In this document: piece after piece, positions 1 through 64,000 of the stretch | How the letters are laid out: the number at the start of each line of letters is the position of its first letter | Position numbering within the stretch: the first letter of the stretch is position 1 | Source: an uncultured Alphaproteobacteria bacterium | GTDB lineage: Bacteria > Pseudomonadota > Alphaproteobacteria > CAAGCB01 > CAG-977 | Length of the DNA: 64,000 nucleotides | NCBI GenBank assembly: GCA_944390195.1 | Contig: CALXOZ010000003.1 | Location: forward strand, 1 to 64,000 | Direction of reading: 5' to 3' | Position numbers and translations under genes: made by a program | The notes under the pieces: model-generated | Database searches by the model: none | Seen by the model: only the letters and a program-made list of their open reading frames with translations | What the model was told of the DNA's origin: nothing

Positions 1-75
1 GAAGGCTTGCGTTTTGCTATTCGTGAAGGCGGTCGTACGGTCGGCGCCGGCGTCGTTGCTAAAATTATTGAGTAA
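1..75 (+). CDS. tuf: Elongation factor Tu, C-terminal end (partial)
   Basis: Only the last 24 residues are present, reading EGLRFAIREGGRTVGAGVVA and a short tail before a TAA stop. This is the characteristic end of EF-Tu, the GTPase that delivers aminoacyl-tRNA to the ribosome. The rest lies before the window. It precedes rpsJ by 15 bases, the usual tuf-rpsJ junction in alphaproteobacteria, so it is probably cotranscribed with the S10 operon. Confidence 0.95.
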   Translation, partial: EGLRFAIREGGRTVGAGVVAKIIE

Positions 76-90
76 TAGAGGAAATTGATC

Positions 91-399
91 ATGGAAGGTC
101 AAAATATTAGAATTCGTCTGAAAGCTTTCGACCATAGGTTGTTAGATCAGTCGACACGCGAGATTGTAAACACGGCAAAACGCACTGGAGCGCAAATTTG
201 TGGTCCAATTCCCTTGCCAACTCGCATAGAAAAGTTTACAGTGAACCGTTCGCCGCACGTTGATAAGAAGTCGCGCGAACAGTTTGAAATCCGTACTCAT
301 AAAAGAGTACTTGACATCATCGATCCGACTCCGCAGACGGTTGATGCTTTAATGAAGCTCGATTTGGCTGCCGGTGTTGACGTCGAAATTAAACTTTAA
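91..399 (+). CDS. rpsJ: 30S ribosomal protein S10
   Basis: S10 belongs to the 30S head and also serves as NusE in transcription antitermination. The protein is 102 residues, the family's normal length, starting [16 protein letters not shown] and containing the GPIPLPT segment. An in-frame TTG lies six bases upstream, but the ATG is preferred because AGAGGA sits 8 bases before it. First gene of the S10 operon, followed by rplC after 15 bases. Confidence 0.97.
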
Positions 400-414
400 A
401 GGATAAAAAGAGCC

Positions 415-1140
415 ATGCGTAGTGGTCTTATCGCTGAAAAAATGGGCATGACTCGCCTTTTTACGGAAGACGGGACACATGTTCCCGTCACCGTGTTAAA
501 GGTTGAGGGATGCGAAGTCGTCTCTGTCCGCACGAAGGACAAAGATGGATATGTAGCGTTGCAGTTAGGCTTTGGTAAAGCGAAAACGAATCGCGTATCT
601 AAAGCGGTTCGCGGGCATTTTGCAAAAGCGAATGTTGAACTGAAACGTAAGTTAGTGGAATTCCGGGTTAGTGAGGATTGTGTTCTCAACCCCGGCGATG
701 AATTGTCCGCGAATCATTTTATTGCCGGTCAATTCGTTGATGTAGTCGGCACCTCGATAGGTAAAGGATATGCCGGCGGTATGAAGCGGCATAATTTTGC
801 CGGTCTTGAAGCTACACACGGTGTATCCATATCACACCGTTCATTAGGTTCTACGGGTAACCGTCAGGATCCGGGTCGTGTCTTCAAGGGAAAGAAAATG
901 CCTGGACATTTAGGGGCAGAACGTGTCACAGTCCAGAACCTGAAAGTTATCGCGACGGATGCAGATCGTGGTTTAATCATGGTCAAAGGCGCCGTTCCGG
1001 GATTTGAAGGGGCGTATGTTTTGATTAAGGATGCTGTAAAAAAAGCTCTTCCGAAGGAAGTTCCTATGCCGGCGGGTTTGAAAGCCAAAGCGGCAGTTAA
1101 GGAAGAAAGTGCTGCAGCTTCTGAAGAAGTGAAGGAATAA
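415..1140 (+). CDS. rplC: 50S ribosomal protein L3
   Basis: L3 is an early-assembly 50S protein whose loop reaches the peptidyl transferase centre. The 241 residues include the family motif [20 protein letters not shown] and the GHLG that follows. It is longer than E. coli L3 (209) because of a C-terminal tail rich in Ala, Lys and Glu (from about residue 222), which is common in alphaproteobacteria. The stop codon shares one base with the ATG of rplD, so the two are probably translationally coupled. Confidence 0.97.
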
Positions 1141-1766
1141 TGGCGATGAAATGTGATATCGTCAATTTAGATAACCAGAACGTTGGTTCGATAGAACTTT
1201 CAGACAGTGTTTTTGCTGTCGAAGTTCGTTCGGATATATTAAGCCGCGTTGTGAATTGGCAGTTGGCTAACCGTCGTGCGGGAACGCATAAGACGAAAAC
1301 GATTGCTGAAGTCAGCGGTACAACAAAGAAGCCTTATAAACAGAAAGGTACAGGTCGTGCCCGTCAAGGTTCCTTGCGTGCAACTCAGTTCCGTGGTGGT
1401 GGAATCTGCTTTGGTCCGGTTGTTCGTTCTCATGAACAGGATTTGCCGAAAAAGATTCGTCGTTTAGGGATGCGTTGCGCTTTGTCGGCAAAGGCGAAAG
1501 ACGGTAAGTTGGTGGTTGTTGATGCTCTGAAGTTACCGGAAGTAAAAACTCAGAATTTACTTTCGAAAATGGAAAAGATGGGATTGAAATCTGCTTTATT
1601 CATCAGCGGCTCTGAAGTCGATCATAATTTTTCTATGTCTGCGCGCAATATCGTCGGTATTGATGTGTTACCGCAACAAGGGGCTAATGTTTATGATATT
1701 CTACGTCGCGATACTTTGGTTTTAACTAAGGAAGCGGCAGAGAATTTGGAGGCTCGACTGAAATGA
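1140..1766 (+). CDS. rplD: 50S ribosomal protein L4
   Basis: L4 lines the exit tunnel with an extended loop and in some bacteria represses the S10 operon. The 208 residues contain the conserved loop [15 protein letters not shown]-like segment (around residue 66) and [14 protein letters not shown]. The start overlaps the rplC stop by one base; a second ATG two codons later is possible. The 3' end overlaps rplW by four bases. Confidence 0.97.
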
Positions 1767-2074
1767 GTAAGCCAGAAGAAAAAGTAACAGAAAAAATGTA
1801 CGATACACTTTTACATCCTGTTATCACAGAGAAGGCAATGAAAGGTTCTGAAAATGGTCAGGTAACTTTTCGTGTTCCTTTGACGGCGACGAAAACAGAT
1901 GTTAAAGCAGCTGTCGAAGCTTTGTTCAGTGTAAAAGTAAAATCTGTCAATACCGTTCGTATTAACGGGAAAACGAAACGTTTCCGTGGAACGGTTGGTA
2001 AACGTAGCGATTTCAAGAAAGCGATTGTTACCTTGGCAGAAGGTCACAATATTGATTTTACGACGGGGGTTTAA
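1763..2074 (+). CDS. rplW: 50S ribosomal protein L23
   Basis: L23 sits at the tunnel exit and docks trigger factor and SRP. The 103 residues contain the family core [11 protein letters not shown] and [17 protein letters not shown]. Its ATG overlaps the rplD stop in an ATGA arrangement. A short N-terminal extension ([12 protein letters not shown]) precedes the conserved core, so an internal start at the ATG at 1796 is conceivable. Confidence 0.96.
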
Positions 2075-2077
2075 GAA

Positions 2078-2917
2078 ATGGCGTTAAAAACGTTTAAAGC
2101 GGTAACACCCAGCCGGAGACACCTCGTTTTAGTTGAACGGAGTGATCTTTATAAAGGTGGACCCGTTAAGGAACTGACCGAAGGTTTAAATAAAACTGGT
2201 GGTCGTAACAATCAGGGGCGTATTACCAGCCGTCGTATGGGCGGTGGTCATAAACGTCGTTATCGTTTCATTGATTTCAGACGTGATAAGTTTGATATGA
2301 ATGCGACAGTGGAACGTTTGGAATACGATCCGAACCGTACGGCTTTTATCGCATTAATCAAATATGAAGATGGTGAACGTTCATACATATTGGCACCGCA
2401 ACGTTTACAGGTTGGTGATGTGATTGTTTCCGGTGAAAAAGTTGATATTAAACCGGGGAATGCCATGTTGTTGAAAAACATGCCTGTTGGAACGGTTGTT
2501 CATAATGTAGAATTAAATCCTGGTCGCGGTGGTCAAGTTGCTCGTTCTGCTGGTTGCTATGCACAGTTGATCGGTAAGGATGCCGGTTATGCTCAGCTGC
2601 GTTTAAATTCAGGGGAATTGCGTTTGGTTCGCGGTGAGTGTATGGCTTCTGTTGGAGCCGTATCCAATCCGGATAAACAGAATGAAGACGGCGGCAAGGC
2701 GGGACGTTCACGTTGGTTGGGAATTCGTCCTTCTGTTCGCGGTGTTGCAATGAACCCAGTTGATCACCCGTTAGGTGGTGGTGAAGGTCGCAGCTCAGGT
2801 GGACGTCATCCGGTTACCCCGTGGGGTAAATGTACAAAAGGTAAGAAGACGCGTACAAATAAGAAGACTAATGTCTTTATTATGCGTAGTCGTCACGCTT
2901 CGAAGAAAAAAGCTTGA
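2078..2917 (+). CDS. rplB: 50S ribosomal protein L2
   Basis: L2 is required for subunit association and for peptidyl transferase assembly. The 279 residues match the family along their whole length, with [25 protein letters not shown] and [10 protein letters not shown]. The functionally important His (position 229 in mature E. coli numbering) is retained in NPVDHP, but the next residue but one, normally His, is Leu (DHPL instead of DHPH). The gene starts 4 bases after rplW. Confidence 0.97.
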
Positions 2918-2935
2918 TTAGGAGGGTAGTAGATT

Positions 2936-3214
2936 ATGTCTCGTTCCGTTTGGAAAGGCCCCTTTGTTGACGGTTACCTTCTGAAGAAAGCAGAAAAGGT
3001 ACGTGAATCGGGTCGAAATGAAGTCATTAAGACTTGGTCGCGCCGTTCAACCATTCTTCCGCAATTTGTGGGTTTGACTTTTGGCGTATATAACGGTAAA
3101 AAGTTTATTCCTGTCCTGGTTACTGAAAATATGATCGGTCATAAGATGGGCGAATTTGCTCCGACCCGTACATTTTTTGGTCATGCAGGCGATAACAAAG
3201 CCAAGAAGGGCTAA
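2936..3214 (+). CDS. rpsS: 30S ribosomal protein S19
   Basis: S19 lies in the 30S head near the A-site finger. The 92 residues begin [18 protein letters not shown] and contain [14 protein letters not shown] and the [15 protein letters not shown] segment, all family signatures. A strong AGGAGG-type ribosome binding site precedes the ATG. Part of the S10 operon between rplB and rplV. Confidence 0.97.
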
Positions 3215-3219
3215 AGAAC

Positions 3220-3585
3220 ATGGTAGCGAAAAAAGAAATTAAGAAAGCAATGGCTTGCGGCAATACGATTCGTAGTAGCACGCGTAAATTGAATGTTGTA
3301 GCTGCTTCGATTCGTGGTATGGAGGTCGGGAAAGCTTTAACACAGTTAAGTTTTTCACCGCGCCGTGTTGCAGGCGAAGTAAAAAAAGTATTACAGTCGG
3401 CGATTGCTAATGCTGAAAATAATCACAACATGGATGTTGACAAACTGGTTGTAGCCGAAGCATATGTTGGCAAGGCACTGGTTATGAAACGTTGGCGTGC
3501 ACGTGCTCGCGGGCGCGCTGGTCGTGTTGAAAAGATGTTTTCCAACCTGACAGTTGTTGTACGCGAAAACGAGGAGAACCGTTAA
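3220..3585 (+). CDS. rplV: 50S ribosomal protein L22
   Basis: L22 contributes the second tunnel-constriction loop next to L4. The 121 residues include [19 protein letters not shown] and the basic loop [17 protein letters not shown] near the C-terminus. The gene begins 5 bases after rpsS and ends one base before the rpsC start. Confidence 0.97.
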
Positions 3586-3586
3586 G

Positions 3587-4258
3587 ATGGGGCAGAAAGT
3601 TAACCCGATTGGTTTACGTTTGGGAATTAACCGTACTTGGGATTCCCGTTGGTTTGCAGATGCTGATTATGCGAAACAGCTTCATGAAGATTTCAAGATT
3701 CGTGAATATCTGAAAAAGAAGTTAGCTTTGGCAGGGATCAGCCGCGTAATTGTTGAACGTCCGGCAAAGAAGGCTCGCATAACGATACATTCAGCCCGTC
3801 CCGGTGTGGTGATTGGAAAAAAAGGTCAAGATATTGACGTTTTAAAAAATGAACTGCAGAAAATGACAGGCGGAGAAGTTCATCTTAATATTGTTGAAGT
3901 GCGCAAGCCTGAAGTGGATGCACAGTTGGTTGCTGAAAGTATAGCTCAGCAATTAGAACGCCGTGTGTCTTTCCGCCGTGCGATGAAACGCTCTGTTCAA
4001 TCTGCGATGCGCCAAGGTGCGGAAGGAATCCGCATAAATTGTGGCGGTCGTTTGGGCGGTGCTGAGATTGCTCGTGTGGAATGGTATAGAGAAGGGCGTG
4101 TTCCCCTGCATACGCTGCGTGCGGATGTGGATTATGGAGTATCGACTGCGCATACGACATACGGTGCCTGTGGTGTAAAAGTATGGATTTTCAAAGGCGA
4201 AATTCTGGCTCATGACCCAATGGCACAGGATAAACGTCTGTCGGACGCTCAACGCTAG
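3587..4258 (+). CDS. rpsC: 30S ribosomal protein S3
   Basis: S3 forms part of the mRNA entry helicase site. From the chosen ATG the protein is 223 residues beginning [20 protein letters not shown], with a KH domain ([19 protein letters not shown], about residues 65-85) and the C-terminal [14 protein letters not shown] motif. The open frame continues 11 codons upstream into rplV, but GAGGAG lies 10 bases before this ATG and the family always starts MGQKVNP. Confidence 0.97.
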
Positions 4259-4275
4259 GAAAGGGCAAGTAAAAG

Positions 4276-4698
4276 ATGTTAAGTCCTAAAAGAACAAAAT
4301 TCCGCAAACAGTTTAAAGGCCGTATTCACGGTGTGGCTAAAGGCGGAACAACATTAGCTTTCGGATCCTATGGTCTGAAAGCTATGGAGCCGGAACGGGT
4401 AACGGCTCGTCAAATTGAAGCGGCTCGTCGAGCAATTGTACGTCATATGAAGCGCCAAGGGCGTTTTTGGTTGCGTATGTTCCCGGATGTTCCTGTTTCA
4501 AAGAAACCTCCTGAAGTTCGTCAGGGTAAAGGAAAAGGGAATCCTGAATTTTGGGTTTGCCGTATTAAACCGGGTCGCATCATGTTTGAAATTGATGGTG
4601 TATCTGAAAAAACTGCGCGTGAAGCTTTTGAATTAGCTGCCGCTAAGTTGCCGATCAAGGCGCGTTTTGTTTCCCGCAGCGTTGTTGAGGAGGCTTAA
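4276..4698 (+). CDS. rplP: 50S ribosomal protein L16
   Basis: L16 organises the A-site tRNA binding region of the 50S. The 140 residues start [16 protein letters not shown], with [21 protein letters not shown] and the [10 protein letters not shown] segment. Length and motifs are normal. Followed 3 bases later by rpmC. Confidence 0.97.
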
Positions 4699-4701
4699 AT
4701 T

Positions 4702-4908
4702 ATGGCTAAAATTAAAGATTTGCGTGCAAAGACTGATGATGAGTTGAACGAACAGATTATTGCTTTGAAAAAGGAAAGCATGAATCTTCGTTTTCAGCAG
4801 AGCGGAGGTCAGTTGACAAATACAGCGCGTATTCGTCAAGTGAAGCGTGAAGTTGCTCAGATCAAGACACTTTTATCGGAACGCAAAACGGGGTCTAAGG
4901 AGAAATAA
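4702..4908 (+). CDS. rpmC: 50S ribosomal protein L29
   Basis: L29 is a small helical hairpin at the tunnel exit. The 68 residues show the typical two-helix pattern: [19 protein letters not shown] followed by [20 protein letters not shown]. Between rplP and rpsQ as expected in the S10 operon. Confidence 0.95.
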
Positions 4909-4910
4909 AG

Positions 4911-5147
4911 ATGCCCAGACGTATATTACAGGGTGTAGTTGTTAGTGACAAAATGGACAAGACAGTCGTTGTAAAAGTCGAACGTCGAGTTATGCACCCG
5001 ATTTATAAAAAGTTTATCCGGCGTTCAAAAAAGTACGCCGCTCATGACGAGCAGAACCAGTTTAAAGTGGGTGATGTAGTTCGTATTCGTGAATGCGTCC
5101 CTGTTTCCAAGACAAAAACTTGGGAAGTATTGGTTGACGCCGTTTAA
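4911..5147 (+). CDS. rpsQ: 30S ribosomal protein S17
   Basis: S17 is an OB-fold protein that binds 16S rRNA helix 11. The 78 residues contain the signature [19 protein letters not shown] and the [19 protein letters not shown] ending. Last gene of the S10 operon as conventionally drawn; there is no terminator before rplN, so the spc genes are probably in the same transcript. Confidence 0.96.
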
Positions 5148-5170
5148 TAGGGAAGTAAAGGAATTATCCT

Positions 5171-5539
5171 ATGATTCAAATGCAAAGCAACCTGGATGTC
5201 GCTGATAATTCTGGTGCGCGTAAAGTAGAGTGCATCAAAGTATTAGGTGGATCCAAACGTAAGACGGCATCAGTCGGCGACGTTATTGTTGTTTCTGTCA
5301 AGGAAGCGATACCGCGCGGACGTGTCAAAAAGGGTGATGTTCACCGCGCAGTTATCGTGCGTACCACAAAGGAAATCCGGCGTACGGATGGCAGTGCGAT
5401 TCGATTTGATTCGAATGCTGCTGTCTTGATAAACAAGGACGGAGAACCGATCGGTACCCGTATTTTTGGCCCGGTGACAAGGGAACTGCGTGCAAAGAAA
5501 TATATGAAAATCATTTCTTTAGCACCTGAAGTAATTTAA
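5171..5539 (+). CDS. rplN: 50S ribosomal protein L14
   Basis: L14 forms part of intersubunit bridges. The 122 residues have the normal length and start [20 protein letters not shown]; the [21 protein letters not shown] and [13 protein letters not shown] segments are conserved. First gene of the spc part of the cluster. Confidence 0.97.
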
Positions 5540-5551
5540 TAGAGGGTCAAA

Positions 5552-5866
5552 ATGAAAATTAAAAAAGGTGATCAAGTCATTGTAACGACTGGACGTGATA
5601 AAGGTAAGCAGGGTGAAGTTTTACATGCTATGCCGAAAACGAACAAAGTCGTTGTACAAGGTGTGAATGTTGTTAAATGCCATACCCGTCCTTCTCAGAC
5701 GAATGCGGGGGGGATAATAACGAAGGAAGCTCCGATTGATGTTTCCAATGTTGCATTGGTTGATCCGGAGACAGGGAAAGCGACTCGTGTCGGGTTGAAG
5801 ATCGTTGACGGGGAAAAAGTTCGCGTCGCAAAGAAATCCGGTAAAGTCATCCCCGTTAAGAAATAG
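5552..5866 (+). CDS. rplX: 50S ribosomal protein L24
   Basis: L24 initiates 50S assembly. The 104 residues begin with a KOW motif ([20 protein letters not shown], residues 4-23) and contain [18 protein letters not shown] and [17 protein letters not shown], all family features. Confidence 0.96.
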
Positions 5867-5877
5867 GAGAAGGTAAT

Positions 5878-6423
5878 ATGGCAAGACTTTATGATCATTA
5901 TAAGAAAGTAATTCGTCCTAAGCTGGAAAAGGAATTCGGATATAAGAATCCGATGGAAATTCCCCGTTTAGAAAAGATTGTGATCAACATGGGTGTCGGT
6001 CGTGATGCTGTTGAGGATCGGAAGGCTGTTGAATCGGCTGTACGTGATTTGACGGCTATAGCCGGTCAAAAGCCAGTGGTTACCTATGCAAAGAAATCCA
6101 TTGCAGCGTTTAAGTTGCGTGAAGGAATGCCGATTGGTTGCAAAGTAACATTGCGTCGTGAACGTATGTATGAATTCTTGGATCGTTTGGTAACGATGGC
6201 TTTGCCCCGTGTGCGCGATTTTCGTGGAATTTCAAATAAAAGCTTTGACGGCAGGGGAAACTATGCTATGGGTTTAAAGGAACAGATTGTTTTCTTGGAA
6301 ATAGATTATGATTCTGTTGATAAAATTCGTGGTTTGGATATAGTATTCTGCACATCGGCAAAGACTGACAAAGAAGCGAAAGCTCTTTTAGCCGGTTTTG
6401 ATATGCCGTTTGCGAAAAATTAG
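5878..6423 (+). CDS. rplE: 50S ribosomal protein L5
   Basis: L5 binds 5S rRNA in the central protuberance. The 181 residues contain [13 protein letters not shown], the [20 protein letters not shown] loop and [19 protein letters not shown], which define the family. The ATG follows a GGAGAAGG-type ribosome binding site. Confidence 0.97.
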
Positions 6424-6443
6424 AGCGATTGGAGAAATATAAT

Positions 6444-6749
6444 ATGGCAAAAACAAGTTCCATTGAACGCAACAAGAAACGTGAACGTCTGGCTAAACAA
6501 TATAAAGCTCGTCGTGACGCTCTTAAAGCCAAAATTAAAGATCGCTCTCTTTCTGAAGAAGAACGTTTTGATGCGGTTTTGAAGTTAGCTGAATTGCCTC
6601 GCAATTCTTCCTTCACCCGTGTTCATTTGCGTTGCGAATTGACAGGTCGTTCTCGCGGTAATTACCGCAAGTTCAGACTGTCCCGTATTATGTTGAGGGA
6701 TTTGGCTTCTCGTGGTCAAATTCCCGGCATGGTTAAGTCTAGTTGGTAA
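6444..6749 (+). CDS. rpsN: 30S ribosomal protein S14, zinc-free type
   Basis: S14 assembles late in the 30S head. From the chosen ATG the protein is 101 residues ([20 protein letters not shown]), the length of the long form that lacks the zinc-binding Cys pairs. The conserved ending [20 protein letters not shown] is present. A TTG 15 bases upstream is in frame, but GGAGAAA sits correctly for the ATG. Confidence 0.96.
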
Positions 6750-6776
6750 CATTAAGTTAGGTAAGGAGATACTACC

Positions 6777-7175
6777 ATGTCATTTTCCGATCCGTTGGGA
6801 GATATGCTGACCCGTATTCGTAACGGTCAGCAGGCTCGCAAGAGCGACATTACAGTGCCTGCGTCTAAGTTGCGTGAAAGCGTTTTGGATGTTTTGAAGC
6901 GTGAAGGCTTCATACGCGGTTATTCACGTGTAACTATTCGTAAAGGCATTGACGAAATTAAAATCGAATTGAAATATTATGAAGGACGTCCAGTCATCAG
7001 TGAAATATCGCGTGTATCAACGCCGGGACGTCGCGTTTATTCCCGTGTTAAAGATTTGCAGAAGTTTTATAACGGGTTGGGTATTTCTGTTTTATCGACA
7101 CCGCAAGGTGTTATGTCTGATCATGAAGCTCGTCAAGCCAATGTCGGCGGCGAAGTTTTGTGCAAGGTATTCTAA
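6777..7175 (+). CDS. rpsH: 30S ribosomal protein S8
   Basis: S8 binds the central 16S domain and, in enterobacteria, represses the spc operon. The 132 residues begin [20 protein letters not shown] and end with the conserved [18 protein letters not shown] region. AAGGAG precedes the start. Confidence 0.97.
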
Positions 7176-7189
7176 GAGGGGGATTTTAC

Positions 7190-7726
7190 ATGTCACGTGT
7201 TGGTAAATACCCTGTTATTGTTCCTGCGGGCGTTACAGTTGATTTGAAAGGTCAACATGTAAAAGTAAAAGGAAAGTTGGGTGAACTGGAATATACGGCA
7301 GCCGATGATGTTGATTTGAAAGTGGAAGAAAACAAATTATGGGTTGCTCCGCGTAAGTCGGAAACAGGAATAAATCGCTCTTCTTGGGGAACGACAAGAG
7401 CTCGTTTAAATAACCTTGTTAAAGGGGTTAATGAAGGTTTTTCCAAGAAATTGGAAATAAACGGTGTCGGTTATAAAGCACAGGTTCAAGGTAAGATTTT
7501 AAAAATGAGTCTTGGTTTCAGCCATGATATTGATTTTGAAATTCCTAACGGGTTGAAAGTTGTGTGTGCAACACCGACAAATGTCGAAATATCAGGGATT
7601 GATAAGCAGGAAGTCGGTCAATTTGCCGCAATTATTCGTGCTAAACGTCCTCCGGAACCGTATAAAGGGAAGGGGATAAAGTACGAAGGCGAATTTATCC
7701 TGCGTAAAGAAGGTAAGAAGAAGTAA
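7190..7726 (+). CDS. rplF: 50S ribosomal protein L6
   Basis: L6 supports the factor-binding region of the 50S. From the chosen ATG it is 178 residues starting [19 protein letters not shown], with the C-terminal signature [19 protein letters not shown]. The frame is open upstream into rpsH, but GAGGGGG is well placed for this ATG and the family starts MSRVGK. Confidence 0.97.
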
Positions 7727-7739
7727 AGGGAAACGAAAG

Positions 7740-8102
7740 ATGAGTAAGGCAAGATTACAATTTGAAGGCCGTCGTATCCGTACCCGTGCTTCCCTGCGGC
7801 GTAAATCCGCCGGACGTTTGCGTTTATCCGTATTTCGTTCGGGACAGCATATTTACGGGCAGGTCATTGACGATAAGGAAGGCAAGACTTTGGTCGCCGC
7901 TTCTACAGTGGAAAAAGAAGTTAAGGCTTCTGTTAAAAATGGTGCTACAGTTGCAGCCGCTGCCGTTGTTGGCAAGCTGATTGCGGAACGTGCTCTGGCA
8001 GCCGGTGTCAAAGAAGTGTGTTTTGACCGCGGCGGGTATGTTTATCACGGTCGCGTGAAAGCTTTGGCGGAAGCAGCTCGTGAAGCCGGTTTGTCATTCT
8101 AA
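7740..8102 (+). CDS. rplR: 50S ribosomal protein L18
   Basis: L18 binds 5S rRNA with L5. The 120 residues contain the N-terminal basic stretch, [18 protein letters not shown], and the C-terminal [26 protein letters not shown], both typical. Follows rplF by 13 bases. Confidence 0.97.
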
Positions 8103-8116
8103 AGGAAAAGGTAATT

Positions 8117-8734
8117 ATGGCACGCACACCTAATACAGAACGCCGTCGTGGCGGCGATAAAGAACGTGAAAACGATCGTGAACGTATGGATGTACGTTCA
8201 GAACGTGATCGCGATATGGATGAAATTGTTGATAAACTTGTGTACGTCAATCGTGTGGCAAAAACCGTAAAGGGCGGTCGTCGTATGGCTTTCGCAGCTT
8301 TGGTCGTTGTCGGCGATCAACGTGGTCGTGTCGGTTTTGCTTCTGGGAAGGCGCGTGAAGTGCCTGAAGCAATTCGCAAGGCTACTGAAAAAGCAAAGCG
8401 CGAAATGATTCGCATTCCTTTGCGTGAAGGGCGTACATTGCATCATGACGTACGTGGAAGTTTCGGAGCTGGTGAAGTCGTTTTAAGAACTGCTCCCGCC
8501 GGTACCGGAATCATTGCCGGTGGTCCGATGCGCGCTGTTTTTGAAACAATGGGGATTCAAGATATTGTTGCAAAGTCCATTGGTTCTCAAAATCCGCATA
8601 ATATGATTAAAGCAACCTTTGCGGCGTTGAAAACAGTGAATTCTCCTCGTATGATAGCGGCAAAACGCGGTAAAAAAGTCGGCGATGTCGTAGCGGCTCG
8701 TGACGGTTCTACGTTTGCCCCTGTAAAGGAGTAA
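8117..8734 (+). CDS. rpsE: 30S ribosomal protein S5
   Basis: S5 shapes the decoding region and mRNA entry site. The core is standard: [20 protein letters not shown], the [18 protein letters not shown] region and [17 protein letters not shown]. At 205 residues it is longer than E. coli S5 (167), because of an Arg/Glu/Asp-rich N-terminal extension of about 35 residues before the S5 domain, as seen in other alphaproteobacteria. Confidence 0.97.
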
Positions 8735-8737
8735 AAA

Positions 8738-8929
8738 ATGGCTGATACAGCAAAGACAATTAAAATCAAACAGACAGGAAGCCTTATCGGAGCAACAAAA
8801 GTTCAACGCGCTACAATGGCGGGGCTGGGGCTGAAGAAAATGAATGCTGAAAAAATATTGCAGGATACTCCTGCTATAAGAGGCATGATTACTAAGGTTG
8901 CTCATTTGGTGACTGTGGTTGAAGAATAA
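8738..8929 (+). CDS. rpmD: 50S ribosomal protein L30
   Basis: L30 is a short protein that stabilises 23S domain II. The 63 residues contain IKIKQTGSLIGATKVQRATM and the GLGLKKMN loop typical of the bacterial form. It follows rpsE by three bases. Confidence 0.95.
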   Translation: MADTAKTIKIKQTGSLIGATKVQRATMAGLGLKKMNAEKILQDTPAIRGMITKVAHLVTVVEE

Positions 8930-8986
8930 TAAGCATCTCGTGCGTTGATTTAAGCGACGCACGACTTAATTAAGCGAGTTAAAAAG

Positions 8987-9445
8987 ATGAAATTAAATGA
9001 AATTCGTGATAACGACGGTGCCCGTAAGGCTCGTATGCGTATTTGCCGCGGCATTGGTAGCGGTAAAGGGAAAACCGGCGGTCGCGGCGGCAAAGGTCAA
9101 ACTGCTCGTACAGGGGTGGCTATAAATGGTTTCGAAGGGGGGCAAATGCCTCTTTACCGTCGTTTGCCAAAACGTGGTTTTAATAACATTTTTGCCAATA
9201 AATATGCAGAAATTAATTTAGGGCGTTTACAGGCTGCGATTGATAAAGGGTTAATTGATTCTTCAAAAGAAATCGATGTTGCTGTTTTGTGCCAAGCCGG
9301 TGTAATAAAACAAGGTTACAATGGTTTGCGTTTACTTGGAAACGGTGAATTGAAAGCAAAGATAACAGTTAAGGTTGCTGGAATCACAAAATCGGCAAAA
9401 GCTGTTGTTGAAAATAACGGCGGTCAGGTTATTATTGCAGAATAA
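8987..9445 (+). CDS. rplO: 50S ribosomal protein L15
   Basis: L15 is a late 50S assembly protein. The 152 residues start [19 protein letters not shown] and hold the Gly-rich [18 protein letters not shown] stretch and [17 protein letters not shown], both diagnostic. A 57-base gap separates it from rpmD. Confidence 0.97.
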
Positions 9446-9459
9446 TTAATAAGTAAATT

Positions 9460-9488
9460 GTAAAAGAGGGAGAAATACCCTCTTTTAC
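9460..9488 (+). terminator. Perfect hairpin between rplO and secY
   Basis: An 11-bp perfect inverted repeat (GTAAAAGAGGG / CCCTCTTTTAC) with a 7-base loop lies in the only long gap of the spc operon. A few bases later comes a T-rich but interrupted stretch. It could be a partial terminator that lowers secY output relative to the ribosomal genes, or an RNA processing or stability site. The hairpin is directly visible; its function is inferred. Confidence 0.55.
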
Positions 9489-9524
9489 TTGTGTGTGTTT
9501 TATTTTTTTATGAAAGAATAAAGA

Positions 9525-10877
9525 ATGGCTTCTCAAACAGATAAAATGGCAACGGGGTTCGGTTGGGAAACTTTTGCAAAAGCGACAGACCTTCAAAAGC
9601 GTCTTTTATTTACTTTAGGTGCGATGATTGTTTATCGATTGGGGACGTTTATTCCCTTACCCGGTATTAATTCTACTGTTTTAGAAGACATTTTTACTAG
9701 ACAGGCCGGTGGTATTTTAGGCATGTTCAATATGTTTACAGGTGGGGCTTTGTCCCGTATGACTCTGTTCGCTTTGAATATCATGCCTTATATTTCAGCT
9801 TCGATTATAGTGCAATTGGCTGCATCTGTTTTACCTTCTTTGATTTCTTTGAAAAAAGAAGGAGAGGCGGGACAACGAAAGATGAATCAATATACGCGTT
9901 ATTTGACGGTATTCATTACGATAATACAGGCTTATGTCCTTGCAGTAGGATTGGAAGCAATGGTCGGTTCTGCAGGAACTTCCGCCGTGCTTTATCCGGG
10001 GCCGTGGTTCCGTTTTACAACTGTTGTTTCTTTGCTGGGTGGAACAATGTTTATTGTCTGGTTAGGGGATCAAATCACTTCGCGCGGTGTCGGAAACGGT
10101 TCGTCTTTGATTATTACCGCCGGTATTGTTGCAGGGATTCCAATGGGGTTAGCTCAAACTTTTGAATTGGCCAGAGCTGGGTCTTTATCGACAGTGGCTT
10201 TGTTTGCAATACTTTTTATTGCGGTTTCTTTGGTTTGTTTTGTCGTGTTTTTTGAACGTGCTCAACGCAGGATTTTAATCCAATACCCAAAACGGCAAAT
10301 GGGAGGACGTCTAATGAATAGTGAAAGTTCTCATTTACCTTTGAAACTTAATCCAACCGGAGTTATTCCACCGATTTTTGCCAGTTCTTTGTTATTATTG
10401 CCTATGACTATTGTAAATTTTTCCATCAATACTGGAAACAGTCCGGATTGGATTGTTACTTTGTCGACGGTTTTGGCTCATGGACAACCTGTTTATTTAG
10501 CGCTTTATGCCGCTTTGATTATATTCTTTACATTCTTTTATACTGCAGTCGTTTTCAATCCGGAGGAAACTGCCGATAATTTGAAAAGACACGGAGGTTT
10601 TATTGCGGGAATACGCCCCGGAAAAAGTACAGCGGATTATTTGGATTATGTTTTAACACGTTTGACGGTTATCGGATCGTTATATTTAGCTGTTATTTGT
10701 TGTTTTCCTGAAATCATGATTGCAAAGTATTCCGTTCCGTTTGTCTTGGGGGGGACGACGCTGTTGATTGTCGTTTCTGTAACAATGGATTTTGCAACAC
10801 AAATTCAGTCTCATCTCATTGCCCATCAATATGAAGGGTTAATGAAAAAGGCAAAATTAAAAGGACGTCGGAAGTGA
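9525..10877 (+). CDS. secY: Preprotein translocase subunit SecY
   Basis: SecY is the channel of the Sec translocon in the inner membrane. The 450 residues contain about ten hydrophobic segments, with FIPLPGIN, NIMPYISASIIVQLAAS, the KLNPTGVIPPIFASS loop and the C-terminal region with NPEETADNLKRHGGFI. The length is normal. The 3' end overlaps the GTG start of adk by four bases. Confidence 0.98.
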   Translation: MASQTDKMATGFGWETFAKATDLQKRLLFTLGAMIVYRLGTFIPLPGINSTVLEDIFTRQAGGILGMFNMFTGGALSRMTLFALNIMPYISASIIVQLAASVLPSLISLKKEGEAGQRKMNQYTRYLTVFITIIQAYVLAVGLEAMVGSAGTSAVLYPGPWFRFTTVVSLLGGTMFIVWLGDQITSRGVGNGSSLIITAGIVAGIPMGLAQTFELARAGSLSTVALFAILFIAVSLVCFVVFFERAQRRILIQYPKRQMGGRLMNSESSHLPLKLNPTGVIPPIFASSLLLLPMTIVNFSINTGNSPDWIVTLSTVLAHGQPVYLALYAALIIFFTFFYTAVVFNPEETADNLKRHGGFIAGIRPGKSTADYLDYVLTRLTVIGSLYLAVICCFPEIMIAKYSVPFVLGGTTLLIVVSVTMDFATQIQSHLIAHQYEGLMKKAKLKGRRK

Positions 10878-11536
10878 TCACTAACGGAAAGCACCTTGTT
10901 TTAATGGCTCCTCCGGGAGGGGGAAAGGGAACGCAGGCGCGTTTGTTGCGAGATCGTTTACATATTCCTCATTTGTCTACGGGAGAAATGTTGCGTAATG
11001 CCGCTCGTGCGGGAACAGAAGTCGGTTTACAAGCAAAGGTCTTGATTGATAAAGGGAATTTTGTTCCGGATGAACTAATTATTTCTATCATATCTGAACG
11101 TTTAGATGAAGCCGACTGTAAGGAAGGTTTTATTCTTGACGGTTTTCCCAGAACCTTGCCACAAGCTAAAGCTTTAGACGAGTTGTTATTTGAAAAAGGT
11201 CGAAGGCTTGATCATGTTATAGAAATTCAAGTACCGGACGATATGATTATTCAGAGAATTATCGGACGTTTTTCTTGTGCCGATTGCGGGGCAATGTATC
11301 ATGACACGTTAAAGCCGACACAAGTTTTTGGAAAATGTGATGAATGCGGCGGATCGAATTTTTTACGTCGGCAAGACGATAATTGGCAAACGGTTGTTGA
11401 TCGGTTGAAAACGTATCGTATGATGACGACTCCGGTTTTACCCTACTATCAACATGAAGGATTGTTAGAAACGATAGACGGTACGGGTGATGTTGACGAA
11501 GTTGCAGATAAAATAAAAAAGATTATTAAACAATAA
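10874..11536 (+). CDS. adk: Adenylate kinase, zinc-finger LID type
   Basis: Adenylate kinase interconverts ATP + AMP and 2 ADP. The 220 residues show the P-loop APPGGGKGTQ (about residues 12-21), the AMP-binding STGEMLR and the DGFPRT motif. The LID domain carries Cys135, Cys138, Cys155 and Cys158, the four-cysteine zinc-binding version known from many bacteria but absent in E. coli Adk. GTG start inside the secY stop, so translation is probably coupled. Confidence 0.97.
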   Translation: MITNGKHLVLMAPPGGGKGTQARLLRDRLHIPHLSTGEMLRNAARAGTEVGLQAKVLIDKGNFVPDELIISIISERLDEADCKEGFILDGFPRTLPQAKALDELLFEKGRRLDHVIEIQVPDDMIIQRIIGRFSCADCGAMYHDTLKPTQVFGKCDECGGSNFLRRQDDNWQTVVDRLKTYRMMTTPVLPYYQHEGLLETIDGTGDVDEVADKIKKIIKQ

Positions 11537-11561
11537 TGAAAGGGGACATATGTTTCCAAGG

Positions 11562-11587
11562 CTTTGACAATGTTGTCAAAGGTTTTT
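11562..11587 (+). terminator. Probable terminator after adk
   Basis: A CTTTGACAA / TTGTCAAAG inverted repeat with a very tight centre is followed by TTTTTC. It starts 25 bases after the adk stop and would end the spc-secY-adk transcript. The stem is A/T-rich, so strength is uncertain. Confidence 0.5.
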
Positions 11588-11903
11588 CTGGTTTATAAAC
11601 TATGTATTAAGGTCGGCAAATGTCTTAAAGAAAAAGATTTTGTCGGCTTTTTCTTATTGATCAGATTGGAAGTATTTTATAAAACTCGCAACGAAAAGAT
11701 ACTTATAAAATGAGATCTGTATGGATCATTTCCATAAAAAGGGGATGTTTTTGAAAATAACCTTTAGATTATAAAACGTTTGATGGAAATTGTTTCCCTT
11801 TTTTTGTTCCATTTGTTTAAAGATTATAATTAAAAAGAAAAAACAGTTTTGTTTTATTTTGATAAAAAAGTTTTAAAAAAAGTAAAAAAATTGTTTAGAA
11901 GTC
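11588..11903 (+). other. AT-rich noncoding gap between adk and rpsM
   Basis: No credible gene. I see short inverted repeats: ATTTTATAA facing TTATAAAAT near 11680-11715, and GGAAA-TTG-TTTCC followed by CTTTTTTTG near 11780-11805, which could be another weak terminator. Poly-A runs lead into the alpha operon promoter. Confidence 0.4.
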
Positions 11904-11930
11904 TTGACTTTGTACATCGTTAAGTATACC
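11904..11930 (+). promoter_or_regulatory. Probable promoter of the alpha operon
   Basis: TTGACT and TATACC are separated by 15 bases (16 if CTTGAC is taken as the -35). The spacing is slightly short, but it is the best sigma70-type match in the gap and lies about 100 bases before rpsM, directly upstream of a structured leader. Confidence 0.5.
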
Positions 11931-11940
11931 TTAAACCCCT

Positions 11941-11993
11941 CTGTAGGGTGTCGCAGTAAACACCTTACAGTTTGTTATGCCTGTTTTTCAGGC
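11941..11993 (+). promoter_or_regulatory. Two-hairpin 5' leader before rpsM
   Basis: An 11-bp stem (CTGTAGGGTGT with ACACCTTACAG, one G-U pair, 8-base loop) is followed after 8 bases by GCCTG-TTTTT-CAGGC. If transcription starts near 11937, the first hairpin is at the very 5' end of the mRNA. It may be an mRNA-stabilising structure or a ribosomal-protein binding site for autoregulation. It does not resemble the enterobacterial alpha-operon pseudoknot in any way I can show. Confidence 0.55.
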
Positions 11994-12021
11994 TGGTTTT
12001 AATTTGTATAGGAGATTTAAC

Positions 12022-12396
12022 TTGGCACGTATTGCTGGTGTGAATATTCCGACAAATAAGCGTGTGGTTATTGCTTTGACATATATCCACGGCATCGGTC
12101 GGACTTTGGCCCGTGAAATTTGCGGGAAATTAGACATCGAGGATGCTCGCCGTGTAAACGAGCTGTCTGATGATGAAATTTTAAAATTGCGTGAATTGAT
12201 TGACCATGAATATCATGTCGAAGGTGAACTTCGCCGTGAAGTCGGTGTGAACATTAAGCGCTTGATGGATCTGGGATGTTATCGGGGACTTCGTCATCGT
12301 AAGGGATTGCCTTGCCGTGGTCAAAGAACCCATACAAATGCTCGTACACGTAAAGGTCCGGCGAAACCTATCGCAGGCAAGAAAAAAGCGGTTTAG
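12022..12396 (+). CDS. rpsM: 30S ribosomal protein S13
   Basis: S13 contacts P-site tRNA and forms bridge B1. The 124 residues begin (M)[20 protein letters not shown] and end with [20 protein letters not shown], both diagnostic. The start is TTG: TAGGAGA lies just upstream and the family starts MARIAGV. A longer frame from an ATG at 11977 runs through the leader hairpin and is not supported. Confidence 0.96.
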
Positions 12397-12416
12397 TTAA
12401 GAAAGGCAATTAATTC

Positions 12417-12812
12417 ATGGCTAAAACAACAACAAATGTTCGCACAAAAAAACGCGAACGTAAAAATATTACTTCAGGTGTTGCGCATGTCAATTCAACC
12501 TTTAACAACACAAAAGTAACAATCACAGATGCACAAGGAAATGCTATTTCTTGGTCTTCTTCCGGTGTACACGGCTTTAAAGGATCTCGTAAGTCAACAC
12601 CCTATGCTGCTCAAGTAACAGCTGAAGACGCTGGTAAAAAAGCGGCTGAACACGGAATGAAAACATTGGAAGTATGGGTGAAAGGTCCGGGAGCCGGTCG
12701 TGAATCCGCTTTGCGCGCTTTGCAGGCTGTCGGTTTCACAATTACTGCAATTCGGGATGTTACCGCTGTTCCTCATAACGGTTGCCGCCCTCGTAAACGT
12801 CGTCGCGTTTAA
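12417..12812 (+). CDS. rpsK: 30S ribosomal protein S11
   Basis: S11 lies on the 30S platform. The 131 residues contain [37 protein letters not shown] and the conserved ending [13 protein letters not shown]. Follows rpsM by 20 bases in the alpha operon. Confidence 0.97.
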
Positions 12813-12890
12813 TAGGTCATTCTGCCGGTTCTGCCGGTCATTTTGGTTGTGTCTTTTGACATGTTACTTTAAAAAGCAGGAGAAATACTC

Positions 12891-13907
12891 GTGATTCAAA
12901 AAAATTGGCAAGACCTGATTAAACCGAGTACAGTTGAAATTGAACATAATGATGGTGCTACGCGTAAGGCGACGATCGTTGTTGAACCGTTGGAACGCGG
13001 TTTCGGTATGACGCTGGGAAACGCCCTGCGACGCGTTCTGCTTTCCTCTTTACAGGGAGCCGCTGTTACGGCTGTGCATATCGATGGTGTTTTGCATGAA
13101 TTTTCTTCCATCCCAGGGGTGCGTGAAGATGTCGCCGATATCATCTTGAATATCAAAATGCTGGCTTTGCGTTATGACGGAGACGGTATTCGACGCATGA
13201 CATTGAAAGCTCATGGGCCTTGTGAAGTTACAGCAGCAATGATCGAAACAGGGCATGATGTCGAAATCATGAATCCGGAATTGGTTATTTGTACTTTAGA
13301 TAAAGATGCCGTTTTAAACATGGAATTAACCGTCGGTACGGGAAAAGGTTATGTCCCGGCGTCTGCAAACAGACCTGATGATTGCCCGATCGGATTAATA
13401 CCGGTTGATTCTATCTTTAGCCCCGTAACAAAAGCAGTCTATCAAATTGATAATGCGCGTGTCGGGCAAATTACCAACTATGATAAGTTGTCCTTGACTG
13501 TCGAAACAAATGGTACTGTTTCTCCAGAAGATGCTGTCGCTCTTGCCGCCCGTATCTTGCAAGAACAACTTAAGTTGTTTGTTAATTTCGAAGAACCTGA
13601 AGAAGATGTCGAAACTGAAAAGAAAGATGAATTGCCATTTAATCGCAATTTGTTGCGTAAAGTGGATGAACTGGAATTATCCGTGCGTTCTGCAAATTGT
13701 CTGAAAAACGACAGTATTGTTTATATCGGTGATCTTGTTCAAAAAACAGAAGCCGAAATGTTGCGTACGCCTAATTTCGGACGTAAGTCTTTGAATGAAA
13801 TCAAAGAAGTTCTTTCTCAAATGGGATTGCATCTTGGAATGGAAGTGGTCGGATGGCCGCCGGAAAATATTGAAACACTCTCAAAGGGGTTGGAAGAACC
13901 ATTCTAA
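12891..13907 (+). CDS. rpoA: RNA polymerase alpha subunit
   Basis: Alpha dimerises to nucleate RNA polymerase assembly and its C-terminal domain binds UP elements and activators. The 338 residues show the N-terminal domain ([20 protein letters not shown]) and a C-terminal domain with [20 protein letters not shown] and [17 protein letters not shown]. Starts with GTG after CAGGAGA. Length is normal for alphaproteobacteria. Confidence 0.98.
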
Positions 13908-13914
13908 ATAATTT

Positions 13915-14018
13915 CTGTTCTTGTTGAACAGGGCTCCGCCATACGCGATCGTTTGTGTTCACGGTGGGCATAAATGAGCGGTGACGGAGGTGGATTTATC
14001 GGTTTCGTGCGCGAAACC
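13915..14018 (+). promoter_or_regulatory. Hairpins in the rpoA-rplQ gap
   Basis: The 128-base gap contains CTGTTC-TTGTT-GAACAG directly after rpoA and GGTTTCG-TGCG-CGAAACC just before the rplQ ribosome binding site. Neither is followed by a T run, so they are more likely processing or translation-control structures than terminators. Function is inferred only from structure and position. Confidence 0.45.
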
Positions 14019-14035
14019 ATGATAGGAGGATAATT

Positions 14036-14458
14036 ATGAATCATCGTAATAGTAAGCGTAAGCTGAACAAATCTTTTTCACACCGCCGCGCTATGTTTGC
14101 TAATTTGGCAAACGCGCTGATTAAACATGAACAAATTAAAACAACGTTACCCAAAGCCAAGGAACTGCGTCCTGTCTTTGAAAAGCTTATCACTGCTGCT
14201 AAAGTCGGTGATTTGCATAAGCGTCGTCAATTAATTGCGTTCTTGCGTGATGAAAAAATGGTTGAAAAGTTAATCGGAACTTTGGCTACGCGCTATCAAG
14301 ATCGTCAAGGTGGATATGTGAGAGTATTAAAAGCCGGTTTGCGTTACGGCGATTGTGCACCTATGGCTTTTATTGAATTGGTTGATCGTGATGTAAAGGC
14401 CAAAGGACTGGATTCCGGCTTAAAGCCTGATGATCAAGAAGAACAAAAGGCGGAATAA
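14036..14458 (+). CDS. rplQ: 50S ribosomal protein L17
   Basis: L17 lies near the tunnel exit. The 140 residues begin [20 protein letters not shown] and include [20 protein letters not shown], normal for the bacterial family, with a short acidic tail. AGGAGG precedes the ATG. Last gene of the alpha operon. Confidence 0.97.
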
Positions 14459-14480
14459 CTTTTTATTCCTGACTAAAGGA

Positions 14481-14510
14481 GAGCCGTTCATATGATTGAA
14501 CGGCTCTTTT
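14481..14510 (+). terminator. Intrinsic terminator of the alpha operon
   Basis: A perfect 10-bp stem (GAGCCGTTCA / TGAACGGCTC) with a 6-base loop is followed by TTTT. It starts 22 bases after rplQ and is the strongest terminator in the ribosomal region. Confidence 0.85.
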
Positions 14511-14572
14511 GCTACTTGCTTTTTATGTATTTCCATGTTATGCCCTCTCTTTTGATAAAAAAGGAGCTTGAG

Positions 14573-16219
14573 GTGCATAAATTTTTAAGTAATTCTATAA
14601 ATAAAAAGCTTTCTATTGATAGCTCTTTTTTTATTTTTATTGTTTCTTTTTATTTTTCTTTTGTATTAAATAGTACTTTATTATATAAAATATTTAATAA
14701 TTTATATTCTTTTGATTTAGAGTCTTCTCTTTTTGTTATATCAATAGGGATTATATTATTTATTATTCAATATATAATATTTAATTGTATTGTTTTTCCT
14801 TTTATTGCAAAACCTTTGTTGATTCTCCTTCTGATCTCCTCCGGTTTTGTTCATTATGTGATGCACAGTTACGGCATTTTTATTGATAAGGATATGATTC
14901 GTAATATTTTTGAAACTAATGCTTATGAATCATTTGAATATGTCAGTCTTTCAGGTATTTTACATATCTTGTTTATCATTGTTCTCCCGATCTTGGGGAT
15001 TCAATTTCTTGATATCAGGTTTAAACCTTTTAAACAGGAAATATGCACTCGGATTAAACAAATTGTTATTGCTATAGCTGTCCTATTGTCTGTTATTGTA
15101 ATCCAATATAGAGATTACTCTGTTTTTGTTCGTAATAACAGGGAACTGAGAAAGTTGGTAAATCCGCTTAATTATATTTATTCGACTTTTCGATATCTGG
15201 AAGAAAGAATAAAAGTAAAGCCTCAGTTTGTGATTTTGGATGAAAATGTAACAAAAACTGTTTCTCCGGATTCCCAAAAAACTGTTTTTGTCTTGATCCT
15301 TGGAGAAACTGCCAGATCAAACAACTTTTCTTTGTATGGATATGAAAGACAAACTAATCCCTTGTTATCAGCACAAGATCTTTTTGTTTTTCGTGATGTG
15401 ACCTCATGTGGTACATCAACCGCGATTTCTGTTCCGTGTATGTTTTCTCATCTTGGAAGAGGTGATTTTAATGTTGAAACTGCAAAATATACAGAAAATC
15501 TGATGGATTTGATAAAAAAAGCCGGATATGACGTCTTGTGGGTGGAAAACGATAACGGGTGTAAAGGCGTATGTGATCGTGTTCAGGTAAAAAATACTGT
15601 TCTTTCGGATCATCAAAAAGATTGCTTTAAAGACTATTGTTATGATGAAGTTTTATTAACAGAATTACAAAATAAATTAGACAATATTACAACTGATACG
15701 GTTATTGTTTTGCATATGATCGGAAGTCATGGTCCGGCTTATTTTCGGCGTTATCCGAGTATGTTTGATGTTTTTAAACCAACGTGTAATACGGTGGAAA
15801 TCCAAAATTGTTCTCAAAATGAAATTCTGAATACTTATGACAATACAATTCTTTATACAGATTATATTATTAATCAATCAATAGAATTGTTAAAAAAGTA
15901 TCCCGATTATAAATCCGGATTGATCTATGTTTCAGATCATGGTGAATCTTTAGGAGAAAACAATATTTATTTGCATGGTTTTCCGTATCAAATAGCTCCA
16001 AAGGAACAAAAAAAAGTTCCCATGATGTTATGGGTGTCTGATGTAATGAAAAAAGAAAAACGTATTGATTTCGAGTGTTTGAAAAAAGAGGCGCAAGAAA
16101 AAGCATATACCCATGATCATCTGTTTCATTCTATCCTAAACCTTTTACAGGTTAAATCAATGACGTATGATTCAACATTGGATTTGTTTCATTCCTGCCG
16201 GATTAGATCGCCTGTATGA
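14573..16219 (+). CDS. EptA-like lipid A phosphoethanolamine transferase
   Basis: Inner-membrane enzymes of this family transfer phosphoethanolamine from phosphatidylethanolamine to lipid A, with the sulfatase-fold domain in the periplasm; the modification lowers affinity for polymyxins. The 548 residues have about five N-terminal membrane segments, then GETARSNNFSLYGYERQTNP, SCGTSTAISVPCMFS with the expected nucleophile Thr281, YDNTILYTD and SDHGESLGE with YLHG. The GTG start has GGAG 6 bases upstream; a longer frame would begin inside the preceding terminator. The first 250 bases are extremely AT-rich compared with the rest. It stands alone, with no regulatory two-component genes next to it. 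Confidence 0.9.
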   Translation: MHKFLSNSINKKLSIDSSFFIFIVSFYFSFVLNSTLLYKIFNNLYSFDLESSLFVISIGIILFIIQYIIFNCIVFPFIAKPLLILLLISSGFVHYVMHSYGIFIDKDMIRNIFETNAYESFEYVSLSGILHILFIIVLPILGIQFLDIRFKPFKQEICTRIKQIVIAIAVLLSVIVIQYRDYSVFVRNNRELRKLVNPLNYIYSTFRYLEERIKVKPQFVILDENVTKTVSPDSQKTVFVLILGETARSNNFSLYGYERQTNPLLSAQDLFVFRDVTSCGTSTAISVPCMFSHLGRGDFNVETAKYTENLMDLIKKAGYDVLWVENDNGCKGVCDRVQVKNTVLSDHQKDCFKDYCYDEVLLTELQNKLDNITTDTVIVLHMIGSHGPAYFRRYPSMFDVFKPTCNTVEIQNCSQNEILNTYDNTILYTDYIINQSIELLKKYPDYKSGLIYVSDHGESLGENNIYLHGFPYQIAPKEQKKVPMMLWVSDVMKKEKRIDFECLKKEAQEKAYTHDHLFHSILNLLQVKSMTYDSTLDLFHSCRIRSPV

Positions 16220-16648
16220 AAGAACATTGAGGATTCAACTTTTGAGTGTTTTTTGTAATGTGCATATGATTTTTATTTAAAAGTTATTTTCAGATTTAAA
16301 ATATCCACACTTTGGAAGTGTTATGATTGGCAAAGACTTTTAGATGGATGCTCGTAAGAAAGTAATTTATTCAAAATTACGTTTATGCCATCTACTACCA
16401 GATAGAAGTGTCTGACAATATGCACCATATTCGGCGTTTGAGGCGAGTGTGGTGTATTTTTAATTGGATACAGTTTATGAAGAGCAGAGGAAATCATTAG
16501 GAATGGACTGGTTTATGTTTGAGAAAATCGCCTGAGCAGAGGAAAGCTGTTTAGGAAATCTTCACGATTGGCTGTGGAATTGTTCATAAATGTATGATAT
16601 AATTTAATTAAGTAGGGTACGCCATAAATCGGAATTTAGAGCTCGGTT
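16220..16648 (+). other. Intergenic stretch with weak terminator and promoter
   Basis: No gene is credible here. ATGCACCA / TGGTGTAT (16420-16457), followed by TTTTT, could end the upstream transcript. An extended -10 element, TGATATAAT (16595-16603), lies 45 bases before the acetyltransferase-like gene and is the likeliest promoter for it; no good -35 is visible. The stretch probably contains the left edge of the transferred block, but I find no flanking repeats. Confidence 0.4.
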
Positions 16649-17284
16649 ATGAATTATACATTTGTTAACCTCAATAAATGGCGCAGAGGTAGCCTGTTCC
16701 AGTTTTATATTGATAAAATGCGAATCGTGATGAGTCTGACTGTGGATGTTGATGTGACCAACTTAAAAGTATACTCTAAGGCGCACAATCTTGATTTTTA
16801 TCCTTTGATGGTATGGGTTGTATCAAAAATTATCAATACACATGATGAATTTAAATACGGTTGGGATGCCGAAGGCAATCTTATCAAATGGGATTTTGTA
16901 TCCCCTTCTTACACGGATTTTCATGCGGAAGACGAAAATTTCACCAAAATGGTTACGGAGTACTCAGAGGATCTTCTTGAGTTTTACGGCAGAATGGCAG
17001 TCGACAGAGAGCGATACAAAAACGATCGAGCCGTTTTGGAGGATCAGCCCAAAAACTTTTTTGATGTTTCCTGCCTGCCATGGATAAAATACACCCACTT
17101 TGATGTTCATGTTTTTGACGAGGGAAAATTTCTTGCTCCTGTGGTTACTTGGGGCAAATACGAACCAAAGGACGGAAAGTTAATTATGCCGCTTACCATG
17201 AACATTCACCACGCAGTTGCAGACGGTTTCCACCTTTCAAGGTTTTTTAATGAAGTACAGCAATTGATGGATTCTTTGCGTTGA
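16649..17284 (+). CDS. Chloramphenicol acetyltransferase-like (CatA family) protein
   Basis: CAT enzymes are cytoplasmic trimers that acetylate chloramphenicol from acetyl-CoA. The 211 residues match the family end to end, with the N-terminal Trp-Arg-Arg segment, YPLMVWVVSKIIN and the catalytic His motif HHAVADGFH (residues 187-195). Two features are unusual: the usual Cys of HHxxCDGxH is Ala191, and the position of CAT Ser148, in the PWxSF segment, is Lys147 (PWIKYT). Chloramphenicol activity is therefore uncertain, and another acceptor is possible. The sequence resembles clostridial CatA-like proteins, so transfer is likely. Confidence 0.8.
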   Translation: MNYTFVNLNKWRRGSLFQFYIDKMRIVMSLTVDVDVTNLKVYSKAHNLDFYPLMVWVVSKIINTHDEFKYGWDAEGNLIKWDFVSPSYTDFHAEDENFTKMVTEYSEDLLEFYGRMAVDRERYKNDRAVLEDQPKNFFDVSCLPWIKYTHFDVHVFDEGKFLAPVVTWGKYEPKDGKLIMPLTMNIHHAVADGFHLSRFFNEVQQLMDSLR

Positions 17285-17589
17285 GCAGCTTTCTGTTTGT
17301 CGGAGAGCTAAGCAAGAGAAAAATTCCTTTAGAACTAAGGAGGTACGTTTATATTTTCCTGCCGGAAATATTCGTGCGTACTAGATCGCTTCATTCTTTG
17401 TTAGCAAGAGAACAAGAAGACCGAGAATGTTCCGTCACTTTGTTCCGACAAGGTGGCTACACCCCCATGCGCCGCTTATGCGACTATCTTCTGTGGACTT
17501 GCCGTCCGAAAACAGCATAAAATATGTTCGCCGTCATAAATTGCATCAATATCTATCAGTTAAATGCTAAACGAGAAAGGGTGATTTAC
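17285..17589 (+). pseudogene. Probable remnant between two transferred genes
   Basis: A 79-codon frame (17281-17520) overlaps the end of the acetyltransferase-like gene and shows no recognisable start context or domain. The second half (from about 17390) has a base composition unlike the neighbours and reads like the tail of a broken Firmicutes mobile-element or chromosomal gene. I cannot name it. The ribosome binding site for the next gene (GAAAGGGTG) is at its end. Confidence 0.3.
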
Positions 17590-18045
17590 ATGAAAAGAAA
17601 GTTTGTGTTAGTCATGGCAGTTATGCTCTGTTTTGCATTGACTGCTTGCAATGGAAAAGCAAGCATTGACTTTCCCTTTGAATTGTCCAGTGTCGAAAAC
17701 GTGGAAATGTTCCGCTTCACTGTTCCTGCGGATGCGAAGAGAAAAGTGATTACCAAATCAAAAGATATTGAAGGTGTTTATCAGACTTTTGAAAGTATTT
17801 TTCTGAAAAATAAAACAACTCAACCTACTGCTGGCGGCTTGGTGACGAGTTTCCGATTTAATCTTTCTAATGGTACATCTTACGAAGTTATTTATTTAGC
17901 GGTTGCTGTAAAATCCGGAAGAATCATCACAACGGATATGGAAAAAGATTTCTTTACATCAGCTGATATTGGGGCAAGCTGGGAAAGTTACGACTATGAA
18001 GTAACCGCTGCATCGGAAAATGAGCTTCCAGCATTATATGAGTAA
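17590..18045 (+). CDS. Small lipoprotein of unknown function
   Basis: The 151 residues start MKRKFVLVMAVMLCFALTACNG, a clear signal peptide ending in a lipobox (LTAC) with Cys at about residue 18. The mature part has a short beta-rich sequence with no domain I recognise. The next residue is Asn, and the style (Lys-rich start, F/V/L core) resembles Firmicutes lipoproteins. The ATG follows GAAAGGGTG. It probably belongs to the same transferred block as the acetyltransferase-like gene. Confidence 0.75.
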   Translation: MKRKFVLVMAVMLCFALTACNGKASIDFPFELSSVENVEMFRFTVPADAKRKVITKSKDIEGVYQTFESIFLKNKTTQPTAGGLVTSFRFNLSNGTSYEVIYLAVAVKSGRIITTDMEKDFFTSADIGASWESYDYEVTAASENELPALYE

Positions 18046-18244
18046 AAAAGCAAACAGGTATTTACTCACTGTCCATCAAAAATTATACAATTAAATACTG
18101 AAAAATTGCCCGTTGATCTTATACTGCCGATGAGAAAACAGCAGTCTTTTTTTATCCACATTTTCAGAAGGGGGGGCATTTTTATGCCAGACAAGAAAAC
18201 GCTTGATCAACTTTGTTCAAAATAGAAAACAGGATGAAACAAGA
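18046..18244 (+). other. Right flank of the transferred block
   Basis: No intact gene. A short frame beginning ATGCCAGACAAGAAAACG at 18184 (MPDKKTLDQLCSK, then a stop) has the look of a truncated gene start with a purine-rich run of G before it (GGGGGGG at 18171-18177). It supports the idea that this junction contains broken gene ends. Confidence 0.3.
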
Positions 18245-18270
18245 AACGGCATGACTGAAGCCATGCCGTT
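18245..18270 (-). terminator. Terminator of trxB
   Basis: A perfect 9-bp stem AACGGCATG / CATGCCGTT with an 8-base loop lies 58 bases beyond the trxB stop. Read on the minus strand it is followed by TCTTGTTTC, a weak U tract. Confidence 0.6.
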
Positions 18271-18327
18271 CCTATAAAAAGCGATATTACTTTCTTGTTT
18301 CTTCCGGACTTTATACGGGAAATTTTT

Positions 18328-19272
18328 TTACTTTTTTATTTCCGATAAAAATTTTTCAGCTTCCAAAGCGGCGCGACATCCTCCTGCGGCAGCTGTGACG
18401 GCTTGACGATAAAACAGTTCTTGTACGTCTCCAGCGGCAAAGACTCCTTCAACGGAAGTTTTTAAACTGGTTTTATCGGTAATGATAAAGCCTTCTGGTG
18501 TTAATTCCAGTTGCCCGCGAAACAATTCTGTATTAGGTGTGTATCCGACGGCAACAAAACAACCATCTACGGAAAGCTGGGATTCTTCTTCTGTAAGCGT
18601 GTTTTTCAATATTAAACCAGTTAGTCCACCGTTATTTTTATCACCGATATAATTTTGAACGACCGAATTCCATATCATTTTTATCTTGGGATGGGCTTTT
18701 ATTTTTTCTTGCATCACTTTTTCGCAACGCAACTCATTGCGCCGATGGATTAAAAAGACTTCCGAAGCCAGATTTGCTAAATATAAAGCTTCTTCCGCCG
18801 CTGTATTACCACCACCAATGACGGCGACTTTTTTATTTCTGTAAAAAAAACCGTCGCAAGTGGCACAAGCGGATACACCGAAACCGCGCAAATTGTCTTC
18901 ATTAGGCAAGTCGAGCCATTTTGCAGAAGCTCCGGTCGCAACAATCAGAGCATCGCAAGTATAAATTTCTTCATTGTCTAACGTAATTGTAAACGGTCTT
19001 TGAGACAAATCGACATTGACTGCGCTTTGGTCGATGATGATGGTTCCCAAATTTTCCGCTTGTTGACGCATGCGATCCATTAATTCCGTACCACTGATTT
19101 TTTCAGGGAAACCCGGGAAATTTTCGATATCTGTTGTTTGTGTCAATTGACCTCCGGGTTGCATACCGGAAATTAATACGGGAGTGATGAGGGATCGTGC
19201 CGTATAGATGGCGGCAGTATATCCAGCGGGACCGGAACCTAATATTAAGAGAGGAGTATGTTTTTTTTGCAT
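18328..19272 (-). CDS. trxB: Thioredoxin reductase
   Basis: TrxB is a cytoplasmic FAD flavoprotein that passes electrons from NADPH to thioredoxin. The 314 residues show the FAD-binding GSGPAGYTAAIYTARS at the N-terminus, the redox-active CATC (about residue 138), the NADPH-binding VIGGGNTAAEEA and the C-terminal GVFAAGDVQE. All key residues are intact. It has its own sigma70-type promoter. Confidence 0.97.
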   Translation of the reverse strand: MQKKHTPLLILGSGPAGYTAAIYTARSLITPVLISGMQPGGQLTQTTDIENFPGFPEKISGTELMDRMRQQAENLGTIIIDQSAVNVDLSQRPFTITLDNEEIYTCDALIVATGASAKWLDLPNEDNLRGFGVSACATCDGFFYRNKKVAVIGGGNTAAEEALYLANLASEVFLIHRRNELRCEKVMQEKIKAHPKIKMIWNSVVQNYIGDKNNGGLTGLILKNTLTEEESQLSVDGCFVAVGYTPNTELFRGQLELTPEGFIITDKTSLKTSVEGVFAAGDVQELFYRQAVTAAAGGCRAALEAEKFLSEIKK

Positions 19273-19318
19273 TTTTTCTTATCCTTTAAAACCTTTTTTC
19301 GCAAACTGCAGTTAAGAA

Positions 19319-19347
19319 AGTATAAAAAGTAAGCAATCTGTTGTAAA
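19319..19347 (-). promoter_or_regulatory. Promoter of trxB
   Basis: On the minus strand, TTTACA and TATACT are separated by exactly 17 bases, about 50 bases before the trxB start. It lies in the gap after the flavodoxin-like gene. Confidence 0.65.
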
Positions 19348-19349
19348 CA

Positions 19350-20123
19350 TCATAATGACGGCGGGTTTCCGGTCAAAAGAGTCTTTGAAAAAGCATATCT
19401 TTTTTTATTTTTTGTGTAATGTCCGTATTGGATGGCTTGCTGCGGACAGTAATTTAAACAAGCCTGACACAACTCGCAACGGTTTGCCCAAATGGGTTTA
19501 GTGGTAACACGGATATTATTGACAGGGCAGACTTTTTCACATATCCCGCATTGATTACAGGCTTCTGTTACATAAAAGCCTTTAACAGTCATGAATTTTT
19601 CAAATAAAGGATGTCCGATCATTGATAATAATGCAGATCCGATACCCGCCTTTACATTGAAAATGCGTTCATTATTATTAATGAAATTGATGATTGTTTT
19701 CAGTTCCATTTCAGCTCTGGCAACCAAAGATAATTGTTTTTCTTCAGAATCGGTATGAACGAAAGGAGCCAGCAGATAATTGTTGGGCATTTTTAAAAAA
19801 AAGCCCGCGTGACAATCCAACCCATACGCTTTTAACGTTTTTTTCATGATGGAATCTATTTTTCCCGTCTGTGTATGGCAGGTACAGACAAAGTATGTAT
19901 AATTGTTTTTATAGTTTTCAAAGTGGACTTGTTGAATGAAATCAAAAACGCATTTCGGAGCCGACCAAGCATAAATGGGGAAAACGAATCCTATTTTTTC
20001 GTTTTCGGATAATTTGTACTCTTTTTTTGCCTTCGGAATGAAAATAATATTGTCATTTAACTTTGCCGCCAATTCTTCGGCGACCCATTTCGAATTACCT
20101 GTTCCGGAAAAATAAAAAATCAT
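19350..20123 (-). CDS. Flavodoxin/ferredoxin fusion (EFR1-type)
   Basis: The 257 residues begin with a flavodoxin-like domain (FYFSGTGNSKWVAEEL as the FMN phosphate-binding loop; FPIYAWSAPKCVFDF) and end with two 4Fe-4S clusters (CNQCGICEKVCPVNNI and CELCQACLNYCP). This matches the EFR1-type ferredoxin family, which moves electrons in anaerobic cytoplasm; the precise partner is unknown. The start is one base after the stop of the flavin reductase gene, so the two are probably made together. Confidence 0.85.
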   Translation of the reverse strand: MIFYFSGTGNSKWVAEELAAKLNDNIIFIPKAKKEYKLSENEKIGFVFPIYAWSAPKCVFDFIQQVHFENYKNNYTYFVCTCHTQTGKIDSIMKKTLKAYGLDCHAGFFLKMPNNYLLAPFVHTDSEEKQLSLVARAEMELKTIINFINNNERIFNVKAGIGSALLSMIGHPLFEKFMTVKGFYVTEACNQCGICEKVCPVNNIRVTTKPIWANRCELCQACLNYCPQQAIQYGHYTKNKKRYAFSKTLLTGNPPSL

Positions 20124-20124
20124 C

Positions 20125-20637
20125 TCATTCCGCCTTTAGTAGAATTTTTGTTATTTCAGAAATATAGAGTGTATGAAAATCATTTTCCGGATACCACTTG
20201 TGGCATAATGTCGGGTCTGTAAAACAAGTGCCTGAAAAAGTCTGCGCGTAAAGTTTCCGACAAAACATGACGGCTGTCGCTTCTTTAAAGTACGGTGTCG
20301 CGTCCGAATATAAAAGAGTGAGACCGGATTTTTCGATTTTATTTTCATTATGCCCTGAAACCGTTCCCATATAATTCAAAACCTTCCGGTAATGTTCGGA
20401 AAAAAAAGAAAGCGAAAATGTGTCAGAATTTTCCATTAATTCTTTCGTATAACGTTGAGGGCGAATAACGACGTAAGAAACGTTTTTCCCCCACATGACA
20501 CCCAAACCGCCCCAAGAGGCGGTCATGGCATTGACTTTGTCCTGTTCTGCGACACAAATCAACTGCCAGACTTTTCCGATTAAATGAAACGGGCTTTGAA
20601 TGAATTTATCCGGATGGATTTCGTGAAATTCCGACAT
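20125..20637 (-). CDS. Flavin reductase family protein
   Basis: The 170 residues fit the split-barrel FMN-binding flavin reductase family, with NAMTASWGGLGVMWGKNVSYVV near residues 37-58 and the ISEI ending near the C-terminus. Members use FMN to reduce flavins or dioxygen. It lies immediately upstream of the flavodoxin/ferredoxin gene, suggesting a two-protein redox unit. Substrate cannot be assigned from sequence. Confidence 0.8.
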   Translation of the reverse strand: MSEFHEIHPDKFIQSPFHLIGKVWQLICVAEQDKVNAMTASWGGLGVMWGKNVSYVVIRPQRYTKELMENSDTFSLSFFSEHYRKVLNYMGTVSGHNENKIEKSGLTLLYSDATPYFKEATAVMFCRKLYAQTFSGTCFTDPTLCHKWYPENDFHTLYISEITKILLKAE

Positions 20638-20713
20638 TTCTTTTCCCTTTCCTTGCAGATATTACAAAATATCATATTTCTTTTTTTTAAAAAGCATATA
20701 TCATCAAAAGATG

Positions 20714-20743
20714 TTGACTTTCATCTGCTTTTGTTCATATGGC
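20714..20743 (+). promoter_or_regulatory. Possible promoter of the META lipoprotein gene
   Basis: TTGACT and TATGGC are 18 bases apart, about 50 bases before the gene start. The -10 is poor; the placement in a divergent intergenic region supports it. Confidence 0.35.
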
Positions 20744-20797
20744 ATTGTGCTTTATTTTCAACGCAAAGGATAGATGTTAAAAAAATCGGAGGATGTT

Positions 20798-21190
20798 ATG
20801 AAAAAATGGTTTTCTTTTTTTGTGGCGTTTTTATTATCGGCATGCAATCTATCTTCGGATGGACTTGACGACAGGACTTATCAGTTGCAAAACGCCATGA
20901 ACGATGCGCAAATTACGATTTCCTTTAATACTAAAGAAATGCGTTATGCCGGAAAAGCCGCTGTCAACCGTTATTTTGGAACCTATAAGCTTGAATCCGG
21001 AAAACTGGCTTTGGGTCCTGCGGGGGTTACCATGATGATGGGACCGGAACCTTTGATGCAAGCGGAACAAAATTATTTGAAGGATTTGGCTAAGGTAGTT
21101 TCTTTTTCCCGTAAAGGGGACGAGTTGACATTGACAACTTCCGAGGGGAAAAAACTGGTTTTCAAGCAAACAAATCAAAGTGATGAATAG
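20798..21190 (+). CDS. META-domain (HslJ-like) lipoprotein
   Basis: The 130 residues begin with a signal peptide ending in a lipobox (LLSAC, Cys at about residue 15), followed by a single META domain with [23 protein letters not shown] and the terminal [18 protein letters not shown] domains occur in heat-shock protein HslJ and other periplasmic lipoproteins linked to stress and antibiotic tolerance. GGAGG precedes the chosen ATG; a TTA-flanked ATG 24 bases upstream is in frame but has no ribosome binding site. Confidence 0.8.
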
Positions 21191-21261
21191 ATTTATTTTG
21201 CTTTGAAGAAAGATGGCTGTCTGGTATAACTGCCATATTGTTTTTATTGAATGAGGATAAT

Positions 21262-22944
21262 ATGGCATCATACCAGTATATTTATGTAATGAAAAACCTG
21301 TCGAAAACCTATCCTGGTGGTAAACGGGTATTGAATAATATATGGCTTTCTTTTTTCCCTGGCGCAAAGATCGGCGTCTTGGGGGCGAACGGAGCGGGAA
21401 AATCGACATTATTAAAAATAATGGCTGGTATTGAAACCGAATTTAACGGTGAAGCATGGGCGGCTCAAGGGGTCAGTGTCGGATACCTGCCACAAGAACC
21501 TCAACTGGATCCAAGCAAAAATGTGATGGAAAATGTGATGGACGGATGCGCGAAAACGCGCGATCTGTTAAAAAGATTTGAAGAAATTTCCATGAAATTC
21601 GCTGAAGAAATGAGCGATGAGGAAATGAATGCTTTGATCTCGGAACAAGCCGAGCTGCAAGAAAAAATCGATGCGTGTAACGGTTGGGATTTGGAACGCA
21701 TGATTGAAATAGCTATGGACGCTTTGCGCTGTCCACCTGCCGATGCTGACGTGACAACCTTGTCCGGCGGAGAAAAAAGACGGGTCGCCTTATGCCGTTT
21801 ATTATTGTCAAAACCGGATCTTTTGTTATTGGATGAACCGACAAACCACTTGGATGCGGAATCCGTTGCCTGGTTGCAGCAACACTTACATGATTATAAC
21901 GGTACCGTCGTTATGGTTACTCACGACCGTTATTTCCTAGACAATGTTACGGGATGGATTTTGGAATTGGATCGCGGGGAAGGGATCCCTTATGAAGGAA
22001 ATTATTCTTCATGGTTGGAGCAAAAAGAAAAACGTTTGGCTCAAGAGGCTAAAGAGGAATCCGCTCGTCAAAGAACGATAAAACAGGAATTGGAATGGAT
22101 CCGCCAAAGCCCTCGTGCCAGACAGGCGAAAAGCAAAGCTCGTATTCAAGCTTTTGATGCTTTGGTCAACGAAGCGGATCGGCAATCTGTCGAACAAGCG
22201 CAAATTGTTATCCCGCCTTGTCCGCGTTTGGGAGATCTGGTCATCGAAGCTAAAAATATTTCAAAAGGTTATGCCCAGCGCTTATTAATTGATGATTTGT
22301 CTTTTAAGCTCCCTCCGGGCGGAATTATCGGTGTAATCGGTCCGAATGGAGCCGGCAAAACGACTTTGATGCGTATGATTACAGGACAGGAACAGCCTGA
22401 TAGCGGTACTTTCAGAATCGGAGATACGGTTGTTCTGGGTTATGTCGATCAAAGCCGTGATGCTTTGGATCCCAATAAAACGGTCTGGGAAGAAATTTCA
22501 GACGGAAATGATGAAATTCTTTTGGGAAAAAGAAAAATTCCCTCTCGCGCCTATGTCGGACAGTTTAATTTCAAAGGAGCCGACCAGCAAAAAAAAGTGG
22601 GATTGTTATCCGGCGGAGAACGTAACCGTGTCCATATGGCAAAAATGTTAAAATCGGGAGCAAATGTGATCTTGTTGGACGAACCGACAAATGATTTAGA
22701 TGTTGATACTTTGCGTGCTTTGGAGCAAGCGTTGATGGCTTTTCCGGGGTGTGCCGTCGTAACATCTCACGACCGTTGGTTCCTAGACAGAATTGCTACG
22801 CATATTCTTGCTTTTGAAGGCGATAGCCATGTCGAATGGTTTGAAGGCAATTATGAAGAATATGAAGCGGATAAAAAACGCAGATTGGGCGCTGATGCAG
22901 ATCAGCCTCATCGTGTGAAATACAAGCCGTTAGTGCGTAATTAA
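21262..22944 (+). CDS. ettA: Energy-dependent translational throttle protein EttA (ABC-F)
   Basis: EttA is a soluble ABC-F ATPase that binds the ribosomal E site and gates the first peptide bond according to energy level. The 560 residues contain two ABC domains: [16 protein letters not shown] with [12 protein letters not shown], and [16 protein letters not shown] with [14 protein letters not shown], plus [16 protein letters not shown] and the EttA-type linker [17 protein letters not shown]. The ATG preceded by GAGGATAAT is chosen over a TTG 24 bases upstream. The length matches EttA. Confidence 0.95.
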
Positions 22945-22966
22945 ATAACATTTTTTGAAAAAATAT

Positions 22967-23000
22967 AGCTCCGGTAAACTTTTTTTGCCGGAGCTTTTTG
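22967..23000 (+). terminator. Terminator of ettA
   Basis: An 8-bp stem AGCTCCGG / CCGGAGCT with a 17-base T-rich loop is followed by TTTTTG. It lies 22 bases after the ettA stop. Confidence 0.7.
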
Positions 23001-23110
23001 TTGAAAAAATGAAAACAACTTAAAAGGGGAAAAACAAATTGCACATTATTCCCGATAAAAAAGATGTATATTTCCTTTACAGGTGAGCTCTTATTTTTGT
23101 TTTCAGTTAT

Positions 23111-23140
23111 AAAAAAGCCCCCTTATTAAGAAGGGGGCTT
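23111..23140 (-). terminator. Terminator of lpxC
   Basis: A perfect stem AAGCCCCCTT / AAGGGGGCTT with a 6-base loop; on the minus strand it is followed by TTTTTT. It starts 13 bases beyond the lpxC stop and is one of the clearest terminators here. Confidence 0.85.
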
Positions 23141-23152
23141 TGAAAAAATCAA

Positions 23153-24097
23153 TCAAGCGCAAACCAATTGTTTTAAATCTTCATCTTCTTGCATAGCTTC
23201 CTCTTCATCCAAAGAAGCGTAATAAGTCGCTTGATCAACGATTTCGTAATTGCTTTGATCTGAAAAGAGAGCTGTCAATAACGCGTTCGTATCTGTGTGT
23301 CCCGAACGTTTCCCCGTAAATTCCGCAATTAATGGATAGCCGGACATGAACAAATCACCGACTGCGTCAAGCATTTTATGACGGACAAATTCATTTGAAT
23401 AACGCAAGCCATCTTTATTCATAATGACGTTGTCATTGACAAGAATGGCGTTATCCAACGATCCGCCCCGAGCCAAACCGATAGAACGTAACATTTCGAT
23501 GTCTTGTAAAAAGCCGAATGTGCGAGCACGGCTGAACATATTTTTAAAATTAGCCGATGTCAGATCCAATTTTGCTTCTTGATGTCCGATAACCGGAGTC
23601 GGGAAATCAATTGAAAAATTCATTTTCAATCCTTTGCGAGCCGGACGCAAAGAAACTTCTTTATCACCGTCTTTAACAGTAACGGGCTTTAAAATGCGAA
23701 TTGCTTTTAACGGAGCATTTTGTATTTTTATGCCGGCGCATTCCAGTAAAAAGACAAAAGGTGCTGAACTGCCGTCCATTACAGGGGTTTCAGGACCATT
23801 GATGTCGATGAGCAAATTATTTATCCCCATGGCATGAATGGCGGCCATTAAATGTTCGATTGTTGCGATTTTCACACCGTTTTTATTGCCAATGCACGTG
23901 CACATCCGTGTATCGACCACATAATCGTGATGAGCGGGAATATATGCGTTTTGTCCCGCAATGTCGGTTCTGTGAAAAACAATCCCCGTGTTTGGCTCGG
24001 CTGGTTTTAAGGTCATGGAAATCTTATTTCCTGTGTGCAGACCGATGCCAACACATGAGATTTCATGTTTGATTGTCTTCTGCTGATATTTTTCCAT
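23153..24097 (-). CDS. lpxC: UDP-3-O-acyl-N-acetylglucosamine deacetylase
   Basis: LpxC catalyses the committed deacetylation step of lipid A synthesis in the cytoplasm. The 314 residues contain GIGLHTG near the start, the zinc ligands in IEHLMAAIHAMG (His), VRHKMLDAVGDLF (His and Asp) and the catalytic His of GKRSGHTDTN. All catalytic residues are visible. The C-terminus ends with an acidic tail (DEEEAMQEDEDLKQL). It lies downstream of ftsZ but is separated by a terminator and 900 bases, so it is probably transcribed on its own. Confidence 0.96.
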   Translation of the reverse strand: MEKYQQKTIKHEISCVGIGLHTGNKISMTLKPAEPNTGIVFHRTDIAGQNAYIPAHHDYVVDTRMCTCIGNKNGVKIATIEHLMAAIHAMGINNLLIDINGPETPVMDGSSAPFVFLLECAGIKIQNAPLKAIRILKPVTVKDGDKEVSLRPARKGLKMNFSIDFPTPVIGHQEAKLDLTSANFKNMFSRARTFGFLQDIEMLRSIGLARGGSLDNAILVNDNVIMNKDGLRYSNEFVRHKMLDAVGDLFMSGYPLIAEFTGKRSGHTDTNALLTALFSDQSNYEIVDQATYYASLDEEEAMQEDEDLKQLVCA

Positions 24098-24974
24098 GTT
24101 TTAAAGCCCTTTCTTTTAGAAACATTTTCTATCTTATTGTTTAGCAAGACAGACGTTTTTTTTCAAATCAAGCTTTGTTACGTTTTGTTACAACATCTGT
24201 CTTCAAAATGTTTCTGCTGAAAAAGAAGAGATTCTGCGTAAAAAACAATTTGTACAAGGATTGATTTATAATTTGACAGATTGTTTGAAACTGTCCTATG
24301 CGTTTTTACTTCCAACCGTATCCGATTGGCGAATCGAATAATAACAGTCTTTTTATTTAATTCTGTGTTTTTTATTGTTGTTTGCTTGATAATGGAAATT
24401 TACTTTTTTATGAACAGAAGTTTTCATTTGTTCTTTGAATGATGAAAAGACAGTTTACCGTATCTGAAGGTGTTTAAGGGCTTGATTGTGCTGTTTAGCT
24501 GACTGTAAGATTTTGAAGAAATTTATTTTCCAGTACGGAGAAGGGCTTTCCCGTTGTCTTTTTGATACGATTTCTTTTGCAGTATCACTTTTTGTAAAAA
24601 ATCTATATTGGAGAGGGGTAATTTTAACGGTCTTTATTAAAAGTTATAGATGTGTGTTGTACTTTTAGCATGGATTTTTTAGCAGATATTGTTTTTTGAT
24701 TTAACATAAACAAGTCAGATCAATTTAATGTGACAGATTTAAAATGTGTGATGCGTTTTTTATATATTCCCGTTTTATAAATATTTTAATGATGCCGAAT
24801 TTCATATTCGGAGTTATTTCTGCTTTTTTGATTTTTTATATCAGTTTTAAGATGTTTATCCTATCAATCTGTACGCTTGAGTATTTTCTTTAATGATTTT
24901 TCTTATTGTGTAACAGGTATTTTTTTATGCTTGTTTTTGTTAAAAGAAAGCGGATGTTGTTATTTTTTCCATAT
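24098..24974 (-). other. Long noncoding gap upstream of lpxC
   Basis: Almost 900 bases of very AT-rich sequence with no frame I trust. Visible elements include a direct repeat TTTGTTACG / TTTGTTACA near 24175-24200 in the presumed lpxC promoter region, a CCGAAT-TTCAT-ATTCGG hairpin near 24796, and GACAG / CTGTC arms near 24279. The stretch may be a decayed gene region or may contain an unrecognised RNA. Confidence 0.35.
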
Positions 24975-25006
24975 AAAAAAACGGTCGGATAATACGACCG
25001 TTTTTT
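24975..25006 (-). terminator. Bidirectional terminator after ftsZ
   Basis: ACGGTCG / CGACCGT with a 7-base loop, flanked by A6 on one side and T6 on the other, so it can act on either strand. On the minus strand it lies 17 bases after the ftsZ stop and closes the dcw transcript. Confidence 0.85.
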
Positions 25007-25022
25007 ATCAAAATATTTATAA

Positions 25023-26618
25023 TCAACGTTGGCGCAAGAAAGAAGGAATGTCGGAATCATCGTCATTTCTAGATGGATTTTCAACTTTCTTTTCTTCAAC
25101 AGAGCGCCGTCCTGTAACGAATTGGAATATGGACGGACGAGTTTTCTCAACCGGTTTGACAGCAGGAGGCATAACAGGTGGAGCGGAAAATACGTCTTCT
25201 TGCGCTGCTGTTGATGGAACAGAGGTCGTGTTTTGTTCGTGATGAAACATTGGCGACTGTTTTTTATCGGACACGTTCATTTTTGAAGAAAAAGGTTCAA
25301 AAGATGAGGATTGTCGAAGCTCCGCACCGCCAAACAATTCATTGGGAGCTGGCATTGCGGGTAAAATACTGCTGGTTGTTTTTGCCGCGAATGGTGTCGG
25401 TTGAGAGGACAAAGCCGGATGTACGGGTAAAGGAACCGTTTCTTCGTTGGTTGAAGAAACATCTCGACTATTGTCTTCAGAGGTGTTTTCCTGTTCCTTT
25501 TTAGACGCTGGCGATGTTGCAGAAGGTTGACTTTCAGAAGTGTTTTGCTTTGAATTTGAAAAACCGGTTGAAAACGGCTTTGAGTTCGTTTGATTGAAAA
25601 AGGCCGTTGATGGTTGGTTCATGAAAGGATTCTGAGATTCTTGAGGACGCGTAATGCCGGTTGCAACGACGGAAACGCGGATCGACCCTTCCAATGTTTC
25701 ATCAAAAGAAGCGCCGAAAATGATATTGGCTTCCGGATCGACTTCACGTCTAATTCTATTTGCGGCTTCGTCCACTTCATAAAGCGTCAAATCATTGCCG
25801 CCGGCGATATTGATCAATATCCCTTTGGCGCCAGTCATAGAAGCATCATCCAACAACGGATTAGCAATGGCTTCTTCCGCTGCGTCAAGAGCTCGATTTT
25901 CTCCGGAAGCTTTTCCTGTTCCCATCATAGCGCGTCCCATTTCCGCCATGATGGCGCGGACATCGGAAAAGTCCAGATTGATGATTCCCGGAGTGATGAT
26001 CAAATCGGTGATACTGCGAACACCGCCTTGTAAAACCTGATCCGCACGTTTGAATGCTTCGGCGAATGTCATTTTTTCATCGGCGACAAGAAACAGATTT
26101 TGATTGGGAATGACGATCAAGGTATCGACATATTTTCCTAATTCTTCGATTCCCTGTTCAGCTATTGCCATTCTGTGACGTCCTTCAAATGTAAAGGGCT
26201 TGGTAACGACACCAACGGTCAAAATATCGCGTTCTTTTGCCATTTTTGCGAAAACGGGAGCCGCTCCCGTTCCAGTACCACCACCCATTCCGGCGGTGAT
26301 AAAGACCATATTCGCTCCTTCCAACACGTTGGAAATATCGTCCAAAGCTTCTTCAGCGGATTCGCGTCCGACTTCGGGACGGGCACCGGCGCCTTGACCT
26401 TTAGTGGTTTCGATACCCAATTGAATTTTCGTTTCTGCCAAAGAAGAACTGAGCGCTTGAGCATCGGTATTGGCGACAACAAAATTAACCCCGCCAAGTT
26501 GGGTTTGTATCATGTTGTTTATTGCATTTCCCCCCGCACCGCCAATGCCGATTACGGTGATTTTAGGGGTTAAAAGAACAATCGGTTGTTGTTGAGGAAC
26601 ACTGATGTCTAAAGTCAT
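25023..26618 (-). CDS. ftsZ: Cell division protein FtsZ
   Basis: FtsZ is the tubulin-like GTPase that forms the division ring. The 531 residues contain [14 protein letters not shown], the GTP-binding [14 protein letters not shown] (about residues 105-118) and the T7 loop [12 protein letters not shown] long, low-complexity linker of roughly 180 residues, rich in Ser, Pro and Gln, follows the core. The extreme C-terminus DIPSFLRQR is the peptide that binds FtsA and other partners. It has its own promoter in the gap after ftsA. Confidence 0.97.
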
Positions 26619-26672
26619 GGATTACTCCGTTAGATAATGGGACTGGTTGACGAATCGCCTGTTTCTTTGACA

Positions 26673-26701
26673 TTTTTACAAGTTAACAGCTTTTTTGTCA
26701 A
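26673..26701 (-). promoter_or_regulatory. Possible promoter of ftsZ
   Basis: On the minus strand, TTGACA is followed after 17 bases by TAAAAA, 55 bases before the ftsZ ATG. The -35 is perfect; the -10 is weak. Extra ftsZ promoters inside dcw clusters are common. Confidence 0.5.
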
Positions 26702-26732
26702 AATAATATCATTCTTTATATCGTGAAAGTCT

Positions 26733-27986
26733 TTAAGAATTATCTAAAAACCAACGAAAAAATCGAATGATTTTATTCCCCGTGGTTGTTACATCTCGTT
26801 GATGAGCCGGTGTATTTAATAAAATACGGCTTGTATAAGACAAAAGACCGATACATCCCATATAACTTTGATAAGCGTGTTCTGGAATGATATTGTTTTT
26901 GTCGAATAATTTGACAGGATAACCTGTACGCACATTACGTTGCAATATGCTTGACGCTTTTTCATTTATACCGTGTAACTGAGAGCCTCCACCAGTTAAA
27001 ACAAAATTCAGACAAATCTCGTAAAAGCCGGCTCTTTCTAATAAAAATCTAATTCTTTCAAATAATTCTTCGATGAGCGGAACAATCGTATAAACGATTT
27101 TCGCTTTGGGTATGCGGATGACGGATACCGTTTCGTCTTCTCCGATCAAAGGAATCTCGATTTCTTCTTGTTCATAAGTCAAAGAGGGAAGGGTTGATCC
27201 ATTTAGGGTTTTAATCCGTTCCGCGCTGTTTAAAGATGTTTTAAATGTACTGGCAATTTCTTGGGTGATTTGGTTGCCGCCAAAAGGAATGTTCGTGCAA
27301 TAGATAAGTTGATCTTCGTAAAATACGCCGATCCCTGTCGTTCCTGCGCCTAAATCAACGACGACGGTTCCTTGTTTTTTTTCTTCCGGTGTCAGACAAG
27401 CCAACCCGCACGCATAAGGCGAGGCGACTTTTTTACTGCACGAAAGATGACTTTGCTCTAATACGGCATTCATATCTCGTACGGGGTAGGGTGGTGTCAT
27501 AACTGTATTTAATGATAAATAAAGTGTTTTTCCCGTCAGTCCGCGAGGATCGGTGATTGAATGTCGCGTGTCTAAACTGTAATCAATCGGAATACAATGT
27601 AAAATTTCATCTTCTGTTACGGGGATCTTACTTTGTGCGGTTTTCATGATACGATTAATATCGCTTTGGGTGACTTCTCTACCGCCGATATCCAAACTGT
27701 CTTGGATGAATGTTGATGACAAGGTGCTGACACAAGCTGTCGCAACAACCGTCTTGATCCGCTCTTTTATAAAATTTTCTGCAGAAGCCACCGCATGGCG
27801 TACGGAATCAACTGCCAAGCTTAAAGAGATGATTTCACTTTTTTTTATACCGTTGCTTTGATATGAACCCGCGCCGACAATAACAGCTTTATCCTCTGAT
27901 TCCGGATAAGCTAAAATACAGCATGTCTTTGATGTTCCAATATCTAAAACGGCTATCAAATTGTTATCGTTTAATATATGAGCCAC
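26733..27986 (-). CDS. ftsA: Cell division protein FtsA
   Basis: FtsA is the actin-like ATPase that anchors FtsZ to the membrane. The 417 residues have AVLDIGTSKTCCILA at the N-terminus, the phosphate loop VVDLGAGTTGIGVF and the C-terminal GGGSQLHGI. The last residues, NKIIRFFRWFLDN, form the expected amphipathic membrane-targeting helix. Lies 114 bases upstream of ftsZ. Confidence 0.96.
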   Translation of the reverse strand: MAHILNDNNLIAVLDIGTSKTCCILAYPESEDKAVIVGAGSYQSNGIKKSEIISLSLAVDSVRHAVASAENFIKERIKTVVATACVSTLSSTFIQDSLDIGGREVTQSDINRIMKTAQSKIPVTEDEILHCIPIDYSLDTRHSITDPRGLTGKTLYLSLNTVMTPPYPVRDMNAVLEQSHLSCSKKVASPYACGLACLTPEEKKQGTVVVDLGAGTTGIGVFYEDQLIYCTNIPFGGNQITQEIASTFKTSLNSAERIKTLNGSTLPSLTYEQEEIEIPLIGEDETVSVIRIPKAKIVYTIVPLIEELFERIRFLLERAGFYEICLNFVLTGGGSQLHGINEKASSILQRNVRTGYPVKLFDKNNIIPEHAYQSYMGCIGLLSYTSRILLNTPAHQRDVTTTGNKIIRFFRWFLDNS

Positions 27987-28004
27987 AAATTGATCTCCCA
28001 GCGG

Positions 28005-28838
28005 TTAAGACTTTTTAGCTTTGTTACGTTTTTTGTCTTTTAAAACATCCTCTTCCAAACGTACAACCAATTTATCAGGTTGACGTAAATCAACCATGGT
28101 GATTTTACGGCTTAAAAGCTGTTGCGTACGATCTAAGTTCGCTAAACGTCCCCATGCCGCTTCCGGAGCTTTTTCCGGCAAGCGGACGGTTATACCGTTT
28201 TCGATGTCATCCAGCAAAATATCCCAACGTCGCTGACTGATGCGAATCGCGGCTTTGACACGGGCTCTTAATTCCGGCTCCTGAGATAAAAAATTCAAAA
28301 GTTCAGGAGTTTTTTCCGGTGCATCTGCTCCCACAATTAAAGGCAATCCGTTTAATTTCTTTACAAAAGTTTCAATCGGTTGACCTTCCGAATCAATCGG
28401 ACGGTAAACACCTTTGTGTTGCCAAACGGCGATAGCTGTGCGTTCTGTAAGACGAATGTATAATATATGGGGAAAACGCCGCTCGATATGAACTGTTTTC
28501 ACCCAAGGCAAACGCTGGATTTTTTCTCGTGTAGCTTGAATGTCTATGGCTGTTATCGGCATGCCGCGTTCCACATTTAATGCTTCCAACAGTTCTTTTG
28601 CCGGTGTTTTATCCCGCCCGCGAACATAAACTTCGGTTAAACGCAAATCTGCCGATAAAGCGGTGTTGTGAATGAAAAAAGTCAAACTTTCTTTTTTTTC
28701 TGCGTAAAAAGAACTGTGAAACAACCCGACAATCAAAATAGCCGAACACAATAAAATAAATGCGGCTAAAAAGGGGCTGAATTGTTTGATTTTCTTACGC
28801 AGATTCAATCCCCGCATCTGGCGTTCTCCACCATCCAC
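28005..28838 (-). CDS. ftsQ: Cell division protein FtsQ
   Basis: FtsQ is a bitopic inner-membrane protein of the divisome. It has one N-terminal membrane segment (about residues 19-42), a POTRA domain (LTEVYVRGRDKTPAKELLEA, then IQRLPWVKTVHIERRFPHIL) and a beta domain. The longest frame gives 277 residues and overlaps ddl by 34 bases; an ATG seven codons later (MRGLNLRKK) is equally plausible and overlaps by 13. Confidence 0.9.
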   Translation of the reverse strand: MDGGERQMRGLNLRKKIKQFSPFLAAFILLCSAILIVGLFHSSFYAEKKESLTFFIHNTALSADLRLTEVYVRGRDKTPAKELLEALNVERGMPITAIDIQATREKIQRLPWVKTVHIERRFPHILYIRLTERTAIAVWQHKGVYRPIDSEGQPIETFVKKLNGLPLIVGADAPEKTPELLNFLSQEPELRARVKAAIRISQRRWDILLDDIENGITVRLPEKAPEAAWGRLANLDRTQQLLSRKITMVDLRQPDKLVVRLEEDVLKDKKRNKAKKS

Positions 28839-29734
28839 ACAACAATGTCTTGATAAGAATAGCCGGCATAACGGGCTATTTCAGGAACCAAAGACAATGA
28901 TGTCATCCCAGGCTGTGTATTGACTTCCAACAAAGCAAAACGAGGGGGCGTGTTCGGTTGTGTATCGTCATAACGGATATCGGCACGCGATATGCCTCGA
29001 CATCCCAATAACTTATGCGCTTCAGCAGCGATACGCATGGCTTCCGCATAATCGTTCGCCGGCAAATCCGCAGGAATGACATGACGGGATCCTCCTTCGG
29101 AATATTTTGCCTTGTAATTATAAAAATCTTTTGTCGGAATGATTTCTAAAACGCCTAAGGGCTTTCCGTCCATAACGGCTACGGTCAATTCCCGACCCGG
29201 AATGTATTCTTCGGCTAAAATTTGTTCATCATCGGAATAAGGGTATTGAACATTTTCAAAAGGCTTTTCTGTTTCTTTTGCCTCAAAGATGAATACGCCG
29301 ACCGAAGAACCGTTGCAAATCGGTTTTAATATGAAAGGGCGAGGCAGTATGTCGTTATTCAAAATTTGTTGTTTTGAAACGATCCGTTCTTTTGCCAAAG
29401 GCAAACCCGCCATTCTGAATATTTTTTTCGCCATGACTTTATTCATTGCCAATGCCGAAGCCATTCGCCCAGAATGGGTATAGGGGATGCCCATCAAATC
29501 CAATATGCCCTGAACGCAACCGTCTTCTCCGTATTGCCCGTGCAAGGCATTGAATACGACATCCGGTTTTTCTTTTTCCAATGCGTAAATAAAAGGTTTC
29601 AGATCATGCGAAATATCAAGCGGAAATACATCGTAACCGGCTGTTTTCAATGCTTCTAAGACATTATTACCGCTTGACAGTGAAACTTTACGTTCGGATG
29701 AGCATCCTCCCATTAATACTGCTACTTTTTTCAT
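28805..29734 (-). CDS. ddl: D-alanine--D-alanine ligase
   Basis: Ddl makes the D-Ala-D-Ala dipeptide for the peptidoglycan stem. The 309 residues form an ATP-grasp enzyme, with VLMGGCSSERKVSLSSG at the N-terminus, HGQYGEDGCVQGILDLM, the KPICNGSSVGV segment and LLEVNTQPGMTSLSLVPE near the C-terminus. The start lies three bases after murB. Confidence 0.96.
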   Translation of the reverse strand: MKKVAVLMGGCSSERKVSLSSGNNVLEALKTAGYDVFPLDISHDLKPFIYALEKEKPDVVFNALHGQYGEDGCVQGILDLMGIPYTHSGRMASALAMNKVMAKKIFRMAGLPLAKERIVSKQQILNNDILPRPFILKPICNGSSVGVFIFEAKETEKPFENVQYPYSDDEQILAEEYIPGRELTVAVMDGKPLGVLEIIPTKDFYNYKAKYSEGGSRHVIPADLPANDYAEAMRIAAEAHKLLGCRGISRADIRYDDTQPNTPPRFALLEVNTQPGMTSLSLVPEIARYAGYSYQDIVVWMVENARCGD

Positions 29735-29737
29735 TGC

Positions 29738-30694
29738 TTACCTGCCTCCAAAACTGCTGAAACGTTTCGTCTTTACACCGATACGGCGAACTTCCCATTC
29801 CAGCATGATTTCGCTTGTTTCATATACACGCTTTTGAACCGTTTCCCCCAGCACTTCAAAATCTTGTGCCGTGGCTTTGCCGGTGTTGATAAAAAAATTG
29901 CAATGTTTTTCCGACACCATCGCCCCACCGATTTTCAATCCGCGGCAACCGGCTTTTTCGATCAATTGCCAAGCCTTTAATCCGATCGGATTTTTAAACA
30001 TCGAACCGGCTGTCTTTACACCGCTGGGCTGGGATTTTTCACGCATTTGTTTGTATTCAGTCATGCGTTTTTGAATGTTTTCCTTGTTATCGGGTGTACC
30101 TTTTAAAACGGCTTGAGTAAATATCCAATTATTAGGTAAAGCGTTTGTCCGATAATCAAAAGGAATTTCCGAACGTTGCAAAACAACCTTTTTCCCCATG
30201 CTGTCAAATGCGGTCAATTGTTCCAAGGTGTCTCCGGTACAACGACCATGAGCTCCGGAATTCATTCGTATGGCTCCGCCCAATGTACCGGGAATTGAAC
30301 ATAAAAATTCAAAGCCGGACAATCCTGCTTCCATAGCGGCTTTTGCAATTTCCATATTCTTTGTCCCTGTGCCGCAAACAAGGCGATCCTCTTGTATCTT
30401 AATGAAATTGAAAGATTTTCCTAAATGGATCACAATCCCCGGAATACCTCCGTCACGAATCAACAAATTAGATCCGCCTCCGATGACCGTTGTTAATGCC
30501 TTGGGGCGATTCGTTAAAAAATATTCCAAATCATCCACATCTTGCGGGGTGAACAAGACTTCTGCCGGACCACCGACGCCCAACCAAGTCATCTTGTTTA
30601 ACGGCGCGTTTTCAACGACTTCTCCACGAACTGCCGGCATTAGCTGTTTGAGGGTGGATTCATTTGAAAAAAAACGTCTGAAAATCGAAAACAT
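29738..30694 (-). CDS. murB: UDP-N-acetylenolpyruvoylglucosamine reductase
   Basis: MurB reduces the enolpyruvyl group of UDP-GlcNAc-enolpyruvate to UDP-MurNAc with NADPH and FAD. The 318 residues contain GGGSNLLIRDGGIPG for FAD binding, SIPGTLGGAIRMNSGAHG, the catalytic Ser in GSMFKNP and the C-terminal WEVRRIG. Overlaps the end of murC by one base. Confidence 0.96.
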   Translation of the reverse strand: MFSIFRRFFSNESTLKQLMPAVRGEVVENAPLNKMTWLGVGGPAEVLFTPQDVDDLEYFLTNRPKALTTVIGGGSNLLIRDGGIPGIVIHLGKSFNFIKIQEDRLVCGTGTKNMEIAKAAMEAGLSGFEFLCSIPGTLGGAIRMNSGAHGRCTGDTLEQLTAFDSMGKKVVLQRSEIPFDYRTNALPNNWIFTQAVLKGTPDNKENIQKRMTEYKQMREKSQPSGVKTAGSMFKNPIGLKAWQLIEKAGCRGLKIGGAMVSEKHCNFFINTGKATAQDFEVLGETVQKRVYETSEIMLEWEVRRIGVKTKRFSSFGGR

Positions 30695-32136
30695 TAAGGC
30701 TCCTTTTCTCCGGTTTTATATAGTTCTGCCAATTCCTTCGGCAAATGTTTCGCCCATGAAGATATGTTGCCTGCGCCCAAGCAAATCACTATATCGTTTG
30801 GACAAGCTATTTCTTTAATGATACCTGCTAAATCTTCATGCCTGTTTAAAGGTATGACATGACGGTGCCCATGAGCGCGCAAACCTTCAATCAATGCGTC
30901 TTTGTTCGCATGAGGGATTTCTTCTTCTCCGGCGGAATAAACATCTGAGACAATAACGTAATCCGCATCATTGAAGGCAGTACAAAACATTTCAAACAAA
31001 TCGGAAACGCGCGAATAACGATGCGGTTGGAAAACGGCAATTACTTTTTGCGGCGCAACGTCTCTGGCCGCTTTAAGGGTTGAGGCTATTTCTATAGGAT
31101 GATGTCCGTAATCGTCAATGATTGTGATCCCGTTCGTTTCTCCGGTTTTTGTAAATCGCCGTTGAACTCCGGAAAATCCAGATAAAGCTTTTTTGAGGTT
31201 TTCTTCGGATATGTTTAAACGCAAGCCGACGCAAATGGCTGCCAAGGCGTTTAAAACGTTGTGTTTCCCATAAACGGGCAATCGAAAACCGTTCATGCGG
31301 ATTGTTTCCTTTGTCGGACTGATGCTGTCTGCTACAACAACATCAAAAGTGATCATGCCCGGAGAAGCCTGAATGTTTTGTGCTGTTACTTCGGCTTGAG
31401 GTGTAAAACCATAAGTGATGATTTGCCTATCGCAAATCTGTGAAATCAAATGTTGGACTTCCGGATGATCAAGGCACAGGCAGGCAAAACCGTAAAAAGG
31501 GATGTTCTGCACAAATGTGGTGTAAGCTTCTTTCATTTTTTCATACGTTCCGTAATAATTCAGATGTTCCGGATCCATATTTGTAACGATGACTGCGGTT
31601 GCGGGTAATCTTAAAAAACTGCCGTCCGATTCATCGGCTTCCGCAACAAACCATTTCCCTGACCCCAGATGGGCGTTTGTTCCATAGGCGTTGATAATTC
31701 CTCCATTGGCGACGGTCGGATCCAATCCGGCGGTTTGTAAAATAGATCCGATCATGGATGTCGTTGTTGTCTTGCCGTGTGTGCCTCCTACGGCAATCGA
31801 CCATTTCAAACGCATTAATTCCGCCAACATTTCCGCTCTTCGTACAACAGGAATACGACGTAAACGAGCCTCCTTTATTTCGGTGTTCTCCGTTTCAATT
31901 GCTGAAGAAACAACAACGACACTACAGGACTCTATATTTTTGGGGCTGTGCCCGATAATCACCGGAATCCCCAAAGAACGCAAACGTTTCACATTCGAGT
32001 TTTCAGATATATCCGACCCTTGTATTTGATACCCTAAATTATGCATTAATTCGGCAATGCAGCTCATACCGTTACCGCCAATACCGATAAAATGGATTGT
32101 GCCGATGGGAAAGGGTAAATGATTTGGGGTCGTCAT
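30694..32136 (-). CDS. murC: UDP-N-acetylmuramate--L-alanine ligase
   Basis: MurC adds L-alanine to UDP-MurNAc, the first cytoplasmic amino-acid step. The 480 residues show the UDP-binding GIGGNGMSCIAELMHNLG, the ATP loop VGGTHGKTTTTSMIG (about residues 112-126), EADESDGSFL and DDYGHHPIEI. Normal length. Lies between murG and murB. Confidence 0.97.
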   Translation of the reverse strand: MTTPNHLPFPIGTIHFIGIGGNGMSCIAELMHNLGYQIQGSDISENSNVKRLRSLGIPVIIGHSPKNIESCSVVVVSSAIETENTEIKEARLRRIPVVRRAEMLAELMRLKWSIAVGGTHGKTTTTSMIGSILQTAGLDPTVANGGIINAYGTNAHLGSGKWFVAEADESDGSFLRLPATAVIVTNMDPEHLNYYGTYEKMKEAYTTFVQNIPFYGFACLCLDHPEVQHLISQICDRQIITYGFTPQAEVTAQNIQASPGMITFDVVVADSISPTKETIRMNGFRLPVYGKHNVLNALAAICVGLRLNISEENLKKALSGFSGVQRRFTKTGETNGITIIDDYGHHPIEIASTLKAARDVAPQKVIAVFQPHRYSRVSDLFEMFCTAFNDADYVIVSDVYSAGEEEIPHANKDALIEGLRAHGHRHVIPLNRHEDLAGIIKEIACPNDIVICLGAGNISSWAKHLPKELAELYKTGEKEP

Positions 32137-32149
32137 GGGTTGATTATCC

Positions 32150-33238
32150 TTATATGGTTTCTATAACAGCGCTGGCAAGCAAATGAACGGCATCCGGTTT
32201 GCCAAATTCTTTTGCCTTTTGGGCGGTATATGCCAAAATTTGCGGGTTGGCAATCAGTTCTTGAATTTTTTTGTTCAGATTATCACAACTGAATTCAGTT
32301 TCTTTGCATAAAAAAGCGCCTTCGACCTGTGAAATGAATAAAGCGTTTTTAAGTTGATGTGAATCAGCAGAATGTAAAATCGGAACGATCAATGCCGGAC
32401 GTCCGGCAATGGAAAGTTCGGCTATGCTTGATGCTCCGGCACGGCATATGACTAACTGAGCTTGTGCCAGATGTTTGTCGATATCCGGAAAAAAAGAAGA
32501 AAGGGTAATGTCTAAACCGGAGCCTTCATAAGCTTTTTGGACAAAGGGAAGGTCTTGTTCACGACATTGCTGTGTTATTTGCAACCGCTTCTTTATTTCT
32601 AAAGGCAGATTTTTTAGAGCCTCGGGAATGATACGGCTGAAAATGTTTGCCCCTTGGGAACCTCCGAAGACAAGTAAGCGGAATTTTGTTTGCGCAATTA
32701 AATACGGTTGATCGCGCAAGGCTAATATCTCCGGTCGAACGGGAAGCCCTGTATGAACGGTTTTAACTTTTTCCGGTAAGCCTTCGACGGACGGAAAAGT
32801 GGTCGCAATCAAACGGGCGTAACGTGCCAATACACGGTTTGCCCCCCCTAAAACAGAGTTCTGTTCATGTAAAATCAAGGGTATTTTCAAACATATTGCC
32901 GCTAATGAGGCGGGAAATGACGCGTAACCGCCGAATCCGACAACGGCTTGAGGCTTCAATTTTCGTAAAATGAGCAGACTTTGAAGAAATCCGAGCCCCA
33001 TTAATATGAACGCCCATACTTTTTTTAAAAAGGGTTTGCCCGCATATGCTCCTGCGAAAACGCGGTATTCTTTCAAGTGAGGAAAACGACCGCTGAAAGA
33101 GTTCCCGCGGCGATCTGTAATAAAGCTGACTTCAATTCCGTTCGCCTGCAATTCCCGAGCCAATGCTTCAGCTGGAAATACATGTCCGCCGGATCCTCCA
33201 GCCGTTAAAACAACTTTTTTACCATTAATCGTACTCAT
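32150..33238 (-). CDS. murG: Undecaprenyldiphospho-muramoylpentapeptide N-acetylglucosaminyltransferase
   Basis: MurG adds GlcNAc to lipid I to form lipid II at the inner face of the membrane. The 362 residues include the Gly-rich loop AGGSGGHVFPAEALA, HEQNSVLGGANRVLA, the second loop FGGSQGANIFSRI and ICRAGASSIAELSIAGRP for UDP-GlcNAc binding. Its start overlaps the ftsW stop by four bases. Confidence 0.97.
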   Translation of the reverse strand: MSTINGKKVVLTAGGSGGHVFPAEALARELQANGIEVSFITDRRGNSFSGRFPHLKEYRVFAGAYAGKPFLKKVWAFILMGLGFLQSLLILRKLKPQAVVGFGGYASFPASLAAICLKIPLILHEQNSVLGGANRVLARYARLIATTFPSVEGLPEKVKTVHTGLPVRPEILALRDQPYLIAQTKFRLLVFGGSQGANIFSRIIPEALKNLPLEIKKRLQITQQCREQDLPFVQKAYEGSGLDITLSSFFPDIDKHLAQAQLVICRAGASSIAELSIAGRPALIVPILHSADSHQLKNALFISQVEGAFLCKETEFSCDNLNKKIQELIANPQILAYTAQKAKEFGKPDAVHLLASAVIETI

Positions 33239-34362
33239 CTGTTTTCCTTAACCATATTCGTACTGCTTGTTAATGCCAGAACAATCCCCATGCCAAAGCC
33301 CAATGACAGCAATGATGAACCGCCATAAGATATAAAGGGCAGTGTCATTCCTTTCGTTGGTATCATGTTTAATGTCGAAGCTATGTTAATCAACGCTTGT
33401 AATCCGAATTGAACCAACAAACCGGACACGGCTAAAAGGGTGAACAAGTTTTTACCCTTAAAAATCAGATAAAATCCGCGTAAGACGATGATTGCAAACA
33501 AAGCGGTGATGGCAAGGCAGATCAATAAACCGTATTCTTCCGCCGCAACAGCCATTATAAAATCGGTATGCGCGTCAGGTAAAATATCTTTTATTCTGCC
33601 TTCGCCGGGACCTTGACCGAACAAACCGCCGTTTTTAAACGCTTGCATAGCTGTTCTGACTTGGAACGTATCACCGGCCTCCGGATTGAAATAACGGTCT
33701 ATACGCGATTGAACGTGCGGGAATAAAAAATAAGCCGCAATCCCTCCGCTGATTCCGCACAAAGCAAGAATATACGTCCATAACATCGATATTCCGCTTA
33801 AAAACAACTCCGTACCGAAAATGGCGCTAAGAGTAACAGTCATACCGAAATCAGGTTGTTTTATCAGTAAAAAAGCCAACACAGCATAAATGAAACCGGC
33901 AATCAGCGTTCCTTGGAATTTTTCCTGCCGTTTGCCCAAGGCAATCAACCATGCCGCTGTTACGGCAAAAGCCGGCTTGGCTATTTCCGAAGGTTGGACG
34001 GATATTCCCAAGATTCTAATCCAGCGGGAAGATCCTTTTATTTGAGAACCATGTACAAGAACTAAAATCAACAATATAAAGGTAACAAATAAAATAAAGC
34101 ACGACAGGCGCCGGATCGTCTGAGGCGTTTGCAAAGAAATTCCGATCATGACTATGACGGATAAAAACAAAAAGACGATTTGGTGCTTTATCAGGTAATA
34201 AGTTTCCAATTTCAAGCGTTCAGTAATCGGAGGGGTCGCCGAAAAAGACAAGACTATTCCTATTCCCAACAAAGCGAATAGAGCGCCTAATAGAAAATGG
34301 TCGACGCTCCACCACCAACGTCCCAGTATGCTATTGTCCGTGCGTGCAAAAGCTGTTTTCAT
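33235..34362 (-). CDS. ftsW: Cell division protein FtsW (SEDS glycosyltransferase)
   Basis: FtsW is the septal peptidoglycan polymerase of the SEDS family, acting with FtsI. The 375 residues have about ten membrane segments and the conserved GLFGQGPGEGRIKDILPDAH and DFIMAVAAEEYG segments, plus GMTLPFISYGGSSLL. The start is only nine bases from mraY; the murD gene normally found between them is missing. Confidence 0.95.
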   Translation of the reverse strand: MKTAFARTDNSILGRWWWSVDHFLLGALFALLGIGIVLSFSATPPITERLKLETYYLIKHQIVFLFLSVIVMIGISLQTPQTIRRLSCFILFVTFILLILVLVHGSQIKGSSRWIRILGISVQPSEIAKPAFAVTAAWLIALGKRQEKFQGTLIAGFIYAVLAFLLIKQPDFGMTVTLSAIFGTELFLSGISMLWTYILALCGISGGIAAYFLFPHVQSRIDRYFNPEAGDTFQVRTAMQAFKNGGLFGQGPGEGRIKDILPDAHTDFIMAVAAEEYGLLICLAITALFAIIVLRGFYLIFKGKNLFTLLAVSGLLVQFGLQALINIASTLNMIPTKGMTLPFISYGGSSLLSLGFGMGIVLALTSSTNMVKENR

Positions 34363-34371
34363 ACGTTTTCC

Positions 34372-35460
34372 TTATCTGATTTTTAACGTTGATAAGGCAA
34401 TTAAACCTAAAACGATGGCAATTATCCAAAAACGCACGACAACGGTTAATTCCGGCCAGCCCGTTTTTTCAAAATGATGGTGCAACGGAGCCATTTTAAA
34501 AATTCGCCGACCCGTCGTTTTAAATGAAACGACTTGAATGATCACGGACAAAGTTTCCAATACAAATAATCCGCCGGCAATGGCTAAAGCAATTTCATGT
34601 TTTGTAATGACGCTGACTGTTCCCAAGGCACCTCCGAGCATTAAAGATCCAGTATCTCCCATGAAAACTTTCGCCGGCGGGGCGTTATACCATAAAAAGC
34701 CCAGTCCGGATCCGATCAACGCGCCGCAAAATACACTCAATTCTCCGCTACCTGCAATATAGGGAATTTGCAAATAAACAGCAAAGGAAGCATGACCGGC
34801 AACATAAGAAATGATCAAAAAAACAAAAGAAACGACCATGACGGGAACAATTGCCAATCCGTCCAATCCGTCCGTTAAATTGACGGCGTTGGACGATCCG
34901 ACAATGACGAACATTGCGAACGGAATATAAAACCAACACAAATTTAACGACAGATTTTTAAAAAAAGGAAATGACAGGGTCGTTGCAACGGATTCATTTG
35001 TCGCTTTCGTGATAAACCATAAAGCGATAAATGCGCATGAAAACTCTAACAACAGTTTAAGTTTGCCGGGAAGACCTTTTGAATTGTTCTTTGCAACTTT
35101 CAAATAGTCGTCAGAAAAACCGATCAAAGAAAAAGATATTGTGATCCCTAAAACACTCCAAACGAAAACATTACTCCAATCCGCCCATAACAACGTTGAC
35201 AGACAAACCGAAATTAAAATCATTATTCCGCCCATTGTCGGCGTACCCTTTTTCGTTTTTAAATGCGATTCCGGACCGTCTTCGCGAATGGGTTGGCAGG
35301 CGTGTTGAGTGTCTTTCAACCAGTGAATGATATGCGGACCGATAATGAAGCATATGATCAAAGCTGTAAAAATAGCTCCTCCCGTCCTAAACGTGAGGTA
35401 TTTGAACAGATTTAAGAACGAATATTGGTTGGAAAGAGGGTATAACAAATTATACAACAT
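34372..35460 (-). CDS. mraY: Phospho-N-acetylmuramoyl-pentapeptide transferase
   Basis: MraY transfers the muramyl pentapeptide to undecaprenyl phosphate, giving lipid I. The 362 residues span about ten membrane segments, with the motifs [39 protein letters not shown] and [11 protein letters not shown] and the terminal [12 protein letters not shown]. All catalytic Asp residues appear intact. Follows murEF by 15 bases. Confidence 0.97.
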
Positions 35461-35475
35461 GATTTCTTATCCGGT

Positions 35476-38304
35476 TTAAAAATGTTTTTTCAAAGCTTCA
35501 ACAATTTTTGTCATCCGGCTTCCGAAAGACCCTTTGACAAGGATGATATCGCCGGCTTTGATGTTTTGGCAAACGGTTGGTGAAAGTTCTTCCGCGGTTT
35601 GCTTTTTTACGGCGCGCATTGATTCGGGTAGAATGTCAAATAACGCGGCGCTGTTTTCTCCGACCGTATAAACAAGGTCTATTTTATTGTTTACAAGGTC
35701 GTTTGCCAAATTTTCATGTAAAATGCGAGCTTTTTCCCCTAATTCCAGCATATCTCCGATAACGGCGATTCTGCGGGCGTTGCCAATAGCGGGAAATGAT
35801 CCTAAGACGCGGATCCCTGCCTGCATGGATTCCGGATTGGCGTTATAAGCATCGTCGATTAATGTAAAAGAACCTCCGGCACAGGGAAGTTGAACGATTT
35901 GTCCGCGACCACTTAACGGGCTGAACTGAGATAAGGCTTGTAAAGCGCAAGCCATGTCAATTCCTGAAAAATGTAAAATACCAACAACACCCAGACTGTT
36001 TTCAATATAGTGGTTCCCATATAAACACAGCGTGTAAGTGTATTTTTTTGAACCGATTCCGACAGTTATTTCCGATCCGTTCGTCGTTTGCGATACATTT
36101 AACAAAACAATGTCATTTCCGGCATCTTTTCCGTAAGAATAAATCTTTTCCACTCTGTTTTTGCAAGCTTCCTTTTTCAATAAACTGAAATGGCGGTTGT
36201 CGGCATTTAAAAAAGCAATTCCCTTTGTGTCCATTCCTTTGAAGATTTCCGCTTTCGCTTTTGCGGTGTCTTCCTGTGTTTTGAAAAACTCGCAATGAGC
36301 CGTCCCGATCATTGTTATCAAAGCCATGTCCGGACGAACAAGCTCTGTGAGTTGCGTCATTTCAAGGCTGTGGTTGATCCCCATTTCGATGATGGCGAAA
36401 TCACATTGAACAGGCATGCGAGCCAATGTTAATGGAACGCCGATGTTATTGTTTAAATTGCCTGTTGTCATATGCGTTCTGCCGACGGAACTTAAGGCGA
36501 TATTAAGCATTTCTTTAGTGGTGGTTTTTCCGGAACTGCCCGTAACGCCGATGATTTTGGCTTTAGTTTGTTTCCGTCTGTAACGTCCCATATCTTCCAA
36601 AGCTTTCATAACGTCATCAACGACGATGGTTTTTGTGGCGGGAACGTCTGCGGGAATATAAGAAACCAAAACGCCTGCGGCGCCCTTTTTTAAGGCTTGA
36701 GCCGCATAATTGTGCCCGTTTGCTTTTTCTCCGGTCAAGGCAATAAATAGATCGCCTTTTTTTAAAGAACGTGTATCAATGGATATGCCAAAAATATCAA
36801 AATCTTCAGTAATTCTTCCTTTGGTTGCGCCGGCGATTTCCCGAGCCGTCCATAAAGGGGTGTCCGCCTCATCAATGGCTTTGCGCGCTTCTTCCCGATC
36901 GTCGAAAGGATGCATAACCCCCTTGATTAATTGACCGGTTTCATGCCCTTTTCCGGCAATGACTAAAATATCGCCCGATTCCAGTCCGTTGACAGCCGTC
37001 TTTATAGCCAAAGCCCGATTACCAATGACTTTGCCTTTCGGACAATCCGGTAAAATAGCAGACCGGATTAATAACGGGTCTTCATTTCTGGGGTTGTCGT
37101 CCGTAATATAAACGACATCGGCTAAACGCTGGCAAACGGCTCCCATTTGCGGACGCTTCCCCGGATCCCTGTCCCCGCCGCAACCGAAAACAACATGCAA
37201 TTTTTTTTCAGTATGCGGACGTAAAGCTGTCAATATTGTTTCCAAGGCATCCGGTGTATGGGCGTAATCGACATAAACAGATGCTCCGTTTTTTCGTTCC
37301 CCGATGTATTCCAATCTGCCCGGAGCCCCTTTCAATTCAGTCAATGCGCTGACGGCCTGTTCGCAATCCTCTCCCGAAGCTATTATTAAACCTAGGGCGC
37401 ATAAAGCGTTCATGGCTTGAAATGTTCCGGCCAAGGGCAAACGGATGATATGTTCGCGGCCGTTGACAGCTAAAGTCAACAGTTGTCCGTTTGTATCCAT
37501 CCGGCTTTCTTTCAATTTTAAAAATGAAGCCTTCTTGCCGTAATCGATAATTTTCAATCCCTTTGAACGGCAATACGAGGCAATTTGTTCGTATTCAGGG
37601 ATATCCGCATTTAAAACGACGCTTTGTGAGGCAAGGGGGCGGTTGAACAATTTCAGTTTCGCCTCAAGATAATTTTGCATTGTCTTATGATAATCCAAAT
37701 GATCTCGCGTGATATTGGTAAATGCGGCGGCTGTTATGCGAACACCGTCGATACGATGCTGCTCCAATCCGTGAGAAGAGGCCTCTATCGCAGTGTGTTG
37801 ATAACCTTTTAATGCCAGATCTTGCAATTCCTGATGTAAAGTAATGCTGTCCGGTGTGGTTAAAGAACCGTAGGTGTGAAAATCATTCGTTACAACACCC
37901 AATGTGCCGATGCAAGCGGCTTTTTTACCCAGATGATCCCAAATCTGGCGTGCGAAATTGGCTGTCGATGTCTTTCCGTTTGTCCCTGTAACAGCGACGA
38001 CAACATCGGGTTGAGGGGTGTAAAATGCGCCGGCTGCTTTGGATAAGACCAATCTGATGTCGTCCACGGGAATCAATGTCATAGCTGATTCAGGCAAACA
38101 ACGGTCTTTCTGGACAAACGCGGCAACGGCGCCGTTTTGAAAAGCTTCGTTTAGAAAATCAGTACCGTTGCTTTTTGTTCCCGGTAAAGCGGCGAATAAG
38201 AAACCTTTTTTCACTTTTCTTGAATCACAGGCAATTCCAGTGATTTCCATGTCCGTTGGAACGCAAGATAAACCGCAAGCTGTTAAAATTTTATTGAGAA
38301 ACAC
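35476..38304 (-). CDS. murEF: MurE-MurF fusion (UDP-MurNAc tripeptide synthetase and D-Ala-D-Ala ligase)
   Basis: One frame of 942 residues holds two complete Mur ligases. Residues 1 to about 480 are MurE: VTGTNGKTSTANFARQIW as the ATP loop, TNITRDHLDYH, and DDNPRNEDP with the DNPR motif that indicates meso-diaminopimelate as substrate. From about 485 to the end is MurF: SIDTRSLKKGDLFIAL, the ATP loop VTGSSGKTTTKEM, GNLNNNIGVPLTL and DDAYNANPESM. Both ATP loops are intact and no stop interrupts the junction, so a bifunctional protein adding both mDAP and D-Ala-D-Ala is expected. It lies between ftsI and mraY. Confidence 0.95.
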   Translation of the reverse strand: MFLNKILTACGLSCVPTDMEITGIACDSRKVKKGFLFAALPGTKSNGTDFLNEAFQNGAVAAFVQKDRCLPESAMTLIPVDDIRLVLSKAAGAFYTPQPDVVVAVTGTNGKTSTANFARQIWDHLGKKAACIGTLGVVTNDFHTYGSLTTPDSITLHQELQDLALKGYQHTAIEASSHGLEQHRIDGVRITAAAFTNITRDHLDYHKTMQNYLEAKLKLFNRPLASQSVVLNADIPEYEQIASYCRSKGLKIIDYGKKASFLKLKESRMDTNGQLLTLAVNGREHIIRLPLAGTFQAMNALCALGLIIASGEDCEQAVSALTELKGAPGRLEYIGERKNGASVYVDYAHTPDALETILTALRPHTEKKLHVVFGCGGDRDPGKRPQMGAVCQRLADVVYITDDNPRNEDPLLIRSAILPDCPKGKVIGNRALAIKTAVNGLESGDILVIAGKGHETGQLIKGVMHPFDDREEARKAIDEADTPLWTAREIAGATKGRITEDFDIFGISIDTRSLKKGDLFIALTGEKANGHNYAAQALKKGAAGVLVSYIPADVPATKTIVVDDVMKALEDMGRYRRKQTKAKIIGVTGSSGKTTTKEMLNIALSSVGRTHMTTGNLNNNIGVPLTLARMPVQCDFAIIEMGINHSLEMTQLTELVRPDMALITMIGTAHCEFFKTQEDTAKAKAEIFKGMDTKGIAFLNADNRHFSLLKKEACKNRVEKIYSYGKDAGNDIVLLNVSQTTNGSEITVGIGSKKYTYTLCLYGNHYIENSLGVVGILHFSGIDMACALQALSQFSPLSGRGQIVQLPCAGGSFTLIDDAYNANPESMQAGIRVLGSFPAIGNARRIAVIGDMLELGEKARILHENLANDLVNNKIDLVYTVGENSAALFDILPESMRAVKKQTAEELSPTVCQNIKAGDIILVKGSFGSRMTKIVEALKKHF

Positions 38305-38319
38305 GAGAAAAAACCTCCA

Positions 38320-40056
38320 TTACTGTGCCTTTAACGCCGCCTTTACATAAGGGGCGATTTGCTTCGATTCATAGGGACGGGGAGTGATCCCTAATTGCGG
38401 AGCAACGGTTGCTATTATTTTTTCCGCTGTCGGAACAACATTCCAAGCGGCGGTGTTTAAGTTATATGTTTCTTTGATCTTTTTGGGAGCATCCAACATA
38501 ACCATTAAAACATATTGCGGGTTGTCCATCGGAAAAGCCGAAATAAAGGAAGTTCTTAAAGTGTTTCGGGCATATTTCCCGTTAACCAGCTTTTGCGCGG
38601 ACCCTGTTTTCCCTCCGACTTCGTATCCCGGAACATTGGCTTTACGTCCTGACCCTTCCGTTACAACCAAGCGCATAATAGCGCGCATGATGTCGGATGT
38701 CTTCTTTGAAATGATTCTTTTGCCGTTTATTTCATCTTCCGAGCGTTTTGACAACAAGGAAGGAGAATTGTAAACCCCTCCGTTGACCAAAGCTGCGGTA
38801 GCCGCAGCTATATGAACCGGTGTCAACGCAACGCCGTAACCGTATCCGACGGTTGCCGTGTTGACGTCCCTCCATTTAGAAGGCAATAAAGGACGTCCCT
38901 TTTCAGGCAATTCTATACCTGATACATCGAAAAAACCGAAACGGCGAAAAAATTCCTGTTGTTTCTCGCTACCGACTGCCAATGCGATCTTTGCCGATCC
39001 CACATTTGAAGAATGAATTAAAATCTCTGGAATCGTTACGACGCGGCGCAAGCTTGGAATATCATTGATCTTGTAGTTTGCCAGTATGACCGGTTGAGAG
39101 GCATCTATGGTGTCATCTATTTTGATCTTTTTGGTTTCCAATCCAATAGCCGTGTTAAACAGTTTCATGATGGATCCGACTTCGTAAACCCCTAATGAGG
39201 CCATATTAAACAAATTCTCTTTTTTGGTGTTTTTTAAATTGTTCGGATCATAATCGGGCAGTGAAACCATGGATATGATTTCCCCTGTTTTCGCATTCAT
39301 TAAAACGGCAGCAGCTCCTTCGGCTTGGTATTTTTTTACGCTGTTTTTTAAAATCGTGCGTACGGAATCTTGAATTCCGACATCCAAAGACAACCGGACG
39401 GTTTCCTTTTTCAAAGACAATTTATCATTAAAGGTCTTTTCAATACCGGCTATACCATTATTGTCAATATCGGTTGTTCCTACAATGTGAGATACCAGTG
39501 AACCTTGCGGGTAAATACGGGTTTCCGTCATTTCAAAGTTGAGTTGTGGAAATCCTAATCGATTGACATCGTATTGTTCTTGTGGTGTTAAGTTGCGTTT
39601 TATATAAACAAAATTCTTTTTACTTTTCAGTTTTGTAAGCAAAGGCTTGTATTTCAAATCCGGCAGAGTTTGAACCAAAGCAGCGGCTATTGTTTCAGGA
39701 TTTTTGATTTTTTGCGCGTCAACATATAAATCTGCGGAAGGCAGGCTTGTCGCCAATAAAACACCGTTGCGATCAACTATGTCCGCACGGTTCATTTTCA
39801 TATCCAAAGCGTATATCTTTGTGTCTTTACCATAATGGTGTTCTTTAATTGGTGTGTTAAACAGTGTAATTGAAAAAAGTCTAATGCCGATAAGGCAAAA
39901 GCTGCAAAAAAACAAAAACATTGTGAAAAGAAGTCTGTCCTTGCCACTTTCCAAAGTTTCAGAGCTCTTTTTATCGGCAAAGCTGAACCGGTCGGGCAAA
40001 GAAATTTCCTGTCCGGGTTTATAAAATATTCCGTTTTTTTTTAAAATACGGAACAT
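38320..40056 (-). CDS. ftsI: Septal peptidoglycan transpeptidase FtsI (PBP3)
   Basis: FtsI cross-links septal peptidoglycan and is the partner of FtsW. The 578 residues have a cytoplasmic start, one membrane segment (about residues 43-63), a dimerisation domain and a transpeptidase domain with the nucleophile Ser in VGSIMKLF, the SSN motif in HSSNVGSAKIAL and KTGSAQK near the C-terminus. All three catalytic motifs are intact. Follows ftsL by five bases. Confidence 0.96.
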   Translation of the reverse strand: MFRILKKNGIFYKPGQEISLPDRFSFADKKSSETLESGKDRLLFTMFLFFCSFCLIGIRLFSITLFNTPIKEHHYGKDTKIYALDMKMNRADIVDRNGVLLATSLPSADLYVDAQKIKNPETIAAALVQTLPDLKYKPLLTKLKSKKNFVYIKRNLTPQEQYDVNRLGFPQLNFEMTETRIYPQGSLVSHIVGTTDIDNNGIAGIEKTFNDKLSLKKETVRLSLDVGIQDSVRTILKNSVKKYQAEGAAAVLMNAKTGEIISMVSLPDYDPNNLKNTKKENLFNMASLGVYEVGSIMKLFNTAIGLETKKIKIDDTIDASQPVILANYKINDIPSLRRVVTIPEILIHSSNVGSAKIALAVGSEKQQEFFRRFGFFDVSGIELPEKGRPLLPSKWRDVNTATVGYGYGVALTPVHIAAATAALVNGGVYNSPSLLSKRSEDEINGKRIISKKTSDIMRAIMRLVVTEGSGRKANVPGYEVGGKTGSAQKLVNGKYARNTLRTSFISAFPMDNPQYVLMVMLDAPKKIKETYNLNTAAWNVVPTAEKIIATVAPQLGITPRPYESKQIAPYVKAALKAQ

Positions 40057-40061
40057 GTGCG

Positions 40062-40388
40062 TTATTTCCGTTTTGCTGTCGCGAAAGAAACGCGAATAAT
40101 TTGATTTTTGCCTTGCGGATCCGACTTAAGGGGAATAGAGGAAAAAGAAATGATCTGTTCCGAACTCAACGGTTTCATGTTGGCATGACGTTTGGACAAA
40201 GCCCGAATACGGGACGGATCGTTTAAATAGCTCCATTCCGCCTTTAAAACATGTAGAGATTCCTGATCCTCCTTGATTTGAGCATTAATTTCCTGTAAGT
40301 TGTTTTCTAAAGAAATAACCTCATTTTTAATCACAAACATACCTGTCGCCATCGCGGAAAAGATTATAATTAAAACAAAACGTGCCAT
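40062..40388 (-). CDS. ftsL: Cell division protein FtsL
   Basis: The 108 residues show a short N-terminus, one membrane segment (about residues 3-20) and a coiled-coil region (ENNLQEINAQIKEDQESLHVL) ending with LNDPSRIRALSKRH, a pattern common in alphaproteobacterial FtsL. FtsL has weak sequence conservation; the call rests on this architecture and on its place between rsmH and ftsI. Confidence 0.85.
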   Translation of the reverse strand: MARFVLIIIFSAMATGMFVIKNEVISLENNLQEINAQIKEDQESLHVLKAEWSYLNDPSRIRALSKRHANMKPLSSEQIISFSSIPLKSDPQGKNQIIRVSFATAKRK

Positions 40389-40397
40389 ATGAAACTC

Positions 40398-41324
40398 CTA
40401 TAAGCTTTCAGCAGATCTCAGACGGGCGGATCGGGCTCTGGGATTTCTGTCGATTTCTTCCAAAGAGGCAAAAACCGGTTTTTTCGTTAGACATCTTAAA
40501 CAGACCGGTTGATCTTGATGATCTGGTAAATATCGGGAACAATTGCCACTTTGTCCGCTTTTTTCTCGAATGAATCTTTTTACAATCCTGTCTTCTAAAG
40601 AATGAAAAGAAACAACAACAATTCTGCCGCCTTTTTTCAGAAGGGCTTGAGCACCGTCCAATCCATCGCAAAGCTGTTGCAATTCGTCGTTGACATAAAT
40701 CCTTAGTGCTTGAAACGTCCGTGTCGCAGGATCGATCTCCCCTTTTTTGTGCGCAACGGTTGAGCGGATAAGTCCGGCTAAGTCGAGTGTTGTTGAAATA
40801 GGACGTTCTTTGCGTCTGTCAACAATGGCTGCCGCAATACGGCGAGAAAAACGTTCTTCGCCATAAGTGTATATAATATCGGCAATTTCTTTTTCACCGT
40901 ATTTGTTGACAACATCATAAGCCGACAGTCCTTTTTGGCTCATTCGCATATCTAAAGCACCGTCTTTTTGAAACGAAAAACCTCGCTCGCAACGGTCGAT
41001 TTGCATTGATGACACGCCGATATCCATCATAACACCGTCAACTTGTGAAATTCCTTCGGCGTTTAAAAGCGCTTCAATCCGACCGAATTCGCCGTGTATC
41101 AACTTTAAACGACCAGCATATTCGTCCGCCAAAGCTTGTCCTTCGGTAATCGCGTCGGGATCTCGGTCGATGGCGTATACTGTGCAATCGGCTGCATCTA
41201 AAACAGCCCGACTGTAACCGCCTGCGCCAAATGTCGCATCAACATAAATGCCTCCGTCTTTCGGAGAAATCTGATTGATGACTTCTTGTAACAAAACGGG
41301 AATGTGACGGTTGTCCTGAATCAT
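40398..41324 (-). CDS. rsmH: 16S rRNA (cytosine-1402-N4)-methyltransferase
   Basis: RsmH (MraW) methylates C1402 in the ribosomal P site using S-adenosylmethionine. The 308 residues contain HIPVLLQEVI, VDATFGAGGYSRAVL for SAM binding, MMDIGVSSMQID and RTFQALRIYVNDEL near the C-terminus. Overlaps the end of mraZ by four bases. Confidence 0.97.
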   Translation of the reverse strand: MIQDNRHIPVLLQEVINQISPKDGGIYVDATFGAGGYSRAVLDAADCTVYAIDRDPDAITEGQALADEYAGRLKLIHGEFGRIEALLNAEGISQVDGVMMDIGVSSMQIDRCERGFSFQKDGALDMRMSQKGLSAYDVVNKYGEKEIADIIYTYGEERFSRRIAAAIVDRRKERPISTTLDLAGLIRSTVAHKKGEIDPATRTFQALRIYVNDELQQLCDGLDGAQALLKKGGRIVVVSFHSLEDRIVKRFIREKSGQSGNCSRYLPDHQDQPVCLRCLTKKPVFASLEEIDRNPRARSARLRSAESL

Positions 41325-41797
41325 GAAACCTCCTTGCTTTTCAGCCGAAAGTGTTTTTCCAAAGCGTTTTTACGCATTTCTTCTTCTTTGGCTTGGTAAG
41401 TTTCGGGATTCCAAATTTGAAATGTCCGACCTTTGCCGACAAATAAGGCTTTGTCGGTTATGCCGGCATGCTTTAACAATTTTTCCGTCAAGACTATCCG
41501 TCCCGTTGAATCAAACGGAAATTCCTTGGCATCTGCAAAAATCAAACCTGTCAGATCGTCTTGTTCATTTGAAAAGGCGTCAAAGGAGTCATCGATGTCA
41601 TTTGCCATCTTTTCCATCATTTCCGATGTACGACATTCGATACAAGGCATTGTAAATGATCTGAAAGCTACCAATTCTGTTTCCTGTTGTTCCAGTAAAG
41701 CTCGATAATCAGCCGGAACGGATACACGCCCTTTGGCGTCCACCTTGTTTGCGGTGGTATCCAGAAAAAGAGTGTACTTTCTCTGAATTTTTCCCAT
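41321..41797 (-). CDS. mraZ: Transcriptional regulator MraZ
   Basis: MraZ is an AbrB-fold DNA-binding protein that represses its own dcw operon. The 158 residues contain two SpoVT/AbrB-like repeats, NKVDAKGRVSVPADYRALL at residues 17-35 and the matching FDSTGRIVLTEKLLKHAGI at about 95-113. First gene of the dcw cluster; its binding sites lie 80-110 bases upstream. Confidence 0.95.
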   Translation of the reverse strand: MGKIQRKYTLFLDTTANKVDAKGRVSVPADYRALLEQQETELVAFRSFTMPCIECRTSEMMEKMANDIDDSFDAFSNEQDDLTGLIFADAKEFPFDSTGRIVLTEKLLKHAGITDKALFVGKGRTFQIWNPETYQAKEEEMRKNALEKHFRLKSKEVS

Positions 41798-41874
41798 CCG
41801 TACCGTATCCTTTCATCGTTTTACTTTCTTCATGTTTTGCGGTTACCGGGCAATTTTTGCCTGTTAGATTCTTA

Positions 41875-41909
41875 TGGGATAGCATGGGATTTTATGGTAG
41901 TCAATGGGA
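41875..41909 (-). promoter_or_regulatory. MraZ box array overlapping the mraZ promoter
   Basis: Four pentamers, TGGGA, TGGGA, TGGTA and TGGGA, begin at 41875, 41885, 41895 and 41905, exactly one helical turn apart. This is the known arrangement of MraZ boxes (TGGG-type repeats with 5-base spacers). The minus strand of the same segment reads TTGACT, 17 bases, TATCCC, a sigma70-type promoter pointing at mraZ about 70 bases away. MraZ bound there would block polymerase. Confidence 0.8.
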
Positions 41910-42191
41910 AGGGGTAGTATATTTTGTAGAAAAATATAGAAAAAAAGATTATCGTATGTCAACATCTTGTATTCTATTTTATCTGTAAACACAAAATATT
42001 GTCTTTTTGGACAAAATAAAAAAAATAACATTTTCAATGGGAAACAGGAAAAGCTTTTTATCGACTCTATAAAGTACTTTTTTTGTTCTCGGGTTAATGA
42101 CAATAAGAAAAAAAAATCAAAAAAAAGAGTTGTCAATTTGAATCGTTGACTTGAAATGAATCGAAAAACGAATCGATCAGAAAGGGAGTAA
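41910..42191. other. Noncoding gap between mraZ promoter and rnpB
   Basis: AT-rich sequence without genes. It holds a 22-base segment (42010-42031) also found at 45267-45288, and three copies of GAATCG near 42139-42176. On the minus strand, GTCAA / TTGAC arms followed by T8 (42116-42149) may terminate rnpB transcription. Confidence 0.4.
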
Positions 42192-42560
42192 AGTGCTGGA
42201 CGGTCTGTAAGCCGGGTTCTGTAATTGGCGATCATTCATCTGCGGCGTTTGTTACCAAACGTCTGTAGCGACCTACCTCTGGCAAGGCGGGAACTCCTTT
42301 GAATACGAAAAATCGTATGCCTGACTTGGTCTTGCTTCCGATAGGGCTTGCCGTGCCTTTTCCGTTGCCGGAAAAGCGGTGCGCTCTTACCGCACCATTT
42401 CAACCTTGCCTGTCCGAAGACATCGGCGGAATTTTTTCTGTTGCGCTTTCCCTTGGGTTTCCCCAGCCGGACGTTATCCGGTATCGTGTCCCCGTGAAGC
42501 CCGGACTTTCCTCGACAAACACATTCAAGTTTGCCGCGATCACCCGATCATCCAGCACTC
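42192..42560 (-). ncRNA. rnpB: RNase P RNA, class A
   Basis: The catalytic RNA of RNase P, which trims the 5' leader of tRNA precursors. On the minus strand the sequence holds both universally conserved P4 regions: GAGGAAAGTCCGGGCT near the 5' end and ACAGAACCCGGCTTA near the 3' end. The ends pair (GTGCTGGA with the terminal TCCAGCAC), giving about 370 bases, normal for class A. Start is set 6-7 bases after the promoter -10; either end may be off by a few bases. Confidence 0.95.
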
Positions 42561-42565
42561 TTGGG

Positions 42566-42594
42566 ACGGTAAGGGGAAAAAGCAGGAAAGTCAA
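42566..42594 (-). promoter_or_regulatory. Promoter of rnpB
   Basis: On the minus strand, TTGACT, 17 bases, TACCGT, placed so that transcription would start at the RNase P RNA 5' end. The agreement of spacing and RNA start supports it. Confidence 0.65.
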
Positions 42595-42708
42595 TAAAAG
42601 TTTTTTGATGTTACAGTTTGACAATTTTAAGGGGATTTTTTTTATCGTTTTCGCTTAAATGTACAAGATTGAAGCAACCCTTATCAAATTAAATATTATA
42701 TATATATA

Positions 42709-43530
42709 CTAATGTATGAAAAATTGTGATCTTAGTCGTTGCAATATGAAAAAAACTCCGTCTTCGTCATTTGCAGGAGCGATTATATCAGCTTTTTGTT
42801 TTACAGGATCAGGGGCGTTTCCCATGGCAACACCCGTACCGGCGTATTCAAGGAGATCCGCATCATTGTAGTTGTCTCCAAAGGCAATAATGTCTTCGTG
42901 GGAAATTTTTTCCCTCTGGCAGAAAAAAGAAGCCGCCGCTGATTTTGAAGCTTCGCAAGACATAATTTCTAAATACTGTGGCAAAGATTTCGAAATCGAA
43001 CAAAAGGGAAATTCCTTACGCAGTTGAATTTGTAAAGCGTCGATTGTTTTTTCTTCTCCGAAGCACAATATTTTATGAACAGGGGCTTGATTGGTTAAAA
43101 CGTCTTGGGGCAGACCGATCAAAGGGGGCATTTCCGTTGTGTCTTTTTCCAAATATAAAGCTGCCGTCCCGTCGTCTTTATCTGTGATCCATCTGTCCGC
43201 ACTGAAGGTGTAACTGATGATATTAGGAAATAAAACAGCAATTCTTTTTCTTAAAGCAACCGCCGTTTTAAGGCTCATGGGTTTGTTCCAAATTGTTTTT
43301 CCCGCTTCATCTCGCATTAAGGCTCCGCTATAGGAAATAAATGGAGCTGTAATGCCAAGCTTTTTTTGGATATTGAGAACCGAGTGGGGCATACGTCCGG
43401 AAACTAAAATAAAGGGGATACCATGGCGGGTTATTTCTAAGATACTTTGTTGTGTCCGGCGGCTGATATTTTGTCGCGAATCCAATAACGTACCGTCAAT
43501 ATCACTGAAAACAATCTTATAATGTTTCAT
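42709..43530 (-). CDS. Cof-type HAD family phosphatase
   Basis: The 273 residues form a cap-type HAD hydrolase, with SDIDGTLLDSRQ as motif I, SGRMPHS as motif II and FGDNYNDADLLEYA plus GVAMGNAPDPVK as the C-terminal motifs. Cof-type enzymes dephosphorylate sugar phosphates or cofactors such as FMN or pyridoxal phosphate; the substrate here is unknown. The ATG of MKHYKIVF is preferred to one 39 bases upstream. Its start overlaps the end of the amidase gene by 14 bases. Confidence 0.85.
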   Translation of the reverse strand: MKHYKIVFSDIDGTLLDSRQNISRRTQQSILEITRHGIPFILVSGRMPHSVLNIQKKLGITAPFISYSGALMRDEAGKTIWNKPMSLKTAVALRKRIAVLFPNIISYTFSADRWITDKDDGTAALYLEKDTTEMPPLIGLPQDVLTNQAPVHKILCFGEEKTIDALQIQLRKEFPFCSISKSLPQYLEIMSCEASKSAAASFFCQREKISHEDIIAFGDNYNDADLLEYAGTGVAMGNAPDPVKQKADIIAPANDEDGVFFILQRLRSQFFIH

Positions 43531-44209
43531 TCTTGTTTCCCTTTTTACAGTATATCTCATGAACGGCACGCAAACGTTTTAATGTATTCGGGGCGTTTGC
43601 GGTTAAAGCTTCGGGATAAAAGTGACGCTGAAAAGCTGTTATTGCTGCTTCTTCCCGACTGGTGTCGTAACCGATGGCGCAAAGCATCTCGTCAGCCGAT
43701 AAATCGCCGCTACAAATAAAATTGTCTGTCCATAAACCGATACCGTTTTTTGCCAATGTCTTCCAAGGAAAAAACTCTCCCGGATCCTGCTTGCGCGTCG
43801 GGGCTATATCGGAATGCCCTAAAATGTTCTCCGGTGGAATGTGATAACGCTTTATAATATCTTGACACAAGTCAGTTAAAGAGGAAATTTGAGCCGCATT
43901 GAAAGGACGATATCCGAATTCATGCCCTGGATTGCTGATCTCTATTCCAATTGATCGGCTGTTGATGTCCGTTACCCCTTTCCAAAAAGACAATCCCGCA
44001 TGCCATGCGCGATATTGTTCGTCAACCAAATTATAAATATCTCCATTTTCAAAAATAAAATAGTGGGCACTTACATTGTAAACTCGATTGCACATCCGAT
44101 CTAAAGCCTCTTGATCCGTTTTCATGCCGGTATAATGTAAAACGATCATGTCAATCGGTGCATAACGCCTGTTGAAATTGCCGGATGGATAAACGGATAT
44201 TTCACGCAT
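43517..44209 (-). CDS. N-acetylmuramoyl-L-alanine amidase (AmpD/AmiD type)
   Basis: Zinc amidases of this family cleave the bond between MurNAc and L-Ala in muropeptides, feeding cell-wall recycling. The 230 residues have an Amidase_2 domain with IVLHYTGM (first zinc His), SAHYFI, NSRSIGIEISNPGHE and ILGHSDIAPTRKQDPG (second zinc His and Asp/Lys region). No signal peptide is visible, which favours a cytoplasmic AmpD role. The C-terminal part is a peptidoglycan-binding-like tail. Overlaps the next gene by 14 bases. Confidence 0.88.
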   Translation of the reverse strand: MREISVYPSGNFNRRYAPIDMIVLHYTGMKTDQEALDRMCNRVYNVSAHYFIFENGDIYNLVDEQYRAWHAGLSFWKGVTDINSRSIGIEISNPGHEFGYRPFNAAQISSLTDLCQDIIKRYHIPPENILGHSDIAPTRKQDPGEFFPWKTLAKNGIGLWTDNFICSGDLSADEMLCAIGYDTSREEAAITAFQRHFYPEALTANAPNTLKRLRAVHEIYCKKGNKNETL

Positions 44210-44284
44210 AAAAAAAGCCTTTTATTTTTGAAAAACGGTGTTTATTTTAAAATCGTTTTTATTTTTTTTCAAATAGGTATTTAT

Positions 44285-44806
44285 ATGTGCGACTTACAAA
44301 ATGAAATGCCGACATTGCCTCGGCAATTGTTGGATTTTTTAACACAATTGGGTATCAAGTATGAAAATACGTCTCATCCGGCCGTGTTTACCGCCGATGA
44401 GGCTGAAAAGTATTGGAAAAACATCGAAGGCATGCATTGTAAAAATCTGTTTTGCAAAGATGCGGCGGGAGTGTTGTGGTTGATTGTTGTTCCGGCGTTT
44501 AAGCGTGTCAATTTAAAAGCTTTGCCGGCTTTGATCGGTTCCAAGCGTTTATCCTTCGCCAAAGAGGATCTTTTGTTTGAAACCTTGGGAGTCCATGGCG
44601 GATCTGTTACGCCTTTCAGCATTATTAATGATAAGGAAAATCGTGTTAATGTGGTATTGGATCGGGAAATGATGGATCAAGATAAAATCAATTTCCATCC
44701 TTTGACCAATACCGCGACGACAACAATAACTCCGGCGGATTTGTTGCATTTTATGCAAGCTTGCCACCATACGCCGAAAATCGTTCCCGTATGCAGCGTG
44801 GAATAA
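44285..44806 (+). CDS. Prolyl-tRNA editing protein (ProX/YbaK family)
   Basis: Freestanding editing domains of this family hydrolyse Ala-tRNA(Pro) or related mischarged tRNAs in the cytoplasm. The 173 residues contain HPAVFTADEAEKYW, GMHCKNLFCKDAAG with the conserved Lys, LGVHGGSVTPFSIIND and the terminal FHPLTNTATTTI, which fit the PrdX/ProX subgroup. The ATG at 44285 is chosen; a TTG 57 bases upstream lacks a ribosome binding site. Confidence 0.85.
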   Translation: MCDLQNEMPTLPRQLLDFLTQLGIKYENTSHPAVFTADEAEKYWKNIEGMHCKNLFCKDAAGVLWLIVVPAFKRVNLKALPALIGSKRLSFAKEDLLFETLGVHGGSVTPFSIINDKENRVNVVLDREMMDQDKINFHPLTNTATTTITPADLLHFMQACHHTPKIVPVCSVE

Positions 44807-44833
44807 TGTCAAAAAAAGTTCAGTTATTTATTG

Positions 44834-44862
44834 TTGACTATAATAGCGAAAATATCTATTCT
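44834..44862 (+). promoter_or_regulatory. Promoter of the TRL lipoprotein gene
   Basis: TTGACT, 17 bases, TATTCT, placed 31 bases before the lipoprotein ATG. Close to consensus with ideal spacing. Confidence 0.65.
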
Positions 44863-44892
44863 ATCCCTCTCAAAACTGATAAGGAGTTTTAA

Positions 44893-45216
44893 ATGAGAAA
44901 ATTATATTTGGTTTTGATTGCAGCTTTGGCTTTGACCGTTTCTGCTTGCGGTGTCATTCCTCAGAACACAGCTATTTTCGCTCCGATTGCTATTGACGCA
45001 GTTTCTCCGGGGATCGATTATGCAAATTCTGATGTTCGTCCGTTGAAACGCGGTGAAGCTACACAGACCGGTATCGTTTTGTTCGTCAGCGGTGACGCTT
45101 CTATCGAAGCCGCAATGAAAAACGGCGGTATCACAAAAGTGCATCATGTCGATTATAAAACAACAACGATTCTTTTCTTGTATACAAAACAGACAACAAT
45201 CGTTTGGGGTGAATAA
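44893..45216 (+). CDS. TRL-like lipoprotein
   Basis: The 107 residues start with a signal peptide ending in a lipobox (TVSAC, Cys about residue 19). The rest fits the TRL-like family: GDASIEAAMKNGGITKVHHVDY followed by a short beta stretch ending TTIVWGE. The family is named after a tRNA-associated locus in other bacteria; function is unknown, and members are usually surface or periplasmic. AAGGAG precedes the ATG. It has its own promoter and terminator, so it is a single-gene unit. Confidence 0.8.
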   Translation: MRKLYLVLIAALALTVSACGVIPQNTAIFAPIAIDAVSPGIDYANSDVRPLKRGEATQTGIVLFVSGDASIEAAMKNGGITKVHHVDYKTTTILFLYTKQTTIVWGE

Positions 45217-45230
45217 TTTAATTTATTTTG

Positions 45231-45264
45231 AAAAGGGCGGTATTTTCTACCGTCCTTTTTTTTA
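45231..45264 (+). terminator. Terminator of the TRL lipoprotein gene
   Basis: An 8-bp stem GGGCGGTA / TACCGTCC (one G-U pair), extended by AAAA / TTTT, with a 5-base loop and followed by T9. It starts 14 bases after the stop. Confidence 0.8.
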
Positions 45265-45342
45265 TTGACAAAATAAAAAAAATAACATATTGTGATTTTA
45301 TTGTGTCTACAGCCTTCAAAGTACCTTTGAGGGCTTTTTTTT
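45265..45342 (+). promoter_or_regulatory. Strong promoter followed at once by a terminator (short RNA or attenuator)
   Basis: TTGACA, 17 bases, TATTGT (45265-45293) is the best promoter match in the window. Only about 18 bases after the -10 comes an 11-bp hairpin AGCCTTCAAAG / CTTTGAGGGCT (one G-U pair, 3-base loop) followed by T8 (45311-45342). The product would be an RNA of about 42 bases unless polymerase reads through to the terminase gene 14 bases further on. Confidence 0.6.
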
Positions 45343-45355
45343 ATGCGAGAAAAAA

Positions 45356-46666
45356 ATGATAAAAATTAAAATCCCCTATAAATGGAAACCCAGAAAGTAT
45401 CAGATGAATTTATGGAAATATTTGGAAAACGGAGGGAAAAGAGCCGTTGCCGTTTGGCATAGAAGAGCGGGAAAAGACAGTCTGTCTTTGAATTGGACGG
45501 CTGTTGCCGCTTTGCAAAGAACCGGTGTGTATTGGCATATGCTGCCTTTGCAAACACAAGCTAGAAAAGTTGTATGGGATGCGATTGACAAGCAGGGCAG
45601 GCGCGTCATTGATCAAGTCTTTCCCAAAGCTTTGCGTCGTAGCATCAATTCTCAGGAAATGAAAATAGAATTGTTAAACGGTTCAATTTGGCAATGTGTC
45701 GGGTCGGATAATTATAATTCTTTGGTCGGAGCCAATCCTGTCGGAGTTGTTTTTTCCGAATATTCGATTGCAGATCCGGCAGCATGGGATTTTATTCGTC
45801 CCATTTTGGCTGAAAATGACGGTTGGGCTTTGTTCATTTATACGCCAAGAGGCAGAAATCACGGATTGAAGTTGTTTCAGACTGCCCAAGAAAATTCGGA
45901 TTGGTTCGTTCAAAAATTAAGTGTTGAAGACACAAAAGCGATTCCTTTGAAAGCGGTTGATGCCGAACGGAAGGCGGGGATGGATGAAAGCATTGTGCAA
46001 CAAGAATTTTATTGTTCGTTTGATGCCGCTTTAAAAGGCAGTTATTATGCGGAAATATTGAATGGGCTGGAAAATGAAGAGCGTATTTGCCCTGTGCCTC
46101 ACAATCCTTCTCTTCCAGTAACGACGGCGTGGGATTTGGGAATCGGTGACAGTACGGCTATCTGGTTTTATCAAGTGAGCGGGCAAGAAATATTGATAAT
46201 TGATTATTATGAAGCCAGCGGGGTCGGATTGGATCATTATGTTAAGGTTTTAAAAGAAAAGCCCTATATTTATACAAACGATAATATTTTCCCTCATGAT
46301 ATTTGCGTTCATGAGCTTTCCAGCGGAAAAAGCCGTTTGGATATGTTGGCGGCTTTGGGAATCCGCGGTCGTGTGTTGTCACGGTGCAGTGTGGAAAACG
46401 GTATAGCGGCTGTTCGTATGTTGTTGCCCAGATGCCGGTTTGATAAAGACAAATGTGCCAAAGGATTGGAAGCTTTGCGTCAATATCAGCGTGCTTGGGA
46501 CGATGTGCGCAAAGACTTTCAGCCCAAACCGTTGCACGACTGGACGAGTCATGCGGCGGACGCTTTCCGATATTTAGCTTTGGGGATCAAGGAAAATAAA
46601 ATGGTTCACGTCAGAGAATATTCACGTTCGATCCGTGATTATAAAGATTACGATCCTTTGGGTTAA
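45356..46666 (+). CDS. Phage-type terminase large subunit, isolated
   Basis: Terminase large subunits are packaging motors with an ATPase and a nuclease domain. The 436 residues contain a Walker-A-like loop WHRRAGKDSLS (Lys40 and Asp41 in place of the usual Ser/Thr after Lys), a Walker-B-like VVFSEY, the motif IYTPRGRNHG, and nuclease-type acidic positions in AWDLGIGDSTAIWF and the final LHDWTSHAADAFRYLALG. It is full-length, but there are no other phage genes next to it. The start is the ATG followed by AAAATTA; the ribosome binding site is weak. Its stop overlaps the stop of the convergent efflux gene. Confidence 0.85.
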   Translation: MIKIKIPYKWKPRKYQMNLWKYLENGGKRAVAVWHRRAGKDSLSLNWTAVAALQRTGVYWHMLPLQTQARKVVWDAIDKQGRRVIDQVFPKALRRSINSQEMKIELLNGSIWQCVGSDNYNSLVGANPVGVVFSEYSIADPAAWDFIRPILAENDGWALFIYTPRGRNHGLKLFQTAQENSDWFVQKLSVEDTKAIPLKAVDAERKAGMDESIVQQEFYCSFDAALKGSYYAEILNGLENEERICPVPHNPSLPVTTAWDLGIGDSTAIWFYQVSGQEILIIDYYEASGVGLDHYVKVLKEKPYIYTNDNIFPHDICVHELSSGKSRLDMLAALGIRGRVLSRCSVENGIAAVRMLLPRCRFDKDKCAKGLEALRQYQRAWDDVRKDFQPKPLHDWTSHAADAFRYLALGIKENKMVHVREYSRSIRDYKDYDPLG

Positions 46667-48051
46667 TACCCCAACGCTTTGTAAAAACTGACGACAGCTT
46701 GATATGCCAATCCGTTCCCTTGAGCCAGATTGATTTGAGCCGTTAAAAGATCTTGTAAAATATTCAATGTCTGACTTAAAGAAATCAGTCCGGAATCATA
46801 TTGTGTCAGTGATAATGCGGCGATATCTTGCATTTTTATTAAAGCGTCTTTTGTTATTTGATTCTGATTGATCTGTTCGGATAAGGTGATCATGGCATTT
46901 TTGATTTCATTGACGGCGTTTAATACGGCGTTTTGATAAATCAAAGCCGCTTCTTGCGTAGCTGATTTTTCCAATTTCACCTGATTGATCAAAGCTCCCC
47001 AGTGAATAAAGGGCAAAGTGATCGAGGGCGTTAATGAAAACATTGAACTGCTGTTGTTCGGCAAACGCGGCAAATGGTCTGATTGGAAGCCGAATAAGGC
47101 GCTGAAAGAAATATTTGGAAACAAGTTCGCGGTCGCTTTACCGATTAAAGCGTTTTGAGCAATCAAATTTTGTTCCGCCTGTCTGACATCGGGGCGATTG
47201 CGAACGGTTTTCGCCGGAATCATTGTTAAAAGAGACAGATCATAACGGAAAGTTTCCGTGATGATATTGTTTTTTGCATCGTCTAACAAGGTGTTCAATT
47301 GTTCGGGCAACTTTCCAGTCAGCAATGTCAAGTTGTTTTTATAAGTGTTTAAAGCTGTCTTTAACGAAGGAATTTGTGATTTTAAAGTGTCTTCGGTATA
47401 TTGAATTTGCCTTAGATCCGATTGACTGATCAATCCGCAATTTGCTTGATCCATTGCTAAAGCGACAATATCCCTTTGTAAAGAAAGTGTTTTCAATAAC
47501 AGGCGTAATTGTTCTTGTGCTTGTCTTAAGCTGATGTAATTAGTGATGACTTCGGCTTTTAGTGTTACTTGGACATTTTCCAAATTTGCCGCCGCGGCTT
47601 GAGCCAGAGCGCGGGCGTTTTCTGTCAAACGGCGTCCTTCACCCCATAGATCCAGTTCCCATGAAACGTCCATTCCGGCTTGATAATAGCTTTCTTTAAA
47701 AGCGATAGCCGTATTTTTCGAGGGTTTCGTTTTCGTGTATCCTGCCGCAAGATCTATGGTCGGGTAATATTGCACGCCTTGGATTTTAAGGTTTAAACGC
47801 GACTGATAAAGTTTCTCGAGCGCGATTTTGACAGTTGGACTGTCTGCCAAAGCCAATTCAACCAATTTGTTTAAACGGGGGTCTTTGAAAGCTTCGTACC
47901 AGTGTGGATCCGATGGGATCGACTGTTCCGAAGACGTTTTTAAAGAATCGTCAATTTGTTGATCGGATATGCTTTGCGGTCTGGTGTAATCCGGACCCAA
48001 AGTGCAAGCACACAATGAACAGGACAGTATGAGGACGGCTGTTTTATTCAT
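46663..48051 (-). CDS. RND efflux outer membrane lipoprotein (OprM/NodT type)
   Basis: This is the outer-membrane channel of a tripartite efflux pump. The 462 residues start [20 protein letters not shown], a signal with lipobox (Cys about residue 16), followed by the typical DYTRPQ segment and long helical repeats of the outer membrane efflux family ([41 protein letters not shown]). The first frame in the track starts 30 codons upstream and overlaps acrB; the ATG of MNKTAVL fits better and overlaps it by eight bases. Confidence 0.92.
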
Positions 48052-51000
48052 GCTTTCCTCCGTTGGAAAATTTTTCCTTGATCGTTTCAAATAAAGCGAA
48101 CAAAGACGGAATGAAAAAAATCCCGACAAATGTTGCAGCAATCATGCCGAAAAACACGCTTGTACCGATTGCAATCTGGCTGGCGGCACCGGCGCCTTTG
48201 GCTATGATCATGGGAAAAACGCCTAAAATAAACGTCAAAGCGGTCATCAATACGGCACGGAAACGTTCAGCTGCTCCTTTTTGTGAAGCTTCCAATATGC
48301 TGGCACCGCCGTCGCGGTAAGATTTCGTAAACTCCACAATAAGAATGGCATTCTTTGCCGCCAACCCGATTAGCATGACCAATCCCAATTGTGCGTAAAT
48401 GCTCAACGGCTGAGCCATAAAACGCAAACCCGCTAATGCCCCTAAAACCGCAAATACGGTCGAAAACATCACGGAAAATGCCAAAAGCCAGCTTTCATAC
48501 AAGGCGACCAAAAACAAATAACAAAAGACCAATGCCAATATGATTAAAAAGATTGCCAATCCGGCAGCTTCGACTTCTTGCAAGCTCAGTCCCGTCCATG
48601 CTATGCCGTATCCTTTCGGTAAATCTTCCTTGGCTGTTTGTTCTACGGCGGCAATCGCGCTGCCCGTGCTTACTCCGGCGGCGGCTTGCGCAATGATGGA
48701 AGCTTCGGTATATTGGTTGAAACGGTAAATGATCTTAGGAGCCGTGATCGTTTTTACGCGGGCAAAGCTTTTTATTTGAACAAGTTTTCCCGTCGTCGAT
48801 TTCACATACATGTTTTCAACGTCTTTCAGGCTTTTGCGATACGGAGCGTCGGCTTGTAAAATGACACGGTTGACTTGCCCGTTTAAAGTAATGTTATTGA
48901 TGTAGGCGGATCCTAAAGAACTTTGCAAGGTTGAAAACAAAGTGCTGACAGGGATTTTAAATGATTCCAGCTTTGTCCTGTCTATGTCCAGATACAGACT
49001 GGGGGAATTGACCGTAAAAGTGCTGAAAGCGTAGGACAGGTCTTTTGAACTGTTTAATTTTTCTAAAAACCTTCCCATCGTGTCGTAAAGTTCCTGAGGT
49101 GTCTTTGTCCCGTCTGTTGCCAACAGTTCTAAAGACAAACCGCTGCTTTTCCCGACACCGGGAATGGAGGGAAGGGCGAAAAAGTCGGTTTGCGCTTCAC
49201 TGTTGTCCGCAAATTCCTTACTAAGTCGAGCTGTCAACGCCTCGATTGACAGGTCTTTAGTCGTGCGTTTTGACCAGTCTTCCAACCCGACGACACCCAA
49301 AGCGATATTTTCCCCCGACGCACTGAGCATACTGTATCCAGATACGCCGATGAAAAATTTAACGCCTTTCGTGCCGAGGATCTTTTGACTCGCCTTTTTC
49401 AAAAAAGCTTCGGTAACTTTGATCGGTGTCGTACTGGGCAATTGAAAGTTTGCCAGTATCAATCCTTGATCTTCTTCGGGCAGAAATGATGTCGGCGTCT
49501 TTTTGAATCCGAAACCGGCTATGGCCAGCGCAATTAATAAAATCAATGTCGTAATTAAAAGCCTTTGAGAAAGAAAACCAACCGCGTCCGTGTATTTTTC
49601 TTTGAAAAAATCAATGATATCGTTGAACAGTTTGAAAAAACCGCGGGGCTCTTTATTTGTTTCGTTTTTCAAAAAAATGGCGCATAAAGCGGGGCTGAGC
49701 GTTAAAGCGTTGAAAGCGGAAAAAACGACGGCAGTCGCAATTGTAACAGCAAATTGTTGATAAATTTTTCCGGTGATTCCCGCCATTAATCCGACCGGAA
49801 TGAATATGGCAAGTAAAACGAATGTTGTTGCAATAATCGCGCCGGCAATTTGTTGCATGGCTTTGATGGAAGCGGAATAAGAATCCATTTTTTCGTAAGC
49901 CATCAAATATTCAACGCGTTCGACAACAATGATTGCATCGTCGACAACCAGTCCGATAGCTAAGATCATTGCGAAAAGCGTTAATATATTAATATCGAAC
50001 CCAAGTAAGTAAATAACGGCGAAAGTTGCTATTAACGATACGGGGATCGTGATCAAAGGGATTAATGTTGTTTTGACGCGTTGAAGGAAGATGAATGTAA
50101 CCAGTACGACCAAAGAAAACGTGATTGCCAGTGTTTCAATGATGCTTTTAATAGACGCTTTTACGAACTTTGTCGAGTCGTAAGCGATTTCAAAAGCCAT
50201 ATCTTCCGGAAAACTTTCTTTGAGTAAAGCGATTTCCTTTTCGACATTTTTCATAATGTTCAAAGAATTGGAATTAGGGGTTTGGCTGAGCATCATTACA
50301 ATTGCCGGAGAATTGTCAAAAGCGGCGTTCATGGTGTAAGTTTCCGCTCCCAATTCCACTCTGGCCACATCTTTCAGTCGTATGATGCCTCCGTCCGCAG
50401 AAGTCGTAATGACGATTTCTTCAAAATCTTTTACCGAATTCAACAGCCCTTTCGCCGTCAAAGACAGCATTACGGTTGCTCCCGGAGGAGTCGGAGCCGA
50501 AGCTATTTCTCCGATGGACGCTTGCGTGTTTTGAGATTGTACGGCTTGAATGATATCATTGTTTGTCAAACCCAAAGCGGCCGTTTTTTCCGTATTCACC
50601 CACAAACGGATGCTGTATTGGGGGGAATAAATCGTTACATCGCCGATCCCTTGTATCCGAGCCAGAGGGTTCTGAATGTTTGAATAGGCAAAATTGCTTA
50701 AATACAAATCGGTGTATGTGTTGTTCGGAGACCGTAAAACCAGCATTGCCAGTATGTTTGAAGATTGGGTTTTTATTGAAATTCCTTCTTCATTGACAAT
50801 GTCGGGCAGCTGGGATGTTACCTGCTGTATTCTGTTTTCCACTTTTACCTGAGCGATATCGGGATCCGTTCCGATATTAAACGTGATCGTCAAAGTGTAT
50901 TGTCCCGTATCGGTCGCCGTCGAAGACATATAAAGCATGTCTTCCACACCGTTGATCTGGTTTTCAATCGGAATGGCAACGGTATCGACTAAGACTTGGG

Positions 51001-51163
51001 CGTTCGCTCCGGGGTAGTTGGTTTGCACAACAATTTGAGGTGGGGTGATCTGAGGATATTGAGATATCGGCAATACGGCGATCGACAGTAATCCCAACAA
51101 AATCATGATAATGGATATGACACCTGCAAAACGGGGGCGTTTGATAAAAAACGATGAAAACAT
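48044..51163 (-). CDS. RND multidrug efflux transporter, HAE1 (AcrB) type
   Basis: AcrB-type pumps use the proton gradient to expel hydrophobic drugs. The 1039 residues show two halves of six membrane segments with large periplasmic loops, and the proton relay Asp pair in [12 protein letters not shown] (about residues 400-411) and the conserved Lys in [13 protein letters not shown]. The DD and K residues are all present. It sits between the adaptor and outer-membrane genes; specificity cannot be predicted. Confidence 0.95.
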
Positions 51164-51169
51164 AATGGT

Positions 51170-52339
51170 TTATCCTCCGTTTTCAGAAACGATGTTCAAC
51201 CGGAACGCTTGGTTCGGTTTCAAAAGGGGCGCTTTTCCTTTGACAAGGTATTGTTTCGGCTTGAATGTGTTTTTGATGATATAGTCAGACCCTTGCGTAT
51301 CTAAAATTTCGATCTTTTGACGGTGTATCCCGTGCTTGTCGGCTAAGGTTATAAAATTGCCTTCAGGGGTTAAGTCGACTTGGTTTTGCGGTATTAAAAC
51401 AACGTCTTTCAGTTCTTTCGACCGGTATACGGTAACATAAGTGTTCGGAAGTAAAATATTTTGTGGGTTTTCAAAATTGACATAAACGCCGACGGAATTC
51501 GTTTGGCTGTCCGAAATGTTGTCGGTATATTGATAAGAGCCGGAAAACGCATAAATGTTGCCGTCTGCAAGTTGAAGCGTAATCTTTTCATTTGAAAGAA
51601 AACCTGCAGATCCCGTTTCTGAAATAGCACTGACATATTCTTTGTCCGTGATTGAAAAAACGACTTGGATCGGTGTTGTCTGTATGATCGTCATTAACGT
51701 TGTTCCGGCAGGAGAAACGTAATCGCCTTTTGTCGGTTCGACGGTTCCGATCAATCCGCTGATCGGCGCTTTGATAATCGTGTATTCGTAATTGACTTTT
51801 GCTTCTGCCAATCGAGCTTTGGCTTGAGCTAAAGCCGCTTTTGACGACAGGTATTGGGCAAGCGCTTTATCACGATCAGCCTGAGCGATCGCTTTATTTC
51901 CGGCGGCTTGAACACGTTGATAATATGTTGTCGCATTTTCCAGTTCCGCTTGCGCCTGCATGACGCTTGCCTTAGCCAAATCCAATTGGGCTTTATACTC
52001 ACCTTGTTCCAAAGTGATTAATTTTTGACCTTCTTGAACAAATTTACCGCTTTCTACATGCACTTCTTTAACAAAACCGTTGATGAATGGTAAAACGGAA
52101 ACGGAATGGATTGGGGTAACATAACCAATGTGTTTTTTGGTTGATTGATGGTTTTGCGCCATTAATTCGGTAACATTTATTGTTACAGTTTCCTGCCCGA
52201 CAGGGAGGGACGGTTTGGAATCGCTTCCTTGCTTTTTCAAAGAAACAACTTCAAAAATCAAAACAATGACCAATATAACCAATACTGCCGAAATGATGTA
52301 ATGGATATGGGGTGTTTTTTTTTCTGTTTCGTTTGCCAT
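51170..52339 (-). CDS. RND efflux periplasmic adaptor subunit (AcrA/HlyD family)
   Basis: The adaptor links the pump to the outer-membrane channel in the periplasm. The 389 residues have a single N-terminal membrane segment (about residues 13-29), a lipoyl half (VLPFINGFVKEVHVESGKFVQEGQ), a coiled-coil hairpin (LAKASVMQAQAELENATTYY) and KAPISGLIGTVEPTKGDYV. No lipobox is visible, so it is anchored by a membrane helix. First gene of the operon. Confidence 0.93.
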   Translation of the reverse strand: MANETEKKTPHIHYIISAVLVILVIVLIFEVVSLKKQGSDSKPSLPVGQETVTINVTELMAQNHQSTKKHIGYVTPIHSVSVLPFINGFVKEVHVESGKFVQEGQKLITLEQGEYKAQLDLAKASVMQAQAELENATTYYQRVQAAGNKAIAQADRDKALAQYLSSKAALAQAKARLAEAKVNYEYTIIKAPISGLIGTVEPTKGDYVSPAGTTLMTIIQTTPIQVVFSITDKEYVSAISETGSAGFLSNEKITLQLADGNIYAFSGSYQYTDNISDSQTNSVGVYVNFENPQNILLPNTYVTVYRSKELKDVVLIPQNQVDLTPEGNFITLADKHGIHRQKIEILDTQGSDYIIKNTFKPKQYLVKGKAPLLKPNQAFRLNIVSENGG

Positions 52340-52417
52340 CGTGTGCCCCTGTCTTTATCAAAAAACATACATGGGTCACAATGCCGCCTTATTAAAAAAA
52401 AGATAAGATGGGTTTTG

Positions 52418-52434
52418 GGTTATATCCTATAGCC
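52418..52434 (-). promoter_or_regulatory. Possible operator upstream of the efflux operon
   Basis: An imperfect palindrome, GGTTATA-TCC-TATAGCC (6 of 7 bases match), lies 78 bases before the adaptor start. TetR-type regulators of efflux pumps bind such sites, but no regulator gene is in the window. Confidence 0.3.
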
Positions 52435-52509
52435 GGAACTTATAAATTATTTGAAGGTGAAAAAACGTCTTGACTCGCCTTTTCCGCTGTAATGGGCACA
52501 AATACGGAT

Positions 52510-53277
52510 CTAAAACCATTTTTTGATGTCGTTAAGTTCTATTTCACTTTGATAGGGAGGATTAATGATAATAATCCCGCTACCCAATAACCCCGTTTTT
52601 GCCTTTGGAAAACGGATTTCACTTTGATAAAGCTTCGGTAAACCGGCTTTTAATAGTTTTTCCACCATTGATTGATGATAAGCTTCTTTTAATACGGGAT
52701 ACCATAAAAATAAAACCCCTTCCGGCCATTTTTTATGTAACTTTAATATGAAATTGGCAGCCTTGTCATACTCGGTCTTGACTTCAAAGCTGGGGTCAAT
52801 AACCAATATGCCACGACGGGGGTGAGGGGGGCATAAAGCCAATCCTCCTTCATAACCGTCCCGATGGTGCAGATGAGTGTTCGGATAACGCATGAATTGA
52901 TATAACGCTTGATATTCCCGAGGGTGTAATTCCATCAGATGAATGGAATCCGTCGGACGCAACAACGCTTCCGCTATAAAAGCCGAACCGGCATAAATGT
53001 TATCACCGATTTCCTTTTCGATCCGCTGTTCAAGTTCAAAATAAATATGTCCGGATATCTTTTGGTTCTTGACCATTTTTAAAAAGCCCTGTTCCGCTTC
53101 TTTGGTCTTTAACGCCTCTTCGCTGGAAAGGTCGTAAATGCCGCGTCCCGCATGCGTTTCCAAATAACTTAAGGGCTTTTCTTTGCGGGTTAAATGTTGC
53201 AACAAGGTGCATAACGAAGCATGCTTATGAACATCCGCTAAATTACCGGCATGATAAATATGCTGATATGAAAGCAT
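52510..53277 (-). CDS. rlmJ: 23S rRNA (adenine-2030-N6)-methyltransferase
   Basis: RlmJ methylates A2030 of 23S rRNA. The 255 residues begin MLSYQHIYHAGNLADVHKHA, the family signature, with ETHAGRGIYDL for S-adenosylmethionine binding, VIDPSFE and the GIIIINPPY catalytic motif. Encoded downstream of the DUF262 gene on the same strand, 100 bases away. Confidence 0.92.
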   Translation of the reverse strand: MLSYQHIYHAGNLADVHKHASLCTLLQHLTRKEKPLSYLETHAGRGIYDLSSEEALKTKEAEQGFLKMVKNQKISGHIYFELEQRIEKEIGDNIYAGSAFIAEALLRPTDSIHLMELHPREYQALYQFMRYPNTHLHHRDGYEGGLALCPPHPRRGILVIDPSFEVKTEYDKAANFILKLHKKWPEGVLFLWYPVLKEAYHQSMVEKLLKAGLPKLYQSEIRFPKAKTGLLGSGIIIINPPYQSEIELNDIKKWF

Positions 53278-53377
53278 CTTAAACCCCTGATCAATATGGA
53301 ATCTTGAACATTGTAAAATGATAACAAATAATTATTATCAAAAAAGGGCGTTTTTGTAAAAATATTGTTTGATGGGC

Positions 53378-54460
53378 TTATTTTTTTATCGTTTGTTCCG
53401 ATGACTTGCATTCTTTGCAAATTAATTGACAATTCCCTGATTCTATATGTCCTCCATTCGACCAAGAAAGAATTGTTTCACTGTCCATTTGTTCCATTTT
53501 AAAATGTCTTTGACATTTCGGGCAAATGCCCTGCTGGCGGTGATAAGCTTCTTGTTCCATGATTTTTGAAAAAGCCCTGATGCACAAGTTTTCCTCGTTC
53601 CCCGAAAACAAGTAGTTGTAAATTCCTTTTTTATTTGTAACATCTTGATCCCGCATTAAAACATCAAGACGTTCTTCAAAATCATGCACAGGTTTCTGAC
53701 AATATTTGTTATAAAGTTGACCCCATTCAACCCCCTTCATTTCTTTACGATAATACGGAAACGTGTTGCGTACCCAATTGATGACGTTTTCAAAATACAA
53801 CCATAACTCGTCGGCATTCGGGTCGTCTTGATGAACAGCCATGTACTCTTCGATTTCTCCGAAATTGATCCATTTCAGAACGGTTTCAAGATAATCCTGT
53901 TTTATCGGAGAACCTGTCATGTAACGACTTGCCATACTATAGGCAGCACAATTTTTTTGACTGAAATAACGCTTGGCATCCGTCAACCATTTCCCCGGAT
54001 AAAGGGCGTTTCGTAATTCTTGAGCTGTTAAAGGTGTGCTTGACGTATTAATCCTTTTAAACCATTTCAAACGTTCTTCTTTATCCCCATCACATACATA
54101 AACGATCAGAAGATAATCTAAGATCATATTTTGCTCTTTCATCTTTAAATCGTAAAAGTACTTCCCATTTACAGAAAAGTTTCCTTGAACGTATTCACAA
54201 ATACTGATAAGGCGTTGTTGACCGTCAACCACATCAAATGTCGAGTTCTTGTTTTTCGACCAGTAAAAGGTGTTTAAAGGAAATCCTTCTTTTATTGTTT
54301 TAATGACGGCATTTCTTTTTTGTTCGTCATAGGCAAAAATGCGTTGATATTTCCTGCCGATATATAATCGACCGTGATAAGCTGTAATGCCGTTTTCCTG
54401 ATGATTTTTATAACCGTCAACGATCTTGCGAACCGGTATTTTTTGTTGTGTAATCTTCAT
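53378..54460 (-). CDS. DUF262-domain protein with degenerate HNH-like C-terminus
   Basis: DUF262 (ParB/sulfiredoxin-like fold) proteins include the GmrS half of the type IV restriction enzyme GmrSD and other defence nucleases. The 360 residues begin MKITQQKIPVRKIVDGYK and contain the DUF262 signature VVDGQQRLISICEYVQGNF (about residues 92-110). The C-terminus has two CxxC pairs (CPKC and CKEC) as in HNH zinc folds, but where relatives read DH (the catalytic His), it has DSETI, and the last Asn is replaced too. Nuclease activity is therefore doubtful. The start is chosen because AGGTGG lies upstream; the frame continues 56 codons into the structured RNA with no ribosome binding site. Confidence 0.75.
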   Translation of the reverse strand: MKITQQKIPVRKIVDGYKNHQENGITAYHGRLYIGRKYQRIFAYDEQKRNAVIKTIKEGFPLNTFYWSKNKNSTFDVVDGQQRLISICEYVQGNFSVNGKYFYDLKMKEQNMILDYLLIVYVCDGDKEERLKWFKRINTSSTPLTAQELRNALYPGKWLTDAKRYFSQKNCAAYSMASRYMTGSPIKQDYLETVLKWINFGEIEEYMAVHQDDPNADELWLYFENVINWVRNTFPYYRKEMKGVEWGQLYNKYCQKPVHDFEERLDVLMRDQDVTNKKGIYNYLFSGNEENLCIRAFSKIMEQEAYHRQQGICPKCQRHFKMEQMDSETILSWSNGGHIESGNCQLICKECKSSEQTIKK

Positions 54461-54490
54461 TGGATCCACCTGTTTTTGTCTTATTGAAAA

Positions 54491-54795
54491 GAAACTCCGA
54501 AGACCGCTTTGCAGGCGGTCGGGGAGTTCATAAATCAACTGTTTCCAATGATCCTTAAGACCTTTAAAATTCCGATATAATTCATATCGGGACTCTTGAA
54601 CATACGTCAAAAGCTCCCCGACCATCATTTAAGACATCGGGGATATTTCCCGTTTTTGCGATAAGCAAAACGGTTACGACGCATATCTTGCGCCGGGAAA
54701 CAGTAGAGCTTATGAAGGCTCCGCGTCTGCTAAGACGCTGTTCCGTATGGATTTATTCCATCTGGACCTATTGTTTAGGGTACGAAATCTCAAAA
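54491..54795 (-). ncRNA. Unidentified structured RNA / attenuator in the DUF262 leader
   Basis: Read on the minus strand, about 300 bases hold a chain of strong hairpins: ATGGA-ATAAA-TCCAT, a junction closed by GGAACAG / CTGTTTCC with GCGTCT-TAGC-AGACGC inside, CGGCGCA / TGCGTCG, and CCGTTTTGC / GCAAAAACGG. Then come segments that pair in competition: TCCCCGA (54637-54643) with 54615-54621, GGTCGGGGAG (54614-54623) with CTCCCCGACC (54517-54526, perfect), and the latter with 54493-54507 to form a terminator followed by TTTCTTTTC, about 30 bases before the ATG. This is riboswitch or attenuator logic. It matches no family I know. Confidence 0.6.
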
Positions 54796-54884
54796 AATAA
54801 AACAAGGGTGAGTTTTAAAAGAATCACAAAATGATTGAAAAAAGGCAAATATTATTACATAATGTTATTTTTATGGAGGTTTCA

Positions 54885-55214
54885 ATGCCACAAAAAACAA
54901 ACACCGTTAAAGTATGTTCTAAAAAATCAAAAAAAAATCAGACTTTTTCATCGGAAGAAATGAGTCAATATCTTATTTCTACAGTTAAAGAAGTGATAGA
55001 AATATCGCGTACCCCCGTCGCTGTTTTAGATAAAAACGGTACGCCAACCGGAGCTGTGGAATATCAATCTGCGACGGTTTTAAAAGCGTGTGAATTAATG
55101 GCGAAGTTGATGGGGGCTATTAAGGAGACGGAAAACAAAGGTGTCGCGGTTCAAATAGTTTCCTATCGGGAGGAAAGTGAAACAAATGATCCTGATGGGA
55201 ACAAATCATCATAG
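54885..55214 (+). CDS. Small protein of unknown function, possible small-terminase relative
   Basis: The 109 residues start MPQKTNTVKVCSKKSKKNQT; TGGAGG is placed correctly before this ATG, while an upstream start at 54831 has none. The middle is helical, and GAVEYQSATVLKACELMAKLMG resembles the C-terminal part of some phage small terminase subunits, where a helix with a Leu-rich ELLGKxLG motif follows. The match is weak. It is divergent from the DUF262 gene and followed by a terminator shared with rpmG. Confidence 0.5.
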   Translation: MPQKTNTVKVCSKKSKKNQTFSSEEMSQYLISTVKEVIEISRTPVAVLDKNGTPTGAVEYQSATVLKACELMAKLMGAIKETENKGVAVQIVSYREESETNDPDGNKSS

Positions 55215-55247
55215 TACGGAATGATGTTTGTTCATATTTTCTGATAT

Positions 55248-55278
55248 AAAAAAAGCCCGACTAAAGAACGGGCTTTTT
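55248..55278. terminator. Bidirectional terminator between the small gene and rpmG
   Basis: AAAAAGCCCG / CGGGCTTTTT with a 9-base loop; A and T runs on both sides allow termination of the plus-strand gene and of rpmG on the minus strand. Confidence 0.8.
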
Positions 55279-55293
55279 AAGAAACACTGAAAA

Positions 55294-55461
55294 TCAACGC
55301 ATTTTCGTTTCTTTAAAGACAACGTGTTTGCGAGCTTTCGGATCATATTTTTTCAATTGGAGCTTTTCCGTCTTTGTACGGGGATTTTTCTTTGTAGTAT
55401 AGAAATAACCGGTTCCAGCGGTGCTTTCCAATTTAATCTGTAATGTTGCGGGTTTTGCCAT
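55294..55461 (-). CDS. rpmG: 50S ribosomal protein L33
   Basis: L33 is a small 50S protein near the E site. The 55 residues begin [20 protein letters not shown] and include [20 protein letters not shown], the Cys-free proteobacterial form that does not bind zinc. The frame is open 13 codons upstream, but the length and MAKP start fit the family. Confidence 0.95.
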
Positions 55462-55518
55462 GACAAAGTATTCCCTTAAAAAAATCAAAAACAATAACAA
55501 AAAAATACGCTATTTTTT

Positions 55519-57078
55519 TTACGAGTCAAGCGAAAAATAAGTCAGAGCATTTTCATAACGTTTTTGATTTAACAATATTTTTTTTGCAATTTCTTCATCC
55601 AAAGGATTGCCTTTGCGGACTTCGGCTGGGCAGAGGGACAAAGTTTTTTGTTTGGTGATATCATCGCCTTCTTTAAAGGGTTGCAAAACCGTTTTCGGCG
55701 GGGGAAGGGTGTCGATGTTTGCCAAAGTTTTCCCTGACGTGCAAATATTCGGATAAATGCCGTATTTTTGAGGAGAATACCCTGAAGGCAGTTGGAAGTA
55801 AGCCCATGTTAAATGTAACCGTCCTTTGTTAGGTAACGGATCATTTGATTGGATGACACCTTTACCGTATGTCGGCGTTCCGATGACAACGGCATGACGG
55901 TATTCTTGTAACACTCCTGCAAAAAACTCTGCACTGGATGCTGTTTTCGCGTCGGTTAAAATGGCGATCGGGTAAACAGGGCGCTCGTCTTTAGGGGTGG
56001 AAATGTATTGTTGTTCCGTTTGCGGGTGGCGTCCTTTCGTTTGAATGATTAAAAGGTCTTGCGGTAAAAAGATATCTGCAGCTAAAACAGCTTCTTTAAG
56101 CAAGCCCCCGACGTTTGATCGCAAATCAATGATCAATCCCGCAGCATTCGATTGTTTTGCCAGATTTAATGTTGATTTTAAACCGGATACGGTTTGAGGT
56201 GTGAAAGCGGATATCTTTATTGTCATTATCTTATCCGTTTCATCAAAGAAATAACTTACCGGAGAAGATGAAACAAGTTTTCGTTTTAATATTCTTTCCT
56301 GTATTTGACCATCTTTGCGTAACATCAAAGTAACTTCGCTTCCTTCTTCACCGCGCAAAAGGTTCAGGATTTGCGTTTGTGAAAGATCCGCTATTGCTTT
56401 ACCGTCGATTTTAATAATCCTGTCTCCAATAGCCAGATCAGATTGAGCAGCTGTCCCGTTTGCCAGCAAGTCCGTTATTTCCAAATATTTACCAACACGC
56501 CTGTAACCGATACCGATACTTGCCGGTTTTTTGAGCGGTTCTAGTTTTTCAGGATCGCAAGCCTCATAACGAGAATAGGGATCCATCGATCCCAATGCCG
56601 CGTTCAGGAAAATGTTCAGAAATTCTTCCGGTTCGGCTGTACGCGCTTTTACGGAAAACGGAAAAGATTCTATAGCGGCGGCCAAGATCAACCTTGTCCA
56701 GTTTTGACAGTCGTCATCAGAAGGAGCGCTGAAGCTTTTTAAAATGCGACCGTCCGCTAAGATTAAAACGCGTTTTCCGTCTTTCATGACGCTGATTTTT
56801 TGATCGATTGTCGACAGGCTTTTTACACTTTCAACCGCGATTTGGCTGGCGGAAATGGGCGTTAACGATTTTCGGGTGATTATATTACAAGCGGCTTGTA
56901 ATGTTTCTTGTATTCTTTCCGCCGGCCATTGAGGATAATCCAATACTGTTTTCCACCATCCGGGGGCTGTATCGTTTTGAGGCGCAACATTTTCTTTTGC
57001 CGGTAACTGTTCTTGGGCTATGGCAAGCGGACACATCAATAAATAATGAAAAAAAAGGTAATATAAAAGATAACGCAT
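55519..57078 (-). CDS. C-terminal processing peptidase (S41 family)
   Basis: CtpA-type proteases cleave proteins in the periplasm. The 519 residues begin with a signal peptide (MRYLLYYLFFHYLLMCPLAIA, cleavage about residue 21), have a PDZ domain (IGIGYRRVGKYLEITDLLANG, then DRIIKIDGKAIADLS) and a catalytic domain with the nucleophile Ser in KTASSAEFFAG and the general-base Lys in GTPTYGKGVIQ. It is downstream of rnr; the start is one base after the rnr stop. Confidence 0.9.
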   Translation of the reverse strand: MRYLLYYLFFHYLLMCPLAIAQEQLPAKENVAPQNDTAPGWWKTVLDYPQWPAERIQETLQAACNIITRKSLTPISASQIAVESVKSLSTIDQKISVMKDGKRVLILADGRILKSFSAPSDDDCQNWTRLILAAAIESFPFSVKARTAEPEEFLNIFLNAALGSMDPYSRYEACDPEKLEPLKKPASIGIGYRRVGKYLEITDLLANGTAAQSDLAIGDRIIKIDGKAIADLSQTQILNLLRGEEGSEVTLMLRKDGQIQERILKRKLVSSSPVSYFFDETDKIMTIKISAFTPQTVSGLKSTLNLAKQSNAAGLIIDLRSNVGGLLKEAVLAADIFLPQDLLIIQTKGRHPQTEQQYISTPKDERPVYPIAILTDAKTASSAEFFAGVLQEYRHAVVIGTPTYGKGVIQSNDPLPNKGRLHLTWAYFQLPSGYSPQKYGIYPNICTSGKTLANIDTLPPPKTVLQPFKEGDDITKQKTLSLCPAEVRKGNPLDEEIAKKILLNQKRYENALTYFSLDS

Positions 57079-57079
57079 C

Positions 57080-59317
57080 TTATTTCCTTTTTGATTTGTG
57101 TTTGTTATTTTTTTTCTTGTCTTTTTTATAGGACTTATGAGGCTTGGAGCGTTTTGCACCGCTTGTTGTCAAAACATGAAACAATAAACCGCCGGTTACG
57201 GGGGAAGCTTCGACAAGCGTCATCAAAACATGTTCTCCAAGTTCAAAAGTGTTAGTGCCGGAAGCTCCTGACAAACAATGACGGTCTTCGTCATAAATGT
57301 AATAATCTCCGGGCAACGAAGAAATGGGGATTAAACCGTCCGCCCCTATGTCATCAACGGTTACGAACAATCCGAAGCGGTTGACACCATTGATTGTTCC
57401 GCCGAACCGTTCTCCGATCCTATCTTTCAAATAGGCTGACAAGTAACGTTCTTCCGCATCGCGTTCCGCGGCCGCCGCCCGACGTTCCGTCGCTGAAATA
57501 TGATCACCTGTTTCTTCCATGTTCACAACCGGTTCGCCGTTTTCACCGATCAAACCGTCATCACCTAATCTTAAAGCCGATATCAAACCGCGATGAACGA
57601 TTAAATCCGCGTACCGTCTGATCGGAGACGTAAAATGGGCGTAACGGTCTAAAGCCAGCCCGAAATGTCCCAAATTTTCAGGACTGTAACGGGCTTGGCT
57701 TTGAGACCTTAAAATAAGCTCGTTAATCATGCCCGATCGGGGGGTGTTTTTTACTTTATTGAGGATTGTGTTGAAATCATGACAGCTTAATTTCCCTTTT
57801 TTAGCCGTCTTGATACCGATCGTCGGCAGGAAATTCTGTAAAGCAACGACTTTTTCCGCGCTAGGAGGTTCATGAACGCGATACATGACGGGAATGTCAT
57901 GCTGTTCCAATGTTTGTGCCGCGGCAACGTTGGCTAAAATCATAAATTCTTCAATCATACGGTGACTGTCCAAACGTTCCCGTGGTGTGATATCTGTAAT
58001 TCTCCCTTGCGAATCAAGGTGTATCTCTCGTTCGACAACATCCAGTTCAAGAGCGCCGCGTTTTTCTCTTGCTTGCGCTAAAACCCGAAAGGCGGAATAC
58101 ATATCTGATAAATGTGTGCGTAATAAAGCGTTTATTTCATAGCTTTCATTATCAAAGACTTTTTGTACTTCGTGATAATTCAAACGGGCGGCGGAACGAA
58201 TAACAGCTCGCACAAATTTGTGATGAAGCAAACGACCGTTCCGATCAATCCATAAATGAGCGCAAAGGCAAGGGCGATCTTGTCCCGGGATCAAAGAGCA
58301 TAAATCGGAAGACAACTTTTCCGGCAACATAGGAATGCAACGATCCGGAAAATATACGGAGTTTCCACGTTCGCGCGCACAATCGTCCAAAGCGGTGTGG
58401 GGACGGACGAAATACGCGACATCTGCAATGGCGACAAGGATATGCCATCCGTCTTTATTTTTTTTATCCGTGTCGGGCTCCGCGTAAACGGCATCATCAA
58501 AATCGCGCGCATCTTCGCCGTCAATGGTCACAAAGGGGATATCCCGTAAATCGCTTCGTTTTTTTATATCGGGCAATTTTGATTTTTCCGCCTGTTTTAA
58601 AGCGGCTTGAGAAAATTCCGTTGGAATGCCGTGTAAATGTAAAGCAATCAAGCTGGCGGATTTCGGATCTTGTTGTTTCCCTATAATTTGAACGACTTTT
58701 GCATATCGTACGGATTGCCCGAAAATATTATTGGATACTTCTGCGATTACAACATCGCCGTTCTTTGCATTATTAACAAAATCTTGTGGAACCGGATAGC
58801 TTTGATGCAAACGTTTATCCACCGATACGATCCGACCGTTTTTCCCCGTACCTGTTTCAAAGACTCCGACAATGCGGTCGGGTTTTTCAGACAGACGTCT
58901 AAGCACGCTTGCATGGAAAAAATTTTTACCTTTTGCTTTCAACTTTAAAACGACCAGATCCCCTTGAGTCGGAGCCGGACGTAAACGTCCGGCATCAGTA
59001 ATTAAAATCTGAGGCTTGGGGACGTTTTTTTCCCATTCCAAAGGTCTTGCAATTAAATTTCCTTCAGAGTCTTCTCCTGTTATTTCACAGGGACAGAATT
59101 CAAGTCGGCGGGAACCCGACTTGTTTTTTTTACTGACAAGATCTTCAGTCCGTCTGTCGTAATGAAGCTCTTTGAGCATATGTTTTAATTTTATCTTGTC
59201 GTCCCCTTTAATATGAAAGGCTCTTGCAATTTCACGTTTTCCGGCTTTTCCGCCGTTTTCGTTAAGAAAAGCGATAAGATCGTCCATGTTTGGAAAAGGG
59301 GCTTTATTTTTGCTCAT
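57080..59317 (-). CDS. rnr: Ribonuclease R
   Basis: RNase R is a 3'-5' exoribonuclease that degrades structured RNA. The 745 residues carry an N-terminal winged-helix/cold-shock region, the RNB domain with DGEDARDFDDAVYA holding the metal-binding Asp cluster and HFTSPIRRYADLIVHR, an S1 domain (ISSLPGDYYIYDEDRH region) and a basic Lys-rich tail (KSYKKDKKKNNKHK). Its start overlaps topA by four bases. Confidence 0.95.
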   Translation of the reverse strand: MSKNKAPFPNMDDLIAFLNENGGKAGKREIARAFHIKGDDKIKLKHMLKELHYDRRTEDLVSKKNKSGSRRLEFCPCEITGEDSEGNLIARPLEWEKNVPKPQILITDAGRLRPAPTQGDLVVLKLKAKGKNFFHASVLRRLSEKPDRIVGVFETGTGKNGRIVSVDKRLHQSYPVPQDFVNNAKNGDVVIAEVSNNIFGQSVRYAKVVQIIGKQQDPKSASLIALHLHGIPTEFSQAALKQAEKSKLPDIKKRSDLRDIPFVTIDGEDARDFDDAVYAEPDTDKKNKDGWHILVAIADVAYFVRPHTALDDCARERGNSVYFPDRCIPMLPEKLSSDLCSLIPGQDRPCLCAHLWIDRNGRLLHHKFVRAVIRSAARLNYHEVQKVFDNESYEINALLRTHLSDMYSAFRVLAQAREKRGALELDVVEREIHLDSQGRITDITPRERLDSHRMIEEFMILANVAAAQTLEQHDIPVMYRVHEPPSAEKVVALQNFLPTIGIKTAKKGKLSCHDFNTILNKVKNTPRSGMINELILRSQSQARYSPENLGHFGLALDRYAHFTSPIRRYADLIVHRGLISALRLGDDGLIGENGEPVVNMEETGDHISATERRAAAAERDAEERYLSAYLKDRIGERFGGTINGVNRFGLFVTVDDIGADGLIPISSLPGDYYIYDEDRHCLSGASGTNTFELGEHVLMTLVEASPVTGGLLFHVLTTSGAKRSKPHKSYKKDKKKNNKHKSKRK

Positions 59318-61896
59318 TCTTGATCGACCTTTTTGGTTTTTTTTCTGACTGTTTTTGTTTTTCCGGTCGTTTTTGTCTTTTTATCAGCTTTTGCCGCCAA
59401 TAAATCGATAGCTTCCTGTAAAGTCGGTAAACGGTTTTCATCGCGGATGGCTTTAGGAATAGAGACAATGACGCTACCGTGTTTAATATACGGACCGAAA
59501 CGTCCTGAACTGGCTACGACTGGTTTTCCGTCCGAAGGATGTATACCGATTTCCTGAGGCGGATCTTTTTCTTTGACGTTTGCGAGAAGTTCCAAAGCCC
59601 GGGGCAGGGTGATGGTTAAGATGTTATCAGTCGCTGTTAAGGATTTATAAGCGGAGCCCAGTTTTAAATAAGGACCGAAGCGCCCGATACCGGCTTGGAT
59701 CTCTTGACCGGTTTGAGGGTGGATCCCGATGACGCGAGGCAGTGAAAGCAAAGCCAATCCTTGTTCCAAAGTAATATCGAACGGATTCATGTTGCGCGGT
59801 AATGATGTCCGTCTTGCGGTGGCGGATTTTTCTTTTTTTGCGCCTTTTTTAGACTGAGAAGTCTCTTTGCCTTCTTGCACATACCAACCGTAAGGACCTT
59901 TGCGCAGGACAACCGTTTCACCGTTTTCCGGATTGATGCCCAGTTCTTTTGATTCAGGTTCTTCTTCGGTGTTTTCTTCCGTGATCTGTCCGCCGAAAGG
60001 ACGCGTGTAATGGCAGTCCGGATAATTTGAACAACCGATAAAGGCTCCGAATTTTCCGATTTTCAAGCTTAAACGTCCGCCTTTTGTCGTACCGCATTCA
60101 GGGCAGATCCTGTCTTCGGGAGTGGCGAACAAATGATCGGACAGACTTTCCTCCAGCCGGTTGAGAATATCGGTTATGGTCAAAGGTTCCACCGTTTTGA
60201 CTGTGGCATCGAAATTTGTCCAAAAACGGCGTAGCAATTCTTTCCAATTCAATTTGTCCGCGGAAATGTCGTCCAAAGAATTTTCCAAATCAGCCGTAAA
60301 ATCGTATTGGACGTACTTGTTAAAGAAATTTTCCATAAAAGCGGTTACAATACGTCCGCGGTCTTCGGGAATGAAACGTCTTTTTTCCAATCGGACGTAT
60401 TTTCTGTCCTGTAAAACCGACAAGATGGAAGCATAAGTCGAAGGACGTCCAATTCCCAATTCTTCAAGCTTTTTAACAAGGCTGGCTTCGGAATAGCGCG
60501 GTGGAGGTTGTGTAAAATGTTGTTCCGGACAGATGCCTTGCTTTTCCAGATTTTCTCCAGTTTCCATTGCCGGCAGGATTGAGCCTTTTTCTTCGTCTGC
60601 GTCATCAATGTCTTCATGATAAACTTTTAAAAAGCCGTCAAACGAGATCGTTTGCCCTGTTGCGCGCAGAACGATCAAACCGTCTTGAGCCGGACAATCG
60701 ACAGCGACTTTATCAATTTGAGCGTTTTGCATTTGTGAAGCTAAAGCTCTTTTATAAATCAGTTCGTATAGAGCTTTCATATCCTTGTCCAAATAGGCAG
60801 ACATTTGATCGGGATGGCGTTGTAATGAAGTCGGTCTGATGGCTTCGTGTGCTTCCTGAGCGTTTTTAACGTTGTTTTTATAGTAACGCGGTTTTTCAGG
60901 AAGATAATCTTTTCCAAAATCTTTCAGAATCACTTCTCGAGCCTCTTCGACGGCTTCCTGAGCCATTTGAATACCGTCCGTTCTCATGTATGTGATCAAA
61001 CCGACGGTTTCTCCACCGACATCCACCCCTTCGTAAAGCTGTTGGGCAAGCTGCATTGTCTTCTTGGCGGAAAAAAACAATTTCCGTGCCGCCTCCTGTT
61101 GTAAAGTCGATGTCGTAAACGGCGGGGCGGGAGAACGTTTTACGGTTTTGCGTTCAATCGTTCCAACGCTGAAAGAGGCGTTTTCAATTTTCTTTTGCGC
61201 TTCTTTGGCTTGGCTTTCGGACGTCAACGTGAACTTTTCGATTTTTTTCCCGTCTAAAACGGATAAATGCGCTGAAAACAAAGTATGGCGCAACGTCATG
61301 AAATCAACATCAATCGTCCAGTATTCTTGAGCTTTAAATGACTCTATTTCGTTTTCACGTTCGCAAACCAGACGTAACGCAACCGATTGAACGCGTCCTG
61401 CCGACCGGCTGCCCGGAAGCTTGCGCCATAAAACGGGGGATATCGTAAAACCAACCAAATAATCCAATGCGCGACGTGCCAGATACGCGTCAACCAAAGG
61501 CATATCAATCTCACGCGGATTCTTCATCGCGTTTGATACGGCGGTTTTGGTTATTTCATTGAAAACAACACGTTTTAACGTCTTATTTTTCAGCTTTCCG
61601 CGCTGATTCAGTTCTTGTACGACGTGCCAAGCAATAGCTTCCCCCTCTCTATCAGGGTCGGTTGCCAAATATACGGTATCCGCTTTCGCCACAGCCGAGG
61701 CAATGGCTTTAATGTGTTTTTCATCTTTGGGTTCGATAGCCCAATCCATTGTAAAATCTTCATCCGGACGAACCGAACCGTTTTTCGCCGGTAAATCGCG
61801 AATATGACCGAAGCTGGCAATAACTTCATATCCTGTTCCTAAATATTTATTTATTGTTTTTGCTTTTGCGGGTGATTCGACAATAACAACATCCAT
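59314..61896 (-). CDS. topA: DNA topoisomerase I
   Basis: TopA relaxes negative supercoils. The 860 residues begin MDVVIVESPAKAKTINKYLG with the TOPRIM fold, continue with DPDREGEAIAWHV, the active-site Tyr segment GLITYMRTDG, and end with a zinc-type CPECGTTKGGRLSL / CSNYPDC pair and lysine-rich repeats. Length is normal for alphaproteobacteria. Overlaps the end of rnr and follows dprA by 12 bases. Confidence 0.97.
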   Translation of the reverse strand: MDVVIVESPAKAKTINKYLGTGYEVIASFGHIRDLPAKNGSVRPDEDFTMDWAIEPKDEKHIKAIASAVAKADTVYLATDPDREGEAIAWHVVQELNQRGKLKNKTLKRVVFNEITKTAVSNAMKNPREIDMPLVDAYLARRALDYLVGFTISPVLWRKLPGSRSAGRVQSVALRLVCERENEIESFKAQEYWTIDVDFMTLRHTLFSAHLSVLDGKKIEKFTLTSESQAKEAQKKIENASFSVGTIERKTVKRSPAPPFTTSTLQQEAARKLFFSAKKTMQLAQQLYEGVDVGGETVGLITYMRTDGIQMAQEAVEEAREVILKDFGKDYLPEKPRYYKNNVKNAQEAHEAIRPTSLQRHPDQMSAYLDKDMKALYELIYKRALASQMQNAQIDKVAVDCPAQDGLIVLRATGQTISFDGFLKVYHEDIDDADEEKGSILPAMETGENLEKQGICPEQHFTQPPPRYSEASLVKKLEELGIGRPSTYASILSVLQDRKYVRLEKRRFIPEDRGRIVTAFMENFFNKYVQYDFTADLENSLDDISADKLNWKELLRRFWTNFDATVKTVEPLTITDILNRLEESLSDHLFATPEDRICPECGTTKGGRLSLKIGKFGAFIGCSNYPDCHYTRPFGGQITEENTEEEPESKELGINPENGETVVLRKGPYGWYVQEGKETSQSKKGAKKEKSATARRTSLPRNMNPFDITLEQGLALLSLPRVIGIHPQTGQEIQAGIGRFGPYLKLGSAYKSLTATDNILTITLPRALELLANVKEKDPPQEIGIHPSDGKPVVASSGRFGPYIKHGSVIVSIPKAIRDENRLPTLQEAIDLLAAKADKKTKTTGKTKTVRKKTKKVDQE

Positions 61897-61908
61897 TACC
61901 GTTTGCCT

Positions 61909-63033
61909 TTATAAAGAAGTGATATGAATAATTTTATTTCCGGGAAGACGTTTGATTTGTCCTCCGAGTTCCAATTCCACTAATAAAGCGGAAATTACGT
62001 TGGCTGGCAAGCCTGTTTCTCTGATTAAAAGGTCGATTTCGACAGCAGACCCGTCCAATAAGGATAAAATATCGTTCCTGTCCTGATCACTCGGTTCGAC
62101 ATAAGCCGAAACATCCGGAGTTTCCAAATCTTTTTCAAAGACGGTTTCTTTGAATGAAAAGGGCAGTGATGAAGTGATGTGATCAATGACGTCTTGAGCC
62201 GATTCGACTAAAGGGGCGCCGTTTTTAATCAAATGGTTCACACCGCTTGCACGGGGATCCAACGGAGAGGAAGGAACGGCAAAAACATCTTTTCCCTGTT
62301 CCAAAGCTTTGTTGGCGGTGATCAAAGATCCGGATCGCAAAGCGGCTTCGATGACAACCAAGGCAATTGCCATACCGGAAATAATTCTGTTTCTTTGCGG
62401 AAAATTTGACGGTTGAGGCTTTGTTCCCAGCGCGTATTCCGATATTAAAGCGCCTTTTTCGCGAATGCTGTTGTAGATTCTGCGGTTTTGTTCCGGATAT
62501 ACCACATCTACGCCCGTGCCCAAAACAGCTGTCGTCGAAGCGTTTTCATCTGCCAAATATAAAGCGCCGTCATGTGCGGCTCCATCAATGCCCAAAGCCA
62601 TTCCGGAAACAATACTGTAGCCGGCTTTCACCAAGTCTGCCGCCATGCGTCTGGCAATATTTTTGCCATTAATTGAAGCGTTGCGCGTCCCGACAATAGC
62701 AATATGAGGCTTTTTTAATAAAGCTTTGTTTCCCATTACCGATAAAACAGGCGGGGCGTCCGCAATGCCGGATAACAATTCCGGATAATCCGTGTCATCT
62801 AAAAAAATAAATTCCGCCCCGATTCTTTCAGCTTTCTCGAATTCTTTTTCAGCTTCGGATCTACTACATATCTTCAACGGTTTTTTCATACCGCCTTTTC
62901 GCGCTTTTTCCGGTAAGGCGTCCAACGCCTCACGAGCCGTTTTGAAATGCTTTAATAAAATTCTAAAGGTAACCGCTCCGACGTTTTCAGATCGGAAAAG
63001 CCTTAAACGGTTGATTTTTTCTTCTTGATTCAA
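61909..63033 (-). CDS. dprA: DNA-processing protein DprA
   Basis: DprA loads RecA onto incoming single-stranded DNA in transformation. The 374 residues hold a Rossmann-type core with AIVGTRNASINGKNIARRMA, GYSIVSGMALGIDGAAHDGAL and PSNFPQRNRIISGMA, plus a C-terminal winged-helix (ILSLLDGSAVEIDLLIRETG). It is complete, so competence or its remnants may be present. It lies between plsY and topA, a common place in alphaproteobacteria. Confidence 0.95.
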   Translation of the reverse strand: MNQEEKINRLRLFRSENVGAVTFRILLKHFKTAREALDALPEKARKGGMKKPLKICSRSEAEKEFEKAERIGAEFIFLDDTDYPELLSGIADAPPVLSVMGNKALLKKPHIAIVGTRNASINGKNIARRMAADLVKAGYSIVSGMALGIDGAAHDGALYLADENASTTAVLGTGVDVVYPEQNRRIYNSIREKGALISEYALGTKPQPSNFPQRNRIISGMAIALVVIEAALRSGSLITANKALEQGKDVFAVPSSPLDPRASGVNHLIKNGAPLVESAQDVIDHITSSLPFSFKETVFEKDLETPDVSAYVEPSDQDRNDILSLLDGSAVEIDLLIRETGLPANVISALLVELELGGQIKRLPGNKIIHITSL

Positions 63034-63036
63034 GAG

Positions 63037-63663
63037 TTAACTCGCTTGTTTTTTTAATTTTATCTTACTTTCCTCGCCATGGATTAAACGGATGATGTTC
63101 GTCCGATGGCGGATAACGGACAAAACAGCCAGAAAACCGTAAAAATAAATATATTCGGGTGTGGCAAAATAATAAGCGTAAAAAGGCGCCAACAACAAAG
63201 CTGTAATGGCTGATAAGGAAGAATATCTGAAAAGGATTGCGACGACCAACCATGTAATACAGCATGATAAACCGACTTGCCAACATGTCGCCAAAAGCAT
63301 TCCCAGTGTTGAGGCAACACCTTTACCTCCTTTGAATTTCAACCATACAGGATAATTATGACCTAAAACACCGGCTGTTCCGGCTATCAAAGCGGCTGTA
63401 CGCGCTATGTTTTCATCAGGTATGCAAAAATAAGCAATACAAGCTGCCGCCGCCGCTTTACCAGAATCGCATAAAAGTGTTAAAAGGGCCAAATCTTTGC
63501 GTCCCGTGCGTAATACATTTGTCGCCCCTATGTTTCCGGATCCGATTTTCCGGATGTCGCCCAAACCGGCTAAACGAGTAAAAACGATCCCAAAAGGGAT
63601 TGATCCTAAAAAATAGCCTAGCAGGCCGGATAAAACAAAAAGAGTTGTAGCGCTCATAGTCAT
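63037..63663 (-). CDS. plsY: Acyl-phosphate glycerol-3-phosphate acyltransferase
   Basis: PlsY starts phospholipid synthesis by acylating glycerol-3-phosphate from acyl-phosphate at the inner membrane. The 208 residues have about five membrane segments and the motifs GSIPFGIVFTRLAGLGD, GSGNIGATNVLR and GHNYPVWLKFKGGKGVA. The start overlaps dusA by four bases; an ATG two codons on is possible. Confidence 0.96.
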   Translation of the reverse strand: MTMSATTLFVLSGLLGYFLGSIPFGIVFTRLAGLGDIRKIGSGNIGATNVLRTGRKDLALLTLLCDSGKAAAAACIAYFCIPDENIARTAALIAGTAGVLGHNYPVWLKFKGGKGVASTLGMLLATCWQVGLSCCITWLVVAILFRYSSLSAITALLLAPFYAYYFATPEYIYFYGFLAVLSVIRHRTNIIRLIHGEESKIKLKKQAS

Positions 63664-64000
63664 AATCCTCGATCAGTATATTCGAAAGAGGATATAACTT
63701 TATTTAGAGTTTCTGCAACACTTTTAAAGTTGAAGTTTTCCGAAAACATCGTTTGCGTCAATGTCCTGCGCCATTCTTTGGCGTTATTACAGCCTTTGAA
63801 CAGGTTCAACCAATGGCGCATGATAAGATGGGGACGAACGCCTTGCCGGATATTTTTGTCCAAGTATTCCAACATCAGGTTTATTATCTCCTGTCTGGAG
63901 ACAATCTTTGTATTTTGGCAAAATATCTTTGTGTCCGCTTGTGCCAGTAAATAGGGGGAGGCATAAACGGAACGCCCCATCATGACGCCGTCAACATATT
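63660..64000 (-). CDS. dusA: tRNA-dihydrouridine synthase A, C-terminal part (partial)
   Basis: DusA reduces uridines in the tRNA D-loop with FMN. Only the C-terminal 113 residues are present; the frame continues past the window edge as VDGVMMGRSVYASPYLLAQAD, the conserved FMN-phosphate region, and includes RHWLNLFKGCNNAKEWRRTL, a DusA feature. The gene is first in the plsY-dprA-topA-rnr series within view and overlaps plsY. Confidence 0.85.
   Translation of the reverse strand, partial: YVDGVMMGRSVYASPYLLAQADTKIFCQNTKIVSRQEIINLMLEYLDKNIRQGVRPHLIMRHWLNLFKGCNNAKEWRRTLTQTMFSENFNFKSVAETLNKVISSFEYTDRGL

Follow-up and report, generated by a model that had tools for sequence, protein, structure and literature searches.

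The window considered here is a stretch of 64,000 nucleotides from an uncultured alphaproteobacterium. On its minus strand, a gene coding for a DUF262 protein is preceded by a conserved RNA at 54500-54739, ahead of which a 5' hairpin and a probable promoter lie at 54742-54782. The initial annotation had proposed that this region is a new attenuator or riboswitch, in which four segments pair as 1-2, 2-3 and 3-4, and these segments are indeed found on that strand, at the position it gave. The features are as follows, from 5' to 3' along the RNA.

54777-54782, minus: probable -10 element TACCCT of the leader's own promoter (inferred, unmapped)
54742-54766, minus: P0, a variable 5' hairpin (45 family copies examined)
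54723-54738, minus: P1 hairpin, GCGUCU..AGACGC (double-sided change at 6 of 6 pairs; 98% of cells paired)
54706-54721, minus: P2 hairpin, GAGC..GCUC, whose loop contains the PK1 5' strand (54710-54716)
54697-54704, minus: PK2 5' strand ACUGUUUC, partner of GAAACAGU at 54538-54545 (permutation z -36)
54677-54696, minus: P3 hairpin (model helix 4; double-sided change at 5 of 5 pairs)
54650-54673, minus: P4 hairpin, CCGUUUUGC..GCAAAAACGG (visible in the alignment; absent from compact relatives)
54636-54645, minus: strand 1, UAUCCCCGAU, which pairs with strand 2 (model helix 5)
54614-54623, minus: strand 2, GGUCGGGGAG, common to the 1-2 and 2-3 pairings
54597-54613, minus: P6 5' strand CUUUUGACG and near-invariant core GUAUGUUCA (model helix 6; core columns invariant)
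54566-54594, minus: P7 hairpin (model helix 7)
54553-54568, minus: conserved UUUUAAAGG and P6 3' strand GGUCUUAAGG (alignment and helix 6)
54534-54552, minus: P8, AUCA..UGAU, whose loop contains the PK2 3' strand at 54538-54545 (PK2 permutation test)
54527-54533, minus: PK1 3' strand UUAUGAA, of the helix UUCAUAA/UUAUGAA (model helix 3; partner-permutation z -27)
54517-54527, minus: strand 3, ACUCCCCGACC (CUCCCCGACC at 54517-54526), the switching strand, complementary to strands 2 and 4
54486-54526, minus: terminator-like hairpin CUCCCCGACCGC..GCGGUCUUCGGAG followed by UUUCUUUUC, strand 3 with strand 4 (model helix 8)
54466-54471, minus: probable ribosome-binding site AGGUGG, 5 nt ahead of the AUG at 54460 (read from sequence)
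53378-54460, minus: downstream gene, 360 amino acids, GmrSD_N (DUF262) plus HNH-like (Pfam, PADLOC)

Adjoining the leader on the plus strand is a divergent 127-amino-acid ORF (54831-55214), for which a Pfam search gave no match.

The window region is predicted to fold with an energy of -118.8 kcal/mol, compared with -79.1 +/- 5.5 for dinucleotide shuffles (z = -7.2, 0 of 100). The duplex of strands 1 and 2 is calculated at -14.6 kcal/mol and that of strands 2 and 3, with 10 perfect pairs, at -20.6 kcal/mol; strand 3 together with its 5' neighbor pairs with GCGGUCUUCGGAGUUUC at -18.8 kcal/mol. Additional hairpins lie upstream of these strands, and the three-way junction that they were said to include is better described as P1 to P4 plus the long-range helices PK1 and PK2. 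Farther 5', P0 is a hairpin with z < -1.5 in 80% of the 45 copies (mean z -3.0), each with a different sequence, and TAnnnT elements in family copies are clustered 39-44 nt ahead of P1. The proposed terminator exists as a GC-rich hairpin and a U-rich tail that extends to about 54486. However, the U-tract of the window copy is interrupted and weak, and a simple terminator scan did not flag it. In most relatives, by contrast, a clean GCCGCC-loop-GGCGGUUUU hairpin forms the 3' end.

A BLAST search with the RNA found copies in 10 of 96 related genomes, with at least seven copies in the richest, and nhmmer recovered 44 full copies of about 240 nt each from the fetched loci. We built one covariance model (R1) from 43 copies and another (R2) from a compact, GC-rich form. 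With R1, the window's own genome contains two strong copies (218 and 168 bits) and five weak ones. In the bacterial family to which it belongs, 11 of the 12 genomes have the RNA; 70 copies score above 59 bits, and the highest number in one genome is 17-18. Within samples of the class, R1 detected copies in 21 of 289 genomes, and R2 in 53 of 385 genomes (44 of 276 genera); the genomes are mostly draft. The compact form also matched 259-274 plasmid records, mostly conjugative, and those inspected are assigned to Alphaproteobacteria. A first pattern scan of viral sequences gave no match; a scan for the compact form found five IMG/VR viral contigs, and two phage records also carry the RNA. The window copy itself has no phage or plasmid match. 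Matches in a phylum-wide search were confined to the same class, where the number of other classes in the sample is undetermined.

Of the 46 pairs in the model alignment (104 copies), 44 show a double-sided change in one copy or more, and 95.6% of cells pair. The 44 include all seven pairs of P6. The covariation score is 0.538, as compared with 0.215 for shuffled alignments (0 of 500) and 0.08-0.11 when partners are slid. Because an alignment fitted to a model favors its structure, we also used a permutation test, in which the partner strand within a copy was set against partner strands taken from the other copies. Segment boundaries were taken from the model alignment, and PK2 lies outside the model. 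Over all copies, own partners were the more complementary for PK1 (z -27), PK2 (z -36), 2-3 (z -14) and 1-2 (z -7.6), with 0 of 5000 permutations in each case. Relatedness among copies is not fully removed by the permutation and shuffle tests and inflates their statistics, an effect that is lessened by testing within groups. Within the window's family, the corresponding z values are -13.0, -21.4, -7.2 and -0.4, and within the compact group they are -12.5, -15.0, -5.5 and -2.0. By these comparisons of sequences, the PK1, PK2 and 2-3 pairings are firmly supported. For 1-2, the pairing is conserved, but it hardly varies within groups, and its covariation is convincing only across subfamilies. Covariation among homologues, which the initial annotation had named as evidence in favor, is strong: complementarity is copy-specific for 2-3 and 3-4, and 1-2 covaries with the restriction just given. 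With the same restriction, the leader has the mutually exclusive, covarying helices required of a two-state element. RNAalifold, when given the compact alignment, chose the 2-3 pairing unprompted.

The alignment also places near-invariant columns, GUAUGUYCA and CUAAAGG, inside the compact fold. The otherwise near-invariant core AUGUCCAGG reads AUGCAACAGG in five compact copies (L147, L149, L150, L159 and L160), a variant that could correspond to a different ligand. Long, near-identical segments are common to otherwise different copies (L061/L065, L063/L066 and L076/L078), as if by gene conversion or recombination between them.

The RNA had been suggested to belong to no known family, and our searches agree. 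At the gathering threshold, Rfam 15 contains no family that matches over the element in the window or in 40 further loci from relatives. A permissive Rfam search of the region returned only sub-threshold, chance-level matches (best E 0.79, far below gathering). Likewise, tRNA and tmRNA can be rejected for the window on the basis of ARAGORN and Rfam. This is an RNA family of Alphaproteobacteria that Rfam 15 does not hold. A search of the literature, mostly without subscription papers and preprints, yielded no description of the RNA, although such an absence is not proof. A survey of Agrobacterium noncoding RNAs does not mention traM or TraR, and a TraM paper does not contain the terms untranslated, leader, antisense or small RNA.

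Placement ahead of a DUF262 gene, as originally noted, holds at the window, but the family as a whole is multicopy and precedes many genes. The protein encoded in the window matches Pfam GmrSD_N (1.1e-20), with HNH below the cut-off, and PADLOC REase_II (6.1e-109). A search of contigs for DUF262-HNH enzymes gave relatives in Treponema only. Conservation of the RNA with this enzyme was considered and rejected, in that homologues of the enzyme usually follow an EcoRI-type methylase; the RNA belongs to the operon and not to the DUF262 enzyme. At the window, the enzyme has no adjoining methylase of this type, though its relatives form methylase-enzyme pairs, and a search for one elsewhere in the genome returned none, which does not prove its absence. 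The enzyme may be modification-dependent or an orphan.

Restriction genes behind other copies in the window's family comprise operons of an EcoRI-type methylase with DUF262, a type III methylase, a C5 methylase, and type ISP/IIG enzymes. Of the two strong copies in the window's genome, the second lies ahead of HmaA of the Hma defense system (6e-226). Further targets in this family are PDC-S26 candidates, an autotransporter, a pilin-like protein, a PEGA lipoprotein, acyltransferases, glycosyltransferases and other surface proteins. In other alphaproteobacteria, the RNA precedes genes for an outer-membrane barrel protein, PDC-S11 (1.4e-96), SNase, pilins, glycosyltransferases and lipoproteins. 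Plasmid copies lie ahead of traM, of genes for DUF2285 proteins and for HTH regulators, and of unnamed genes that in turn lie upstream of RES and AHL-synthase genes. In one Ti plasmid (L157), a ProQ/FinO-family RNA-binding gene lies directly ahead of the traM leader. At a PADLOC threshold of 1e-30 or lower, 11 of 39 leader genes match defense families, as compared with none of the 40 genes that flank the RNA on its opposite side (one-sided Fisher test, p about 2e-4). The figure of 11 is a sum over nonoverlapping PADLOC families, and the p value is subject to the caveat that 4 of the 11 are mutually homologous.

The RNA lies directly 5' of genes, on the sense strand, at a regular distance and in many copies, as expected of a cis leader. 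Strand 3 is a median of 43.5 nt from the start codon, so there is little room for a second promoter, and on annotated plasmids roughly 220-245 nt separate the 5' end of the RNA from the start of the following gene. In addition, strand 3 is more complementary to the 34 nt ahead of its own start codon than to swapped sequences (z -5.2, 0 of 5000). Examples are CUGAACAU/AUGUUCAG in L085, AAAUCCC/GGGAUUU in L105, 10 pairs in L143, and CCAACCC/GGGUUGG ahead of traM in an Agrobacterium leader (L151). By group, the signal is z -4.1 for AT-rich copies and a marginal z -1.9 for GC-rich copies (158 of 5000), perhaps because several start codons, chosen by rule, are guesses. Strand 4 of the AT-rich copies usually coincides with the 3' terminator arm, which doubles as ribosome-binding site in the methylase operons. 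Compact copies have no simple terminator and end near the ribosome-binding site. Compact copies (for example, L127, L141, L143, L146 and L148) also carry another conserved hairpin, GCGGGGGCGYACCGC, 3' of the RNA and ahead of the start codon.

We consider it probable that the 5' leader is a two-state, riboswitch-like cis switch in which a common signal, bound at the core, shifts the balance; that it is transcribed, the direction of control and the ligand are inferred. Judged by its sequence statistics, which support the structure, the competing pairings, the leader position and the gene set, a cis leader switch is well supported. In the first predicted state, strand 2 (GGUCGGGGAG), together with PK1 and PK2, would capture strand 3 in a compact, pseudoknotted fold, and the gene would be read. 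In the second, strand 2 would pair with strand 1, releasing strand 3 to pair with strand 4. In AT-rich copies, where strand 4 is the terminator arm, transcription would then stop; in GC-rich plasmid copies, where it is the ribosome-binding region, translation would be blocked; and in some copies both outcomes may be possible. Switching itself, and the choice of the first state as ON, are likewise inferences. A common intracellular signal would bind the near-invariant core, GUAUGUYCA / CUAAAGG, and tip the balance, and this signal would most likely be a small molecule, such as a second messenger. On structural grounds alone, a ligand-binding riboswitch is likely, because a compact, pseudoknotted fold surrounds the near-invariant core. 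The original proposal of an attenuator or riboswitch is supported, and those of its named refutations that could be tested did not occur. Counting against the riboswitch-like reading are the weak 1-2 covariation within subfamilies, the marginal strand 3 signal of the GC-rich group, the interrupted U-tract at the window, and target genes that are more varied than those of most metabolite riboswitches.

The main rival to a small-molecule ligand is a protein or RNA effector, such that the leader would be a cis switch worked by a trans-acting antiterminator, translational regulator or small RNA. We regard this as unlikely, although the conserved core could equally well be a protein site, and a multicopy leader with heterogeneous surface and defense targets resembles the regulons of RfaH or LoaP. 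However, the core consists of internal-loop nucleotides in a compact, pseudoknotted fold, which is the usual anatomy of an aptamer, and no partner protein has been identified. The RfaH ops/JUMPstart element, LoaP and EAR RNA represent processive-antitermination leaders of operons for surface polysaccharides, adhesins and mobile elements. Unlike these leaders, the present RNA contains within itself a terminator or Shine-Dalgarno sequence that is complementary to an internal strand, and no protein partner is known for it.

The preferred riboswitch-like mechanism works in a mode like that of known riboswitches and attenuators, and its gene set (immunity, surface and conjugation control) is unusual. 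Riboswitches for c-di-GMP and cAMP-GMP (GEMM-I and c-di-GMP-II) occur in multiple copies as leaders of pili, adhesin and surface genes, and use terminators or Shine-Dalgarno sequestration. The RNA described here is similarly multicopy within genomes and precedes surface genes. In contrast to GEMM-I and c-di-GMP-II, it has no Rfam match, has a different fold with two long-range pseudoknot helices, and is also found ahead of restriction, Hma and conjugation-regulator genes. Alphaproteobacterial leader RNAs include SAM-II (metA), serC, speF, suhB and ybhL. Our RNA is, like these, a cis element of the same bacterial class, but it matches none of them in Rfam, and its genes differ. Alphaproteobacterial cis leader RNAs have been described that serve as a comparison set (PMC1273637).

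Little is understood of how bacteria time the expression of restriction systems, of surface receptors and of the brakes on conjugation. Genes of all three groups lie behind one RNA, which is multicopy within genomes and also occurs on conjugative plasmids (the Agrobacterium traM leader among them), and one signal may control defense, cell-surface and plasmid-transfer regulator genes together. Because one RNA precedes all three, the question of joint expression is directly testable, and if the signal is found, the regulon can be read. With hundreds of natural sequences and a clear structure, the RNA is a suitable target for a ligand search. Only tentatively do we suggest that it is a new alphaproteobacterial riboswitch class in which the ligand, a phage- or density-linked second messenger, signals that the cell is invaded or crowded, and which jointly sets the expression of immune systems (restriction among them), phage-receptor surface structures and plasmid-transfer repressors, with the core variants AUGUCCAGG and AUGCAACAGG recognizing different ligands.

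Three further explanations fare worse than a cis switch worked by a protein or small RNA. That the element is a gene for a trans-acting small RNA, with its own promoter and terminator and merely upstream of these genes, is very improbable. A promoter-like element and a terminator do flank the AT-rich copies. However, there are 70 copies above 59 bits in 12 genomes, those examined lie at a short, regular distance ahead of a gene, strand 3 is complementary to the start-codon region of its own copy, and the compact copies end near the ribosome-binding site without a simple terminator. We give practically no credence to a translation-coupled attenuator with a leader peptide that begins at the conserved AUG: GGGGAG does occur about 10 nt ahead of this near-invariant AUG, but among the 73 frames that open there, 60 reach a stop after 4-42 codons, 8 run into the gene out of frame and 5 are in frame with it, and no length is conserved. 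Our RNA shares with tryptophan-type attenuators the pairing of strands as 1-2, 2-3 and 3-4, but, unlike them, it has no conserved leader peptide; lacking a conserved short ORF, an attenuator of this type is rejected for practical purposes. It is scarcely credible that the element is a mobile or recombination element with an incidental RNA-like fold, since compensatory, double-sided changes occur at 44 of 46 pairs and the copies showed neither shared terminal repeats nor a shared transposase, even though copies have segments in common, several lie at contig ends and one is ahead of a serine-recombinase-like ORF.

Separately, a sequence of about 90 nt (GATATGGTTTTAAAGCG...) located 3' of the RNA is common to L043 (G001:C23), L074 (G001:C6) and L048 (G006:C19). 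Two of these three loci are at contig ends, and the third is ahead of the serine-recombinase-like ORF, an arrangement that hints at an invertible or shuffling locus.
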